NCBI GenBank assembly: GCA_018240785.1
Contig: JAFEFC010000022.1
Span: 1-64,000, forward strand
Source of the DNA: Pseudomonadota bacterium
GTDB taxonomy: Bacteria > Pseudomonadota > Gammaproteobacteria > Burkholderiales > Rhodocyclaceae
DNA length: 64,000 nucleotides
Direction of reading: 5' to 3'
The translations under genes were made by a program, and so were the position numbers. The notes below the pieces were generated by a model. The model ran no database searches and was not told where the DNA came from. It was given only the letters and a program-made list of their open reading frames with translations. This document shows positions 1-64,000 of the stretch, piece by piece (positions within the stretch are counted from its first letter, which is position 1; each line of letters begins with the position of its first letter).

Positions 1-1522
1 AGTCGGCATAGGTCACGTAGCGGTCGAAGATGTTCTGGCCGTACTCGGAGTAGCTCTCGAGGTAGGCTGTCTGGCTCGCCTTGCCGATGAACTCCGCGTT
101 GCGCGGCGCCAGGTACTCCTTGATGTACGCCATGTAGCGCGCTTCGCTGTCGGGCGGGTACTGTTCCTGCTCGATCTGCTGCTCGAGCACATACATCAGG
201 TGCACCGGGTTGGCGGCCACTTCGCGGTGGTCGAAGTTGAAGACCTTCGACAGCACCTTGAAGGCGAAGCGGGTCGACAGCCCGGTCATGCCCTCGTCGA
301 CGCCGGCGTAGTCGCGGTACTCCTGGTAGCTCTTGGCCTTCGGGTCGGTGTCCTTGAGGTTCTCGCCGTCATACACCCGCATCTTGGAGAAGATGCTGGA
401 GTTCTCGGGCTCCTTCAGGCGCGACAGCACCGAGAACTGGGCCATCATCTTCAGCGTGTCCGGGGCGCACGGCGCCTCCGACAGCGAGCTGTGGACGAGC
501 AGCTTCTCGTAGATGCGGATCTCGTCGGACACGCGCAGGCAGTAGGGCACCTTGACCGTATAGATGCGGTCGAGGAAGGCCTCGTTGTTCTTGTTGTTCT
601 TGAACGCCACCCACTCGGATTCATTCGAGTGCGCCATCACGATGCCGTCGAACGGGATTGCGCCGAAGCCTTCGGTACCCTTGTAGTTGCCTTCCTGCGT
701 GGCGGTCAGCAGCGGATGCAGCACCTTGATCGGCGCCTTGAACATCTCGACGAATTCGAGCAGCCCGCGGTTGGCCAGGCATAGGCCGCCGGAGTAGCTG
801 TAGGCGTCGGGGTCGTCCTGCGAATACTGCTCGAGTTTGCGGATGTCGATCTTGCCCACCAGCGACGAGATGTCCTGGTTGTTCTCGTCGCCCGGTTCGG
901 TCTTGGCCACGGCCGTCTGCTTGAGCACCGAAGGCGTGAGCTTGACCACGCGGAACTTGGTGATGTCGCCGCCGAACTCGTTCAGTCGCTTGACCGCCCA
1001 CGGGCTCATGATGGTGTTGAGATAACGCCGCGGAATGCCGTAGTCCTCTTCCAGGATGCGGCCATCCTCATTGACGTCGAACAGTCCCAGCGGTGATTCG
1101 TTCACCGGCGAGTCCTTGATCGCGTAGAAGGGCACCTTCTCGATCAGGCTCTTGAGCTTCTCGGCGAGCGAGGACTTGCCGCCACCGACCGGCCCGAGCA
1201 GGTAGAGGATCTGCTTCTTCTCTTCCAGGCCCTGCGCCGCATGGCGGAAGTAGGAGACGATGTGCTCGATCACCTCTTCCATGCCGTAGAAATCACGGAA
1301 AGCGGGGTAGATCTTGAGCACCTTGTTGGAGAAGATGCGCGACAGGCGCGGATCGAGCCGGGTGTCGACGAGCTCCGGTTCGCCGATCGCCATCAGCATG
1401 CGCTCGGCCGCCGTGGCATAGGCGGTGCGGTCGCTGCGGCACAATTCGAGATAGTCCTGCAGGGATATCTCTTCCTCCCGCGCAGCTTCGTAGCGGGCCT
1501 GGTAGGCGTTGAAGATGGTCAT
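1..1522 (-). CDS. prkA: PrkA-family serine protein kinase (YeaG-like), 3' end cut by the window edge
   Basis: Reading from the ATG at 1522 towards position 1 gives 507 residues with no stop, so the last quarter of an approximately 640-residue protein lies outside the window. The P-loop GPVGGGKS is at residues 110-117, preceded by a helical AAA-like N-terminus (FYGMEEVIEHIVSYF) and followed by the segments LGLFDVNEDGR and FDGIVMAHSNESEW that are typical of PrkA. The start is supported by GGAG about 7 bases upstream. In other proteobacteria PrkA/YeaG is induced in stationary phase and nutrient stress and is usually followed by yeaH and a SpoVR-like gene; those would lie left of position 1. It is divergent from tig. 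Family assignment is firm; the substrate is unknown. Confidence 0.93.
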   Translation of the reverse strand, partial: MTIFNAYQARYEAAREEEISLQDYLELCRSDRTAYATAAERMLMAIGEPELVDTRLDPRLSRIFSNKVLKIYPAFRDFYGMEEVIEHIVSYFRHAAQGLEEKKQILYLLGPVGGGKSSLAEKLKSLIEKVPFYAIKDSPVNESPLGLFDVNEDGRILEEDYGIPRRYLNTIMSPWAVKRLNEFGGDITKFRVVKLTPSVLKQTAVAKTEPGDENNQDISSLVGKIDIRKLEQYSQDDPDAYSYSGGLCLANRGLLEFVEMFKAPIKVLHPLLTATQEGNYKGTEGFGAIPFDGIVMAHSNESEWVAFKNNKNNEAFLDRIYTVKVPYCLRVSDEIRIYEKLLVHSSLSEAPCAPDTLKMMAQFSVLSRLKEPENSSIFSKMRVYDGENLKDTDPKAKSYQEYRDYAGVDEGMTGLSTRFAFKVLSKVFNFDHREVAANPVHLMYVLEQQIEQEQYPPDSEARYMAYIKEYLAPRNAEFIGKASQTAYLESYSEYGQNIFDRYVTYAD

Positions 1523-1870
1523 CGCAATGTCTCCTTGCTTTGGGGCCGTTTGGCGGCTCGAAGAGTTATGTGCCTGCGGTCGCGGAGGGAAGCGCGGCGC
1601 CGCCCGGTCTGCGTTGGTGCATGTGCCGAGTCTGACGCTGAGAGACTCTCCGTGCGCGCGAGTTCCATGCTGATTTGTGCTTTTTTGCATAGCCGGCAGC
1701 ATGTTTTTCGCGTCGTCCGACGCTGGAGGGAACCATCGGACCCTGTGCTAGAATCCAAAGTTTCTTCAAACGCGTTCGCGGTGGCTTAGCGCTGAGCAGC
1801 CCTTGCTTTTAGCTTAGATCACGCCCTCGAGGACGGATTTTTTTACTTGTCAGGATCCAGGATCGACCTA
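1523..1870. other. Divergent intergenic region prkA/tig
   Basis: There is no credible gene in these 348 bases. They must carry the divergent promoters of prkA and tig. An extended -10 for tig is visible at 1746-1754. I could not identify a convincing sigma70 or sigma54 promoter for prkA. Short open frames here have no start signal and no recognisable sequence. Confidence 0.6.
1746..1754 (+). promoter_or_regulatory. Extended -10 promoter element upstream of tig
   Basis: TGC followed directly by TAGAAT at 1749-1754 matches an extended -10 element. No good -35 hexamer stands 16-18 bases upstream, which is common for extended -10 promoters. It would give a leader of about 110 bases before tig. 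Confidence 0.5.
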
Positions 1871-3175
1871 ATGCAGACCAACCAGGAAGCCAACAGCGCG
1901 CTGGAGCGCCGCATCGACATGTCCGTGGCGCTGGCGGACATCGAAAAGGAAGTGGATGCGCGCCTCAAGCGCATGGCTCGTACCGTCAAGATGGCCGGTT
2001 TCCGCCCGGGCAAGGTTCCGTTGAAGATCGTCGCCCAGACGCATGGTCCGCAGGCCCGTTCCGAAGCGATCGGCGCGGCGGTGGAGCGCGCTTTCGGCGA
2101 GCAGGTGCGCGAGCAGAACCTGCGTGTCGCGGGCTATCCGCGCATCGAACCCAAGGAGGCTTCGAGCGCTGACGTGCTGGAATTCAGCGCCGTGTTCGAG
2201 GTCTATCCGGAGGTGGTGCCGGGCGACCTCGCCGGCCAGAAGGTGGAGCGTCCGGTGCTGGAAGTGACCGATGCCGAAGTTGACAAGACGATCGAAGTGC
2301 TGCGCAAGCAGCGCACCACCTTCGTTGCCGCCGACCGCGCTGCGGGCGAGGGCGATCGGGTGGCGATCGACTTCGCCGGGCGCAAGGATGGCGAACTGTT
2401 CGAGGGCGGATCGGGCCAGGACTTCCCCTTCGTGATCGGTGCCGGCTCTATGCTCAAGGATTTCGAGAACGCGGTGGTCGGTCTGAAGGCAGGCGAAAGC
2501 AAGACGTTCGACATGACCTTCCCCGACGATTACCACGCCCAGAACCTTGCGGGCCAGGCCGTCCAGTTCGAAGTTTCGGTGAAGGCGGTCGAGGCTCCGG
2601 TGCTGCCGGAAGTGAACAGCGACTTTGCCAAGGCGCTCGGCGTCGCCGACGGTGACGTGGCAAAGCTGCGCGAAGAAGTCAAGACCAACCTCGAGCGCGA
2701 GGTGAAGCGTCGCATCCAGGCAAAGGTCAAGGAGCAGGTCATGGAAGCCCTGCTGGCGGCCACGCCGATCGAAGTGCCCAAGGCGCTGGTGCAGGCCGAG
2801 TCGAACCAGCTCGCCGACAACGCCCGGCGTGACCTCGAGATGCGCGGTCTCAAGAGCAAGGACATCCCGGTCGAGTCGTCGTGGTTCGCCGACCAGGCGG
2901 AGCGCCGTGTCAAGCTGGGCCTGATCATGGCCGAGCTCGTCAAGGCCAATGAACTGCATGCCAAGCCGGAGCAGGTGCGTGCGCTGATCGAAGAAATGGC
3001 CCAGAGTTACGAAGACCCGGCCGAACTGGTACGCTGGTATTACGCGCAGCCGGACCGCCTGGCTCAGGCCGAGTCGGTTGTGATCGAGGACAACGTGGTC
3101 GCCTGGGTGTGCGAGAAGGCCGACACGAGCGACAAGTCGATCGCGTTTGACGAACTGATGGGTAACGCGGCCTGA
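1871..3175 (+). CDS. tig: Trigger factor, ribosome-bound chaperone and prolyl isomerase
   Basis: 434 residues. The N-terminal ribosome-binding domain carries the signature GFRPGKVP near residue 45. The FKBP-type isomerase domain follows at about 150-245 (GDRVAIDFAGRKDGELFEGG), then the long helical C-terminal chaperone domain. The ATG at 1871 is chosen because MQTNQEAN followed by LERRIDMSVAL aligns with the usual trigger factor start; an in-frame TTG at 1847 adds eight residues without support. It binds ribosomal protein L23 at the exit tunnel and shields nascent chains. The gene leads the conserved tig-clpP-clpX-lon block; clpP follows after 20 bases. Confidence 0.98.
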   Translation: MQTNQEANSALERRIDMSVALADIEKEVDARLKRMARTVKMAGFRPGKVPLKIVAQTHGPQARSEAIGAAVERAFGEQVREQNLRVAGYPRIEPKEASSADVLEFSAVFEVYPEVVPGDLAGQKVERPVLEVTDAEVDKTIEVLRKQRTTFVAADRAAGEGDRVAIDFAGRKDGELFEGGSGQDFPFVIGAGSMLKDFENAVVGLKAGESKTFDMTFPDDYHAQNLAGQAVQFEVSVKAVEAPVLPEVNSDFAKALGVADGDVAKLREEVKTNLEREVKRRIQAKVKEQVMEALLAATPIEVPKALVQAESNQLADNARRDLEMRGLKSKDIPVESSWFADQAERRVKLGLIMAELVKANELHAKPEQVRALIEEMAQSYEDPAELVRWYYAQPDRLAQAESVVIEDNVVAWVCEKADTSDKSIAFDELMGNAA

Positions 3176-3195
3176 TGCCGCAAAGGGTCTGACGA

Positions 3196-3834
3196 ATGAT
3201 GCAAGGAACACCACAGCACAACAGCGACTGGAACCCGGTCGGTCTCGGCCTGGTACCGATGGTGGTCGAACAGAGCGGTCGTGGCGAACGCGCCTACGAC
3301 ATCTATTCGCGCCTTCTGAAGGAGCGGGTGGTGTTCCTCGTCGGCCCCGTCAATGACGTGACGGCCAATCTGATCGTCGCCCAGTTGCTCTTCCTGGAGT
3401 CGGAGAATCCGGACAAGGACATCTATTTCTACATCAATTCTCCGGGCGGTTCGGTCACGGCCGGCATGGCGATCTACGACACCATGCAGTTCATCAAGCC
3501 GCACGTGAGCACCCTGTGCATCGGCCAGGCTGCGAGCATGGGTGCCTTCCTGCTGGCGGCGGGGGAGAAGGGCAAGCGTTATTGCCTGCCCAACTCCCGC
3601 GTGATGATCCATCAGCCGCTGGGCGGGTTCCAGGGCCAGGCGTCGGACATCGAGATCCATGCCCGCGAGATCCTGTACCTGCGCGAGCGCCTCAACAGCA
3701 TGCTGGCCAAGCACACCGGCCAGACCATCGAACAGATCGAGAAAGACACCGACCGCGACAACTTCATGTCCGCCGCGGCAGCCGTCGAATACGGGCTGAT
3801 CGACAAGGTGCTGACCAGCCGCGCCGACGCCTGA
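3196..3834 (+). CDS. clpP: ATP-dependent Clp protease, proteolytic subunit ClpP
   Basis: 212 residues, the normal length. The serine-protease triad is visible as Ser114 (GQAASMGAF), His139 ([10 protein letters not shown]) and Asp188 (DRDNFM), each three positions beyond the E. coli numbering. ClpP forms a double heptameric barrel and degrades unfolded or tagged proteins delivered by ClpX or ClpA. AAAGG lies upstream of the tandem ATGATG at 3196. It is 20 bases after tig and 16 bases before clpX, so the three genes are very probably cotranscribed. Confidence 0.98.
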
Positions 3835-3850
3835 TCCGGGAGAACAGACC

Positions 3851-5119
<1,269 letters not shown>

Positions 5120-5127
5120 TGCCCCCC

Positions 5128-5150
5128 GCGGCCGGATTTCATCCGGTCGC
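5128..5150 (+). terminator. Weak hairpin after clpX
   Basis: GCGGCCGGAT (5128-5137) pairs with ATCCGGTCGC (5141-5150) around the loop TTC, with one G-T pair. No T-run follows, so it may only partly terminate clpX transcription or stabilise the 3' end of the mRNA before the separate lon promoter. Confidence 0.35.
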
Positions 5151-5159
5151 CACCCGCCG

Positions 5160-5187
5160 CTTGAATTTCCAGGTCACGCCCACATAT
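5160..5187 (+). promoter_or_regulatory. Heat-shock (sigma32-type) promoter of lon
   Basis: CTTGAA at 5160-5165 and CCCACATAT at 5179-5187 are separated by 13 bases. This resembles the sigma32 consensus CTTGAA - 11 to 15 bases - CCCCATNT. lon is a classical sigma32 gene in enterobacteria. Transcription would start near 5194, leaving a short leader with AAGGA at 5206-5210. Confidence 0.6.
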
Positions 5188-5198
5188 GGGTGTGACCT
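5171..5198. repeat. 12-bp inverted repeat over the lon -10 region
   Basis: AGGTCACGCCCA (5171-5182) and TGGGTGTGACCT (5187-5198) are complementary (one G-T) around a 4-base centre. The repeat covers the -10 half of the proposed heat-shock promoter, so it could be a repressor operator. If transcription starts further upstream it could be an mRNA hairpin just before the ribosome binding site. Confidence 0.7.
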
Positions 5199-5218
5199 TT
5201 CTGATAAGGAAAATGAAA

Positions 5219-7648
<2,430 letters not shown>

Positions 7649-7680
7649 TCGGGCGGTGCCGACCAGGCAAGAGCCCGACC

Positions 7681-7725
7681 AACAGGGGCGTGGCATGCTC
7701 TGCATGCCACGCCCCTGTTGCATTT
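7681..7725 (+). terminator. Perfect 18-bp hairpin terminator after lon
   Basis: AACAGGGGCGTGGCATGC (7681-7698) is exactly complementary to GCATGCCACGCCCCTGTT (7702-7719) around TCT. GCATTT follows. The stem lies between lon and the HU promoter and isolates the two units, although the T-tract is short. Confidence 0.75.
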
Positions 7726-7732
7726 CACCCGC

Positions 7733-7762
7733 TTGACACGGCGATTTTTCGCGCGCTATAAA
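7733..7762 (+). promoter_or_regulatory. Sigma70 promoter of the HU gene
   Basis: TTGACA at 7733-7738 and TATAAA at 7757-7762 with an 18-base spacer. This is the strongest-looking housekeeping promoter in the window, as expected for an abundant nucleoid protein. It predicts a leader of about 110 bases before the gene. Confidence 0.8.
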
Positions 7763-7878
7763 TCCGATGCAGTTTGCAAGACCGCTCGAGTTTCCGTGAA
7801 AGTCACGCCGATGGCGGTTCGTTCCGAGTCGGTGACGTTGTGCAATTAGATCGCAGTACTCATCGAGGGAGCCGCTTC

Positions 7879-8151
7879 ATGAACAAGTCTGAACTGATCG
7901 ATGCAATTGCCGCTCATGCGGATATCTCAAAGGCGGCTGCCGGTCGTGCGCTCGATGGCGCACTCGAGGCGGTCCGGGGGGCGCTGGAGAAGGGGGACTC
8001 AGTGACGCTCGTCGGTTTCGGCACCTTCCATGTGGGTGAGCGTGCTGCGCGCACGGGTCGGAATCCGAGGACGGGCAAGAACATCAAGATCAAGGCAGCC
8101 AAGGTGCCGAAGTTCAGGCCTGGAAAAGGTCTCAAGGATGCGCTAAACTAA
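7879..8151 (+). CDS. hupB: DNA-binding protein HU (beta type)
   Basis: 90 residues, the standard HU length. The signature [18 protein letters not shown] lies at about residues 46-63 and forms the DNA-binding arm base; the start [11 protein letters not shown] is typical. An upstream in-frame start at 7774 is rejected because GAGGGA (7865-7870) sits eight bases before the ATG at 7879. HU bends and wraps DNA and helps organise the nucleoid. The tig-clpP-clpX-lon-hupB order is widely conserved in proteobacteria. Confidence 0.97.
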
Positions 8152-8196
8152 TGCGCTTCGCCGGGCGGGCATTCTTCCGTTGCCCCTAAGCGCGAG

Positions 8197-8272
8197 GGGT
8201 GCTTAGCTCAGTCGGTAGAGCGCTAGCCTTACAAGCTGGATGTCGGCGGTTCGATCCCGTCAGCACCCACCA
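8197..8272 (+). tRNA. tRNA-Val (UAC)
   Basis: A 76-base cloverleaf: acceptor GGGTGCT pairs with AGCACCC, the D-arm AGCTCAGTCGGTAGAGC is standard, the anticodon loop CTTACAA gives UAC, and the T-loop TTCGATC is present. CCA is encoded at 8270-8272. It starts 45 bases after the HU gene and may be cotranscribed with it; a terminator follows. Confidence 0.96.
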
Positions 8273-8559
8273 GTTTCCCGAAGCCCGGCCGATGTCCGGG
8301 CTTTTGCTTTGCGCGCCCTGCATGGGCGCGCTCCAGCGGGTGCAAGGCCCGCTGCAAGTTGACCACAGCAGACGAAATAAGCGCCCTTGCGCGATGGTGC
8401 GCGCCGACGTTTATGCACGCGTCGCGCGGCACGACCAAGCCGAATACCCCATATTGAGGCGAAGATTGCTTGCGCGATTGCTGCAACGCGGCAAAATTCG
8501 AGGCTTGACCTGTTCGTGCCGGACACCCGCGCTCAATCCACTTTAGCGGGAAATCCACC
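8273..8559. other. Non-coding gap between tRNA-Val and the phasin-like gene
   Basis: Apart from the terminator at 8281-8305 I see no gene. Frames reading through the tRNA on either strand are artefacts. A possible weak promoter for the next gene is TTGCGC - 17 bases - AAAATT close to 8475-8500. Confidence 0.5.
8281..8308 (+). terminator. Terminator after tRNA-Val (UAC)
   Basis: AAGCCCGG (8281-8288) pairs with CCGGGCTT (8296-8303), followed by TTGCTTT. It is a compact intrinsic terminator nine bases beyond the tRNA. Confidence 0.8.
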
Positions 8560-8862
8560 ATGCAGCAGCAGGGCCTTGCCGAGCTTGTCGATGCCCGCAT
8601 CGGGGCATTCAGGCTGACGCTTGCGCAGGAACTCGATCACGCGACAAGGACCGCACCAAGCGGGTCCGAAGCGCTGCTCGAAGGCGTGAAATCGGCGCTT
8701 GCGGCGGGCTATACGGCCTATGACCGGATGAGCCGGGCTTCAAGGGAACCGGCCGGCATTGGCGGGACCCACTTGATCGGTTTGAGCGAAGATGCTGTCC
8801 ATCCGGTGCGCGAAGAGGGTGCGCAGTCAGCGCTGAAGGCCTGCGGCACAGCTCCCAAATAG
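8560..8862 (+). CDS. Short phasin-like protein (C-terminal phasin segment only)
   Basis: 100 residues. Residues 5-65 (LAELVDARIGAF, LDHATRTAPSGSEALLEGVKS, ALAAGYTAYDRMSRAS) resemble the middle-to-C-terminal part of betaproteobacterial phasins, which cover polyhydroxyalkanoate granules and commonly show NAPAGSE, KSALAAAN and AYDS motifs. The usual N-terminal half of a phasin is absent, and none of the upstream frames contains it. The last 35 residues (EPAGIGGTHLIG onwards) are unlike phasins. GGGAA precedes the ATG. It is either a miniature phasin or a decayed remnant; no polyhydroxyalkanoate genes lie nearby. Recognition is by eye only. Confidence 0.5.
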   Translation: MQQQGLAELVDARIGAFRLTLAQELDHATRTAPSGSEALLEGVKSALAAGYTAYDRMSRASREPAGIGGTHLIGLSEDAVHPVREEGAQSALKACGTAPK

Positions 8863-8906
8863 GGTCTTGCAGGGCCTGAAGGTGAGCATGAATTGTGTTT
8901 CCGTGC

Positions 8907-8935
8907 TTGACGACCGGAAACCCGGCTCCTAAAAT
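8907..8935 (+). promoter_or_regulatory. Sigma70 promoter of the tandem tRNA-Val genes
   Basis: TTGACG at 8907-8912 and TAAAAT at 8930-8935, spacer 17 bases. The start would be close to 8942, about ten bases before the first tRNA. A G/C-rich stretch (GCGGCC) follows the -10, as in stringently controlled tRNA promoters. Confidence 0.75.
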
Positions 8936-8952
8936 GCGGCCTCTTCTTTCGG

Positions 8953-9027
8953 GGGCGGTTAGCTCAGCGGTAGAGCACTGCCTTCACACGGCAGGGGTCA
9001 CTGGTTCGATCCCAGTACCGCCCACCA
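8953..9027 (+). tRNA. tRNA-Val (CAC), copy 1
   Basis: 75 bases: acceptor GGGCGGT/ACCGCCC, anticodon stem CTGCC/GGCAG with loop TTCACAC giving CAC, T-loop TTCGATC, encoded CCA at 9025-9027. It reads the valine codon GUG, which is heavily used in this GC-rich genome. Confidence 0.96.
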
Positions 9028-9093
9028 CCGTCCTTGCGGTGAAGTCCCCGAAAAGTTCCGATCGCGACATGCGTCCCTGCTTGTCACAGAATC

Positions 9094-9168
9094 GGGCGGT
9101 TAGCTCAGCGGTAGAGCACTGCCTTCACACGGCAGGGGTCACTGGTTCGATCCCAGTACCGCCCACCA
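9094..9168 (+). tRNA. tRNA-Val (CAC), copy 2
   Basis: Identical over all 75 bases to the copy at 8953-9027 and separated from it by 66 unrelated bases. CCA is encoded at 9166-9168. The two are probably processed from one transcript that ends at the hairpin at 9179-9208. Confidence 0.96.
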
Positions 9169-9178
9169 CATTCCGGCA

Positions 9179-9213
9179 AAAGGCCGACTCGCTGACGGGT
9201 CGGCCTTTCTGTT
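9179..9213 (+). terminator. Terminator of the tRNA-Val tandem
   Basis: AAAGGCCGAC (9179-9188) pairs with GTCGGCCTTT (9199-9208), followed by CTGTTTG. It lies ten bases after the second tRNA. Confidence 0.82.
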
Positions 9214-9297
9214 TGTGCTGCGTGACGTGCGTCAGCTTGCGCGGCTTTCCGCGGCTGTTTACCTTTCGCGTATCGAAGATGCCGAGGAGGAATGGGA

Positions 9298-9747
9298 ATG
9301 GATCAGCGCTACCTGGACGATCTCGCGCCCGGGCAGAGGTTCGTCACGCCAGGGATCACCCTCACCGAGGCCGAGATCATCGATTTCGCCTTACGCTACG
9401 ACCCCCAGCCGTTCCACCTGGATGTGGTCGCCGCGGCGCAGTCGCCTTATGGTGGCCTGATCGCCAGCGGGTTCCAGACTTTTGCGCTGTGTTTCCGCTT
9501 GTTCATCCAGAGCGGCATGCTGCAGAAGAGCAGTATCGGGTCGCCCGGTTGCGACGAACTGCGCTGGTATGCCCCGGTGCGGCCTGGCGATACGCTGCAT
9601 TCCGAAGTTGAAGTGCTCGACGTCCGTCCGTCGAGGACCAAGCCCGACCGTGGCATCGCGCGCCTGCAATACCGTGCGCTGAATCAACGTGGCGAAGTGG
9701 TGGCAAGTTTCATCGGCAACCACCTGCTGTTGCGCCAGCTCGCCTGA
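9298..9747 (+). CDS. MaoC-like hot-dog dehydratase/hydratase
   Basis: 149 residues from the ATG at 9298, which has AGGAGG (9285-9290) seven bases upstream; the ATG at 9292 is only one base from it. The single hot-dog fold shows the (R)-hydratase pattern: FALRYDPQPFHLD at about 29-41, then SPYGGLIASGFQTFALCFRL. The YDPQPFHLD segment corresponds to the catalytic Asp/His motif of (R)-specific enoyl-CoA hydratases. The substrate is unknown; related proteins hydrate 2-enoyl-CoA in fatty-acid or polyhydroxyalkanoate metabolism. The M61 peptidase follows 53 bases later. Confidence 0.85.
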   Translation: MDQRYLDDLAPGQRFVTPGITLTEAEIIDFALRYDPQPFHLDVVAAAQSPYGGLIASGFQTFALCFRLFIQSGMLQKSSIGSPGCDELRWYAPVRPGDTLHSEVEVLDVRPSRTKPDRGIARLQYRALNQRGEVVASFIGNHLLLRQLA

Positions 9748-9800
9748 TCGCCCGTCTTGCGCCACCGAAGCTTTCTCGCAGAACCCGATCTTCTCGCGCC

Positions 9801-11618
9801 ATGACAAATGTCCTGCCGCCGGTGCGTTATCGCATCCGCCCCCATCGCCCCGACGCCCATCTGTTTGCGGTCGACTGCATCGTCGCCGATCCCGATCCGG
9901 CTGGACAGGTTTTCCGCCTGCCTGCCTGGATTCCCGGCAGCTACATGATCCGCGAGTTCGCGCGCAACATCGTCAGCCTGCGGGCGAGCGTGGATGGCGA
10001 GGCGGTCGCATTCGAAAAGCTGGACAAACATAGCTGGCAAGTCGAGCCACTGGCGCAGGGTGCAGTGCTTACGCTGAGCTACGAAGTCTATGCGTGGGAT
10101 CTCTCGGTGCGCGCGGCTCACCTGGACTCGACGCATGGATTCTTCAACGGGACCAGCGTCTTTCTGGCGCCGGACGGCCGATCGACACGGCCCTGCCTGG
10201 TCGATATCCAGCGCCCGGACGGCAACGAATACCGCGACTGGCAGGTGGTGACGGCGCTGCCGCGCGCGCGCGATGCGGCCGGTGCAGCCTGGATTTACGG
10301 CTTCGGCATGTACCGGGCGGAGGACTACGACGAGCTGATCGATCATCCGGTCGAGATGGGGCGCTTCGCGCTGGCCCAATTCGAGGCCGGTGGCGTACGA
10401 CACGATATCGCGCTGACGGGGCGCCACGACTGCGACACCGAGCGCCTCGCCGCAGACCTGCAACGTGTCTGCAACTGGCAGATCGACCTGTTCGGAACAC
10501 CGCCGCCGATGGACTACTACGCCTTCCTGACCATGGTGGTCGGCGAAGGCTATGGCGGGCTGGAGCATCGCGCTTCGACGGCCCTGATCGCCAGTCGCAG
10601 TGATCTGCCGTGGAAGGGCATGCAAGGGCTGCCCGATGGCTACAAGGCCTTCCTCGGCTTGTGCAGCCACGAATACTTCCATACGTGGAACGTCAAGCGC
10701 ATCAAACCGGCGGCATTCACGCCCTACGATCTGGCGAACGAGAACTACACCCGCTTGCTGTGGGCGTTCGAAGGCTTCACCTCCTACTATGACGACCTGG
10801 CGCTCGTGCGCTCGGGCGTCATCGCCCTAGAGGATTATCTCGGCCTGCTCGGCAAGACGATCTCCAACGTGCTTCACATGCCTGGGCGGATGAAGCAGAG
10901 TGTTGCCGATTCCTCGTTCGACGCCTGGATCAAGTACTACCGGCAGGACGAGAACTCGCCCAACGCCATCGTCAGCTATTACGCCAAGGGTGCCCTGATC
11001 GCACTGGCACTTGACCTCCAATTGCGCGCGGCGACGGGCGGCCGGGGCGCGCTTGATGATGTGATGCGCTTGCTGTGGCAGCGTCACGGGCAGACCGGGG
11101 TGGGGGTGCCTGAGGACGGCATCTTCGACGCCGTCGCCGAGGTGGGCACCACGTACGGGAGCGCATCGCTCGGCAGGCGCCTGTCACGCTGGCTGAAGAA
11201 TACGGTGCAGGGCACCGACGACCTGCCGCTGCCTCGCCTGCTGAAAACCTTTGGCGTCGACTATCGCGCCGAGGCGGCCGGCAAGGGGCCGACACTCGGC
11301 ATCAAGCTCGTTGCAGGCGCGGGCGAGGCCAGAATCGCCAACGTGTTCGAGGGAGGCGCCGCGCAGGCGGCCGGGTTGTCGGCGGGTGATGTGCTGGTGG
11401 CACTGGACGGCTTGCGGATTTCGCCTGGCGGCCTCGATGCCAGCCTCTCCCGACATGCCGTCGGCGACATTGTCGAGATCCACGCGTTCCGGCGCGACGA
11501 GCTGATGCGTTTCAGCGTCGCACTCGCCGCGCAGCCAGCCGACTCGATTTCACTCAAGCTTGTCCCGCGACCGGGCGAGAGGGCGGGGCGCCTGCGTCGC
11601 GGCTGGCTCGGCGGCTGA
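9801..11618 (+). CDS. M61 family metallopeptidase with PDZ domain (glycyl aminopeptidase type)
   Basis: 605 residues. The zinc motif HEYFH is at 290-294 followed by TWNVKRIKP, and the glutamate ligand region ENYTRLLWAFEGFTSYYDD comes about 25 residues later; this pattern defines M61. The N-terminal part is a beta-rich M61 domain (LPAWIPGSYMIREFARNIV) and a C-terminal PDZ domain lies at about 490-590 (GGAAQAAGLSAGDVLVALDG). No signal peptide is evident, so it is predicted cytoplasmic. Its stop codon directly abuts that of the convergent MATE gene with no base between them. Confidence 0.92.
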   Translation: MTNVLPPVRYRIRPHRPDAHLFAVDCIVADPDPAGQVFRLPAWIPGSYMIREFARNIVSLRASVDGEAVAFEKLDKHSWQVEPLAQGAVLTLSYEVYAWDLSVRAAHLDSTHGFFNGTSVFLAPDGRSTRPCLVDIQRPDGNEYRDWQVVTALPRARDAAGAAWIYGFGMYRAEDYDELIDHPVEMGRFALAQFEAGGVRHDIALTGRHDCDTERLAADLQRVCNWQIDLFGTPPPMDYYAFLTMVVGEGYGGLEHRASTALIASRSDLPWKGMQGLPDGYKAFLGLCSHEYFHTWNVKRIKPAAFTPYDLANENYTRLLWAFEGFTSYYDDLALVRSGVIALEDYLGLLGKTISNVLHMPGRMKQSVADSSFDAWIKYYRQDENSPNAIVSYYAKGALIALALDLQLRAATGGRGALDDVMRLLWQRHGQTGVGVPEDGIFDAVAEVGTTYGSASLGRRLSRWLKNTVQGTDDLPLPRLLKTFGVDYRAEAAGKGPTLGIKLVAGAGEARIANVFEGGAAQAAGLSAGDVLVALDGLRISPGGLDASLSRHAVGDIVEIHAFRRDELMRFSVALAAQPADSISLKLVPRPGERAGRLRRGWLGG

Positions 11619-13016
11619 TCAGGCGGGCGACTGCCTGGCGTCGTTGCGCCGCATCACGATGCGCAACAGGCTCCCGAAGAGCACCGTGGCGACGATGGTC
11701 GCCAGCACGCAGCCTTCCCAGAAACCGGCAACCGAGGGCGCAGCGACACGCCATGGAGCGTGAAAGCTGAGCCAGTAGCCGCCGCTCAGGCCGATGCCCC
11801 AGAAACAGAGCGTGTGCAGCACCATCGGCAGCAGTGTCACCTTGTAGCCTCGCAATGCGTGCGCGGCGAGCGTCTGCAGACCGTCAAAGGCCTGGTAAAG
11901 GCACAGGTAGAAAACCAGGCCCAGGGCTAGCTTCCGCACGGTGGGGTCGACCGTGGAGTAGGCGATGACGGGTTCGCGGACGAGCCACAGCACGGCGCCG
12001 ATGATCAGTGCAAAGCTGCCTGCCAGGCTCAGTCCTACCTGCGCAGTGGCACGCGCGCGCTTCCAGTCATGCGCGCCGGCAGCCTGGCCGACGAGCACCA
12101 GCGTGGAGATCGACAGCGCCAGCGGCACCATGTAGATCAGCCCGGTCAGGTTGGCAACGACTCGATGGCCGGCGACGGTTTCTGCCCCCAGGCGCGCAAC
12201 GAAGATGGCGATCAGCGTGAAGGAGGTGATGTCGATGAAGGTCGACAGACCCATCGGCACGCCGAGTCGGAGCAGGCCGGCAAGTGCGCGTGGTCTCGGA
12301 GCCTGCCAGTGGGTGAAGATGCGATACGGCCGGTAGGCCGGGTTGCGCACCAGGTAGATCAGGCCGCAGCCGACTGCCAGCCAGCTCACGATCGCGGTCG
12401 ACACGCCGCAGCCCGTGCCGCCTAGCTCGGGCAAACCGAAGGCGCCGTTGGTCAACGACCACGCAAGCGGCAGATGCGCGGACGTGACGATCGCACTGAT
12501 CGCCATCAGGGCCCTGGGCCGGCCAACTGCGTTGTTGAAGGCGTAAAAGGTGCGGTAGAGCAGAACGGCCGGAAGGCCGAAGGCGGTGGCCTGCAGATAG
12601 GCGCCCGCCCTGGCGGCGACCTCCGCCGGTACGCTTGCCAACTGCAGCAAGGGTTCAGGAAACGCGAGCGCCAGGGTGCCCGGCAGCGCGAGCATCAGGG
12701 CAAGCCAAAGGCCCTGCTGCAATGCCGGACCGATTTCTTCGGATCGTCGCGCACCGTAGTGGTGGGCGACCGTCGGCGACACGGCTTGTAGAGTGCCGGT
12801 CAGCAGCATGACGACTGAGACATAGAAGCTGCTGCCGATGGCAATGCCGGCAAGGTCGGCCGTGCCGTAGCGTCCGGCGATGATGGTGTCGGCGATCATC
12901 ATGATCACCGACAGCACCTGTGCGATCAGCACGGGCCAGGCGTGATGCAGCAGTTGGCGCGCGATCGCTGCCGACGTGACTGGATTGGCCGTGGCGGCCG
13001 CGGTGGCCTCGCTCAA
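11619..13016 (-). CDS. MATE family multidrug/toxin efflux transporter
   Basis: 465 residues with about 12 hydrophobic segments and the two-repeat MATE architecture (HAWPVLIAQVLSVIMMIADTIIAG near the N-terminus and the paralogous RLGVPMGLSTFIDITSF in the second half). MATE proteins expel cationic drugs or metabolites using a Na+ or H+ gradient. The likely start is TTG at 13016-13014, which overlaps the stop of the upstream membrane protein as TTGA, so translation is probably coupled; no ATG lies near the N-terminus. It is the last gene of the run that begins with lexA. Confidence 0.92.
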   Translation of the reverse strand: MSEATAAATANPVTSAAIARQLLHHAWPVLIAQVLSVIMMIADTIIAGRYGTADLAGIAIGSSFYVSVVMLLTGTLQAVSPTVAHHYGARRSEEIGPALQQGLWLALMLALPGTLALAFPEPLLQLASVPAEVAARAGAYLQATAFGLPAVLLYRTFYAFNNAVGRPRALMAISAIVTSAHLPLAWSLTNGAFGLPELGGTGCGVSTAIVSWLAVGCGLIYLVRNPAYRPYRIFTHWQAPRPRALAGLLRLGVPMGLSTFIDITSFTLIAIFVARLGAETVAGHRVVANLTGLIYMVPLALSISTLVLVGQAAGAHDWKRARATAQVGLSLAGSFALIIGAVLWLVREPVIAYSTVDPTVRKLALGLVFYLCLYQAFDGLQTLAAHALRGYKVTLLPMVLHTLCFWGIGLSGGYWLSFHAPWRVAAPSVAGFWEGCVLATIVATVLFGSLLRIVMRRNDARQSPA

Positions 13017-13576
13017 TTCGCGGCAGACTGGCGCAGCAGCTTGCCGCGCCAGTAGCGCCAGGCAAGGAAGGCGAACAGGGAGCCCATGATCAGCCAGAAA
13101 CCCAGGCCCTGCCAGAAGGCGATCGGATCGGTCGCGAGGAAATAGTCGCGGGGAGGACGCACGAAGTGAACGCGCCCCTCGATCAGGGCGCGCGCTGCCA
13201 GGCCGGCACTTGCCAGGGTGGGCGCGAACCAGACGAGCAGCCCGACGCCGGTGATCACGCGGTCGAGCAGGGGCGTTGGGCGACTGCGCGGCATATACAC
13301 GCTTTCGACGCCATACCAGATCGACAGGATGAAGCCGACGAGGGCGGTGAGCGGCGCGATGGCCAGTGCAGCGCCGAGCAGGGTCGCGGCCAGCATGAAG
13401 GGGGCACCTTCGAGCGGTTCCACATGGGCCCACAGATCGGCCAGGGAGGCGAAGAGCCAGTAGCTGGCGGGGAGGGCAACCAGGAGAAAGAACAGGGCAC
13501 CTGTTCCGCGGCGGCGCATCTGGTCGCCGGGTACGGTGGAGGGGGATTCGGGATGGGACGACGCGGTTTGTGGCAT
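13013..13576 (-). CDS. Uncharacterised membrane protein of the lexA-imuAB run
   Basis: 187 residues from the ATG at 13576. After a hydrophilic Ser/Pro-rich N-terminus (about 22 residues) there are four to five hydrophobic segments: GALFFLLVALPASYWLFASL, FMLAATLLGAALAIAPLTAL, a following FILSIWYG, ITGVGLLVWFAPTLASAGL, and GLGFWLIMGSLFAFLAW, ending in a basic tail. I do not recognise a family. It lies 64 bases after imuB and its stop overlaps the TTG start of the MATE gene. Confidence 0.7.
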   Translation of the reverse strand: MPQTASSHPESPSTVPGDQMRRRGTGALFFLLVALPASYWLFASLADLWAHVEPLEGAPFMLAATLLGAALAIAPLTALVGFILSIWYGVESVYMPRSRPTPLLDRVITGVGLLVWFAPTLASAGLAARALIEGRVHFVRPPRDYFLATDPIAFWQGLGFWLIMGSLFAFLAWRYWRGKLLRQSAAN

Positions 13577-13640
13577 GGGCTGGGCCCGGAAAGGCGAACG
13601 GATTCGATCGAGAAGTGTACTACGGCCGGGACGGCAAGCC

Positions 13641-15119
13641 TCAGCCGAAATAGCCATGTACATACCAGGCGCCGGGAGGGTCCAGGTCCTCAAAGATCCA
13701 CCACAGGGCATCATCCGGCCCGCGGGCAAGATAGTAGTCGCGCCGGATGTCGGCCTGATCCCACCAGCCGCCTTCGATGCGCTCCGGGCCCTCGAGCAGG
13801 GTGACGACGCCGGGCGCGAGTGGACGCGGGTCGGGTAGCAGCCACAGGGGCCGCTTCGGATGAGCCCGCTTTGCTCCGGCGCTTGCGGTGCGGGTGGGGG
13901 ATGGCGAGGGCAATGGGGAAGGAAATGGCGACGCCGATGGCAATGTCGCCGTTTTCCGGGCCCAGGCGACCTCCGGGCGATGGTCGGCGCGAGTGTCGAG
14001 CAGCTGGATGGCGTCGGCACCCAGGCGGGCACGCAGGCGATCGAGCAACAGCATGGCGCTGTCCCGCGCCTGCCCGGGGCGGCCGAAAAGATCGTCCGGT
14101 TGTGGCGCGAACGCTTGCGGCGCGTCGGCGAGCAGGCGCAGCTCCTCGACCGGGGCAACGAGTTCCAGGCGGGCGAGATGTTCGCGAGCGAGCAGGACAA
14201 GGCGGCTGTCGTCACGGCAGGGGGCGCCGCTGACGATGGTCACGCGGGTTGCCGGGTGCCGCTCGTGGACCAGCTCGAGCACACACTGATCCACTGCCGC
14301 ATGGCGACGGGCAAGCCACGCCGCGAGGCCGGCGAACAGCCGCCGGGCAGCGAAGGCGAGCGCTTCGGTCTCGCACACCGGCGCAGGCAGTGCGAGGCGG
14401 TGGGCGTACTGCACAGGAGGCTGGAACCAGGGTTGCGGGTCGGGAATGTCGCCGCGGGCGCGTGACAGGGCCTCGATGACGGCGGTGGCCTGCCTGCGTG
14501 CAAGGGCCGCGCGGGGCAGCAGGGCGATTTCGCCGAGCGTGCGCACGCCGACGCCGGCGAGCAGTTCCAGGGTCGCAGGCGCCACGCCGGTGCCGTCAGC
14601 AAGCACGGTGAGGGGGAGCGAATCGAGGTCGGCCTGCCAGCCCGGGAGGAGCGCGTCGTTCATTCCCGGGCGGGTGCGCGCAAACCAGCGCGCAGCGAGG
14701 GGTGTCGGCGCCGTCGCGAGGCTGGCCTGTAGCCCCAGTCGTGCAAGGCCTTCATGGATTGCGTCAGCGATGGCGCAGGCACCGCCAAAGAGCTTCAGGC
14801 TGGACTCGATCTCCAGCAGCACCGCATCCGGCGGGACGAGGCTGATGCGCGGGCTGTAGGTGGCCGCCCAGCAAGCCACTTCGGTCAGGGTCTCGGCCTC
14901 CAGCGCCGGTGTGCGTGCCCGCAACTGCAGTGCCGGTGCGACGGCCAGGGCAGCGGCGACACCCTGACCAGGCTCGACGCCCAGCGCACGCGCCTCGGTG
15001 CTCGCCGCGATCACGCACGGGCGCGGGTGGCCAGCCACAACCGCGAGCGGAGCATCGATCCCGCTCCGGGTGTAGACCTGCAGGGGCAGCTCGGGCAGCA
15101 GCAGGGCGAGCCACAGCAT
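13641..15119 (-). CDS. imuB: ImuB, catalytically inactive Y-family polymerase of the mutasome
   Basis: 492 residues. The Y-family fold is present (ACWAATYSPRISLVPPDAVLLEIE, SLKLFGG) but the metal-binding acidic residues of real polymerases are missing: LALLLPELPLQVY stands where MDAFFA-type motifs would be, and LEIESSLKLF replaces SIDEAYLD. This is the hallmark of ImuB, which acts as a scaffold linking ImuA, DnaE2 and the beta clamp in error-prone synthesis. A Pro/Ser-rich linker (PSPFPSPLPSPSPT) precedes the C-terminal RPLWLLPDPRPL motif. It starts three bases after imuA and belongs to the LexA-controlled run. Confidence 0.9.
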   Translation of the reverse strand: MLWLALLLPELPLQVYTRSGIDAPLAVVAGHPRPCVIAASTEARALGVEPGQGVAAALAVAPALQLRARTPALEAETLTEVACWAATYSPRISLVPPDAVLLEIESSLKLFGGACAIADAIHEGLARLGLQASLATAPTPLAARWFARTRPGMNDALLPGWQADLDSLPLTVLADGTGVAPATLELLAGVGVRTLGEIALLPRAALARRQATAVIEALSRARGDIPDPQPWFQPPVQYAHRLALPAPVCETEALAFAARRLFAGLAAWLARRHAAVDQCVLELVHERHPATRVTIVSGAPCRDDSRLVLLAREHLARLELVAPVEELRLLADAPQAFAPQPDDLFGRPGQARDSAMLLLDRLRARLGADAIQLLDTRADHRPEVAWARKTATLPSASPFPSPLPSPSPTRTASAGAKRAHPKRPLWLLPDPRPLAPGVVTLLEGPERIEGGWWDQADIRRDYYLARGPDDALWWIFEDLDPPGAWYVHGYFG

Positions 15120-15122
15120 GGC

Positions 15123-15860
15123 TCAACTCACGAGTTGCAGCGGCGCGGGTCTTGAAGAAGGGGCCTCGCCGATCGCGTCGCAAGCGATCAGTTCGGTGTC
15201 GCCCGCCTGCAGGCGGCGCACGGGCAGGCGCAGGGCCCTGGATGCGGGCGGCCCCCTCCGCTTCAGGATGCTGACCTGCAGCGTCTCGCCTGCGCCGGCA
15301 AGGATCAGCCGTAGCGGTGCCGGCGAGGCCTGGCGTGCGGTTGCACGCGGACGGAACAGGAACAGGGGCGTGGCCGCCTCTTCGGCCGCGAGCTGAAGCC
15401 GGCGCAGGCCGGCGGTGTCGATGTGCTGCAACCAGGCGAGGACGGCCGAACAGCCTCCCGAGGCAAGGGCCTGGCGGGTTGCCCAGAGCGCGCGGGTCGC
15501 ATCGGGCCGGATCAGCAACAGACGGGAAAGCGGCACTCCCGCCGCCGCCAGGGCCGGCGCATATGGCAGGAAGGGCGGGGACACCCAGGCGAACCAGCGC
15601 TCGAACGGCGGGCGACTCAACACCGGCAGCAGCAGCGACAGCTCGCCCACGCCGGGATGGTCGACCAGCAGTTCGATCAGTGCGTCCGCCGGCCAGCCGC
15701 CGCCGGGCAGCTCGGCGTCCAGCGCATCGAAGCCGCTGGAAAGCACAGGGCCGCTGCCATGAGCCAGCCGGCTGGCCTGCCACACCGAGCCGGGCGGCAA
15801 AGCCGCGAGGGTGCTGCGCAGTTCTGCTGCGGAGGAAAGGGCGGTGGCTGCAGCGCTCAT
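15123..15860 (-). CDS. imuA: ImuA, RecA-like SOS mutagenesis protein
   Basis: 245 residues from the ATG at 15860, with GGAGG five bases upstream. The N-terminal pattern SSGFDALDAELPGGGWPADALIELL resembles ImuA/SulA-like and RecA-like proteins, where the segment before the loop positions the substrate; a canonical GxxxxGK[ST] P-loop is not intact. ImuA proteins are required with ImuB and DnaE2 for damage-induced mutagenesis. It lies 46 bases after lexA and three bases before imuB. Confidence 0.85.
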   Translation of the reverse strand: MSAAATALSSAAELRSTLAALPPGSVWQASRLAHGSGPVLSSGFDALDAELPGGGWPADALIELLVDHPGVGELSLLLPVLSRPPFERWFAWVSPPFLPYAPALAAAGVPLSRLLLIRPDATRALWATRQALASGGCSAVLAWLQHIDTAGLRRLQLAAEEAATPLFLFRPRATARQASPAPLRLILAGAGETLQVSILKRRGPPASRALRLPVRRLQAGDTELIACDAIGEAPSSRPAPLQLVS

Positions 15861-15906
15861 GGCGACCTCCCCGGCCATGTGCCGCCGGGGCAAATCCTTG
15901 CCGGGT

Positions 15907-16515
15907 TCAGTGATCCTTGCGGATCAGGCCGACCATCACCCCTTCGATCACCAGTGGCTCGCGGCGGGTATCGACGACGATGGGCTGGAAATCCGGGTTC
16001 GCCGGCAGCAGCTCGACCAGCGGGCCCTTGCGCTGCAAGGTCTTCACGGTGACGTCATCGTCGACCCGGGCGACCACGATCTGGCCGTTGCGCGCTTCGG
16101 CGCTGCGGTGAACGGCGATCAGATCGCCGTCGAGGATACCGGCGTCGCGCATGCTCAGGCCGCGTACCCGCAGCAGGTAGTCGGCACGCGGCGAGAAGAG
16201 CGAAGGATCGAGCTGGTAACGTGCCTCGACATGCTCGGCGGCAAGAATGGGGCTGCCGGCAGCGACGCGGCCGACCAGCGGCAGGCCGAGCGCCTCGGCG
16301 AGGCGAATGCCGCGCGCGCGGCCTTCCTCGAGCAGGATCGCGCCCTTGGCGGCAAGCGCGCGCAGGTGGGTTTCGGCGGCATTGGGCGAACGGAAGCCGA
16401 AGGCCGAGCAGACTTCTGCGCGGGTCGGAGGACGGCCTTCGGCCTCGACGGTGTCGCGGATGAAATCGAGGATTTCCTGCTGGCGTGTGGTCAGGCTGTC
16501 GCTGCGGGGTGGCAT
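15907..16515 (-). CDS. lexA: LexA, SOS response repressor
   Basis: 202 residues. The N-terminal winged helix-turn-helix ([25 protein letters not shown]) is followed by a self-cleavage site Ala86-Gly87 and the catalytic dyad Ser121 (GLSMRDAGI) and Lys158 (VTVKTL), each two beyond E. coli LexA. Activated RecA triggers autocleavage and releases SOS genes. GGAG lies six bases before the ATG. A perfect LexA box covers its own promoter, so lexA-imuA-imuB is autoregulated and damage-inducible. Confidence 0.97.
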
Positions 16516-16533
16516 GGCGGTCTCCGATGGATG

Positions 16534-16549
16534 CTGTAATTTTAAACAG
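16534..16549 (-). promoter_or_regulatory. LexA operator (SOS box)
   Basis: CTGTAATTTTAAACAG matches CTGT-N8-ACAG exactly. It overlaps the lexA -10 element and lies 18 bases before the lexA start. Confidence 0.93.
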
Positions 16550-16566
16550 TCTTCAGCCTGGAGCAA
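16539..16566 (-). promoter_or_regulatory. Sigma70 promoter of lexA-imuA-imuB
   Basis: On the minus strand TTGCTC (16566-16561) and TAAAAT (16544-16539) are spaced by 16 bases. The -10 lies inside the LexA box, so bound LexA would block RNA polymerase. Confidence 0.72.
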
Positions 16567-16600
16567 GCCCTGCCGGTGATTTTGGCGGTGCAGTGCCCCG

Positions 16601-17599
16601 TCAGGGCAACAACACCGCCGCACCTTGCAACTCGCCGTGGCGCAGACGCTGGAGCGCGAGGTTGGCGTCGACGAGCGGAAAGCGGGTGACTTCGGTGCGC
16701 ACCGGCACCTGTGAGGCCAGGGCGAGGAATTCGTCGCCGTCGCGGCGGGTCAGGTTGGCAACCGACACGATGCGGCGCTCGCCCCACAGGATGCGGTAGG
16801 GGAAAGCCGGGATGTCGCTCATGTGGATGCCGGCGCACACCACCGTCCCGCCCTTGGCCATGGCTTGCAGCGCGGCAGGGACCAGCTCGCCGGCCGGCGC
16901 GAAGATCAGCGCGGCGTCGAGCGGCACCGGCGGCGTCTCTTCCGAGGCTCCGACCCAGCTCGCGCCGAGCGCGCGGGCGAAGGCCTGGCTTGCCGTGTCG
17001 CCGCCCCGGGTGAAGGCGAGCACTTCGCGCTGCTGCCAGACGGCCACCTGGGCGATGATGTGGGCGGCCGCGCCGAAGCCGTAGATGCCCAGGCGGCGGG
17101 CGTTGCCCGCCATCACGAGGGCGCGGTAGCCGATCAGGCCGGCGCACAGCAGCGGCGCGGCTTCCGCGGCATCGATGGCATCGGGCAGCGGGAAGCAGTA
17201 GCGCGCATCGGCGACGGTGTATTCGGCATAGCCGCCATGGATCTGGTAGCCGGTGAAGCGGGCGTGGTCGCACAGGTTTTCACGCTGGCTGGCGCAGAAG
17301 TCGCAGGTACCGCAGGTCCAGCCAAGCCAGGGCACGCCCATGCGCTGTCCGACGCCTACGCCGGCCACACCGCTGCCGGTGGCCACGACGCGACCGACGA
17401 TCTCATGGCCGGGAACCATCGGCAGCACCGGGTCGGGCAACTCGCCGTCGATCAGGTGCAGGTCGGTGCGGCACACGCCGCAGGCTTCCACCCGCAACAG
17501 GATCTGGCCTGGTGCAGGTGACGGCACCGGCAGTTCGGCCATGCGCAGTGCCTGGCCGGTACGTTCGAACAGCATGGCACGCATGGTCCTGGGCGACAT
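16601..17599 (-). CDS. Zinc-dependent alcohol dehydrogenase (MDR family)
   Basis: 332 residues from the ATG at 17599 with AAGGAG seven bases upstream. Catalytic zinc ligands are Cys43 (CRTDLH) and His65-Glu66 (GHEIVG). The structural zinc is held by Cys96, Cys99, Cys102 and Cys110 ([16 protein letters not shown]). The nucleotide-binding part has [10 protein letters not shown] rather than the common GxGxxG. It resembles the AdhA/YogA-like group that oxidises primary alcohols with NAD(P). It is monocistronic and divergent from bcp; the specific substrate is not evident. Confidence 0.9.
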
Positions 17600-17809
17600 C
17601 CCGCATCTCCTTTGCTTGCGTTCATGATGCGCTGCGACTTGAGCCGGCGGCGCATCTGGGCTATTGATTCTCATGTGCCGCCCGCGATCGCATGGGCGTC
17701 CTCGATCCGGGAGAAAGCCGAATTGATCATTCCGCCCCAACCCGCCGCTGGCTCCGGTAGAGTTCGACCGAGCACTCGGCTAGAATCCGCCACACGTCAG
17801 GGAGAGCCC

Positions 17810-18292
17810 ATGCTGCAAAGCGGAGACCTTGCACCCTCGTTTTCCTTGCCGGACGCGGACATGGAGATTTTCGATCTCGCTTCCACGCGCGGCAAGCAGC
17901 ACGTGGTTCTCTACTTTTACCCACGCGACAACACGCCCGGGTGCACGCTTCAGGCCGCGGACTTCAGCGACCATGAAGATGAATTCGCCCGCCACGGCTG
18001 CATCGTGGTCGGCGTCAGTCCCGACGATTGCCTCACGCACGCCGAATTCCGCGACCATCAGGGACTCTCGGTCCGTCTCCTGTCCGACGCCGACACCGAG
18101 GTGTCGCGGCTCTACGGCGTGTGGCAACAGAAGGAAGTCGACGGTGTGAAGAAGATGTGCGTGCGGCGATCGACCTTCGTCATCGACAAGCAGGGGAAGA
18201 TCCGCCACGCGTTGTACGACGTGACGCCCCGTGGGCATGCAGCCGCGGTATTCGAACTGGTCAAGAAACTGGAATCACACAATGCAAGCTGA
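17810..18292 (+). CDS. bcp: Thioredoxin-dependent peroxiredoxin, Bcp/PrxQ type
   Basis: 160 residues from the ATG at 17810 with GGGAG upstream; TAGAAT at 17781-17786 may be its -10. The peroxidatic cysteine is Cys45 in PRDNTPGCT. The resolving cysteine that E. coli Bcp has five residues later is alanine here (CTLQAA), so resolution must use another cysteine (Cys64 or Cys74 are candidates) or an external thiol. It reduces hydrogen peroxide and organic hydroperoxides in the cytoplasm. Its end overlaps the next gene by 11 bases, suggesting coupled expression with the isomerase. Confidence 0.93.
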   Translation: MLQSGDLAPSFSLPDADMEIFDLASTRGKQHVVLYFYPRDNTPGCTLQAADFSDHEDEFARHGCIVVGVSPDDCLTHAEFRDHQGLSVRLLSDADTEVSRLYGVWQQKEVDGVKKMCVRRSTFVIDKQGKIRHALYDVTPRGHAAAVFELVKKLESHNAS

Positions 18293-18767
18293 AATCGTCA
18301 AGAACACCGTGGTGACGCTGAACTACACGGTGCGCGACCCGGATGGCGCCGTCATCGACGACGGTCATCACCCTCTCGTCTACCTGCACGGCGGCTACGA
18401 CGGCATCTTCCCCAAACTGGAGGAAACGCTGCACGGCAAGCACCAGGGCGACACGCTGCAGGTCAAGCTGCAGCCTGACGATGCCTTTGGCGAATACGAC
18501 GAATCCCTGATCATGATCGAGGACGCCAAGCTGTTCCCGGAGAACATCGAGGTCGGCATGAGCTTCGAGCGCGTGTCCGATGACGGGGCCGAGGAACTGA
18601 TCTACCGCGTGACCGACATCGCCGACGGCAAGGTCGTCGTCGACGGCAATCATCCGCTGGCTGGTGTGTCGCTGGTGTTCGACATCACCGTCGCGGAAGT
18701 GCGCAAGGCGACGGCAGAGGAGATCAGCCACGGCCACGTTCACGGAGCGGGCGGCCACCATCACTGA
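18282..18767 (+). CDS. slyD: SlyD-type FKBP peptidyl-prolyl isomerase and metal-binding chaperone
   Basis: 161 residues. The split FKBP domain (VVTLNYTVRDPDGAVIDD, YLHGGYDGIFPKLEETLHG) encloses the insert-in-flap chaperone domain (PDDAFGEYDESLIM to VVVDGNHPLAGVSLVFDITV). The C-terminus is histidine-rich (SHGHVHGAGGHHH), as in SlyD, which binds nickel and supports hydrogenase or urease maturation. The tail is shorter than in E. coli. The start at 18282 lies inside the end of bcp. A hairpin terminator follows at 18822. Confidence 0.92.
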   Translation: MQAEIVKNTVVTLNYTVRDPDGAVIDDGHHPLVYLHGGYDGIFPKLEETLHGKHQGDTLQVKLQPDDAFGEYDESLIMIEDAKLFPENIEVGMSFERVSDDGAEELIYRVTDIADGKVVVDGNHPLAGVSLVFDITVAEVRKATAEEISHGHVHGAGGHHH

Positions 18768-18821
18768 TCGCTGGCGGGCCGTTCCGCGGCCCCGATGCGC
18801 AACCCGGAAGGGCCATGACCT

Positions 18822-18862
18822 GAGGCAGACCGGAGCGGTTTCCGGCTGCCTCTCGTCGTTTT
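18822..18862 (+). terminator. Terminator after the bcp-slyD pair
   Basis: GAGGCAG (18822-18828) and CCGGA (18830-18834) pair with TCCGG (18841-18845) and CTGCCTC (18846-18852) with a bulged A. A T-rich stretch (TCGTCGTTTTG) follows. Confidence 0.65.
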
Positions 18863-18887
18863 GTCTTCCCGCATCGCTGCGACGACC

Positions 18888-20978
18888 ATGAGCTTCCATC
18901 CACCGACCAAGCCTGCCTCTCACTCGACGGACCAGCCGGTGCCGCTGCTCGAAGTCACCGGCCTGAGGGTGGCCATCGACACGCCGCGCGGCACGATCCG
19001 TCCCGTCGACGGCGTCGATCTGTCGCTGGCCGCCGGTGAAACCTTCGCCCTGTTGGGCGAGTCCGGCTGTGGGAAGTCGATGACGGCGCTGGCGCTGGCG
19101 CGGCTGCTGCCCGATGCCGGTCGCATCGAGCATGGCGGAGTGCGGCTGGGCGGGACCGATCTGTTGCGACTGCCGGAAGCGGCAATGCGCCAGGTGCGGG
19201 GCGGGCGCATCGGCATGATCTTCCAGGAGCCGGGGACCAGCCTGAACCCGGTCATGACGGTCGGCGAGCAGATCGGCGAAGTCCTGCGGCAGCATCGCAA
19301 GGACGACGTGCACGCGGCAGCGCTGAAGCTGCTCGAGAGCGTGGGCATTCCGGATGCGGCGCGACGTCTGAACGATTACCCCTTCCAGTTCTCCGGCGGC
19401 ATGAAGCAGCGGGTGATGATCGCGATGGCCCTTGCCGGCAGCCCCGAGCTGCTGATCGCCGACGAGCCCACCACGGCGCTCGACGTCACGATCCAGGCCC
19501 AGGTGCTGGACTTGCTGGCGCACATCCAGGCAGAGCGCGCCATGGGCATGCTGCTGATCACCCACGATCTCGGCGTGGTGGCGCGCATGGCGCATCGGGT
19601 CGGCGTGATGTACGCAGGCGAGGTGGTGGAGACGGGGCCGCGCGAGGCCTTCTTCGCGATGCCGCTGCATCCGTATTCGCGCAAGCTGTTCGCGGCCCTG
19701 CCGAGCGCCGCGCACCGCGGCCGCGTGCTCGATGCCCCGCTCGGCAGCGTGCCGCCGCTGGACCGCGCGTTCGCCGGCTGCCGCTTTGCGGAGCGCTGCC
19801 CGGCCGCCTTCGATCGCTGCGACGACGAGGCCCCCGGTTGGCACCGTGTCGGCGCCCAATCGGTGCGCTGCCATCTTTACGAAGGCGTTCAGGTCCCACG
19901 CCCGTTTGAACGTGTTGCCGCCGGTCGGGTCGAGGGAGCCTCCCCGCGGCAGTCCGGCGCTACTGTGCTCGAGGTGCGCGGTCTCGCGGTGCATTTCCCG
20001 GTGCGCAAGGGCTTGTTGCGCCGTGTCGTCGGCCACGTACGGGCGGTCGATGGGGTGGACCTGATCCTCGCTGCCGGTCGCACGCTGGCGCTCGTCGGCG
20101 AGTCTGGCTGCGGCAAGACGACCGTCGGCAAGGCGCTGCTGCAGCTCGTTCCGCCGACGGCCGGCAGTGTGCAGCTCGACGGCGTCGACATCGTCGGGCA
20201 GGGCGGGGACACCCTGCGCGGCATGCGCCGTGCAGTGCAGATGGTGTTCCAGGATCCGTTCGCCTCGCTCAATCCGCGCATGCGCGTGGGCGAGATCATC
20301 GAGGAGGGCATGGCCAGCCTCGGCGTGGAGCTCGACCCGGCGGCACGACGTCGCGCCGCGGACACGCTGCTCGAGCGCATCGGCCTTTCGCCTGCAATGC
20401 GCTGGCGATATCCGCACGAGTTCTCCGGCGGCCAGCGCCAGCGCATCGCGATTGCGCGCGCGCTGGCCGTGTCGCCGCGCCTCATCGTCTGCGACGAACC
20501 CACGAGCGCGCTCGACGTCTCGGTACAGGCGCAGTTGCTGAACCTGATGCGGGAACTGCAGCGCGAGCGCGGACTGGCCTATCTGTTCATCACCCACAAT
20601 CTGGCGGTGGTCGAATACCTCGCTGACGAGGTGGCGGTGATGTACCTCGGGCGCATCGTCGAGCGGGGGCCGGCGGAGCGCATGCTGTCGGCACCGGCGC
20701 ATCCTTACACCCGGGCTTTGCTGGACGCCGTGCCGGAAATCGACGGCGCCGGGGAGGGACCGTCAGGAGCAATGAAGCTCGACAGGGGAGGCGCGACCGC
20801 CATGCAGCCGGCACAGGCTGCGGTGGTCGATGTGCCTTCGCCCCTGGATCCGCCCGCCGGATGTCATTTCCATCCGCGTTGCCCGCACGCCAGCGACATC
20901 TGCCGGTTGACCTATCCACGTGAAACCGAACTCGGCGGCGGGCACGTGGTGCGCTGTCACTGGCCGCAAGGACGCTGA
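18888..20978 (+). CDS. Fused double-ATPase subunit of an oligopeptide-type ABC transporter (YejF/GsiA-like)
   Basis: 696 residues with two complete ABC cassettes. Walker A sequences GESGCGKS (57-64) and GESGCGKT (404-411), signatures QFSGGMKQR and EFSGGQRQR, and Walker B segments [12 protein letters not shown] and [12 protein letters not shown] are present. Each half ends in the oligopeptide/dipeptide extension with four cysteines ([24 protein letters not shown]), which in Dpp/Opp ATPases can hold an Fe-S cluster. It energises import of peptides or similar solutes, but no permease or binding-protein gene lies next to it in this window. Confidence 0.93.
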
Positions 20979-21062
20979 CGAAACAGCGTTTTCGGCCAGG
21001 CCTGCCAGGCGTCAGGGAGGGACGGCGCAGCGCAACCAGACGCGCAGCGCCCGCCCGGACTT

Positions 21063-22712
21063 TCAGCGCGAAGACTTGGCGGGCTTGTTTTTCGGTGCGG
21101 GTGCCGCGCCCTTCTTCTGCGCCGGCGCAGCGCTCTTCGCGCTTGAACTTGCTGCCGGAGCGGCGCTTTTCGAGGTGGACCTGGCCGCCCTGGGCTGTGC
21201 CGCGGCGGCCGGAGACGACGCCTTGGCTCCCTGGCGCGCTGTACGACCGGCAGGTTCTGCGCGGCCCTTGGCCGTTGCCTGGCTGCCAGCGTGCTTGCCC
21301 TTCACATCCTTCACGATCTTGCCCGGCTTGTCGCGCGTCGACGTCCGCTTCGCTTCCTCCTGGCGAGCCACGCTGGCCCGACCGAGTCGCGGCGAAGAGA
21401 GCCCGATGGATGGCTCCTTTTCGCCTTTGAAGCGCAATTGCGGGTCGCGGCCTGCGGAATTGGCAGGAGCGTCCGCACTGCCGCTGAGCTTCAGGCCCTG
21501 CTGTCGCGCCACCACCCCGGCAAAGGGCAGCAGGCGGCTGGCCTCGAGCGCACCGGAGGGGTCGATGCCGTCCGGCACGAGCAGGGACTGGCCCGCCGAA
21601 ACGCCGCCGTGCGCGCCCAGCCCGTTGAGCTGGCGCAACTGGCCGATCGTCAGGCCGTATTGCTCTGCGATGGTGTCGAGCTTCTCTCCGGGTTCAACGG
21701 TATGCGTGCGCCAGGCCGATCCGCTGCTCAGCGTTTCGGCGAGGCGCGCCTCGAAGCGGCTGGCGCGGTCCGCCGGGACGACGAAGGTATGCCCAGGGGT
21801 GGTGATCGCAGGGCGATTGAAGCCCGGGTTCAGCGCCAGGAATTCATCGAGCGGCATGTCGGCGTGACGTGCCGCGGTGCCAAGATCGATGCCCGGCGGG
21901 GCGCTGACGGTGACGAACTGCATCTCGTTGGCCACATAAGGCAGTTCGATGTGGAACAGCTCCGGCTGGCTGACGATGTTCTTGATCGCCTGCAGCTTGG
22001 GGACGTAGTTGCGCGTCTCCTCAGGCATGCGCAGGGCAGAATATTCGCCCGGCTTGCCTTCGTCGAGATTGCGTTGCAGCGCACGCTTGACGGCGCCTTC
22101 TCCCCAGTTGTAGGAGGCCAGCGCCAGATGCCAGTCACCGTGCATCTCGTAGATCGTCTGCAGGTAGTCGAGCGCGGCATTGGTCGATGTGATGACGTTG
22201 CGGCGCTCGTCCACCCAGTTGTCCTGGGTCAGGTTGTAGTGCTTGCCGGTGGAGGGGATGAACTGCCACAGGCCGGAAGCATGCGCGCGCGAATAGGCCA
22301 GCGGGTTGTAGCTGCTTTCCACCATCGGCAGCAGCGCCAGCTCGGTGGGCATCCCGCGGCGCTCGAGCTCGTCGACGATGTAGTACAGGTAGCGCCCGCC
22401 GCGCGCAAAGACCTGCTTCAGGAAACCCGGCCGGTTCAGATAGAAGAGCTGCTGCTCCGCCACCAGCGGGCTGTCCAGATCGGGCATGCCGAAGCCGCGG
22501 CGGATGCGGTCCCAGATGTCGTTGGCGTCCCGCGTCAGGTCAAGGGTCAGGACTCGCGGGGCGTCGCCGCCGGACAGCGCTGCTCTCGTCGCCGGCAGCG
22601 GATCGCCGGTCGCCGGGCCGCGTGCGAAGGCGGGTGAGGCCTGGGCGATGGCGGCCAGCGCGAGGGGTAGGAGCAGCGCTGCGAATCGCCGCGGGGTAAA
22701 GCGTGTAGCCAT
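21063..22712 (-). CDS. mltD: Membrane-bound lytic murein transglycosylase D with basic low-complexity tail
   Basis: 549 residues. Signal peptide with predicted cleavage after Ala30 (QASPAFA). The SLT domain has catalytic Glu132 in MVESSYNPLAYSRAHASGLWQF. A LysM-like segment (about 290-345) and a clear LysM (HTVEPGEKLDTIAEQYGL) follow. The last 100 residues are Lys/Ala/Pro/Ser-rich (SAKSAAPAQKKGAAPAPKNK) and unusual for MltD. No lipobox is present. The ATG at 22712 is favoured over a TTG at 22751 because the latter sits in the -10 element. It cleaves peptidoglycan to 1,6-anhydro products. Confidence 0.93.
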   Translation of the reverse strand: MATRFTPRRFAALLLPLALAAIAQASPAFARGPATGDPLPATRAALSGGDAPRVLTLDLTRDANDIWDRIRRGFGMPDLDSPLVAEQQLFYLNRPGFLKQVFARGGRYLYYIVDELERRGMPTELALLPMVESSYNPLAYSRAHASGLWQFIPSTGKHYNLTQDNWVDERRNVITSTNAALDYLQTIYEMHGDWHLALASYNWGEGAVKRALQRNLDEGKPGEYSALRMPEETRNYVPKLQAIKNIVSQPELFHIELPYVANEMQFVTVSAPPGIDLGTAARHADMPLDEFLALNPGFNRPAITTPGHTFVVPADRASRFEARLAETLSSGSAWRTHTVEPGEKLDTIAEQYGLTIGQLRQLNGLGAHGGVSAGQSLLVPDGIDPSGALEASRLLPFAGVVARQQGLKLSGSADAPANSAGRDPQLRFKGEKEPSIGLSSPRLGRASVARQEEAKRTSTRDKPGKIVKDVKGKHAGSQATAKGRAEPAGRTARQGAKASSPAAAAQPRAARSTSKSAAPAASSSAKSAAPAQKKGAAPAPKNKPAKSSR

Positions 22713-22750
22713 GGACGGAAGTCCGCTGGAGCCTGGCAGCAAAGCGCGCA

Positions 22751-22779
22751 AGTCTAGCCAGCGGGTCCGGGTGCGTCAA
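22751..22779 (-). promoter_or_regulatory. Sigma70 promoter of mltD
   Basis: On the minus strand TTGACG (22779-22774) and TAGACT (22756-22751) are spaced by 17 bases. The start would be close to 22744, giving a leader of about 32 bases before the ATG at 22712. Confidence 0.75.
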
Positions 22780-22792
22780 AAGAAAATTGCGT

Positions 22793-23566
22793 TCAGAAGA
22801 CGTCCTTCCAGGCCCTCAAGGCGGCCAGGCAGCCAACCGCATCAACAGGCCGTACGCCGCCGTGCACCGTCACCGCATCGATGACGCCTGGCTCGCTGCA
22901 GCGCAGGAACGGATTCACGGCCTTCTCGATGGCGATCGAGCTCGGCAAGGTCGGTTCGCCCGCTGCGCGCAGTGCTTCACAACGTTTGGCGTAGCTGTCG
23001 CGCTGCGCATTGCGCGGTTCCGCAGCGCGCGCAAAGGCCAGGTTCGACAAGGTGTATTCGTGCGTGCAATACACGCGCGTCGCCTCGGGCAAGGCGGCGA
23101 ACTTCGCCAGCGACGAGGCCAGTTGCGCCGGCGTGCCCTCGAACAGGCGACCGCAACCAGCCGAGAACAGGGTGTCGCCGCAGAACAGGCTGCCCGGAGC
23201 CGGCATCGCCGCGTGGTAGGCCACATGCCCGGCGGTGTGCCCGGGCACGTCGAGCACGTCCAGAGTGAGCCCGAGCGCGTCGATGAACACCGTGTCGCCC
23301 TCGCGGACCGGATGGTCGACACCGGCGATGGATTCGCGCGCAGGCCCATACACCGGCACCCTGTGGCTGGCGAGGAGGGATGGCAGGCCGCCGACGTGGT
23401 CCGGGTGGTGATGCGTGATCAGTACGGCGGCCAGGCTCAGCCCTTGTGCCGCGAGGAATTTCTCCACCGGCGCGGCGTCGCCCGGATCCACCACCGCGGC
23501 ATGGCGGCCGTCGTGGATCAGCCAGATGTAGTTATCGCGAAAGGCGGGAAGAGGGATAATGTTCAT
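22793..23566 (-). CDS. gloB: Hydroxyacylglutathione hydrolase (glyoxalase II)
   Basis: 257 residues, normal length. The metallo-beta-lactamase motif THHHPDHVGG gives His52, His54, Asp56 and His57; further ligands are in DVPGHTAGH, LFCGDTLF and CTHEYTLSN. It hydrolyses S-D-lactoylglutathione to D-lactate and glutathione in methylglyoxal detoxification. No Shine-Dalgarno precedes the ATG and the promoter -10 ends only eight bases upstream, so the mRNA may be leaderless. The divergent methyltransferase gene starts 28 bases away. Confidence 0.96.
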   Translation of the reverse strand: MNIIPLPAFRDNYIWLIHDGRHAAVVDPGDAAPVEKFLAAQGLSLAAVLITHHHPDHVGGLPSLLASHRVPVYGPARESIAGVDHPVREGDTVFIDALGLTLDVLDVPGHTAGHVAYHAAMPAPGSLFCGDTLFSAGCGRLFEGTPAQLASSLAKFAALPEATRVYCTHEYTLSNLAFARAAEPRNAQRDSYAKRCEALRAAGEPTLPSSIAIEKAVNPFLRCSEPGVIDAVTVHGGVRPVDAVGCLAALRAWKDVF

Positions 23567-23573
23567 CCCGCGA

Positions 23574-23601
23574 ATTCTGAGTCCTTGTGCGAGCATGTCA
23601 A
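23574..23601 (-). promoter_or_regulatory. Sigma70 promoter of gloB overlapping the divergent gene
   Basis: On the minus strand TTGACA (23601-23596) and CAGAAT (23579-23574) are spaced by 16 bases. The -35 covers the start codon of the methyltransferase at 23595. Predicted transcription start is at or next to the gloB ATG. Confidence 0.65.
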
Positions 23602-24332
23602 TCCCGGGACTATCGGACTGGCTGGATACGCCGCAGGGCCGTTACCTGCTCGACTGGGAGCAGACCGCGTTCGACCAGATGGTGGCGGACGTATTCGGCT
23701 ACAACGCCTTGCAGGTGGGCATGGGTGAGCTGGACTTCCTGCGCGCCAACCGGATGGCGTTCCGTTTTCGTTGCGGGGCGTCTGCTCCGGCGGAGGTGCT
23801 GGGGCACGAGTTCGAGCTGCCGTTTGCCACCGCGAGCCTCGATCTCGTGCTGCTGCCGCATGTGCTCGAGTTCTCGGCCCAGCCGCACCAGGTGCTGCGC
23901 GAAGTGGAGCGCGTGCTGGTGCCGGAAGGCAGCGTCGTCATCTCGGGCTTCAATCCCTTGAGCCTGTGGGGGGCATGGCGTGTCGGCGCGCGCCGCTGCG
24001 GACGTTTCCCATGGACGGGCCAATTCCGCACGGCGATGCGCATCAAGGATTGGCTCGCGCTGCTGGGCTTCGAGGTGCAGCCGGCGCGCTTCGGATGTTA
24101 TGTACCGGCTGCCGCATCGGCCGCATGGCTGGAGCGCTGGAGAGTGCTCGATCGGGCGGGCCCGCGCTGGTGGTCGGGGTGCGGGGCCGATTACATGCTT
24201 CACGGTGTCAAGCGGGTGCAGGGCATGCGCGTGATCACGCCCAAGTGGCGCGAGGAGCGCCGAGGCGCGAAAGCCTTGTCGCCGATCGCGCAGCGCAACG
24301 GCGGGGGCGAAATCAACAAGAGCGAAGAGTGA
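23595..24332 (+). CDS. Class I SAM-dependent methyltransferase (YafS-like)
   Basis: 245 residues. A methyltransferase type-11 core is recognisable: [19 protein letters not shown] and [25 protein letters not shown]. The canonical glycine-rich motif I is replaced by [13 protein letters not shown], as in the YafS group encoded between gloB and rnhA in E. coli. The substrate is unknown. The gene order gloB / methyltransferase / rnhA / dnaQ is the same here. The stop overlaps the rnhA start (TGATG). A possible -10 GATAAT lies at 23555-23560 inside gloB. Confidence 0.88.
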
Positions 24333-24790
24333 TGGAAGAAGTCGATATCTATACCGATGGCGCCTGCAGTGGCAATCCAGGTCCTGGCGGCTGGGGCGCG
24401 ATCCTGCGTGCTGGCGCCCACGAGAAGGAAATCTGGGGTGGCGAGCCCGACACCACCAACAACCGGATGGAACTGCTGGCGGTGATCCGCGCGCTCGGCT
24501 CGCTGAAGCGCCCGGTGACGGCGCGCGTGCACACCGACAGCCAGTACGTGCAGAAGGGCATTTCCGAGTGGATCCATAACTGGAAGGCGCGCGGCTGGAA
24601 AACGGCGTCCAGGGAGCCGGTCAAGAATGCGGACCTGTGGCGTGCCCTCGACGAGGCGGCCTCCCGTCATCAGGTGAAATGGCTATGGGTGCGCGGGCAC
24701 GCCGGTCACCCGGAAAACGAGCGCGCCGATGCGCTCGCGCGGCGCGGGGTGGAGGCCACGCGTAAATCGGGAAGCGTCGTGGAAGGCTGA
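24332..24790 (+). CDS. rnhA: Ribonuclease HI
   Basis: 152 residues. The four catalytic acidic residues are Asp9 ([14 protein letters not shown]), Glu47 (NNRMELLA), Asp69 (HTDSQYV) and Asp133 (NERADALA), one less than in E. coli. The basic handle region [18 protein letters not shown] is present. It removes RNA from RNA-DNA hybrids. Start and upstream stop share one base, so translation is coupled to the methyltransferase gene. Confidence 0.98.
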
Positions 24791-24836
24791 AGGCCTCGTC
24801 ACGCCGATTGAAACTGCACCAGATTCAGGAGTCCTT

Positions 24837-25559
24837 ATGCGACAAATCGTGCTCGACACCGAAACCACCGGCCTTGACTGGCGCAACGGCGACCGGGTGA
24901 TCGAGATCGGCTGCGTAGAGCTGCTCAACCGCGGCCTCACCGGACGGCATTACCACGTCTTCATCAATCCTGAGCGCGGCATCGATGCGGAAGCGGTGGC
25001 GGTGCATGGCATCACCGAGGATTTTCTCGCCGACAAGCCGAAATTCTGCGAGATCGCGGCCGATTTCGAGGATTTCGTGCGCGATGCCGAGCTCATCATC
25101 CACAACGCCAGCTTCGACGTCGGCTTCCTCGACCATGAGCTCAAGCTGCTGGGCCGGTCCGGCCTGAACCAGCTCTGCGGCGGCGTGATCGACACGCTGA
25201 AGATGGCGAAGGAGCAGAACCCGGGCAAGAAGGCCTCGCTGGATGCGCTGTGCGATCGCTACGAGATCGACAACGCGCACCGCACCCTGCACGGCGCGCT
25301 GCTCGACGCCGAACTGCTCGCCGAAGTCTATCTGGCGATGACGCGTGGCCAGGAGAGCCTGATCATGGCGCTCGAGGATGAGACGCCGCGCGGTGAGGTC
25401 GAGCTTGCTGGCGGACCGCGCGAGCGCAAGCCGATCAAGGTACTGCGAGCAACCGATACCGAACTCGCCGCGCACGACGAGGTCCTCGCCGGTATCGCCA
25501 AGGCGAACAAGGGTTTGTGCCTGTGGATTCCTCCGGCGCCGGAGAGCGCTCCAGCCTGA
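24837..25559 (+). CDS. dnaQ: DNA polymerase III epsilon subunit, proofreading exonuclease
   Basis: 240 residues from the ATG at 24837, five bases after AGGAG. DEDDh exonuclease motifs are present: ExoI DTETTGLD (Asp7, Glu9), ExoII HNASFDVGFLDHEL, ExoIII HRTLHGALLDAELLAEVY. The C-terminal tail would bind the alpha subunit. It is 46 bases after rnhA and convergent with the next gene, six bases separating the two stops. Confidence 0.97.
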   Translation: MRQIVLDTETTGLDWRNGDRVIEIGCVELLNRGLTGRHYHVFINPERGIDAEAVAVHGITEDFLADKPKFCEIAADFEDFVRDAELIIHNASFDVGFLDHELKLLGRSGLNQLCGGVIDTLKMAKEQNPGKKASLDALCDRYEIDNAHRTLHGALLDAELLAEVYLAMTRGQESLIMALEDETPRGEVELAGGPRERKPIKVLRATDTELAAHDEVLAGIAKANKGLCLWIPPAPESAPA

Positions 25560-25565
25560 GGCGGA

Positions 25566-26336
25566 TCAGAGCATCAGCACGCCGCCGGGCACGGTGCCGG
25601 CCTGCTCGAGGCGGGTGACAGTCGGCAGCAGGTCCAGGCCGGTGCCCGACTTTAGCAGCGCCGCACGCTCACGCAACTCGGTCAGGCTGCGCTCGATGGG
25701 TTCTCCCGCCGCGGCGAAGGCCACGACGTTGCCGCTATCGACTGACGGAAACGCCAACGCGCGGTCGTCGAAGGCGGTGATGATGCGTTCCAGGCTGGCC
25801 TTGTAGCCCCGCGAGCGGCCGAACAGGTTCACCGCCATCAGCCCGCGATCCGACAGCCGGCTGCGCACCGCCTGGTAGAACGGCTGGGTGTCGAGTGCGC
25901 CAGCGCGGGCGTTGCGGTCGAAGCCGTCGACCAGCACGTAGTCAAAGTGGCGATCGTTCTCGAGCACGTACTGCGCGCCGCAGCCGACGTGAATGGAGAA
26001 GCGGGCGTCTTCCGCCGGCAGCTTGAAGAACTGGCGCGCGGCTGCGACGACCTGCGGGGCGATCTCGACCACCTTGATGCGCGCCTGCGGGCAGTTGTGA
26101 TAGACGAACTTCGCCAGCGACGCCGCGCCCAGGCCGATGATCAGCACGTCCTTGGGCCATTCACCGGGGTCATCGCCAAGGCCATCGCGCAGCAGCAGGC
26201 CGGCCATCATCTCGCGCGTGTAGGCGAGCTCCAGCGCATTGGGTTTGCGGATGCGCATCGCTCCCTGCACCCAGTCGGAGCCGAAATGCAGGTAGCGGAC
26301 GCCGCCTTCCTCTGAAATGTCGATCGGGGTGTTCAT
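25566..26336 (-). CDS. Spermidine-synthase-like protein
   Basis: 256 residues. The Rossmann methyltransferase-like core of polyamine aminopropyltransferases is seen (DVLIIGLGAASLAKFVYHN, IKVVEIAPQVVAAARQFF, FDYVLVDGFDRNA). The usual GGGDG motif is GLGAAS and the DAFD/DGFD segment is kept. The N-terminal oligomerisation strand domain is shortened, so aminopropyl transfer is uncertain. It is the third gene of suhB-mutS-this run, 20 bases after mutS. No recognisable function beyond the fold. Confidence 0.8.
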   Translation of the reverse strand: MNTPIDISEEGGVRYLHFGSDWVQGAMRIRKPNALELAYTREMMAGLLLRDGLGDDPGEWPKDVLIIGLGAASLAKFVYHNCPQARIKVVEIAPQVVAAARQFFKLPAEDARFSIHVGCGAQYVLENDRHFDYVLVDGFDRNARAGALDTQPFYQAVRSRLSDRGLMAVNLFGRSRGYKASLERIITAFDDRALAFPSVDSGNVVAFAAAGEPIERSLTELRERAALLKSGTGLDLLPTVTRLEQAGTVPGGVLML

Positions 26337-26356
26337 GGGCGTGGGCCTGCTCGCAC

Positions 26357-28957
26357 TCAGGATGCGAGGCGCTTGAGGGCATAGAGCCGCTCCAGCGCCT
26401 CGCGCGGGCTCAGTGCATCGGGGTCGATGTCGGCGAGCGCGGTGAGCACCGGATGCGACAGTGGTTCGATGTCCGGCTCCGGCAGCATGGCGAAGAGATC
26501 GGCCTGCGGCCCGGCGTCGATCTCGCGGTTCTCCAGTGCCCGCAGGCGCCGCTTGGCGTCGCGGATCACCGGCGCCGGAATGCCGGCCAGCGCAGCGACC
26601 TCGATGCCATAGCTCTGGCTCGCCGGGCCTTCCTCCAGCGCATGCAGGAAGACGATGCGGTGGCCGTGCTCGACCGCGTCCAGATGCACGTTGGCGCACT
26701 CCGGGTAGTCGGTGTTGAGTCGTGTCAGCTCGAAGTAGTGGGTGGCGAACAGCGTCAGGCTGCGGTTCTTCTCCAGCAACTGGCGTGCAATCGCGAAAGC
26801 CAGCGCAAGGCCGTCGAAGGTCGAGGTGCCGCGGCCGATCTCGTCCATCAGCACCAGGCTGTGCTCGGTGGCACCGTGCAGGATGGCCGCGGCTTCGGTC
26901 ATTTCCACCATGAAGGTGGAGCGCCCGGAGGCGAGATCGTCGGAGGCGCCGATGCGGGTGTAGATCGCATCGAGCGGGCCGAGCTCAGCGGCGTCGGCCG
27001 GGACGAAGCTGCCGACGTGCGCCAGCAGGCAGATCAGCGCCACCTGGCGCATGAAGGTCGATTTGCCGCCCATGTTGGGCCCGGTGATCATCAGCATGCG
27101 GCGCGTGGGGGCGAGGCGGGCGTCGTTGCGGATGAAGTTCTCGACCTGGCGCTCGACCACCGGATGGCGTCCGCCGTCGATGCGGATGCCGGGCCGGCTG
27201 GCGAAGGTCGGGCGCACATAGCCGTGGCGCAGCGCGACTTCCGCGAACGCGGCGAGGCCGTCGAGCGTGGCGAGCGCACGCGCGATGCGCTGCAGTGCGG
27301 GGATGTGCTCGGCGAGGTCGTCGAGGATGGTGTCGTACAGCAGTTTCTCGCGCGCCAGCGCGCGTTCGTTGGCCGACAACGCCTTGTCCTCGAAGGCTTT
27401 CAGCTCGGGCGTGATGTAGCGCTCGGCGTTTTTCAGCGTCTGGCGCCGGCGATAGTCGTCGGGCACCTTGTCGGCATTGGCGCGGCTGACCTCGATGTAG
27501 AAGCCATGCACCCTGTTGAACTCGACCTTCAGGTTGGCGATGCCGCTGCGTTCGCGTTCGCGCGCTTCGAGCGCCAGCAGGAACTCGCCACAGTTGGTCT
27601 GGATGCCGCGCAGCTCGTCGAGTTCGGCGTCGTAACCGGGGGCGATCACGCCGCCGTCGCGGATCATCGCCGCGGGCTCGGCCGCGATCGCGGCCTGCAG
27701 CAAGGCGAGTGCATCGGGTGCGATGTCGAGCGCACGCAAAAGGTCGAGCAGCAGCGCGGCCGAGCTGCGCTGGAGTGCGGATCCGAGCTCAGGCAGGCGC
27801 GCAAGGCTCTCGCGCAACGCAGACAGGTCGCGCGGGCGGGCGCTGCGCAGGGCGATGCGGGCGGTGATGCGATCGACGTCGGCAACGCCGCGCAGCGCCG
27901 TGCGCACGGTCGACGCACCGCGTCCATCGCCGTCGCCGACCAGCTCCGCCACGGCCTCATGGCGCAGGGCGGGCACACCGGGATCGCGCACTGGATGGTG
28001 CAGCGCGTGGCGCAACCAGCGCGAGCCCATGCTGGTGACACAGGTGTCGAGCAGCGACAGCAGGGTGGGGGCGGGGTCGCCGCGCAGCGTCTCGGTCAGT
28101 TCGAGGTTCCGCCGCGTGGCCGCGTCCAGCCGCAGGTATTCGGACTCACGCTCAACGACCAGGCCAGTGACGTGGGCGAGGCTTTGCTGCTGGGTGGCGC
28201 GCGCATAGTCGTAGAGCGCCGCGGCGGCACCCAAGGCAACGGGGAGATTCTCCACGCCGAAACCGGCGAGGTCGCGCGTGCCGAAATGGCCGGTGAGCAG
28301 GCGTTCGCCCGCGTCCGCGTCGAACTGCCAGTCGGCCAGCCGCCGCAGGGCAGGCGAGAGAGCCTCGATCAGCGGCAGTGACAAACCATCGGGCACCAGC
28401 ACCTCGGCGGGACGCAGGCGTTCGAACTGCGCCTGCAGCCCCTCGGCCGGGCACTCCATCAGCCGCAGATCGCCATTGGCGAGGTTCAGCCATGCCAGAC
28501 CGAGCGTGCCGCGATGCAGGCTTGCGGCCAGCAGCAGCGAATCGCGGCGGTCGTCGAGCAGGGCCGCATCGGTCAGCGTGCCCGGCGTGACGATGCGGCT
28601 GACTGCGCGCTCCATCGGCCCCTTGGTCGCGCCCGGTTCGCCGACCTGCTCGGCGATCACCACCGATTCTCCCAGCTTGACCAGCCGCGCCAGGTATTGC
28701 TCGACCGCATGGAAGGGAACACCCGCCATGCGGATCGGCTCGCCGTTGGACTGGCCACGGGTGGTCAGCGTGATGTCGAGCAGCCGCGCGGCTTTCTCGG
28801 CATCTTCGAAGAAGAGCTCGTAGAAGTCGCCCATGCGGTAGAACAGCAGCGTGTCAGAGTGCCGCGCCTTTAGGCGCAGGTACTGCTGCATCATGGGGGT
28901 GTGCCCGTCGAGCGCCCGCACGGACGCGACCGACGGGCCGGCGGCTTGTCTGCTCAT
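26357..28957 (-). CDS. mutS: DNA mismatch repair protein MutS
   Basis: 866 residues from the ATG at 28957 (E. coli 853). The mismatch-reading motif is in [17 protein letters not shown]; connector, core and clamp domains follow; the ATPase has Walker A GPNMGGKS (626-633), Walker [13 protein letters not shown] and ATHYFELT. The start at MSRQAAG has no strong Shine-Dalgarno; a later ATG at MMQQYLRLK is possible. It binds mismatches and recruits MutL. It lies 28 bases after suhB and upstream of the spermidine-synthase-like gene. Confidence 0.97.
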
Positions 28958-28985
28958 CGACCGGTCCGGAGGAAGCGGGGCGGGC

Positions 28986-29786
28986 TCAGGCCTGCATGCT
29001 GGCCGGGCGGTACGACTGGATGATCGGCAGGAGCTGGCCGAAGATCTTCGGCGAACCCGCCACCACATTGCCGGTGGTCATGAAGTTGCTTTCGCCGGAC
29101 AGGTCGGACACTAGGCCGCCGGCTTCCTGGATCAGCAGCACGCCGGCTGCCATGTCCCACGGCGACAGGCCCATTTCCCAGAAGCCGTCGAGGCGACCGG
29201 CAGCGACATAGGCGAGATCCAGCGAGGCTGCGCCCGGCCGGCGGATGCCCGCCGTCTTCTGCGTCAGCTCGCGGAACATGCCCAGGTAGGCATCGACGTT
29301 GTCGAACTGGCGGAACGGGAAGCCGGTGCCCAGCAGCGCTTCGTTCAGGCGGGTGCGGCGCGACACGCGGATGCGGCGGTCGTTGAGGAAGGCACCGCCG
29401 CCGCGGCTGGCGGTGAACATCTCGTTGGAGACCGGATCGTAGACCACGGCATGTTCCAGCACGCCGTTCCTGGTCTGCGCGATGGAAACGGCGTATTGCG
29501 GGAAGCCGTGGATGAAGTTGGTGGTGCCGTCGAGCGGATCGATGATCCAGTTGAATTCGCTCTCCGGACCAGTCTCGCCGGACTCCTCTGCTAGAATCCC
29601 GTGCCCCGGGAAGGCGTCCCGCAGGACTTCGATGATCGCCTTCTCGGCCGCGTGATCCACCTCGGTGACGAAATCGTTAGGCGACTTCGACTGCACGGTA
29701 AGCAGATCGAGCTGCGTCGAGGCGCGGTTGATCACGGTGGCTGCGCGGCGCGCGGCCTTGATGGCGATGTTCAGGGTGGGATGCAT
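28986..29786 (-). CDS. suhB: Inositol-1-monophosphatase family protein SuhB
   Basis: 266 residues. Metal-binding motifs are [16 protein letters not shown] and [18 protein letters not shown], with the Glu of LAEESGE. SuhB dephosphorylates inositol monophosphate in vitro and in E. coli joins the NusA antitermination complex on rRNA operons. It opens the minus-strand run suhB-mutS. The divergent trmJ gene starts 109 bases away. Confidence 0.95.
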
Positions 29787-29895
29787 GCGGTGCGGTCTCG
29801 GTTAAAGAAGCGGGACGCTGCGCCCGCTCCGGCCTCGTGGGCAGCGAAAGTCGGCGATGGCGTCCGGCAAAATTCTTAAAGCGGTGAATTTTAAT

Positions 29896-30627
29896 ATGAA
29901 TCGCCCCCTCGCGCTTGAGCGCGTCCGGATCGTGCTCTCGCGGACGAGCCATCCGGGCAACATCGGCGCAGCCGCGCGCGCGATGAAGACCATGGGACTG
30001 CGCCAGCTCTGGCTCGTGGCGCCCGACAGTTTCCCTGATCCGGTTGCCGATGCGCGGGCCTCCGGGGCGGGAGACATCCTTGCCGCGGCGCGCGTGGTGC
30101 CTACCCTGCAGGACGCGCTGGCCGGCACGGTTTTCGCAGCGGCGCTGACCGCGCGGCGGCGGGAGCTGTCACTGCCGCGCATGCATGCCCGCGAGGCGGC
30201 CGCTGCCACCGTGGCGCGCACCCGCGACGGTGAGGTCGCGCTGGTGTTCGGCAACGAGACGAGCGGCCTCACCAACGAGGAGGTGGGGCTGTGCAGCCTG
30301 CCGGTGAGCATTCCGACGAGCCCGGATTTTTCCTCGTTGAACCTTGGCGCAGCGGTGCAGCTGCTGTGCTACGAGATGCGCATGGCCGCGCTGCAGCCTC
30401 CTCCGCCCGATGATTCGCGTCCGGAGTTCGCGACGCACGAGCAGATCGAGGGCTTGATGGCGCATCTGGAGCAGGCCGTGATCGCGAGCGGCTTCCATGA
30501 TCCGGCCAACCCGCGACGCCTCCTGCCGCGGCTGCGGCGCCTGTTCAGCCGCGTCCAGTTGGAGAAGGAGGAAGTGGCCATCCTGCGCGGCATGCTCACC
30601 ACCTTCGAGCAGCCTAAGCGGCGGTGA
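29896..30627 (+). CDS. trmJ: tRNA (cytidine/uridine-2'-O-)-methyltransferase TrmJ
   Basis: 243 residues from the ATG at 29896. The SPOUT knot is indicated by SHPGNIGAAARAMKTMGL, LVFGNETSGLTNEE and IPTSPDFSSLNLGAAVQLL. TrmJ methylates the ribose at position 32 of tRNA. The C-terminal 70 residues (FARVQLEKEEVAILRGML-like helices) form the dimer/tRNA-binding extension. An upstream start at 29857 is less likely. The neighbouring suhB is divergent; the suhB-trmJ pairing is common in proteobacteria beside iscR/cysE. Confidence 0.94.
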   Translation: MNRPLALERVRIVLSRTSHPGNIGAAARAMKTMGLRQLWLVAPDSFPDPVADARASGAGDILAAARVVPTLQDALAGTVFAAALTARRRELSLPRMHAREAAAATVARTRDGEVALVFGNETSGLTNEEVGLCSLPVSIPTSPDFSSLNLGAAVQLLCYEMRMAALQPPPPDDSRPEFATHEQIEGLMAHLEQAVIASGFHDPANPRRLLPRLRRLFSRVQLEKEEVAILRGMLTTFEQPKRR

Positions 30628-30785
30628 ACCTGGCCTCGCACCCCGATCCGGGCGCGGCTCGCGTCCGTGTCCATCCGGGCTGCGGGGCTGCGGGTGTTTC
30701 GCGTGCTGCGCTAAGTCGATTAAAATAGTCGGGAATTGGCGTCGTCGCGTTTTCTTCGTTCTACCGTTTCCGTCAAGGGAGTCCC

Positions 30786-31541
30786 ATGTTCAGCCGCCTC
30801 CGTGAAGACCTGGCCAGCGTTCGCGAGCGCGATCCCGCAGCCCGTTCCACGCTCGAGGTGCTGACCTGTTACCCGGGTGTCCACGCGCTGATCTTCCACC
30901 GGCTGGCTCATTCGGCTTGGACCAACGGCTTCTACTGGCTCGGTCGCTTCATCAGCCACATCAGCCGCTTCCTGACGGGCATCGAGATCCACCCGGGCGC
31001 AGTCATCGGCCGGCGCGTGTTCATCGACCACGGCATGGGAACCGTGATCGGCGAGACGGCGGAGATCGGCGACGACTGCACCATCTACCAGGCCGTCACG
31101 CTCGGCGGCACCTCGCTCTATCGTGGTGCCAAACGCCATCCGACGCTGGGGCAGGGGGTCGTCGTGGGGGCGGGCGCGAAGGTGCTGGGTGGCTTCAGCG
31201 TCGGCGACGGCGCCAAGATCGGATCCAACGCGGTGGTGGTGAAACCGGTGCCGGCGGGTGCGACTGCGGTGGGCAACCCCGCGCGCCTGATCGACCCCGA
31301 ACGCGACGCTGCGCGCGCACAGAAGGCCGAAGAGATGGGCTTCTCGGCCTACGGTGTGACGCGCGACATGGACGACCCGATGTCCAAGGCGGTGCATGGC
31401 CTGCTCGACCATGCGGTCGAGACTGACCGTCGCCTGCAGGCCATGCTTGCACGGCTGGAGGCTGCAGGCATCAAGCTCGACGACACCTGCGCGCCGGGAG
31501 ACGAGTTCGATGCGTCCCGGCTGTCCAAGATGGTCGATTGA
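30786..31541 (+). CDS. cysE: Serine O-acetyltransferase
   Basis: 251 residues. Left-handed beta-helix hexapeptide repeats start at [17 protein letters not shown] and include [24 protein letters not shown], with the catalytic His-Asp region. It makes O-acetylserine, the carbon skeleton for cysteine. AGGGAG precedes the ATG and TAAAAT at 30721-30726 may be its -10. It stands directly before the isc operon, so cysteine supply and cysteine desulfuration are encoded side by side. The C-terminal 60 residues after the helix are longer than in the shortest family members. Confidence 0.95.
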
Positions 31542-31571
31542 CAGCCTTGATTGCAAAGCGCAATTCCTCGA

Positions 31572-31596
31572 TTAGTTGACCGTTTTTGTCGGGATC
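31572..31596 (+). promoter_or_regulatory. IscR type-1-like binding site A
   Basis: The 25 bases follow the E. coli type-1 pattern: GTTGAC in the left half and GTCGGG in the right half, with a T-rich centre. It contains the -35 of the iscR promoter, so [2Fe-2S]-IscR would block polymerase binding. Confidence 0.65.
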
Positions 31597-31604
31597 CGTA
31601 TAGT
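31576..31604 (+). promoter_or_regulatory. Sigma70 promoter of the isc operon
   Basis: TTGACC at 31576-31581 and TATAGT at 31599-31604 with a 17-base spacer. Start would be close to 31611, 47 bases before iscR. Both hexamers lie inside the proposed IscR sites. Confidence 0.78.
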
Positions 31605-31624
31605 TGAGCGAATTGTTCAGGTAT
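31600..31624 (+). promoter_or_regulatory. IscR type-1-like binding site B
   Basis: ATAGTTGAG on the left and TTCAGGTAT on the right reproduce the ends of the type-1 motif (ATA-S-YYGAC ... GTCGGGTAT) with a few mismatches. It covers the -10 and the start point. Confidence 0.6.
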
Positions 31625-31657
31625 TAGCTTGGCAATCGCAGACTTCGAGGGTTCATC

Positions 31658-32140
31658 ATGAGATTGACGACCAAGGGACGTTTCGCCGTTACGGCGATGA
31701 TCGATCTGGCCGCGCGCCAGGCCGAGGGGCCGGTGACGCTGGCAGGTATCGCCGAGCGGCAGAAGATCTCCCTGTCGTATCTCGAGCAGCTTTTCGGCAA
31801 GTTGCGCCGGCACAAGCTGGTTTCGAGCGTGCGCGGGCCGGGTGGCGGATACCGCCTGGCGCGCGAAATGGACGCGATCACCGTCGCGGACATCATCATC
31901 GCGGTGGATGAACCGCTGGACGCCACCCAGTGCGGCGGCAAGCAGAACTGCCACGATGAGCATCGTTGCGCGACGCACGACCTGTGGGCCAATCTGAACA
32001 AGCGCATGTACGCCTATCTCGACTCGGTGACGCTGAGCGCGCTGGTGAATCGCGAAGTGAAGGCCGATGCCGACATGGCGGTGCTGAAGAACATTCGTCG
32101 CCGCGCAGGCCTCGTGGTGCGCGAGGTTGCGGCTGCCTGA
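31658..32140 (+). CDS. iscR: IscR, Fe-S cluster-sensing regulator of the isc operon
   Basis: 160 residues. The Rrf2-type winged helix (MRLTTKGRFAVTAMIDLA, ISLSYLEQLFGKLRR, GPGGGYRLAR) is followed by cluster ligands Cys92, Cys98, Cys104 and His107 at the E. coli positions. With a [2Fe-2S] cluster it represses isc; without it, repression is relieved. Two type-1-like sites overlap its promoter. It is first of a nine-gene collinear operon. Confidence 0.97.
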   Translation: MRLTTKGRFAVTAMIDLAARQAEGPVTLAGIAERQKISLSYLEQLFGKLRRHKLVSSVRGPGGGYRLAREMDAITVADIIIAVDEPLDATQCGGKQNCHDEHRCATHDLWANLNKRMYAYLDSVTLSALVNREVKADADMAVLKNIRRRAGLVVREVAAA

Positions 32141-32153
32141 GGTCATCTGATCG

Positions 32154-33302
32154 ATGTACGCCCCGACCTACCTCGACTGGAACGCCACCACGCCGCTCGA
32201 CCTGGTGGTGCGTGAGGCCATGCTCCCCTGGCTTGATGCGCGCTACGGCAACGCATCGAGCCGGCACGAGTATGGCCGGCAGGCGAGGGCGGCAATCGAC
32301 GAAGCCCGCGCGAGGGTTGCTGCGGCAGTCGGCGCGCATCCGACCGAGATCCTCTTCACCAGCGGCGGTTCAGAGGCGAACAACCTCTTCGTGAAGGGCG
32401 CGGCAGCGGTGATGAAGCCCGGCGTGGTGGCCGTCAGTTCGATCGAGCACCCGTGCGTGCGCGAGCCTGCGCGGCAGTTGCGCCGCGGCGGGTGGACGAT
32501 GCGCGAGATCGCGGTCGACGCCGAGGGGCGCATCGATGCCAACGACTGGCGAGCCGCCCTGGCCGATCGACCGCGCCTGGTGTCGGTGATGGCCGCGAAC
32601 AACGAAACCGGCGTGCTGCAGGACAGCGCGGCCCTGGCGCGCGAAGCGCGCGCTGCCGGCGCCTGGTTTCACACCGACGCGGTGCAGGCGCTGGGCAAGA
32701 TCGAACTGGATTTCCGTGCGCTGGGCGTCAATGCCATGACGCTGTCCGCGCACAAGGTCGGCGGCCCGCTGGGCGCCGGTGCGCTGGTCATCGACAAGCG
32801 TGTCGAGCTGGCGCCGCTGATCGCCGGTGGTGGGCAGGAGCGCGGTCTGCGCTCCGGCACGGAGAACGTCGCGGCCATCGTCGGCTTCGGCGTGGCCTGC
32901 GAGCGCGCGCTGAGTCGCCGCGCTTCGGAGGCGACGCGCCTGACGGTCTTGCGCGACCGCATCGAGGCGGCCGCACCGCTATGGGGCGCACGCGTTTTTT
33001 CCGCGGCGGCGTCGCGCCTGCCGAACACCACGTTCTTCGCCATCGAAGGCATCGACGGCGAGACGCTGGTCGGCAAGCTCGATCGTGCGGGCTTCGCCTG
33101 CGCCAGCGGATCGGCGTGTTCCAGCGCCAATCCGGAGCCGTCGCACGTGCTGCTGGCGATGGGCGTGGCGCCCGAGTTGGCGCGTGGCGCGGTGAGGGTG
33201 AGCCTGGGCCGCGACACGACGACGGACGAGGTCGAGCGCTTCATCGTCACCTTTGGCCGCATCGTCGACGAATTGAAGAACCTGGCTGCGATGGCGGCCT
33301 GA
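32154..33302 (+). CDS. Second cysteine desulfurase (NifS/IscS-like) between iscR and iscS
   Basis: 382 residues. The aminotransferase class-V fold has the PLP lysine Lys201 (SAHKVGG) and the sulfur-carrying Cys322 in [14 protein letters not shown]. It is about 20 residues shorter than IscS and clearly diverged ([35 protein letters not shown]); the [15 protein letters not shown] segment is closer to NifS/group-I desulfurases from nitrogen fixers. It starts 13 bases after iscR and 44 bases before iscS. It could serve a special acceptor such as tRNA thiolation or molybdenum enzymes, or be a backup for IscS. Confidence 0.9.
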
Positions 33303-33346
33303 CCTTTGAACAACATCTGCACAACACATCCCTGCGGAGAGACGCA

Positions 33347-34558
33347 ATGCTGAAGTTCCCGATCTACCTCGACTACTCGGCCACCACCCCGGTGGACCCG
33401 AGGGTTGCCGCGAAGATGATTCCCTGGCTGACCGAGCACTTCGGCAACCCGGCGAGTCGCTCGCACGCCTACGGCTGGGAAGCCGAGAAGGCGGTCGAGG
33501 AGGCGCGCGAGGAGGTCGCGAAGCTGGTCAACGCCGACGCGAAGGAGATCATCTGGACGTCGGGCGCCACCGAGTCGAACAATCTGGCGATCAAGGGCGC
33601 GGCGCATTTCTACCAGGGCAAGGGCAAGCACATCATCACGCTCAAGACCGAGCACAAGGCGGTTCTCGATACCTTCCGCGAGCTGGAACGCGAGGGTTTC
33701 GAGGCGACCTATCTCGACGTGCAGGAAAACGGCCTGCTCGATCTGGAAGCCTTCAAGGCCGCGCTGCGCCCCGACACCATCCTGGTCTCGGTGATGTTCG
33801 TGAACAACGAGATCGGGGTGATCCAGCCGATCGCCGAGATCGGCGAGATCTGCCGTTCGAAGGGCATCATCTTCCACGTGGATTCGGCGCAAGCGACCGG
33901 CAAGGTCGACATCGACCTCGACAAGCTCAAGGTCGACCTGATGAGCTTCTGTGCGCACAAGACCTACGGCCCCAAGGGCGTCGGTGCGCTGTACGTTCGT
34001 CGCAAGCCGCGCGTGCGCCTGGAGGCGCAGATGCACGGCGGTGGCCATGAGCGCGGCCTGCGCTCCGGCACGTTGCCCACGCACCAGATCGTCGGCATGG
34101 GCGAGAGCTTCCGCCTCGCGCGCGAGGAGATGGCCGAGGAAAACGTCCGCATCAAGCGCCTGCGCGACAAGCTGCTCAAGGGCCTGACCGACATCGAGGC
34201 CACCTACGTGAACGGTGACATGGAACACCGCGTGCCGCACAACCTGAACATTTCGTTCGCCTACGTCGAGGGTGAATCGCTGATCATGGCGATCAAGGAC
34301 ATCGCGGTGTCCTCGGGCTCGGCCTGTACGTCCGCCAGCCTGGAGCCGTCCTACGTGCTGCGCGCACTGGGGCGCAACGATGAGCTGGCGCACAGCTCGA
34401 TCCGCTTCACGCTCGGCCGCTTCACCACCGAGGAAGAAGTCGACTACACGATCGACCTTCTGCACAAGAAAATCGGCAAGCTGCGCGAACTTTCGCCGCT
34501 GTGGGAGATGGTCAATGAAGGCGTGGACCTGGACACCGTCCAGTGGGCCGCCCACTGA
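33347..34558 (+). CDS. iscS: Cysteine desulfurase IscS
   Basis: 403 residues (E. coli 404). PLP lysine Lys205 ([12 protein letters not shown]) and persulfide cysteine Cys327 ([15 protein letters not shown]) are present, with the C-terminal [14 protein letters not shown] that contacts IscU. CGGAGAG precedes the ATG. It moves sulfur from cysteine to the scaffold IscU and to thiolation pathways. It follows the paralogous desulfurase and precedes iscU by 56 bases. Confidence 0.98.
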
Positions 34559-34614
34559 TCCTCGCCCCGTACCGAACGACGAAACCCTGACACAGAGATC
34601 ACTGGAGAAATACA

Positions 34615-34998
34615 ATGGCCTACAGCGAAAAGGTTCTGGACCATTACGAGAATCCCCGTAACGTCGGCTCCTTCGGCAAGGACGAGGAAGGCGTTGCTAC
34701 CGGCATGGTGGGCGCGCCGGCCTGTGGTGACGTGATGAAGCTTCAGATCAAGGTCGGCAAGGACGGCGTGATCGAAGATGCCAAGTTCAAGACCTACGGC
34801 TGCGGCTCGGCCATCGCTTCGAGCTCGCTCGTCACCGAGTGGGTGAAGGGCAAGACGCTGGATCAGGCACTGGATATCAAGAACACGCAGATCGCCGAAG
34901 AACTGGCGCTGCCTCCGGTGAAGATCCACTGTTCCATCCTTGCCGAGGATGCGATCAAGGCGGCCGTCGCCGACTACAAGAAGAAGCACGAGGCCTGA
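34615..34998 (+). CDS. iscU: Fe-S cluster scaffold IscU
   Basis: 127 residues. Cluster ligands Cys37, Cys63 and Cys106, with Asp39 and His105, match E. coli. The HscA recognition motif LPPVKIHC lies at 99-106. It assembles [2Fe-2S] clusters from IscS sulfur. GGAG lies upstream of the ATG. Confidence 0.98.
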
Positions 34999-35012
34999 GG
35001 CAGGAGAGCGCC

Positions 35013-35336
35013 ATGAGTGTCACCCTTTCGGAAAGCGCAGCACAGCACGTATCCAATTTCATCGCCAAGCGCGGCAAGGGCGTCGGTATCCGCCTGGGCG
35101 TCAAGACCTCGGGTTGTTCGGGCATGGCCTACAAGCTCGAATTCGTTGACGAGACGCAGGGTGAGGATCTCGTGTTCGAGAGCCACGGCGTCAAGATCAT
35201 CGTCGATCCGAAGAGCCTCGCTTATCTGGACGGAACCGAGCTCGACTTCGTGCGTGAGGGGCTCAATGAAGGGTTCAAGTTCAACAACCCGAACGTCAAG
35301 GATCAGTGCGGCTGTGGCGAAAGCTTCAACGTCTGA
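35013..35336 (+). CDS. iscA: A-type Fe-S carrier IscA
   Basis: 107 residues. The three conserved cysteines are Cys35 (GCSGMAY), Cys99 and Cys101 (DQCGCGESF). AGGAG lies upstream of the ATG at 35013, 14 bases after iscU. It delivers clusters, mainly [4Fe-4S], to target proteins. Confidence 0.97.
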
Positions 35337-35351
35337 CGCAACGCCACAGGC

Positions 35352-35885
35352 ATGAGCATCGATCCGACGCAGGACTACTTCACCCTTTTCGGCCTCCCGC
35401 GCCAGTATGCCCTCGACGAAGGCGCGCTCGAGGCGGCGTGGCACGAGCTGCAATCGCAGGTCCACCCTGACCGGTACGCCCATCTGCCCGACGTGGACAA
35501 GCGCCGGTCGATGCAGTGGGCGACACGTGTCAACGAGGGCTTCCGCATCCTGAAGAAGCCGCTTGCGCGCGCGCAATATCTGCTCGAACTGGCCGGCGTG
35601 GACACTGCGCTGGAAACCAACACGGTCATGTCACCCGAGTTCCTGATGGAGCAGATGGAGTGGCGCGAGGCCGTCGAGGAAGCGCGCGCGGCGGGCGAGG
35701 TGGACGAGCTGGAACAGCTGCATCACCGCCTGCAGACCCACGCCCGCGAAGTCAGGAGTGATCTCGCCCTGCAGCTCGACGAGGCTCACGACTACACGGC
35801 CGCGGCCGACACCGTGCGTCGGCTGATGTTCATCGACAAACTGCAACAAGAGATCGACGAGGCCCTGCTGGCTCTCGAAGAATAA
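35352..35885 (+). CDS. hscB: HscB, J-domain co-chaperone
   Basis: 177 residues. The N-terminal J domain has the HPD motif at 38-40 (VHPDRYAHL) and [20 protein letters not shown], and the C-terminal three-helix domain binds IscU. It stimulates the ATPase of HscA. It lies 15 bases after iscA and 22 before hscA. Confidence 0.96.
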
Positions 35886-35907
35886 AGACACGGCACGGAA
35901 ACCCCTC

Positions 35908-37776
35908 ATGGCCCTGCTGCAAATCGCCGAACCCGGCATGTCCGCCGAACCGCACAAGCACCGGCTCGCGGTGGGCATCGACCTGGGCACCACGAATTCG
36001 CTGGTCGCGACCGTCCGCAACGGCATCGCGGTCTGCCTCGCCGACGAAACCGGCCGCACCATGCTGCCGTCCGTCGTGCGCTACCGCGCCGACGGCAGCA
36101 TCGAGGTCGGTCACAAGGCCATGGCCGCGCAGGCGACCGATGCGAGGAACACCATCGTCTCGGTCAAGCGCTTCATGGGCCGCGGGCTGAAGGATGTCGC
36201 CCACGTCGAGACCATGCCTTACGATTTCGAGGACACTGCCGGCATGGTGCGCCTGCGCACTGTGCAGGGCGTGAAGAGCCCGGTGGAAGTGTCGGCGGAG
36301 ATCCTGCGCACCCTGCGCAAGCGCGCCGAGGCCAGCCTCGGCGGCGAACTCGTGGGCGCGGTGATCACGGTACCGGCCTATTTCGACGACGCGCAACGCC
36401 AGGCGACCAAGGACGCGGCCAGGCTCGCGGGCCTGCCGGTGCTGCGCCTGCTCAACGAGCCGACGGCGGCGGCGGTCGCGTACGGCCTGGACAATGCCGC
36501 GGAGGGTGTTTACGCGGTCTATGACCTGGGTGGCGGTACCTTCGACCTCTCCATCCTGAAACTGTCGCGCGGCGTGTTCGAGGTGTTGTCGACCAACGGC
36601 GACGCGGCGCTCGGCGGTGACGACTTCGATCATCGCCTGTTCTGCTGGATCCTTGACAAAGCCGGCGTCGCCCCGCCGTCGCTGGAGGATGCGCGACGGT
36701 TGCAGATGAAGGCGCGAGAGGCGAAGGAGCTGCTCAGCGTCTGCGAGGAGGCCACTGTTCACGTGCACCTCAGCTCGGGCGAAGAGGTGGATCTCGTCGT
36801 CACGCGTGACGAATTCGCCGACATGACGCGCCATCTGGTGCAGAAGACGCTCGGCCCGGTGCGCAAGGCGCTGCGCGATGCCGGCCTTGCGGCCGACGAG
36901 GTCAAGGGCGTGGTGATGGTGGGCGGCGCCACGCGCATGCCCCACATCCAGCATGCGATCGCCGAGTTCTTCGGCCAGGAGCCGCTGACCAATCTCGACC
37001 CCGACAAGGTCGTCGCCCTCGGCGCGGCGATGCAGGCCAATGTGCTCGCCGGGAACCGCCGGGACGAGGACGACTGGCTGCTGCTCGATGTGATTCCGCT
37101 GTCGCTCGGTCTGGAGACGATGGGCGGCTTGACCGAGAAGGTCATCCCGCGCAACTCCACGTTGCCGATCGCGCGTGCGCAGGAATTCACCACCTTCAAG
37201 GACGGCCAGACCGCCATGGCTTTCCATGTGGTGCAGGGCGAGCGCGAGCTGGTGACCGACTGCCGTTCGCTTGCCCGCTTCGAGCTGCGCGGCATTCCAC
37301 CGATGGTGGCAGGTGCTGCGCGCATCCGCGTGAGCTTCCAGGTCGACGCGGACGGACTGCTGTCGGTGGCCGCGCGCGAGATGTCGTCGGGCGTCGAGGC
37401 CAGCGTGCTGGTGAAGCCGTCCTACGGGCTCACCGACGACGAGATCGCGGGCATGCTCAAGTCCGGCGTGGAGCATGCCGGCGACGATATGCTGGCGCGG
37501 GCCCTGCGAGAGCAGCAGGTCGAGGGCGAACGCGTCATCGAAGCGACCGAGCAGGCGATTGCCAAGGACGGGGCGCTGCTTTCGGCCGACGAGCGTGCCA
37601 CGATCGAGCAGTCGATCGCGACACTGCGCGAACTGTGCAGCGGCAAGGACCATCGCGCGATCAAGAGCGGCATCGACGCGCTGGCGCGCGCCACCGACGG
37701 CTTCGCCGCGCGGCGCATGGACAACAGCATCCGCAGCGCACTCGCCGGCCACAAGGTGGATGAATTCGAGGTCTGA
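35908..37776 (+). CDS. hscA: HscA, Hsp70-class chaperone for Fe-S transfer
   Basis: 622 residues. Actin-like ATPase motifs [30 protein letters not shown] and [16 protein letters not shown] are present; the substrate domain follows ([22 protein letters not shown]). It releases clusters from IscU using ATP with HscB. Length and context distinguish it from DnaK. Confidence 0.97.
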
Positions 37777-37801
37777 CCTCGCAACCCGATCGAAGAGAAT
37801 A

Positions 37802-38143
37802 ATGACCCAGATCATCGTCCTTCCCCACGTCGAGCTCTGTCCGGACGGCGCCGTCATCGACGCCGAGGCGGGCAAGTCGGTGTGCGAGAGCCTGCTCGCC
37901 AACGGCATCGATATCGAGCACGCCTGCGAGATGTCCTGCGCCTGCACCACCTGTCACGTCATCGTGCGCGAGGGCTTCAACACCCTCGAGCCGGCCGAGG
38001 ACGAGGAGGAAGACCTTCTCGACAAGGCCTGGGGCCTGGAGCCGCAGTCACGCCTGTCGTGCCAGGTGGCGGTCGGAGATGCCCCGCTGGTGATCGAGAT
38101 TCCGCGCTACACCATCAACATGGCTCGGGAGGGCAAGCACTGA
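37802..38143 (+). CDS. fdx: [2Fe-2S] ferredoxin of the isc operon
   Basis: 113 residues. Adrenodoxin-type ligands Cys42, Cys48, Cys51 and Cys87 (HACEMSCACTTCHVI; SRLSCQV) are at E. coli positions. It supplies electrons for cluster assembly on IscU/IscS. Its stop overlaps the iscX start (TGATG). Confidence 0.97.
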   Translation: MTQIIVLPHVELCPDGAVIDAEAGKSVCESLLANGIDIEHACEMSCACTTCHVIVREGFNTLEPAEDEEEDLLDKAWGLEPQSRLSCQVAVGDAPLVIEIPRYTINMAREGKH

Positions 38144-38337
38144 TGAAGTGGACCGAAGTACAGGAAATTGCCATTCAGCTCGCGGATGCCCACCCCGAGG
38201 TAGACCCGACGCGCGTGAATTTCGTCGACCTGATGAACTGGGTGCTGGCATTGCCTGAATTCGACGATGACCCCAAGCATTGCGGCGAGCGCATCCTCGA
38301 AGGGATCCAGCAGGCCTGGATCGACGAGGTGGCCTGA
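38143..38337 (+). CDS. iscX: IscX, small acidic Fe-S assembly protein
   Basis: 64 residues with the family pattern MKWTEVQEIAIQLADAHP, DPTRVNFVDLMNWVLAL and QQAWIDEV. IscX binds IscS and iron and tunes assembly. It ends the isc operon proper; gpx follows after 25 bases and may be cotranscribed. Confidence 0.95.
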   Translation: MKWTEVQEIAIQLADAHPEVDPTRVNFVDLMNWVLALPEFDDDPKHCGERILEGIQQAWIDEVA

Positions 38338-38362
38338 AGAGCGTCTTTTGCGGAGCAGCATG

Positions 38363-38866
38363 ATGAGCGACATGACCGTATTCGATTTCGAAACGCGGCG
38401 CCTCGACGGCTCGCCGATGCCATTGGCGGCCTTTCGCGGAAAGGTACTGCTGATCGTGAACACCGCGAGCCAGTGCGGTTTCACTCCACAATATGCCGGG
38501 CTCGAGGCGTTGCAGCAACGCTTCGCGGTGCGCGGCTTCAGCGTCATCGGCTTTCCATGCAACCAGTTCGGTGCGCAGGAGCCGGGCAACCCGGCGGAAA
38601 TCCAGTCCTTCTGCCAGCGCAACTACGGCGTCAGCTTTCCCTTATCGGAAAAGATCGAGGTCAATGGCGAGCAGGCCCATCCGCTCTATCGCCATCTGAC
38701 GAGCGTCGCACCGGGGGTGCTGGGCACGGAAGCCATCAAGTGGAACTTCACCAAGTTCCTGATCGATGCGCAGGGCAGGGTGGTGAGGCGCTATGCGCCG
38801 ACCACGACGCCCGAGACGATTGCCGAGGATGTCGAGGCCGCCCTGAGCGCCGCGCAGGCTCAGTAA
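38363..38866 (+). CDS. Glutathione peroxidase family protein
   Basis: 167 residues from the ATG at 38363, seven bases after GGAG; the adjacent ATG at 38360 is closer than ideal. The catalytic residue is cysteine, Cys38 (VNTASQCGFTPQY), not selenocysteine; IGFPCNQFGAQEPG and KWNFTKFLID complete the active site. Such bacterial enzymes usually use thioredoxin. The 3' end overlaps the convergent response regulator gene by seven bases. Placement after isc suggests a peroxide-defence link. Confidence 0.93.
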   Translation: MSDMTVFDFETRRLDGSPMPLAAFRGKVLLIVNTASQCGFTPQYAGLEALQQRFAVRGFSVIGFPCNQFGAQEPGNPAEIQSFCQRNYGVSFPLSEKIEVNGEQAHPLYRHLTSVAPGVLGTEAIKWNFTKFLIDAQGRVVRRYAPTTTPETIAEDVEAALSAAQAQ

Positions 38867-39318
38867 GCGCCGCCTGCCTGCGCATGGACGGTTTCATTGA
38901 GCGTCAGCCAGTATTGGCCGATGAGATTCACCGCGTGCAGGAAGCGCTCGTAGTCCACCGGTTTGCGGATGTAGCTGTTCGCGCCCAGGCGCAGCGACTG
39001 CTGCACGTCGAGATCCTCGCGTGAGGTGGTGAGCACCACGACCGGCAACAGCGCGGTGCGCTCGTCGGCGCGGATGCGGCGCAGCACCTCGAGCCCGTCC
39101 ATCCGCGGCAGTTTCAAGTCAAGCAGCACGACCGCCGGCAGCTCGGACGTGTCGCGCCCGACATGGCTGCCGGTACCGAAGAGGTAATCGAGCGCCTCGA
39201 CGCCATCGTGTGCCACCACCATCGGGTTGCTCACGCCTGCCTTGCCGAAGGCGCGCAAAGTCAGCGCTTCGTCGTCGGGATTGTCCTCGACGATGAGGAC
39301 GGGCTGTTTGTTCGGCAT
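38860..39318 (-). CDS. Single-domain response regulator (Rcp1-like receiver)
   Basis: 152 residues consisting of one receiver domain and no output domain. Acidic pocket Glu11-Asp12, phospho-acceptor Asp67 (VVLLDLKLPRMDG), Thr97/Thr98 and Lys119 (YIRKPVDY) are present. The insert ALDYLFGTGSHVGRDTSEL is typical of the Rcp1 subgroup that partners phytochrome-like or hybrid kinases. No histidine kinase lies nearby. It is convergent with gpx and overlaps it by seven bases. Confidence 0.9.
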   Translation of the reverse strand: MPNKQPVLIVEDNPDDEALTLRAFGKAGVSNPMVVAHDGVEALDYLFGTGSHVGRDTSELPAVVLLDLKLPRMDGLEVLRRIRADERTALLPVVVLTTSREDLDVQQSLRLGANSYIRKPVDYERFLHAVNLIGQYWLTLNETVHAQAGGAY

Positions 39319-39401
39319 CTCGCTTCTCCCCGGCGACGGCCTTTCATGGCCCGCCGCGATTCAGTTTAGCCCTTGCCGCGGCGAGGTGAAGCGATCCCGG
39401 T

Positions 39402-40364
39402 TCAGCGCTTGCCGCCGGGCAGGTCTTCACGACGAAGCACGAAGACCATGTCGTCGCCTCCGCGCGTCGACAACCAGTTGAACGGAAGGTCGGGAAAGGC
39501 GTTTTCGACGAGCACCCGATTATGTCCGACCTCGACCGCAAGTATGCCATCAGAATTGAGGTGACGTGCCCCCTCGGCGATCAGCCGGCGCACGATGTCG
39601 AGTCCGTCGTCGCCTGCAGCGAGCGCAAGCTGCGGCTCATGGTGATATTCCGCCGGCAGCGTATCCATCGCCTCCGCAGTGACATACGGCGGATTGCTCA
39701 GGATGAGGTCGAAGCGGCGGTCGCCGAGGGCATCGAACACGTCGCTCCTGACGAGTTCGATACGATCCTCGAGACCGTAGTCGGCCACGTTCTGACGTGC
39801 GACGTCGAGTGCATCCTCGGATAGATCGACGGCGGTGATGTCGGCATTCGGAAACGCATGCGCCATCAGGATCGCCAGGCAGCCTGAGCCGGTGCACAGG
39901 TCGAGGGCACAACCGATCTCGTCCGGCTCATCCACCAGCGGCGCGAGCCCGTCTTCCAGCAGTTCGGCGAAGAAAGAGCGCGGCACGATGACCCGCTCGT
40001 CGACGGCAAAGCGGAAATCGCCCAGCCAGGCCTCGCCGAGCAGATAGGCGGTGGGGACGCGATCGACCGCGCGCCGCTCGATGGCTTCGAGCAGCGGGCC
40101 GCGCTCATCGGCGGGAATGCAGGCATCGAGGAAGGGTTCGAGGCGGTGGAGCGGCAGGGCGAGCGAGCCCAGGATCAGCCACACCGCCTCGTCGTAGGTG
40201 TCGGCAGCGCCGTGACCACAGAAGATGTGGGCCCGATTGAAGCGGGTCACCGCATAGCGCAGCCAGTCCCGGACGGTGACGAGCTCCGCCAGGGGGCCAT
40301 GTTCGTGTTCGTGATCGTGGTCGGCCTCGATCTCGCTGTCGTGCTGCTGGGGTGCGTCATTCAT
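39402..40364 (-). CDS. prmB: Ribosomal protein L3 N5-glutamine methyltransferase PrmB
   Basis: 320 residues from the ATG at 40364. SAM motif DLCTGSGC (155-162) and catalytic NPPY (224-227) are present; the N-terminal helical domain (DWLRYAVTRFNRAHIFCGHGAADTYDEA) favours PrmB over PrmC. The first 22 residues (HDSEIEADHDHEHEHGP) are unusually rich in His, Asp and Glu. It methylates a glutamine of L3 during ribosome assembly. It is last in the dapC-dapD-pilU-dapE-prmB run, 83 bases after dapE. Confidence 0.93.
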   Translation of the reverse strand: MNDAPQQHDSEIEADHDHEHEHGPLAELVTVRDWLRYAVTRFNRAHIFCGHGAADTYDEAVWLILGSLALPLHRLEPFLDACIPADERGPLLEAIERRAVDRVPTAYLLGEAWLGDFRFAVDERVIVPRSFFAELLEDGLAPLVDEPDEIGCALDLCTGSGCLAILMAHAFPNADITAVDLSEDALDVARQNVADYGLEDRIELVRSDVFDALGDRRFDLILSNPPYVTAEAMDTLPAEYHHEPQLALAAGDDGLDIVRRLIAEGARHLNSDGILAVEVGHNRVLVENAFPDLPFNWLSTRGGDDMVFVLRREDLPGGKR

Positions 40365-40447
40365 GGTGTCGTTCCCGTGGTGCCGGGCGGCGTCGCGGTC
40401 GCCGCGTGCGGATGAAGGCATTGGAGCTGGAAGAGGCAGAGCGCGGC

Positions 40448-41626
<1,179 letters not shown>

Positions 41627-42811
41627 TCAGCGCGCGGCATCCTTGTCCAGGGTGAGCGTCAGTTCGGCGAAGGAGGGCCCGGCATCATCGTGGCCAGCAA
41701 AACTGATCAAGGAGCTGTTCGTCGCTGGATCGAGTCTGTGGCCTTCGTCGTCGAACCGGGCGTTGTTGATGAGCCATTCGAGGTTGGTGGGCGAATCGGC
41801 GTTGGCAAGCGCTTCTTCCAGCGAAATCACCTTTTCATGGTAGAGACGGAACAGATCCTGCTCGAAGGTCTGCGAGCCGGGCGCCAGGCTCTGCTCCATC
41901 GCCTCCTTGATCTCGTTGATGCTGCCCTGCTCGATCAGCTCGGCGATGTGGCGGGTGTTGAGCATGATCTCGACCGCGGGTGCGCGCTTGCTGTCCGGCT
42001 TGCGCACAAGGCGCTGCGACACGATACAGCGCAGCGCGACCGCCAGATCGAGATAGAGCAGTTGGCGGTTCTCGAGCGGGAAGAAGTTGATGATGCGGTT
42101 CAGTGCGTGATAGGCGTTGTTGGCATGCAGCGTGGCCAGGCACAGATGCCCGGTCTGCGAATAGGCCAGCGCGGCCTGCATCGTCTCGCGGTCGCGGATC
42201 TCTCCGATCAGGATGCAATCCGGCGCCTGGCGCATCGCATTGCGCAGGGCCTCCTCCCAGCTCAGCGTATCGATGCCGACTTCGCGTTGATTGACGACCG
42301 ATTTGCGATGCTGGAAGAGGTATTCGATCGGATCCTCGACCGTCAGAATGTGCCCCGAGCGGCTGCGGTTGCGGTGATCCAGCATCGATGCGAGCGTCGT
42401 CGATTTGCCTGAGCCAGTCGCGCCGACCACCAGGATCAGGCCACGCTTTTCAAGGACCAGCTCGGACAGGATGCGGGGGAGGCCGAGCTGCTCGATGGTC
42501 GGGATCTCGCACTGGATGAAGCGCACCACGACAGCCATCGAGTTGCGCTGCCAGAAGACATTGACACGGAAATTGCCGAGATCGCGCCGGCCGAAGGACA
42601 GGTTGAGCTCACGCTCGCGCTGGAAGCGCTCCATCTGCTCCGGCGTGACCGCCTCCGCAACCATGCGCTGGACCATCCCTGGGTCCATGACCTTCTGGTT
42701 GATCGGCATCGTGTGCCCCTGGATCTTGATATGGATCGGGGCGCCGGCGGTGACGAAAAGATCGGAGGCCTGCTTGTCGGCCATGAGCTGGAACAGGCTG
42801 TCGAAGATCAT
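41627..42811 (-). CDS. pilU: PilT/PilU-family twitching motility ATPase (PilU)
   Basis: 394 residues. The retraction ATPase has Walker A GATGSGKST (130-138), an Asp box (TVEDPIEYLFQHRKS), Walker B (DCILIGEIRDRETMQ) and a His box (HLCLATLHANNAYHALNRI). Residues 360-394 extend past the usual PilT end (GHDDAGPSFAELTLTLDK), a PilU feature. PilU assists PilT in depolymerising type IV pili. AAGGAG lies upstream. It is out of place between dapD and dapE; pilT is not in this window. Confidence 0.92.
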   Translation of the reverse strand: MIFDSLFQLMADKQASDLFVTAGAPIHIKIQGHTMPINQKVMDPGMVQRMVAEAVTPEQMERFQRERELNLSFGRRDLGNFRVNVFWQRNSMAVVVRFIQCEIPTIEQLGLPRILSELVLEKRGLILVVGATGSGKSTTLASMLDHRNRSRSGHILTVEDPIEYLFQHRKSVVNQREVGIDTLSWEEALRNAMRQAPDCILIGEIRDRETMQAALAYSQTGHLCLATLHANNAYHALNRIINFFPLENRQLLYLDLAVALRCIVSQRLVRKPDSKRAPAVEIMLNTRHIAELIEQGSINEIKEAMEQSLAPGSQTFEQDLFRLYHEKVISLEEALANADSPTNLEWLINNARFDDEGHRLDPATNSSLISFAGHDDAGPSFAELTLTLDKDAAR

Positions 42812-42916
42812 TCGAGGCAGACTCCTTGACCGTGGGCTGAGCGGCCGGGATGACCGGGGCTGGCGGGACGGTTGCCGCTCCAGGCGAAGCCGCGACCGTC
42901 TCGCCGCGTGTGGGGC

Positions 42917-43738
42917 TCAGGCGCCGCGCAGCAACTCGTTGATGCCCGTCTTGGCACGCGTCTGCGCATCCACCCGCTTCACGATCACCGCGCAATACAG
43001 GCTGTACTTGCCGTCGGCCGACGGCAGGCTGCCCGGCACCACCACGGCGCCGGCCGGCACGCGGCCGTAGGTCACTTCGCCGGTCTCGCGGTCGTAGATC
43101 TTGGTGCTCATGCCGATATAGACGCCCATCGACAGCACGGCGTTCTCCTCGATGATCACGCCCTCGACCACCTCCGAGCGGGCGCCGACGAAAACGTTGT
43201 CCTCGATGATCACCGGACCGGCCTGCACCGGCTCGAGCACGCCGCCGATGCCGACGCCACCGGACAGATGCACGTTCTTGCCGATCTGCGCGCACGAGCC
43301 GACGGTCGCCCAGGTGTCGACCATCGTGCCTTCATCCACGTACGCGCCGATATTCACGTAAGAAGGCATCAGCACCACGTTCCTGCCGATGAAGCTGCCC
43401 TTGCGTGCCGTGGCGGGCGGTACGACGCGGAAGCCGCCGGCGCGGAACTGCTCAGGCGTGTAGTCGCCGAACTTGGTCGCGACCTTGTCGTAGAAGTTGA
43501 GGCCGCCAGCCTGCACCAGTTCGTTGTCGCGCAGGCGGAAGGAGATCAGTACCGCCTTCTTGATCCATTGATTCACCACCCACTGGCCGTCCTTCTTCTC
43601 GGCCACGCGCAGCGTGCCCGAATCCAGGCCGGAAATGACCTCTTCCACCGCATCCCGGATTTCGGCCGGGGCGGACGTAGGCGACAGGCTGGCGCGATTT
43701 TCGAAGGCGTCGTCGATGATGCTTTGCAGAGCGTGCAT
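42917..43738 (-). CDS. dapD: Tetrahydrodipicolinate N-succinyltransferase
   Basis: 273 residues, typical. Hexapeptide-repeat beta helix ([39 protein letters not shown]) after an alpha/beta N-terminal domain. It succinylates tetrahydrodipicolinate using succinyl-CoA. It lies 11 bases after dapC and 105 bases before pilU; that gap shows no further gene. Confidence 0.97.
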
Positions 43739-43749
43739 GAAAGGGTCTC

Positions 43750-44949
43750 TCAGAGTTTTTGACAGAAGGCGATGAGGCGCTCGGTCGCTTCCACGCATTC
43801 GTGCGTGTCTGCCACCAGCGCGATGCGGATGAAGCCGGCGCCAGGGTTGATGCCTTGCGCTTCGCGGGCGAGGTAGCTGCCCGGCAGGACCGTCACATTA
43901 TATTCAGCCAGTAGTCCGCGGGCGAACTCGGTGTCCGTCATTCCCTGCGGCACGCCGGCCCACAGGTAGAAGCCCGCATCCGGCACGTCGGTGGCCAGCC
44001 ACGGCTGGAGCATGGGCGTGATGCGGGCGAACTTCTCGCGATAGAGGCGGCGGTTCTCGGCGACGTGTTCCTCGTCATTCCAGGCAGCGACCGAAGCGGC
44101 CTGCACGGCCGGATTCATGGCGCAGCCGTGATAGGTGCGGTAGCGCAGGAAGTCGGCGAGGATCTTCGCGTCTCCCGCGACGAAGCCCGAGCGCATGCCC
44201 GGAACGTTCGAGCGCTTGGACAGGCTGGAAAACATCACGACATTGCGATAATCGGTGCGGCCCAGGCGCCACGCCGCCTCCAGGCCGCCGATGGGCCTGG
44301 CGTCGTCGTCGAAGTAGATCTCCGAGTAACACTCGTCGGCGGCGATCACGAAGCCGTAGCGGTCGGACAGCTCGAACAGGCGCTTCCATTCCGCCAGGCT
44401 CAGCACACGGCCGGTGGGGTTGCCCGGTGAGCATACGTAGATCAGTTGAACGTCGCGCCAGGTGGCCTCGTCGATCGCGTCGAAGTCGTAGGCGAAGCCG
44501 TCGCCCGGCAGGGTATTCAGGAATACCGGCTCGGCGCCGGCGAGCAGCGCCGCGCCCTCGTAGATCTGGTAGAAGGGATTGGGGCTCAGCACCTTGGCGC
44601 CGGGACGGCTGCCATCGACCACACATTGGGCGAACGCGAACAGGGCCTCGCGCGAGCCATTCACCGGGATCACCTGGGTCGCCGGATCGACCGCGGGCAG
44701 ACCGTAGCGGCGCTGCAGCCAGTATGCGATGGCGCCGCGCAGCGCATCGCTGCCGAGGGTGGTGGGGTAGGTGGACAGTCCGCCGAGATTGTCGGCCAGC
44801 GTCTGGCGGATGAAGCCGGGCGTCGGATGCTGTGGCTCGCCGATCGACAGGCGGATCGGCTTGTGGGCGGCCGACGGCGTGACGCCGTCGAACAGGGCGC
44901 GCAGCTTCTCGAACGGGTAGGGCTGGAGGCGGTCGAGGTCAGGATTCAC
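43750..44949 (-). CDS. dapC: Succinyldiaminopimelate transaminase
   Basis: 399 residues from a GTG at 44949 ([16 protein letters not shown]), the usual family start; an ATG at 44976 adds nine unsupported residues. Class-I aminotransferase fold with the PLP lysine in [15 protein letters not shown] and the motif [13 protein letters not shown]. Together with dapD and dapE it completes the succinylase branch from tetrahydrodipicolinate to LL-diaminopimelate. Divergent from smc. Confidence 0.95.
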
Positions 44950-45089
44950 TTTGGAACAATTTCCGCCCGCTGGCATGGACGGGCTCGGCAGTGGTGAAGG
45001 CGGACGATGTTATCATGGCGCGCCCCGCCGGCGACCGATGCGCCTGCGGCACGTCCCTTGCCCTGCAGAACGCTCCGTTCCTCCCAGAA

Positions 45090-48000
45090 GTGCGCCTTTC
45101 CAAGCTCAAACTCGCCGGTTTCAAGACTTTCGTCGACCCGACGACCGTGCTGACGCCGGGCAACCTGGTCGGCGTGGTGGGGCCGAATGGTTGCGGCAAG
45201 TCGAACATCATCGACGCGGTGCGCTGGGTGCTGGGCGAAACGCGTGCGTCGGCGCTGCGCGGCGAATCGATGCAGGACGTGATCTTCAACGGCTCGACGA
45301 CGCGCAAGCCGGTGTCTCGCGCCAGTGTCGAGCTGGTGTTCGACAACCACGAGGGGCGCGCGGCCGGCCAGTGGTCGCGCTACGCCGAGATCTCGGTCAA
45401 GCGCGTGCTCGATCGCAGCGGCGAATCCACTTATTACATCAACAACGTCCATGTCCGGCGCAAGGACGTCATCGATCTCTTCCTCGGCACCGGGCTGGGG
45501 CCACGCGCTTACGCGATCATCGAGCAGGGCATGATCTCGCGCATCATCGAGGCGCGCCCGGAGGAAATCCGTGGCTTCCTGGAGGAAGCCGCGGGCGTCA
45601 CCAAATACCGGGAGCGGCGCAAGGAGACCGAAGGTCGGCTTGCCGACGCACGCGACAACCTCGCTCGCCTCGACGACATCCGCATGGAGCTGGGCGAACG
45701 CATCGGCCACCTCGAGGCACAGGCGGAGGTCGCAGCGCGCTACCACGCACTCAACGGTGCTCACGTGCAGAAGCAGCAACTGCTCTGGCTGCTCAAGCGC
45801 AATGAAGCGCGGGCGGAGCACGACAGGCTGGCAGACGAACTCAACCGCAACACTTCCCGCATCGAGGCCGACAACGCCCGGGTGCAGGAGCTGGAGTCGG
45901 CAGTCGAACTCGCGCGCGCAGCGCACTTCGCCGCGTCCGAAGCGGTGCATGTCGCCCAGAGCGACCTTTTCTCGGCGAGCGCCGAGGTCACCCGGCTCGA
46001 AACCGAGCTGCAGCACCTGGGCGAGGCGCGCAAACGGCTCGAGGCACGGCTCATGCAGCTCGAGGTCGATCGGGCGCACTGGACGACGCGGCGCGACGCG
46101 CTCGCAGCCGAGCGCGAGCGGTGGAGCGAGCTTGCCGGGAACTCGGCGATGCGGGTCGAACAGGCCGAAGCACGCCACGAGGAAATCGCCGGCCGCCTGC
46201 CGGACGCGGAAACGGACCACCAGGCGGCCGAGGCGGGCATGAGCACCGCACGGCGGGAGCTTGCGCAGACCGAACAACACCTGCGGGTCGAGGAGGCCAA
46301 CCGCGCCAGTGCGCTCCGTGCGCTCGACGCGCTGCAGCAGCGTCGCGGCAGGCTGGATGCCGAGCGTGGCAACATCGTCGGACCCGACGCCTACGCGATC
46401 ATCGAGCGCGAGGCGCGCCTCGAAACCTTGCAGGAGATGCTGGAATCACGTCAGCAGGAACTCGCCGATCTGCAGGGCCGCCTTCCCGGCGCGCAGGCGG
46501 CGCTGAAATCCGCCGTGGAGCGCGAACGGGCCACCCAGCAACGCCTCACCGAATTGCGTGCGCGACGGGAAGCGCTGGTTCAACTGCAGGCGCGCGTGCA
46601 GTCCCAGGGCAAGCTCGGCGACTGGCTCAAGCGCCACGGTTTCGACACGCTGCCTCCGCTGTGGCGCAGCCTGAGGGTGGAGCAGGGCTGGGAGGCCGCC
46701 GTGCAGGCCGTGCTGCGCGAGCGCCTCGCCGCACTGGTGGCGCCTGACGCAGGTCGTGCTCAGGCGGTGGCGCGCAGCGTGATGGACGAGGCGCCGCCGG
46801 AGTCCCTTGCGGTGGCGCTGCGACGAGAAAGCCATGGCGCACCTGGCGACGCGGCTGCGCCGGTCGGGAGCCTGGCGCTCGGTTTGCCCGTCTTGCCTCA
46901 TCGCCCTCTCATCGACCACGTGTCGGTCACCGATACGGCGTTGCAGTCTCTCATCGGCGAATTTCTCCACCGCGTTTACGCGGTGGACCGCATCGAGGAC
47001 TGGCTGCCGCAGCATGCAGACCTGCCGGCCGGCGTGGTGCTGGCAGGGCCTCGCGGCCAGCTCCTCACACGCGACGCCCTGACCCATCTCGCGCCGGACA
47101 ACCGTACGCATGGCGTCATGGAACGCGAGCGCGAGATCGACGCGCTGAGCTCGCAGCAGCAGGTGCTTGAGGATGAGGTCGCCCAGACGCGCGAGGCCTT
47201 GCTGGATGCCGAAGGCGAGGCGGCATCGATCCAGGACGGCGTCAATACCCTGCGCCGCGAGATCCAGACCGCGCAGGGGCAGGTGCACGCCGAACAGGTC
47301 GAGCTGCTCAAGCTCACGCAGGCACGCAGTCGTGCGGAGGAGCGCCACACGCAGTTGCAGCGCGACCTCGACGACCTGATACACGACGAGGAAACCGAGC
47401 GCGAGCATCTTGCCCGCGCCGAGCTCGAGCATGCGCGCGCCGATGAACTCGCGATGCTTCAGCGTGAGCGCCTGGATGCCGCCTTGGAGGTGCTGCGCGA
47501 GCGCGAACAGCAGGTTCGGGAATTGCGCGTCCGCGAACAGGGCGCGGCGCGCGACCTGCAGGAAGCGCGCTTCTCCGCGCGCGAATGCGCCGCCAAGCTC
47601 GAGGACATCGACCGCAACCTGCAGCTTGCGATCGAGCAGATCGAGCGCATCGCGAGCGAGCACGCAGCGCGCCTGGACGAGCTCGAGGCGACCGACGACG
47701 GCCGCAGCCGGCAGGCCCTGCAGACGGCGCTCGAGTTGCGCACCGGACGCGAATCGGCCCTTGCCGCCCAGCGCGACGGGCTGGAACAAGCCGCGGCAAC
47801 CCTGCGCCAGACCGAGGAGATGCGCCTGCGCACCGAGCAGGAGGCGGCGCCGATCCGCCAACGCGTTGCCGAACTGCGGCTGGCGGTGCAGGCAGCGCAG
47901 CTTGCCACCGGCCAGTTCGACGAGCGGCTGGCGGAGGCACAGGCCGACGAGGCCGTCCTCGCACCGCTGCTGACACCCGAGCTGAAGGAGACCAGCCTGC

Positions 48001-48662
48001 AGCGGGAAGTGGCGCGCCTCGCCCGCGAGATCGCGGAGCTGGGTGCGGTGAACCTGGCGGCGCTGGACGAGCTCCGCACGGCGGCCGAGCGCAAATCCTA
48101 CCTCGACGCACAGACGGACGACCTGCTGCAGGCGATCGAAACGCTAGAGGATGCGATCCGACGCATCGATCGCGAGACGCGCGAGCAACTGCAGGAAACC
48201 TACAATACGGTCAATCGGCAGTTCGGAACGCTGTTTCCGCAGCTCTTCGGCGGCGGCCGCGCCGAGCTTGTACTGACCGGCGACGAGATTCTCGATGCGG
48301 GCATCCAGATCGTCGCCCAGCCGCCGGGGAAGAAGAACAGCTCCATTCAGCTCCTGTCAGGCGGGGAGAAGGCATTGACCGCGATTGCGCTGGTGTTTTC
48401 GATGTTCCAGCTCAATCCGGCGCCGTTCTGCATGCTTGACGAGGTGGATGCACCACTGGACGATACGAACACCGAACGCTACGCGAACATGGTCAAGCGC
48501 ATGTCATCGCAGACGCAATTCATCTTCATCAGCCACAGCAAGATCACGATGGAGTTCGCGCAGCAGCTCGTTGGCGTCACCATGCAGGAGCAGGGTGTGT
48601 CCCGGGTTGTGGAAGTGGACATCGAAGAAGCGTTGCGCCTGGCCGAGCCGGCAGCAGCGTAA
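45090..48662 (+). CDS. smc: Chromosome partition protein SMC
   Basis: 1190 residues from the GTG at 45090 (MRLSKLKLAGFKTFVDPTT), where SMC proteins normally begin; upstream starts at 44991 and 45015 add an unrelated leader. Walker A GPNGCGKS is at 31-38. Two long coiled coils (about 170-500 and 670-1020, rich in Glu/Arg/Ala/Leu) flank a hinge at about 520-650 (PLIDHVSVTDTALQSLIGEFL). The C-terminal head has signature LLSGGEKALTA and Walker B FCMLDEVDAPLDD. With ScpA/ScpB it extrudes DNA loops. Followed by zipA after 31 bases. Confidence 0.96.
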   Translation: MRLSKLKLAGFKTFVDPTTVLTPGNLVGVVGPNGCGKSNIIDAVRWVLGETRASALRGESMQDVIFNGSTTRKPVSRASVELVFDNHEGRAAGQWSRYAEISVKRVLDRSGESTYYINNVHVRRKDVIDLFLGTGLGPRAYAIIEQGMISRIIEARPEEIRGFLEEAAGVTKYRERRKETEGRLADARDNLARLDDIRMELGERIGHLEAQAEVAARYHALNGAHVQKQQLLWLLKRNEARAEHDRLADELNRNTSRIEADNARVQELESAVELARAAHFAASEAVHVAQSDLFSASAEVTRLETELQHLGEARKRLEARLMQLEVDRAHWTTRRDALAAERERWSELAGNSAMRVEQAEARHEEIAGRLPDAETDHQAAEAGMSTARRELAQTEQHLRVEEANRASALRALDALQQRRGRLDAERGNIVGPDAYAIIEREARLETLQEMLESRQQELADLQGRLPGAQAALKSAVERERATQQRLTELRARREALVQLQARVQSQGKLGDWLKRHGFDTLPPLWRSLRVEQGWEAAVQAVLRERLAALVAPDAGRAQAVARSVMDEAPPESLAVALRRESHGAPGDAAAPVGSLALGLPVLPHRPLIDHVSVTDTALQSLIGEFLHRVYAVDRIEDWLPQHADLPAGVVLAGPRGQLLTRDALTHLAPDNRTHGVMEREREIDALSSQQQVLEDEVAQTREALLDAEGEAASIQDGVNTLRREIQTAQGQVHAEQVELLKLTQARSRAEERHTQLQRDLDDLIHDEETEREHLARAELEHARADELAMLQRERLDAALEVLREREQQVRELRVREQGAARDLQEARFSARECAAKLEDIDRNLQLAIEQIERIASEHAARLDELEATDDGRSRQALQTALELRTGRESALAAQRDGLEQAAATLRQTEEMRLRTEQEAAPIRQRVAELRLAVQAAQLATGQFDERLAEAQADEAVLAPLLTPELKETSLQREVARLAREIAELGAVNLAALDELRTAAERKSYLDAQTDDLLQAIETLEDAIRRIDRETREQLQETYNTVNRQFGTLFPQLFGGGRAELVLTGDEILDAGIQIVAQPPGKKNSSIQLLSGGEKALTAIALVFSMFQLNPAPFCMLDEVDAPLDDTNTERYANMVKRMSSQTQFIFISHSKITMEFAQQLVGVTMQEQGVSRVVEVDIEEALRLAEPAAA

Positions 48663-48693
48663 AAGAACTCAAAGCCTCGATTCGGAACAGCTT

Positions 48694-51833
<3,140 letters not shown>

Positions 51834-51877
51834 GAACCATTGCTGCAAGAACCAGCAACAAACCGGAGTGGAACAAC

Positions 51878-52783
51878 ATGAAGAAAGTCACCAAGGCCGT
51901 CTTCCCAGTCGCCGGCATGGGCACGCGCTTCCTGCCTGCCACCAAGGCAAGCCCGAAGGAAATGCTGCCTATCGTGGACAAGCCGCTTATCCAGTACGCA
52001 GTGGAAGAGGCGGTGGCCGCTGGGATCACCGACATGATCTTCATCACCGGCCGCACCAAGCGCTCGATCGAAGACCATTTCGACAAGGCCTACGAACTCG
52101 AGACCGAACTCGAGGCCCGCGGCAAGAAGGAACTTCTTGAGTTGGTGCGCAAGACGGTGCCGAAAGGCGTGAACTGCATCTACACCCGCCAGTCCGAAGC
52201 GCTCGGCCTCGGGCACGCGGTGATGTGCGCGGAACACATCGTGGGCGACGAGCCGTTTGCGGTGATCCTTGCCGACGACCTGCTCGACAACCCGAGCGGC
52301 CTGTCGGTGATGAAGCAGATGGTGGACGTCTACAACTACAACCGCTGCTCGGTGCTGGGCACCATGAACGTGCCGCGCCAGGATACGCGCCAGTACGGCA
52401 TCGTCAGCACCGATGCCCAGAGCGGCAACGTGCAGCGCGTGACCGGCATCGTGGAGAAGCCGAAGCCCGAGGAGGCGCCTACGACCCAGGCCGTCGTCGG
52501 TCGCTACATCCTGACGCCGCACATCTTCGAGCATCTTCATTCCATCAAGCCGGGCGCTGGCGGCGAGATCCAGCTCACCGACGCGATCGCCTCGCTGCTC
52601 AAGGAAGAGGCGGTGCTGTCCTACCAGTTCGACGGCGTGCGCTACGATTGCGGCTCCAAGCTCGGCTACCTCAAGGCGACCGTCGAACTCGGCCTGCGCC
52701 ACCCCGAGACCGGCGCAGCCTTCGCGGCGTACCTGGCGGATCGTTCCAGCGCCGAGGCAGCCAGCAAGAAGAAGGAAAAGTGA
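51878..52783 (+). CDS. galU: UTP-glucose-1-phosphate uridylyltransferase
   Basis: 301 residues. Nucleotidyltransferase motif [16 protein letters not shown] and sugar-site segments ([38 protein letters not shown]) are clear. GGAG lies upstream of the ATG. It makes UDP-glucose for envelope polysaccharides. The C-terminus ends in a lysine-rich KKKEK. A strong terminator follows. Confidence 0.97.
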
Positions 52784-52825
52784 GTTCGCGCGGTCCGCGT
52801 TGAGCGGACCGGTCGCGCAGGGCAT

Positions 52826-52860
52826 GAAAATGGCGTCGGACCTTCCGACGCCATTTTCTT
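52826..52860 (+). terminator. Terminator after galU
   Basis: GAAAATGGCGTCGGA (52826-52840) is perfectly complementary to TCCGACGCCATTTTC (52844-52858) around CCT. T-rich flanks on both strands make it usable in both directions. Confidence 0.88.
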
Positions 52861-52872
52861 TCGGCCAACATG

Positions 52873-52907
52873 AAAAAGGCCCTGCCGCTTCCGTTCGGCA
52901 GGGCCTT
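52873..52907 (-). terminator. Terminator after typA
   Basis: AAGGCCCTGCCG (52876-52887) pairs with CGGCAGGGCCTT (52896-52907). Read on the minus strand the stem is followed by TTTTT, from the A-run at 52873-52877, so it serves typA. Confidence 0.85.
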
Positions 52908-52934
52908 GTGCCCCCTTCAGGCTTTGCTATCGCC

Positions 52935-54752
<1,818 letters not shown>

Positions 54753-54970
54753 GGATGCGGGAAGTCTTTGAAAGGGCATGGATTTTAACACGCCGCTGTG
54801 GCGCCGCAGCATCAATTTTCGGCCGCTGTCGGCGGGCAATCAGGGCAGGGGAGTGGCTGCCTCGCGGCGGCAGACCTGGCGCGCCTCTTGGGCACCGGCT
54901 GGCGCGTGCTCCAGAGCACCGCGCGGGCAGCGTGGTAGACTCCCCGCCCTCGTTCATTGGAGCGCATCAC

Positions 54971-55711
54971 ATGCTCGCGATCATCGGCGGCAGCGGACTC
55001 ACCCAGCTTTCCAACATGGAGACGATCCGTCGCGAGGTCGCACGCACGCCATTCGGCGAGCCTTCCGGCGCCCTGACCTACGGCACCATGTGCGATCAGC
55101 CGGTGGTCTTCCTCGCGCGTCATGGTTACGGGCACACGATCCCGCCCCATCTGGTGAACTACCGAGCCAACATCTGGGCGTTGAAGGAAGCAAAGGTCAC
55201 GGCCATCGTGTCGGTCGCGTCGGTCGGCAGCATCCGTCCGGATTTACCGCCGGGCACGCTCGTCGTGCCGCACCAGATCATCGATTACACCTGGGGCCGC
55301 AAGAGCACCTACTTCGAGGGTGGCGAGGGGCTGGTCAGGCACATCGACTTCACTCACCCCTACGACGAGGCCCTGCGCCAGCGCCTGATCGCCGCCGCGC
55401 GCGCGGCGGGCGACAGCGCCTATGATGGCGCCGTCTATGCGGCCACGCAGGGGCCACGCCTGGAGACAGCCGCCGAAATCAACCGCCTCGAGCGCGACGG
55501 TGCCGATCTGGTCGGCATGACCGGCATGCCCGAGGCCGCGCTCGCGCGCGAGCTGGAAATCCCTTACGCCGCCATCAACGTCGTCGCCAACTACGCCGCG
55601 GGGCGCGTAAGCAGCGAGCAGGGCATCCATTTCGGCGACATCGAGATGGTGCTGCAGGAATCGATGCTGCGCGTGCGGCACCTGCTGGAGCACCTGTGCA
55701 AGGTGTGCTGA
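54971..55711 (+). CDS. mtnP: S-methyl-5'-thioinosine phosphorylase
   Basis: 246 residues from the ATG at 54971. The phosphorylase core is seen in IIGGSGLTQL, RHGYGHTIPPHLVNYRANIWAL and TQGPRLETAAEI. The substrate-site pattern DLVGMTGMPEAALARELEIPYA with RANIWALKEAKV resembles the P. aeruginosa MTI-specific enzyme rather than plain MTA phosphorylase. It recycles the methylthio by-product of polyamine or signal synthesis. TAGACT at 54936-54941 may be its -10. Confidence 0.85.
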   Translation: MLAIIGGSGLTQLSNMETIRREVARTPFGEPSGALTYGTMCDQPVVFLARHGYGHTIPPHLVNYRANIWALKEAKVTAIVSVASVGSIRPDLPPGTLVVPHQIIDYTWGRKSTYFEGGEGLVRHIDFTHPYDEALRQRLIAAARAAGDSAYDGAVYAATQGPRLETAAEINRLERDGADLVGMTGMPEAALARELEIPYAAINVVANYAAGRVSSEQGIHFGDIEMVLQESMLRVRHLLEHLCKVC

Positions 55712-55729
55712 GCGACGCGGCCTGCCAGA

Positions 55730-56272
55730 TCATTTGAACGAGTCGCCGCCGAAGGCGATTTCCTTTGTACCTCCGCGGCCCCCCTCGCTGAATCGGCGCA
55801 GCATCCAGTCGAAGCGGATGGGTTCGACGCCAGCGGAGAATTCCACCGAGAGCACGTAGAGTGGCTCGCGGGCCATTCGAAGACGGTCGGCTGGAATCCG
55901 GCTGCGGATCCCGGTGATCAGGAAGGGCCCTTTCAACTCTCCGGTGTAGGGCTTGGCACCAGGCGGCGGCATCTCGCGCCACTGGACGGTCACGGCGTCG
56001 GGAATGCGGCCGCTGCGTTGGTCACCACCGAAGCTGGGGCGCAGCGGAAATTTGGTATCTGGTCGGATGGGGCGCGGGTGTTGCCCCAGTTGCGAGAACC
56101 ACCACTTTTCTGGGTTTCGCGCATCCTCTACCCGGACGTCCTCCAATTCCCGGTCGCATGCATTCCACGCGCCGATGATGAATTCTTCGTCCGAGAACGT
56201 GAGGGTTTCTGCATTGGCGCATCCGAGCAACACTGATGTGCCCGACAGGGTCAGGAATTGGCGTCGATTCAT
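55730..56272 (-). CDS. Candidate immunity lipoprotein for the RHS/DUF2235 toxin
   Basis: 180 residues. The start MNRRQFLTLSGTSVLLGC has a twin-arginine motif and an LLGC lipobox, so it is predicted to be exported and lipid-anchored with Cys18 as first mature residue. The mature part is beta-rich with conserved-looking tryptophans (EFIIGAWNACDRELEDV, PDAVTVQWREMPPPGAKPY, IRFDWMLRRF) and recalls DUF2931-type lipoproteins often found beside lipase effectors; I cannot confirm the family. AGGAG is formed partly by the TAG stop of the RHS gene ten bases upstream, so the pair is translationally coupled. A lipoprotein at the membrane suits protection from a phospholipase. G+C is lower than its neighbours (33 of 60 in 56161-56220). 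Confidence 0.65.
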   Translation of the reverse strand: MNRRQFLTLSGTSVLLGCANAETLTFSDEEFIIGAWNACDRELEDVRVEDARNPEKWWFSQLGQHPRPIRPDTKFPLRPSFGGDQRSGRIPDAVTVQWREMPPPGAKPYTGELKGPFLITGIRSRIPADRLRMAREPLYVLSVEFSAGVEPIRFDWMLRRFSEGGRGGTKEIAFGGDSFK

Positions 56273-56282
56273 CGTATGTCTC

Positions 56283-59200
56283 CTAGTCGAAAGTCAAACC
56301 ATAGTTCTGCGCCAGCCAGTCGCTGTAACGATTGATATCCACCAAGCCGACTCGCCTACTGAGCTGCGGCATGGGCTGCGTGATGCCATCCTGATAGGGA
56401 TCGGCAAGGGGGGGTGGTTCCGAATAGGGGAGGATGTAGGCGAGAGATTCGGCATGGTTGATCCCGTCGAAATCGGCGGAGCGCTCCTTGCGCACCTGAT
56501 CCGGATAGTGGACCTTGCGATCGTCGTCAAATCCGTTCAACGGCGGAGCATTCCACGGTGAGACACGTGACTCGTCATGCACCACAGGATCGGTTATTGC
56601 TCGCTGCGCCGCCCGTAATGGCTTCATTGGAACGCCAGCAGCAACGGCTTGCTGATGCATCCAGTTCAGCGCGATATCCGCCAGATCGCTGCCATCTTCA
56701 ACCAGGTAGCCGCCGCCGATGTCCGCATGTGCCCCGACGAAACCTCGCTCTACGACGTTCGCGCCTGCACCACGGCCCGCGTAGGACGACTCGGCGGATT
56801 CCAGCGGAAAGAGCGCCCGATGTTCGTTGGCGGCGACTGCATGCGCGACATGACCGAGCTCTCCTGCGGGAATCCCGAGCGAAATCACGCCCATCATCTG
56901 CTTGCTCAACACGGTGTCGAACAGGCCGAGGAAGCGGATGTGCACGCCGACGCAGGCTCCGCCCAGCAGGTCGCGGTAGTAGGACTGGTTCCTGCGCGCA
57001 AGGACTTCATTGATGAAATCGCGCGCGGCAGACGCGCCACGGCTGAAGCCGATCACGTCAAGGGTGATCAGCAGCGGAGATTGGGGAGTGATCGTAGTTC
57101 CCTTCACGCGGGCCTCGTTCTCGAACTTGGCCTTGACGTAGTCGTCGAGAGCATTCAATTGCGATTCGACCTTCGATTTCAGGGAGTAAGCGAACGCGCG
57201 GTCACCCAGTTGGTACCATTTCGTCCCAACCCCCTCCACGTAGTACGGGCGATCCGAGTTGGCAATCGAGGCGCTGTCGTTGTCGTTATATGCCTCCTTC
57301 AGCCAATAGATGTTCGTCCTGCTCGATTCGTTGTTTCCTGTCCCGTCGAACGCGAACAGGATGAGGCCGAGCGGGTCGGCGAAGCGCAGCGGGTCGCGTG
57401 CCGCGTAGGCGTAGGGCTGCGTCAGCGGGTGCGGGCCGAGCGGATCGGGCTCCAGGTAGTCGCCGCGGCGGGGATCGTAGGTGCGCAGCACGTTGTCGTG
57501 CCAGCCGGTTTCGACGTCGTGGTACTGGCCGGGCAGGCGCAGATTCAGGTTGAAGCCGGGGCTGATGTCCGCGGCAGTCAGTCCGCGCGCTTCGCCAAAA
57601 AGGGAGTGCCGGGCGCGCCAGATCACGCGGCTGCGCTCGTCGGTCACCGCCACCGGCGTGCCGATTTCATTGGCGTGGACGTAGCGCACCTGCGGCGCGC
57701 TTCGCGTGATGAACTCGCGCACGGTGCGAAGGACGTCCGACAACGCCGTGACTTGGGTCGCCAATGGCCTGCCTGCGGGGTAGTCGAGGATGGCGACAGG
57801 CACGCCGTGCGCGTAGATGTAGCGACGCTTGAGCCTGGGCTGGCCATCCTCTTCCGCCGCTTCGCCAACCAGGCGGTACGAATCCCACAGAAAGAGCGTG
57901 CTGCCCGATCGCCCTGCCGGCACCGCGCCGGGATCGAATACCGTCTTTCGGACACGGCGGCCGAGCGCGTCGTGGTCGTAGCGGGCGAGGAGGTGGTTTC
58001 CGTTCTCGTTCCTGCCGTCTCCCGCCGCCCGACGGACTTCGACCAGCCGTCGGTCGGCGCTGTAGCGAAGAAGGAATTCGCCCAGCCGTTCGGGCAGCCC
58101 GCCGGCGTCCCGGTCGATCTTCTCGCGACGAAAATCCACGCTCACGCCGTCCACGCGCCGGCCGACGACCTCGCCCGCCGCATCGTAGGCATGGTATTCA
58201 GCGCCCGCCGCGTCATGCCCCGCCTGCGCGGCGATCAGGCGTGCCTGACGGTCGTAGGCGAAGCCGACCTCCAAGGTGCGGCGAAGATCCGAGCGTTGAG
58301 AGATCCTGCCGGCGGCGTCATAGCCGTATCGCCAGCCATCGATCAGCTCGCCACTTTCCGCCCCGGGGTCTGCGGCGGGCGCAAGCCCGGGAACCGGGTC
58401 GCTTGCGTGCGCAGGCGCAATCCAGTCTGGCCAACTGCCCTTGGTTGATCGTGGCGGCAGGCGATGGGCGAGATCACGCAGGCGCCCGTCCGCGCCAAGG
58501 CTGAAGCGGACTTCGACGCCATTGCCAAGGCGGTAGCCGCCGCTCGCGATCGCCGCGTCGCGCTCCGCCCCGGAAGGTTGATGCCGCACCGTTAGCGGTC
58601 CAGCCCGCGCAGCCGACGGCAATCGCAGTGGCGAAAGCAGTTGCGTGCGGCGCAGCGCGCCGTCGGTCCATGCGATGCCGCGCAACTGGCGCCCCTTGCC
58701 CCACTCGTAGCTGAGTTCGCCGCCTTCTGGAAGTGCGTGCCTGATCACGCGGTCGGCCGCGTCGTAGGCAAAGCTTTCCCGATACCGCAGACGGGGATGT
58801 CCGGCTCGTGCCGTCGGGCGCTCGACGATGCGCGTGCCAATGCGTCCGGCGCTGTCATGGGTGAAAGTTTCGGTCTCCGCGGGATGCTCGATCCGCACCA
58901 GCCGCGGGCCGGCGTATTGCAGGGCGGTGGTGGTGCTGTCGTCCGTGGCGGCTCCCTGCACCGTATGCGCGACGATCCTGCCCGCTGCGTCGCGCGACCA
59001 GCGCCACACCCTGCCATCGGCGAAGCGCCGCTCGATGATCCGGCCTGCGGCGTCGTGACGATAATGCTCGGGCCCGGTCGCGTCGGTGCGCATGGCCTGC
59101 ACGCGTCCGAAATCGTCGAGCCAGCGCCGGAAGCCCGGCCAATGGCGAACGCCGCCCAGCGTTTCGGGCGTCGGCTCGACGCCTTGCGGGACAAGGCCGG

Positions 59201-61415
59201 TGCTGGAAGATCCAGGAGCTAGGGGCTCGCTCGGCAACCACCCGCCACCGCCAAGGTTGGACACCATGGCGCCGAGGCCATCCGGACCGTCATAGCCAAG
59301 GTGCTGGACCTCGCCGTCAGGCGACTCGATGCGGATCGGCCTGCCCATTGCATCACGCTCGATGTGCACGACGGCATCCGCACGCTGCCAGCGCACAGGA
59401 AAGCCGCCGTGGTCGAACAGGAACCGGATTCGTACGCCGTCGACCGGCGTGTGGGCAATCACACGACCCACCTCGTCGCGCTCGAAACGCTCGACGAGGG
59501 CCATGGGATGCGTGACCGACTCAAGCCAGTTGCCGCCTGCGTCGTACTGCAGTCGCGTGATGTCCGAGTCTGCGGGCGAGGCCCCTGGGCCATTGGGCAA
59601 GGGGCCATCGATCTCTGCCAGCAGGCTGCGCCCGTTGATGCGGGTGTAACGCAACACGGTGCTGCGCTCGATCGGTCGGCCTGCCGCAATGGTCCTGCCC
59701 TGCTCATCAACGGGTTCGAAGCCGGCCTCGTGCATCTGCACCAACTGGCCGTGGGCGTTGTACGTGAGCGAGATGCGGTGCTCCTGGCCCTCGACCACGC
59801 TTGGTCGAGCGATGAGCACGGGCCGACCATCGTCGCCTGCGTATTCGTAGCGCTGCAGCAGACGCGGCGCGCGGCGTGGGCCGGCACGGTGATCCAGGGC
59901 GGTCACCCGCAGGATGCGGCCCAGCGCGTCGCGCATGAGGGTCAAGGTCTGTCGCGGCTGGCCGCTCGCCGCATCGAGCATCGTGGTTTGAGTGAGTCGT
60001 CCGAGCGCATCGTAGCCATACCGCCGATTGGCAGGCGGGCAGCGGCTGCAGCCGGCACCACGGGATTCGAGCAGGCGATAGCCGCCGCCAACGAGCCCGA
60101 TGCGATAAGTCGTCGTCGACCCATTGTCGTCGGTCAGCTGAACCGTCCCGGCTGCGCCGGGCCGAGGGGCGGACTGGAAGGTCACATGGATGCCGCGATC
60201 GGAGCCCCGCAGACTCGCGGTGTCCGTGCCGATCGCACCCGTCGCCGAGAGAACCGCCCGTCCGTCCTCGTCGTACGCATAGGTCGACAGCCGTGTCGTC
60301 GCGCGCTGGCCACCAACCTCGGGTGCGTCCAGACTGATACCCGTCAGCAGCGTCGGATGTCGGGGATCCTCGTAGTGGTACAGGCGCACCGCGCTAGACT
60401 CGTCCGGCCGCGGCCCACTCACGGCCACGAGCAGGCGTCGCCGCGCCCGGTGCGTCACAGCGTCTTCGTCGGCAGGATTGGCGGCTGGCGCATCGGCACC
60501 GTAGCGGTAGCGGAAACTGCCGACCGGCGACGCGATGCGCGCCACCGTCGGCAGAGGAGCCGCGGCCGCCCCAGCAGTGCGCTCGTGATAGTGCAGGTCG
60601 AGCGCGCGCCCCTGGGGATCGATGACCCTGCGCAGGCTGCCGCGGGTGTCGTACAGCAGGCTCACGAACTCGCCGGTCGGGGCGAGGATCCGGGTCAGGC
60701 GGCCCCTGCCGTCGAAATCCAGTATGCGTCCGGCCCCTTCGCCGTGAGTCCACCGCCAGCGGTACGTCTCGCCACGCGTCGATGGGTGGCGCTCCACGAG
60801 GCCCCTGGCGGGGTCGGCCGCAAGGCAGGTCGTGGGCGCGCCGCCCTTGCAGGTGAAAGTCGTCCGGCTGCCATCGGCCTGGACGATGCCGACTGCATCG
60901 CGATCCGCGCGGAGAGTGGTCTCGTAGCTCAGGCGCCAGCCGCGTCCGAGCAGGCCGTTGCGGCTGCGGACCGTGCTCGAGGCGCTGTTGTAGTGACGCA
61001 CGATCTCCAGCCCGAGGACGCCGGGCAAGGCAGCGAGGTCCACTTCGCGCTGATACTTGTTGCCGTTGGTGATGTTGATCGGATTGCCGGCGCCAACATC
61101 GACGCCGCCGTTGCCGACGTCCGCCTGGCTGGCAGGCCCGCCGCCGCCACAGGTGGCCCCGCTCGGAGCGGGCAGGCACATCGTCCCCCCGGCAGCAGGA
61201 TTCTCCAAACCGGGGATGAATGAAGCTTGCCCGCTCGCGGTCGAGGTCTCGCCAAGGCCGAACGCTGGCGTGACCGTGATGCCAGCCAAGAGGAGCGCGA
61301 GCCGGCCGAGCAGGCCGGACATTGCCGTTGCGCTGCCAGGGCTGCCAGGACTGGCGGAGCGCGGTCGCGCCGCGGCGCGCGGCATGCCCCTGAGCCGGCT
61401 CACGGCCGTGAACAT
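56283..61415 (-). CDS. Secreted RHS/YD-repeat protein with C-terminal DUF2235/Tle1-like phospholipase tip
   Basis: 1710 residues. Start at 61415 has GAGGAG eight bases upstream. Residues 32-53 (MSGLLGRLALLLAGITVTPAF) look like a Sec signal after a long basic leader. A DUF6531-like start (GNPINITNGNKYQREVDLAAL) opens a long YD-repeat shell, many repeats GRLTRI, YDTRGSLRRV, YDALGRLTQ. The RHS core end is YDPRRGDYLEPDPLGPHPLT and DPLRFADPLGL. The tip begins at about 1355 (LFAFDGTGNNES) and has Ser1458 (GFSRGAS), Asp1500 (LFDTVLS) and His1563 (GAHADIGGGY), the pattern of DUF2235/Tle1 lipases that attack phospholipids. The gene overlaps the TadE-like gene by 16 bases. No VgrG or PAAR gene is seen. 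Confidence 0.9.
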   Translation of the reverse strand: MFTAVSRLRGMPRAAARPRSASPGSPGSATAMSGLLGRLALLLAGITVTPAFGLGETSTASGQASFIPGLENPAAGGTMCLPAPSGATCGGGGPASQADVGNGGVDVGAGNPINITNGNKYQREVDLAALPGVLGLEIVRHYNSASSTVRSRNGLLGRGWRLSYETTLRADRDAVGIVQADGSRTTFTCKGGAPTTCLAADPARGLVERHPSTRGETYRWRWTHGEGAGRILDFDGRGRLTRILAPTGEFVSLLYDTRGSLRRVIDPQGRALDLHYHERTAGAAAAPLPTVARIASPVGSFRYRYGADAPAANPADEDAVTHRARRRLLVAVSGPRPDESSAVRLYHYEDPRHPTLLTGISLDAPEVGGQRATTRLSTYAYDEDGRAVLSATGAIGTDTASLRGSDRGIHVTFQSAPRPGAAGTVQLTDDNGSTTTYRIGLVGGGYRLLESRGAGCSRCPPANRRYGYDALGRLTQTTMLDAASGQPRQTLTLMRDALGRILRVTALDHRAGPRRAPRLLQRYEYAGDDGRPVLIARPSVVEGQEHRISLTYNAHGQLVQMHEAGFEPVDEQGRTIAAGRPIERSTVLRYTRINGRSLLAEIDGPLPNGPGASPADSDITRLQYDAGGNWLESVTHPMALVERFERDEVGRVIAHTPVDGVRIRFLFDHGGFPVRWQRADAVVHIERDAMGRPIRIESPDGEVQHLGYDGPDGLGAMVSNLGGGGWLPSEPLAPGSSSTGLVPQGVEPTPETLGGVRHWPGFRRWLDDFGRVQAMRTDATGPEHYRHDAAGRIIERRFADGRVWRWSRDAAGRIVAHTVQGAATDDSTTTALQYAGPRLVRIEHPAETETFTHDSAGRIGTRIVERPTARAGHPRLRYRESFAYDAADRVIRHALPEGGELSYEWGKGRQLRGIAWTDGALRRTQLLSPLRLPSAARAGPLTVRHQPSGAERDAAIASGGYRLGNGVEVRFSLGADGRLRDLAHRLPPRSTKGSWPDWIAPAHASDPVPGLAPAADPGAESGELIDGWRYGYDAAGRISQRSDLRRTLEVGFAYDRQARLIAAQAGHDAAGAEYHAYDAAGEVVGRRVDGVSVDFRREKIDRDAGGLPERLGEFLLRYSADRRLVEVRRAAGDGRNENGNHLLARYDHDALGRRVRKTVFDPGAVPAGRSGSTLFLWDSYRLVGEAAEEDGQPRLKRRYIYAHGVPVAILDYPAGRPLATQVTALSDVLRTVREFITRSAPQVRYVHANEIGTPVAVTDERSRVIWRARHSLFGEARGLTAADISPGFNLNLRLPGQYHDVETGWHDNVLRTYDPRRGDYLEPDPLGPHPLTQPYAYAARDPLRFADPLGLILFAFDGTGNNESSRTNIYWLKEAYNDNDSASIANSDRPYYVEGVGTKWYQLGDRAFAYSLKSKVESQLNALDDYVKAKFENEARVKGTTITPQSPLLITLDVIGFSRGASAARDFINEVLARRNQSYYRDLLGGACVGVHIRFLGLFDTVLSKQMMGVISLGIPAGELGHVAHAVAANEHRALFPLESAESSYAGRGAGANVVERGFVGAHADIGGGYLVEDGSDLADIALNWMHQQAVAAGVPMKPLRAAQRAITDPVVHDESRVSPWNAPPLNGFDDDRKVHYPDQVRKERSADFDGINHAESLAYILPYSEPPPLADPYQDGITQPMPQLSRRVGLVDINRYSDWLAQNYGLTFD

Positions 61416-62332
61416 TGCAGCGGCTCCTCATCGTCCAGCGCGTGCGGCACTTCCTCTTCCATTCCGCTGCCGTTGCCCGCTGCGCTCTCGTGAGCACTGG
61501 AAGGCGTGCACAGTGGGTCGCTCCACGGGCAGGATGGGAGTGCCTGGCCTTGGGCATCTGCGCCCGCGCCTGCGTCCACCGGGACACCGGCATTCCCTGG
61601 CCCCGGCAGCGACAGCAGGGCGTCGTTCTCGATTGCATCGGACTGCATGCGCACCGTCACATGCGAGACCAGCGGAATGCGGCCAGCAGCGAGAAGGGCA
61701 CGGCGAAACGGGTCGGGATGATCCGGGTACAGCGTGGCGACGGCCCAGTTGAAGAAGCGGCCGGCGAGGGGAATCTGCTTCGCACGGGGAATCCCGAAGG
61801 TCACCCGGATCTTCAGCAGGTTGGCGTCCTGCAGTGTCTGCCCGGAGCGATTCGATGCTGGGTCACTCGCGCAGGAGGGGCGGTCGGCGGGGCAGGCGAG
61901 CCGGTCAAGATGGGTGCTGGGAATGACCCGCGCGCCGACGCGCAGGGCCTCGGCTGCGCGCGGGCTGTGGAAATCGTCGAAGCTCTCCCGCGTCGGCGAC
62001 AGGATCTCGATGCGAAGCGCCCCTGCCAGGTCTGCGAGGGCGCGCCCATGCGAGCGCGCGAGCTCGGCGGTGGTGCGTCCTCCGCCGTAGTAGGGAACCA
62101 TGGCCCGCGCGAAAGCGGCACGAAGGGTGGACGGCAGGGCGTTCTGCAATGCCCCGGCGCGGGCGGCTTCGAAAGTCGCGTAGTTCAGGATGTTCTTGGC
62201 GTGAAAGACGAGACCGGTCTGCATCATCGCCAGGGCGAGCATCATGAGGGTTGGCGCGATGACGACGAATTCCACCAGCGTGGCGCCGTCATGGACTGCA
62301 CGACCTGATCGCAGCGCGAGCAACGGTCTCAT
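61400..62332 (-). CDS. TadE-like minor pseudopilin with long C-terminal extension
   Basis: 310 residues, about twice the common TadE length. The prepilin-like segment DGATLVEFVVIAPTLMMLAL has Gly followed by ATLVE, the TadV-type cleavage pattern with Glu at +5, and then an N-terminal hydrophobic helix. The middle part (FGIPRAKQIPLAGRFFNW) is TadE-like; the tail holds cysteines and acidic residues (SCPWSDPLCTPSS, MEEEVPHALDDEEPLQC) and is not recognised. Overlaps the DUF192 gene as ATGA and the RHS gene by 16 bases. TadE proteins help assemble Flp pili. Confidence 0.83.
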   Translation of the reverse strand: MRPLLALRSGRAVHDGATLVEFVVIAPTLMMLALAMMQTGLVFHAKNILNYATFEAARAGALQNALPSTLRAAFARAMVPYYGGGRTTAELARSHGRALADLAGALRIEILSPTRESFDDFHSPRAAEALRVGARVIPSTHLDRLACPADRPSCASDPASNRSGQTLQDANLLKIRVTFGIPRAKQIPLAGRFFNWAVATLYPDHPDPFRRALLAAGRIPLVSHVTVRMQSDAIENDALLSLPGPGNAGVPVDAGAGADAQGQALPSCPWSDPLCTPSSAHESAAGNGSGMEEEVPHALDDEEPLQCSRP

Positions 62333-62688
62333 CGGAGGACGCTCTCCAGTCCGGCCAGGCGGGTGCCGCGGTACAAGCCTGCTTCCGCCGCACCGCCAGC
62401 GGCCATCTCGAGGACGGCGCGTGCGGCGGGAACAGCGGCGATTCGCCAGGGCTGCAGCCGCTCTATGACATCGACGACGTTTGCGCCGCGGTCGATAAAG
62501 ACCGCGTCGATTGCATCGCGCATTCCGAAGGTGTGGATGCGGCAGCACGGCAGGATGAGCAACGCTTCCGCCGGCGGCAGCGGCGCGGAGAAGAGCAGTC
62601 CGCATGCGCGCGCCATGAAGTCGGCCGCGATGCGAACCGTGATAGGCCCGCATTGGGTACGGATGTGGATGACTTTCGCACGGAGCAT
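62329..62688 (-). CDS. DUF192 family protein
   Basis: 119 residues from the ATG at 62688, two bases after tadC. The DUF192 signature is CRIHTFGMRDAIDAVFIDRG, with ERLQPWRIA and the ending GLYRGTRLAGLESVL. The function is unknown; members are small, often exported, but here no signal peptide is evident. It sits inside Tad operons of several betaproteobacteria, suggesting an accessory role in pilus assembly. Confidence 0.88.
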   Translation of the reverse strand: MLRAKVIHIRTQCGPITVRIAADFMARACGLLFSAPLPPAEALLILPCCRIHTFGMRDAIDAVFIDRGANVVDVIERLQPWRIAAVPAARAVLEMAAGGAAEAGLYRGTRLAGLESVLR

Positions 62689-62690
62689 CT

Positions 62691-63581
62691 TCACAAGCCC
62701 ATGCGCATGAACTGCACCACGATCGGGAAGCCGATGACGAGGAAGGTGCAGGGGAAGATGAAGGCGATGAGCGGGAACAGCATCCTTACCGGCGCCTCCA
62801 TCGCCGCCTTCTCCGCGCGTGCGAAGCGCTCGACGCGCCGCTGCTCGGCTTGTGCCCGGAGCAGGGGGCCGAGGTTCATGCCGAGGTTCTCGGCCTGGAT
62901 GATGGCCGTGACGAGGTTTGTGATTGGCGGTTCGTTGAGGCGGTCGCCGAAGGTGCGCAGCGCATCGGCACGGGATTTGCCCGCCCGCACATCGCGCAGC
63001 ACGCGCTGGAGTTCGTCCCGCAGCGGCCCGGCCGGCCCCTTGGCTGCGGCCTGCTGCAACGCGCCGGTAAGATTGAGCCCGGCCTCGACACAGAGCGTGA
63101 TCAGATCGAGAAAGAAGGGCAGCGTCTTCAGCAGGTGCCGCCGGCGGGCGGCCACGCGGTCGGCAAACCACGCGCGTGCGAAGAGCCAGCCCGCGACCGC
63201 TCCTGCCGCCACGAAGAGCCGCGGCTGCGGACTTTGCCAGCCATGGGCGAGCAAGCCCCCAAGCCCGCCGGACAAGGCCGCGACCACGACACGATGCGCG
63301 ATGAGTTGCGCCGGCGAGACGGCGTAGTCGAGGCCGGCAACGCGCATCCGGGCCAGAAGGCGTTGGCGCAAGCCAATGGGCAGCGCCCCGCCCGCCCAGT
63401 GCGCCAGCACCAGTGTCGGCCACCACAGCCAGCGGATGAAGGCGGGGGGGCGATCGCGCCAGGTACGGTCCTCACGTGGAACCGCTACGATCGCGCGCAT
63501 TCCCACCCAGGTGAGGAGCGCGGCCGCGGCACCGGCGAGGCCGGCGACCAGGGCGGGTAGATATCGAGGGTCGATGGGCAT
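62691..63581 (-). CDS. tadC: TadC, inner-membrane platform protein of the Tad pilus
   Basis: 296 residues. Type II secretion F domain: LPFFLDLITLCVEAGLNL, PLRDELQRVLRDVRAGKSRADALR, with flanking hydrophobic segments (LPALVAGLAGAAAALLTWVG, VVVAALSGGLGGLL, LFPLIAFIFPCTFLVIGFPIVV). It pairs with TadB to form the pilus assembly platform driven by TadA. It starts 12 bases after tadB. Confidence 0.93.
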   Translation of the reverse strand: MPIDPRYLPALVAGLAGAAAALLTWVGMRAIVAVPREDRTWRDRPPAFIRWLWWPTLVLAHWAGGALPIGLRQRLLARMRVAGLDYAVSPAQLIAHRVVVAALSGGLGGLLAHGWQSPQPRLFVAAGAVAGWLFARAWFADRVAARRRHLLKTLPFFLDLITLCVEAGLNLTGALQQAAAKGPAGPLRDELQRVLRDVRAGKSRADALRTFGDRLNEPPITNLVTAIIQAENLGMNLGPLLRAQAEQRRVERFARAEKAAMEAPVRMLFPLIAFIFPCTFLVIGFPIVVQFMRMGL

Positions 63582-63593
63582 GATCGGTCTACC

Positions 63594-64000
63594 TCAAACG
63601 TCGATCGCGACCACACGCCTGATCAACAGCACGCCGAACAGCTCGAGCAAGGCGATCGTGCCCAGCGTCGCCCAGCCGAGCGGCGTGCTCCACATCAGGC
63701 CCATCGCCTGCGGCTCCATGCGTCCAAGGACCAGCAGCAAACCGATCGGGAGAAACCCGACGACGACGGCCTGCAGTTTTCCCTGCGCAGTCAGCGCGCG
63801 AATCTTCGCCTCCATCGCAAGTTGGCTGCGGATCGTCATCGCGGCGCGATCGAGCGCCTCGGCGAGGCTGCCACCGGTCTCGCTGGCGATGCGCATCGCG
63901 GAAACCACCAGAGTCACCGACTGCAAGGGCACGCGGCGCGCGAGATTTTCGAGCGCAGCATCGACGGCGACGCCCAGTCGCTGTTCGCGCAGCAGCAGCT
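63594..64000 (-). CDS. tadB: TadB, inner-membrane platform protein of the Tad pilus (5' end beyond window)
   Basis: The open frame continues to base 64000 without a start, giving 135 residues of the C-terminal part. It begins LLLREQRLGVAVDAALENLA and contains MRIASETGGSLAEALDRAA, the T2SSF signature, then hydrophobic helices (AVVVGFLPIGLLLVLG, LGTIALLELFGVLLIRR). Other Tad genes (tadA, rcpA, rcpC, flp) are expected to the right of the window. Confidence 0.93.
   Translation of the reverse strand, partial: LLLREQRLGVAVDAALENLARRVPLQSVTLVVSAMRIASETGGSLAEALDRAAMTIRSQLAMEAKIRALTAQGKLQAVVVGFLPIGLLLVLGRMEPQAMGLMWSTPLGWATLGTIALLELFGVLLIRRVVAIDV

Follow-up and report, generated by a model that had tools for sequence, protein, structure and literature searches.

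The type VI secretion system (T6SS) counts Tle1 lipases and many RHS toxins among its effectors, and the route by which signal-peptide RHS toxins enter other cells without a T6SS is an open question, as is the function of Tad pilus tips outside predators. The RHS protein described here, from an environmental bacterium of the genus Thauera, resembles T6SS RHS effectors and Tle1 phospholipases in its RHS shell, its Tle1 catalytic motifs and a DPxGL motif preceding the tip, which we take to be a trait of T6SS RHS effectors, but differs from them in having no detected PAAR or VgrG domain, in its signal-peptide-like (or, in relatives, prepilin) start and in its place in a Tad operon. The nearest known system is found in the tips of the Kil (Tad-like) pilus of Myxococcus xanthus, reported as a Tad pilus serving contact-dependent killing, in which TadE/F/G-like minor pilins expose variable domains as interchangeable tips (Herrou et al., 2025, PMC12075869; Seef et al., 2021, PMC8460266). 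The Kil tips are described as complexes of KilLMN that act together with a needleless T3SS, whereas in Thauera and its relatives the module consists of an RHS polymorphic toxin, encoded separately or as a fusion, plus a lipoprotein gene, and the word RHS is absent from the main text of PMC12075869. As to the Kil-type trait of a variable domain borne by a minor pilin at the pilus tip, the sequences of relatives join TadE and RHS in one chain, the two Thauera proteins being separate.

Another terminal minor pilin reported to carry a soluble secreted protein out is TcpB of Vibrio cholerae, on which TcpF docks (PMC12075869). That pilus is of the T4b type rather than Tad. TcpF is not known to be an immunity-paired RHS toxin. 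The Caulobacter minor pilin-like protein CpaL is described as bearing an additional domain at the tip of the Tad pilus, and that domain is of the vWA type and not a toxin (PMC13170226). The nearest precedent found in print for a polymorphic toxin domain with Flp pilins is the reported association of ARC toxin domains with 'Flp pilins' (PMC12605009), given there as one phrase in an architecture list, with no analysis of a Tad locus, an RHS-pilin pair or delivery. Sec-exported surface toxins of the Rhs/WapA type, including myxobacterial Rhs4/5, which are reported as T6SS-independent and thought to be surface-located (PMC10433427), share the large RHS and the signal sequence, whereas the RHS of Thauera is linked to a single minor pilin through its place in the operon and, in relatives, through gene fusion. 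Among the open-licence papers searched (preprints not included), no description of RHS with Tad pili was found.

The RHS and lipoprotein genes close a Tad operon

The window, that is, the whole stretch of DNA analysed, comprises 64,000 nt (contig JAFEFC010000022.1, 1 to 64,000, forward strand), and coordinates refer to it unless contig positions are named. The minus-strand genes at its end, in the order tadB-tadC-DUF192-tadE-RHS-lipoprotein, constitute the 3′ half of a Tad operon of which RHS and lipoprotein are the final two genes (Table 1). All six genes that the initial annotation had proposed were found at their places, and Pfam assigned a family to each but the last. Pfam T2SSF was matched by both tadB and tadC, the complete tadB gene reaching 61 bits (PF00482), and the DUF192 gene holds the same position in most tadE2 loci scanned.

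Table 1. Features of the Tad-RHS locus in window coordinates.
Feature	Coordinates	Strand	Basis and remarks
tadB, 3′ part	63594..64000	-	PF00482, 44 bits; gene continues to contig position 64448, beyond the window
tadC	62691..63581	-	PF00482, 75.1 bits; order kept in relatives
DUF192 protein, between tadC and tadE	62329..62688	-	PF02643, 58.3 bits
tadE2, TadE-like minor pilin, 310 aa	61400..62332	-	PF07811, 49.9 bits (cut-off 22.9)
RHS polymorphic toxin, 1710 aa	56283..61415	-	PF20148, PF05593, PF09994; RHS core domain
Signal-peptide-like core MSGLLGRLALLLAGITVTPAFG of RHS, residues 32-53	61257..61322	-	translation read by eye
Short Cys-pair segment before DUF6531 (CLPAPSGATC), proposed docking segment	61089..61256	-	Cys pairs recur in Tad-linked RHS N-termini
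DUF6531 domain	60855..61088	-	sole DUF6531 found in genome
Tle1-like phospholipase tip, after ADPLGL	56286..57353	-	PF09994
Small lipoprotein (lipobox LLGC), putative periplasmic immunity protein	55730..56272	-	sequence

The tight spacing noted in the initial annotation was recovered for the 2 bp gap from tadC to DUF192, the DUF192/tadE ATGA overlap and the ribosome-binding sequence TAGGAGA that overlaps the RHS stop ahead of the lipoprotein gene, while its 16-base tadE/RHS overlap holds only if RHS starts at the first ATG (61415); further ATGs in the same frame are found at +14 and +77, and that at +77 directly precedes the signal-peptide-like core. A scan of the region for terminator-like sites found 4 vs 8.8 expected by chance, and none at the tadE-RHS junction.

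The operon continues upstream, past the window edge, as far as a gene for a divergent Flp-like pilin at contig positions 73150-73419, 9.4 kb outside the window. The operon encodes a TadA-type ATPase (T2SSE, 213 bits), TadB and TadC (T2SSF), an RcpA secretin (Secretin, 133 bits) and RcpC (82 bits), together with two minor pilins scoring over their cut-offs, TadE2 and a Tad PF13400 protein (24.7 bits), and TadE1, which at 13.6 bits falls under its cut-off; neither a TadV prepilin peptidase nor TadZ was among the operon genes scanned. A strict Flp_Fap search of the same genome found no pilin. A pilin-less, T2SS-like Tad apparatus was considered and rejected, since a relaxed search gave the 89-aa pilin-like gene heading the operon, which matches Flp_Fap weakly (16.9 bits vs a cut-off of 32.2). 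Of the 16 Thauera with tadE2 that this search covered, 14 likewise have weak pilin matches upstream of the cluster on the same contig, and G016 and G019 have them on a different contig. TadE2 itself has the prepilin-type G-1/E+5 signature and a C-terminal tail with Cys and Pro, and its G16 and E21 are invariant in seven aligned relatives, separate and fused.

The RHS protein carries a predicted Tle1-type lipase and precedes a lipoprotein gene

The features of an RHS polymorphic toxin were all found in the protein: DUF6531, RHS repeats, an RHS core and a variable C-terminal toxin. The tip scored 76.8 bits against the Tle1-like catalytic domain of Pfam (cut-off 27) and matches PDB 4o5p, 6sjl and 9j3f; its motifs include the GxSxG nucleophile and others typical of Tle1 (GFSRGA, FDTVLS, GAHADIGG and VHDES), and it is a predicted lipase. 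Pfam and NCBIfam scans of the RHS protein detected no PAAR, VgrG or other T6SS targeting domain. Cys pairs such as that preceding DUF6531 recur in the N-termini of Tad-linked RHS. The lipoprotein matched no Pfam or NCBIfam family, and from its sequence and position it is likely a periplasmic immunity protein.

The arrangement is conserved in Thauera while tip and neighbour vary together

An RHS gene stands behind tadE2 in all 19 usable Thauera genomes (those with this tadE and enough contig behind it, the present genome included), the 19 loci representing one ancestral event, and in each genome it is the sole DUF6531 match. Thauera aminoaromatica S2 is one of the Tad-RHS carriers. The full gene order is visible in 18 of the 19. 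In G019 the upstream frame is fused with the start of an unrelated dehydrogenase, which is probably an assembly error. All 16 complete RHS genes have a start codon between -16 and +25 bp relative to the tadE2 stop, and 15 end in a Tle1-type lipase tip, each followed by a lipobox frame within -55 to +28 bp. In G013 and G489 the lipobox gene occurs in two similar tandem copies.

The remaining complete gene, in G019, bears a different tip, so a lipase fixed in every Thauera was rejected; its neighbour is a 205-aa gene without a lipobox. This paired change is the pattern expected of toxin-immunity pairs. Comparison of two close strains gave dS values of 0.10-0.11 for tadB, tadC and tadE2 vs 0.63 for the tip and 0.68 for the lipoprotein, with identity recovering in the next gene past the lipoprotein; tip and lipoprotein diverge together.

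TadE-RHS fusions and other toxins at tadE2 outside Thauera

Outside the order, TadE and RHS were found in one open frame in five genomes of four genera, two of them with a lipase tip; these are five of the 16 genomes of the class beyond the order that match the RHS profile, and one further genome has an adjacent TadE/RHS pair. Pfam TadE exceeded its cut-off in all three fusions checked whole, and the prepilin-type G-1/E+5 is kept. The arrangement behind the same tadE recurs in three other families. In other lineages RHS tips vary, and the position is also taken by a pesticin-like toxin (PF16754, E 2e-31), a GH19-like one (E 1e-4, under its cut-off) and other RHS.

The N-termini of the pesticin-like and GH19-like toxins align with a score of 95 vs a best of 55 among 1000 shuffles. 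A 401-aa protein of G131 was compared with both: no shuffle of 1000 scored as high against the GH19-like N-terminus, and 183 of 1000 did against the pesticin-like one. These alignments support a common N-terminal tag for two toxins and leave the third in doubt. Chosen after the sequences had been seen, the motif C[DP]P-x(2-4)-C occurs in five of 322 signal-peptide-like frames, a list that may include overlapping copies of one locus, and all five are tadE2-locus toxins; the Thauera RHS proteins do not contain it.

A toxin-tipped Tad pilus is the likely reading

We consider it likely that the locus encodes a Tad pilus whose minor-pilin tip bears an antibacterial polymorphic RHS toxin. The operon would supply the TadA motor with its TadB/C platform, the secretin and RcpC, as well as the divergent Flp-like pilin and three minor pilins of the TadE/TadG kind. 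Sec would export the RHS protein to the periplasm, where it would dock onto TadE2, at the globular or C-terminal part of that pilin, and exit through the secretin on the end of the growing pilus. The Tle1-type phospholipase, caged in the RHS shell, would act on the membrane of a touched cell, and the lipoprotein would shield the producer's own periplasm. Such pili would probably be armed spears against neighbouring cells.

The initial annotation had suggested that the Tad machine may deliver or display the RHS. These sequence comparisons support its display at the pilus tip, above all through the TadE-RHS fusions outside the order, besides the recurrence of the arrangement in other families and its presence in all 19 Thauera loci; for the same reasons the alternative it had allowed, that the operon position is chance or a local insertion, is excluded. 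As RHS and TadE2 are separate proteins in Thauera, we infer their binding from the fusions elsewhere, and likewise infer tip position, transfer into a target, killing and immunity. A broader proposal, on which we are evenly divided, is a distinct form of contact-dependent antagonism in which TadE2 would act as a 'toxin socket' holding interchangeable polymorphic toxins, attached either by docking through a cysteine segment at their N-terminus or by fusion to the pilin, and followed by matching immunity genes. The toxins named for such a socket are RHS-lipase, RHS with other tips and lysozyme-type enzymes. If the toxin-tipped reading is true, killing Tad pili extend from myxobacterial predators to other bacteria. 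The TadE-RHS fusion joins the two open questions, of RHS entry and of tip function, in that it predicts a pilus tip able to bring a caged enzyme to a neighbouring cell, and it offers direct tests in an ordinary environmental bacterium.

Release rather than display would follow if the Tad apparatus worked as a type II secretion pseudopilus, TadE2 recruiting the RHS-lipase for exit through the secretin with no retention at the tip. The separate Thauera RHS with its signal-peptide-like start fits release, and the Kil pilus has been discussed as analogous to a T2SS (PMC12075869, PMC8460266), but the fused RHS belongs to the minor pilin chain, from which release would require cleavage, and a pilin-like gene heads the operon; we regard this reading as unlikely. 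Somewhat less credible still is a tip-borne RHS-lipase serving adhesion, lipid scavenging or attack on eukaryotes instead of bacterial killing. Retention of one lipase class in 15 of the 16 complete Thauera genes fits such a role, and Tad minor pilins are described as exposing variable domains of several uses (PMC12075869). A non-antibacterial role is made less likely by the other tip and other neighbour of G019, and against it stand the lipobox frame behind all 15 lipase-tipped genes, with two similar copies in G013 and in G489, the joint divergence of tip and lipoprotein, and the lysozyme-type toxins that occupy the position elsewhere.

An ordinary Sec-exported surface RHS toxin that hitch-hikes in the operon without using the Tad machine would agree with the related RHS genes lying off the Tad locus in G045, G034 and G137 and with the T6SS-independent Rhs4/5 (PMC10433427), but is very improbable given the TadE-RHS fusions, the starts near the tadE2 stop in 16 of 16 genes and the recurrence in other families. 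Finally, a T6SS effector gene sitting in the Tad operon by happenstance is the least credible reading and, as a general delivery route, was rejected: although VipB was matched in the present genome, to which an argument from its absence does not apply, and in five other Tad-RHS Thauera, it is absent from 13 of the 19, eight of these at least 90% complete (including the single-contig G006, G009 and G017), which makes T6SS an unlikely carrier, and the protein combines a signal-peptide-like start with no detected PAAR, VgrG or other targeting domain.

Distribution of tadE2 and RHS genes

Against the toxin-tipped reading, no recognised toxin was found at tadE2 in 26 of 30 other genomes of the order examined, a count made without G169, G272 and G387, which have too little sequence behind tadE2; the RHS tree was likewise built without G489, L192, L195 and L074 (<150 aa). 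An RHS gene absent or placed elsewhere in close relatives with the Tad locus, which the initial annotation had named as counter-evidence, was not seen within the genus and was seen outside it in G034, of the same family, whose Tad locus has no adjacent RHS and whose related RHS is on another contig; related RHS also lie away from the Tad locus in G137 and G134, and G045 has one there too. A search of 72,556 plasmid records gave one distant TadE2 match, and a TadE-RHS fusion query matched 864 records, none covering 80% of the query, the 20 listed matching the RHS part only, so that the search was uninformative on plasmid carriage of tadE2 or RHS. Across the order, co-occurrence favours the toxin-tipped reading, TadE2 being present in 13 of 22 genomes with RHS and in 31 of the 377 without (Fisher P 1.5e-8; by genus P 6e-4); against it count the nine of the 22 that lack TadE2 and the fact that eight of the 13 with both belong to one family.

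Linkage of the RHS gene to tadE2 in Thauera

The genome carrying the window (contig positions 1-64000) measures 4.7 Mb, and its nearest named relatives are Thauera, including Thauera sp. 2A1, T. phenylacetica B4P and T. aminoaromatica S2. At the right end of the window, tadB, tadC, a DUF192 gene, the TadE-like minor-pilin gene tadE2, the RHS toxin gene and a lipoprotein gene all lie on the minus strand, and the tight spacing that the initial annotation had described for this set was confirmed in the sequence. Past the window end, the operon starts with a pilin-like gene, whose Flp_Fap match is weak (16.9 bits vs a cut-off of 32.2), followed by lnt, TadG-like and TadE-like genes, an unknown gene, rcpC, the rcpA secretin gene, FHA-tadA and tadB; neither TadV nor TadZ was seen among the operon genes. 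An FHA domain occupies the N-terminus of the TadA ATPase (35.2 bits vs a cut-off of 20.7). The lnt gene, for apolipoprotein N-acyltransferase, was found inside the Tad operon of this genome and five other Thauera; an Lnt-like frame adjoins the tad genes in G131, from the same order, and Lnt had no match in the Tad-locus stretch examined of T. aminoaromatica S2.

Features of the Tad-RHS loci and related genes
Feature	Location	Strand	Description
Own genome, lipoprotein gene	55730..56272	minus	180 aa, after RHS
Own genome, RHS gene	56283..61415	minus	1710 aa, Tle1-like lipase tip
Own genome, tadE2	61400..62332	minus	TadE-like minor pilin
Own genome, DUF192 gene	62329-62688	minus	between tadC and tadE2
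Own genome, FHA-tadA	contig 64445-66127 (L003:9445-11127)		
Own genome, lnt	contig 71560-73119 (L003:16560-18119)		outside window
Own genome, pilin-like gene	contig 73150-73419		operon start
G013, Thauera	L040:5829-8030		two lipoprotein genes behind RHS
G019, Thauera	L049:7111-12644		RHS with other tip
G707, another order	L251:8581-12888		RHS with other tip
G092			RHS with another tip, ~25 bp after tadE2
G255, tadE2	L170:14380-15630		followed by an array of three RHS N-termini, its first gene broken into two frames
G086			behind tadE2: GH19-like secreted protein, lipoprotein, large lipoprotein, RHS with Tle1-like tip
G086, short tadE2 remnant	L215:2208-2429		behind lipase-tip end and its lipoprotein
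G131, one of two tadE2 loci			secreted pesticin-like protein behind tadE2 (E 2e-31)
G131, other tadE2 locus			unknown secreted protein, then lipoprotein
G034, RHS	L106:3682-7323		on another contig than tadE2

A TadE2 match was obtained in 20 of the 29 Thauera genomes searched, our own counted. G011 (68% complete), whose contig stops at tadE2, was left out of the adjacency count, and in all 19 remaining TadE2-bearing genomes the RHS gene lay behind tadE2, with the order tadB-tadC-DUF192-tadE2-RHS visible in 18. In G019 the start of an unrelated dehydrogenase replaces the 5′ part of tadE2 in the same frame, a joint that is probably an assembly fault. Contig ends truncate the RHS genes of G016, G021 and G024; in each of the 16 complete ones a start codon is present in the interval from 16 bp inside to 25 bp past the tadE2 stop. 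DUF6531, the RHS-toxin N-terminal domain, had exactly one match in each of the 19 genomes, namely the RHS behind tadE2; among the nine Thauera lacking TadE2 the count was zero in six, one in one and five in two.

Covariation of the toxin tip and its neighbour gene

The motifs GFSRG, G[AS]H[AS]DIGG and HD were found at the tip of 15 of the 16 complete Thauera RHS proteins, 14 of which additionally carry FDTVLS. Our own tip matched the solved structures 4o5p (Tle1 of Pseudomonas aeruginosa), 6sjl and 9j3f, of which 9j3f bears the name of a Tle1 phospholipase domain protein. Behind all 15 lipase-tipped genes, a lipobox frame begins -55 to +28 bp from the RHS stop. The sixteenth tip, that of G019, differs from these and matched no Pfam family; its RHS overlaps by 4 bp a 205-aa gene in which a lipobox was not seen. 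A change of tip thus comes with a change of neighbour, the pattern expected of a putative toxin and its immunity protein. The lipoproteins scanned matched no family in Pfam or NCBIfam, and four aligned members had only short motifs in common. In G013 two similar lipoprotein genes, separated by another frame, follow the RHS, an arrangement resembling immunity gene arrays. By eye, the G019 and G707 tips look similar to each other immediately past the RHS core and differ from the lipase tips.

DNA identity between our genome and Thauera sp. 2A1, determined in 400-base steps, was 74-91% over 55.6-59.6 kb (covering the lipoprotein and the RHS C-terminal region) and 91-99% outside. Synonymous divergence was 0.10-0.11 in tadB, tadC and tadE2 and 0.07 in DUF192, climbed along RHS (0.12, 0.28, 0.45, 0.63) and reached 0.68 in the lipoprotein, with dN/dS of 0.15 for the tip and 0.10 for the lipoprotein. 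By these sequence comparisons, the tip and its neighbouring lipoprotein are diverging jointly, both under purifying selection.

TadE-RHS fusions and the putative carrier

The RHS N-terminal profile, all rows of which are RHS proteins separate from TadE, was also applied across the class, to 369 genomes, and matched 16 besides our own. In five (G518, G470, G641, G781 and G489; G518 and G641 share a genus) one open frame matched both TadE2 and RHS, and a sixth, G707, has them side by side; these six gave the six best scores of the 16, and TadE2 was not found in the flanks examined for the other ten. Three fusion proteins scanned whole (1963, 1805 and 1906 aa) carry Pfam TadE over the cut-off plus DUF6531 and RHS repeats, two of them also a Tle1 tip over the cut-off; contig ends truncate the G781 fusion, which starts past the prepilin part, and the G641 fusion, which ends early. 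The prepilin-type G-1 and E+5 were invariant across seven aligned TadE proteins, separate and fused. Upstream of the G470 fusion lie rcpC, rcpA, tadA, tadB, tadC and DUF192, an order like that of Thauera except that one more small frame separates tadC from DUF192; around the G518 fusion no tad genes occurred within ~6 kb. Two similar lipoprotein genes follow the fused lipase toxin of G489.

Tad pilus tips hold minor pilins that can bear variable domains (PMC12075869; PMC13170226), so a putative armed pilus tip is the best reading of a minor pilin with a C-terminal RHS shell and lipase. In Thauera, TadE2 and RHS are separate proteins whose genes overlap or touch. Besides a signal-peptide-like start of its own, the RHS carries a short cysteine-pair segment, which may bind the cysteine-containing tail of TadE2. 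The lipase would be transferred into the target envelope, and the lipoprotein would protect the producer. Carriage by a T6SS was rejected as the general route, since VipB had no match in 13 of the 19 Tad-RHS Thauera (8 of these 13 at least 90% complete, including the single-contig G006, G009 and G017); VipB is present in our own genome.

Searches of open-licence literature on RHS, TadE, Tad/Flp pili and polymorphic toxins turned up no account of Tad pili bearing RHS toxins. The nearest precedents are the tips of the Myxococcus Kil pilus, whose toxin is left open by the authors (PMC12075869; PMC8460266), and a single phrase placing ARC toxin domains alongside Flp pilins (PMC12605009). The putative system builds on two known kinds, the killing Tad pilus and the RHS polymorphic toxin; the chance that it constitutes a distinct delivery system is about even.

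tadE2 loci elsewhere in the order

The TadE2 profile matched 44 of 399 genomes of the order, and in most of the tadE2 loci scanned tadC and tadE2 are separated by a DUF192 gene. The stretch behind tadE2, in several cases only 1.2-1.6 kb, was inspected in 30 non-Thauera genomes, most from this search plus G034. A recognised or likely toxin followed in four (G092, G255, G086 and G131); none was recognised in the other 26, where the first gene was Pfam-scanned only in G126 (DUF3617) and G276 (beta-helix), so that four is a lower bound. The remnant in G086 suggests that toxin cassettes may have moved through this position. By eye, the G255 tadE2 protein has an OmpA-like C-terminal stretch.

The RHS N-terminal-region profile matched 22 of the 399 genomes, and TadE2 was present in 13 of these compared with 31 among the remaining 377 (Fisher P 1.5e-8; 8e-8 with our own genome left out). 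As a single family accounts for 8 of the 13, the test by genus is the fairer (P 6e-4; 0.002 without our own). All five top-scoring RHS genomes had TadE2, at a score limit set after the data were seen. On a 53-row RHS tree, 4 changes were needed for the Tad-linked label, compared with 16.4 after shuffling (none of 500 shuffles was as low); the side holding all Tad-linked rows also contains RHS genes from 11 genomes where they do not adjoin tadE2, and nine of these genomes have TadE2 elsewhere while two lack it. In G034 the related RHS immediately follows a 1213-aa frame whose start resembles a signal peptide.
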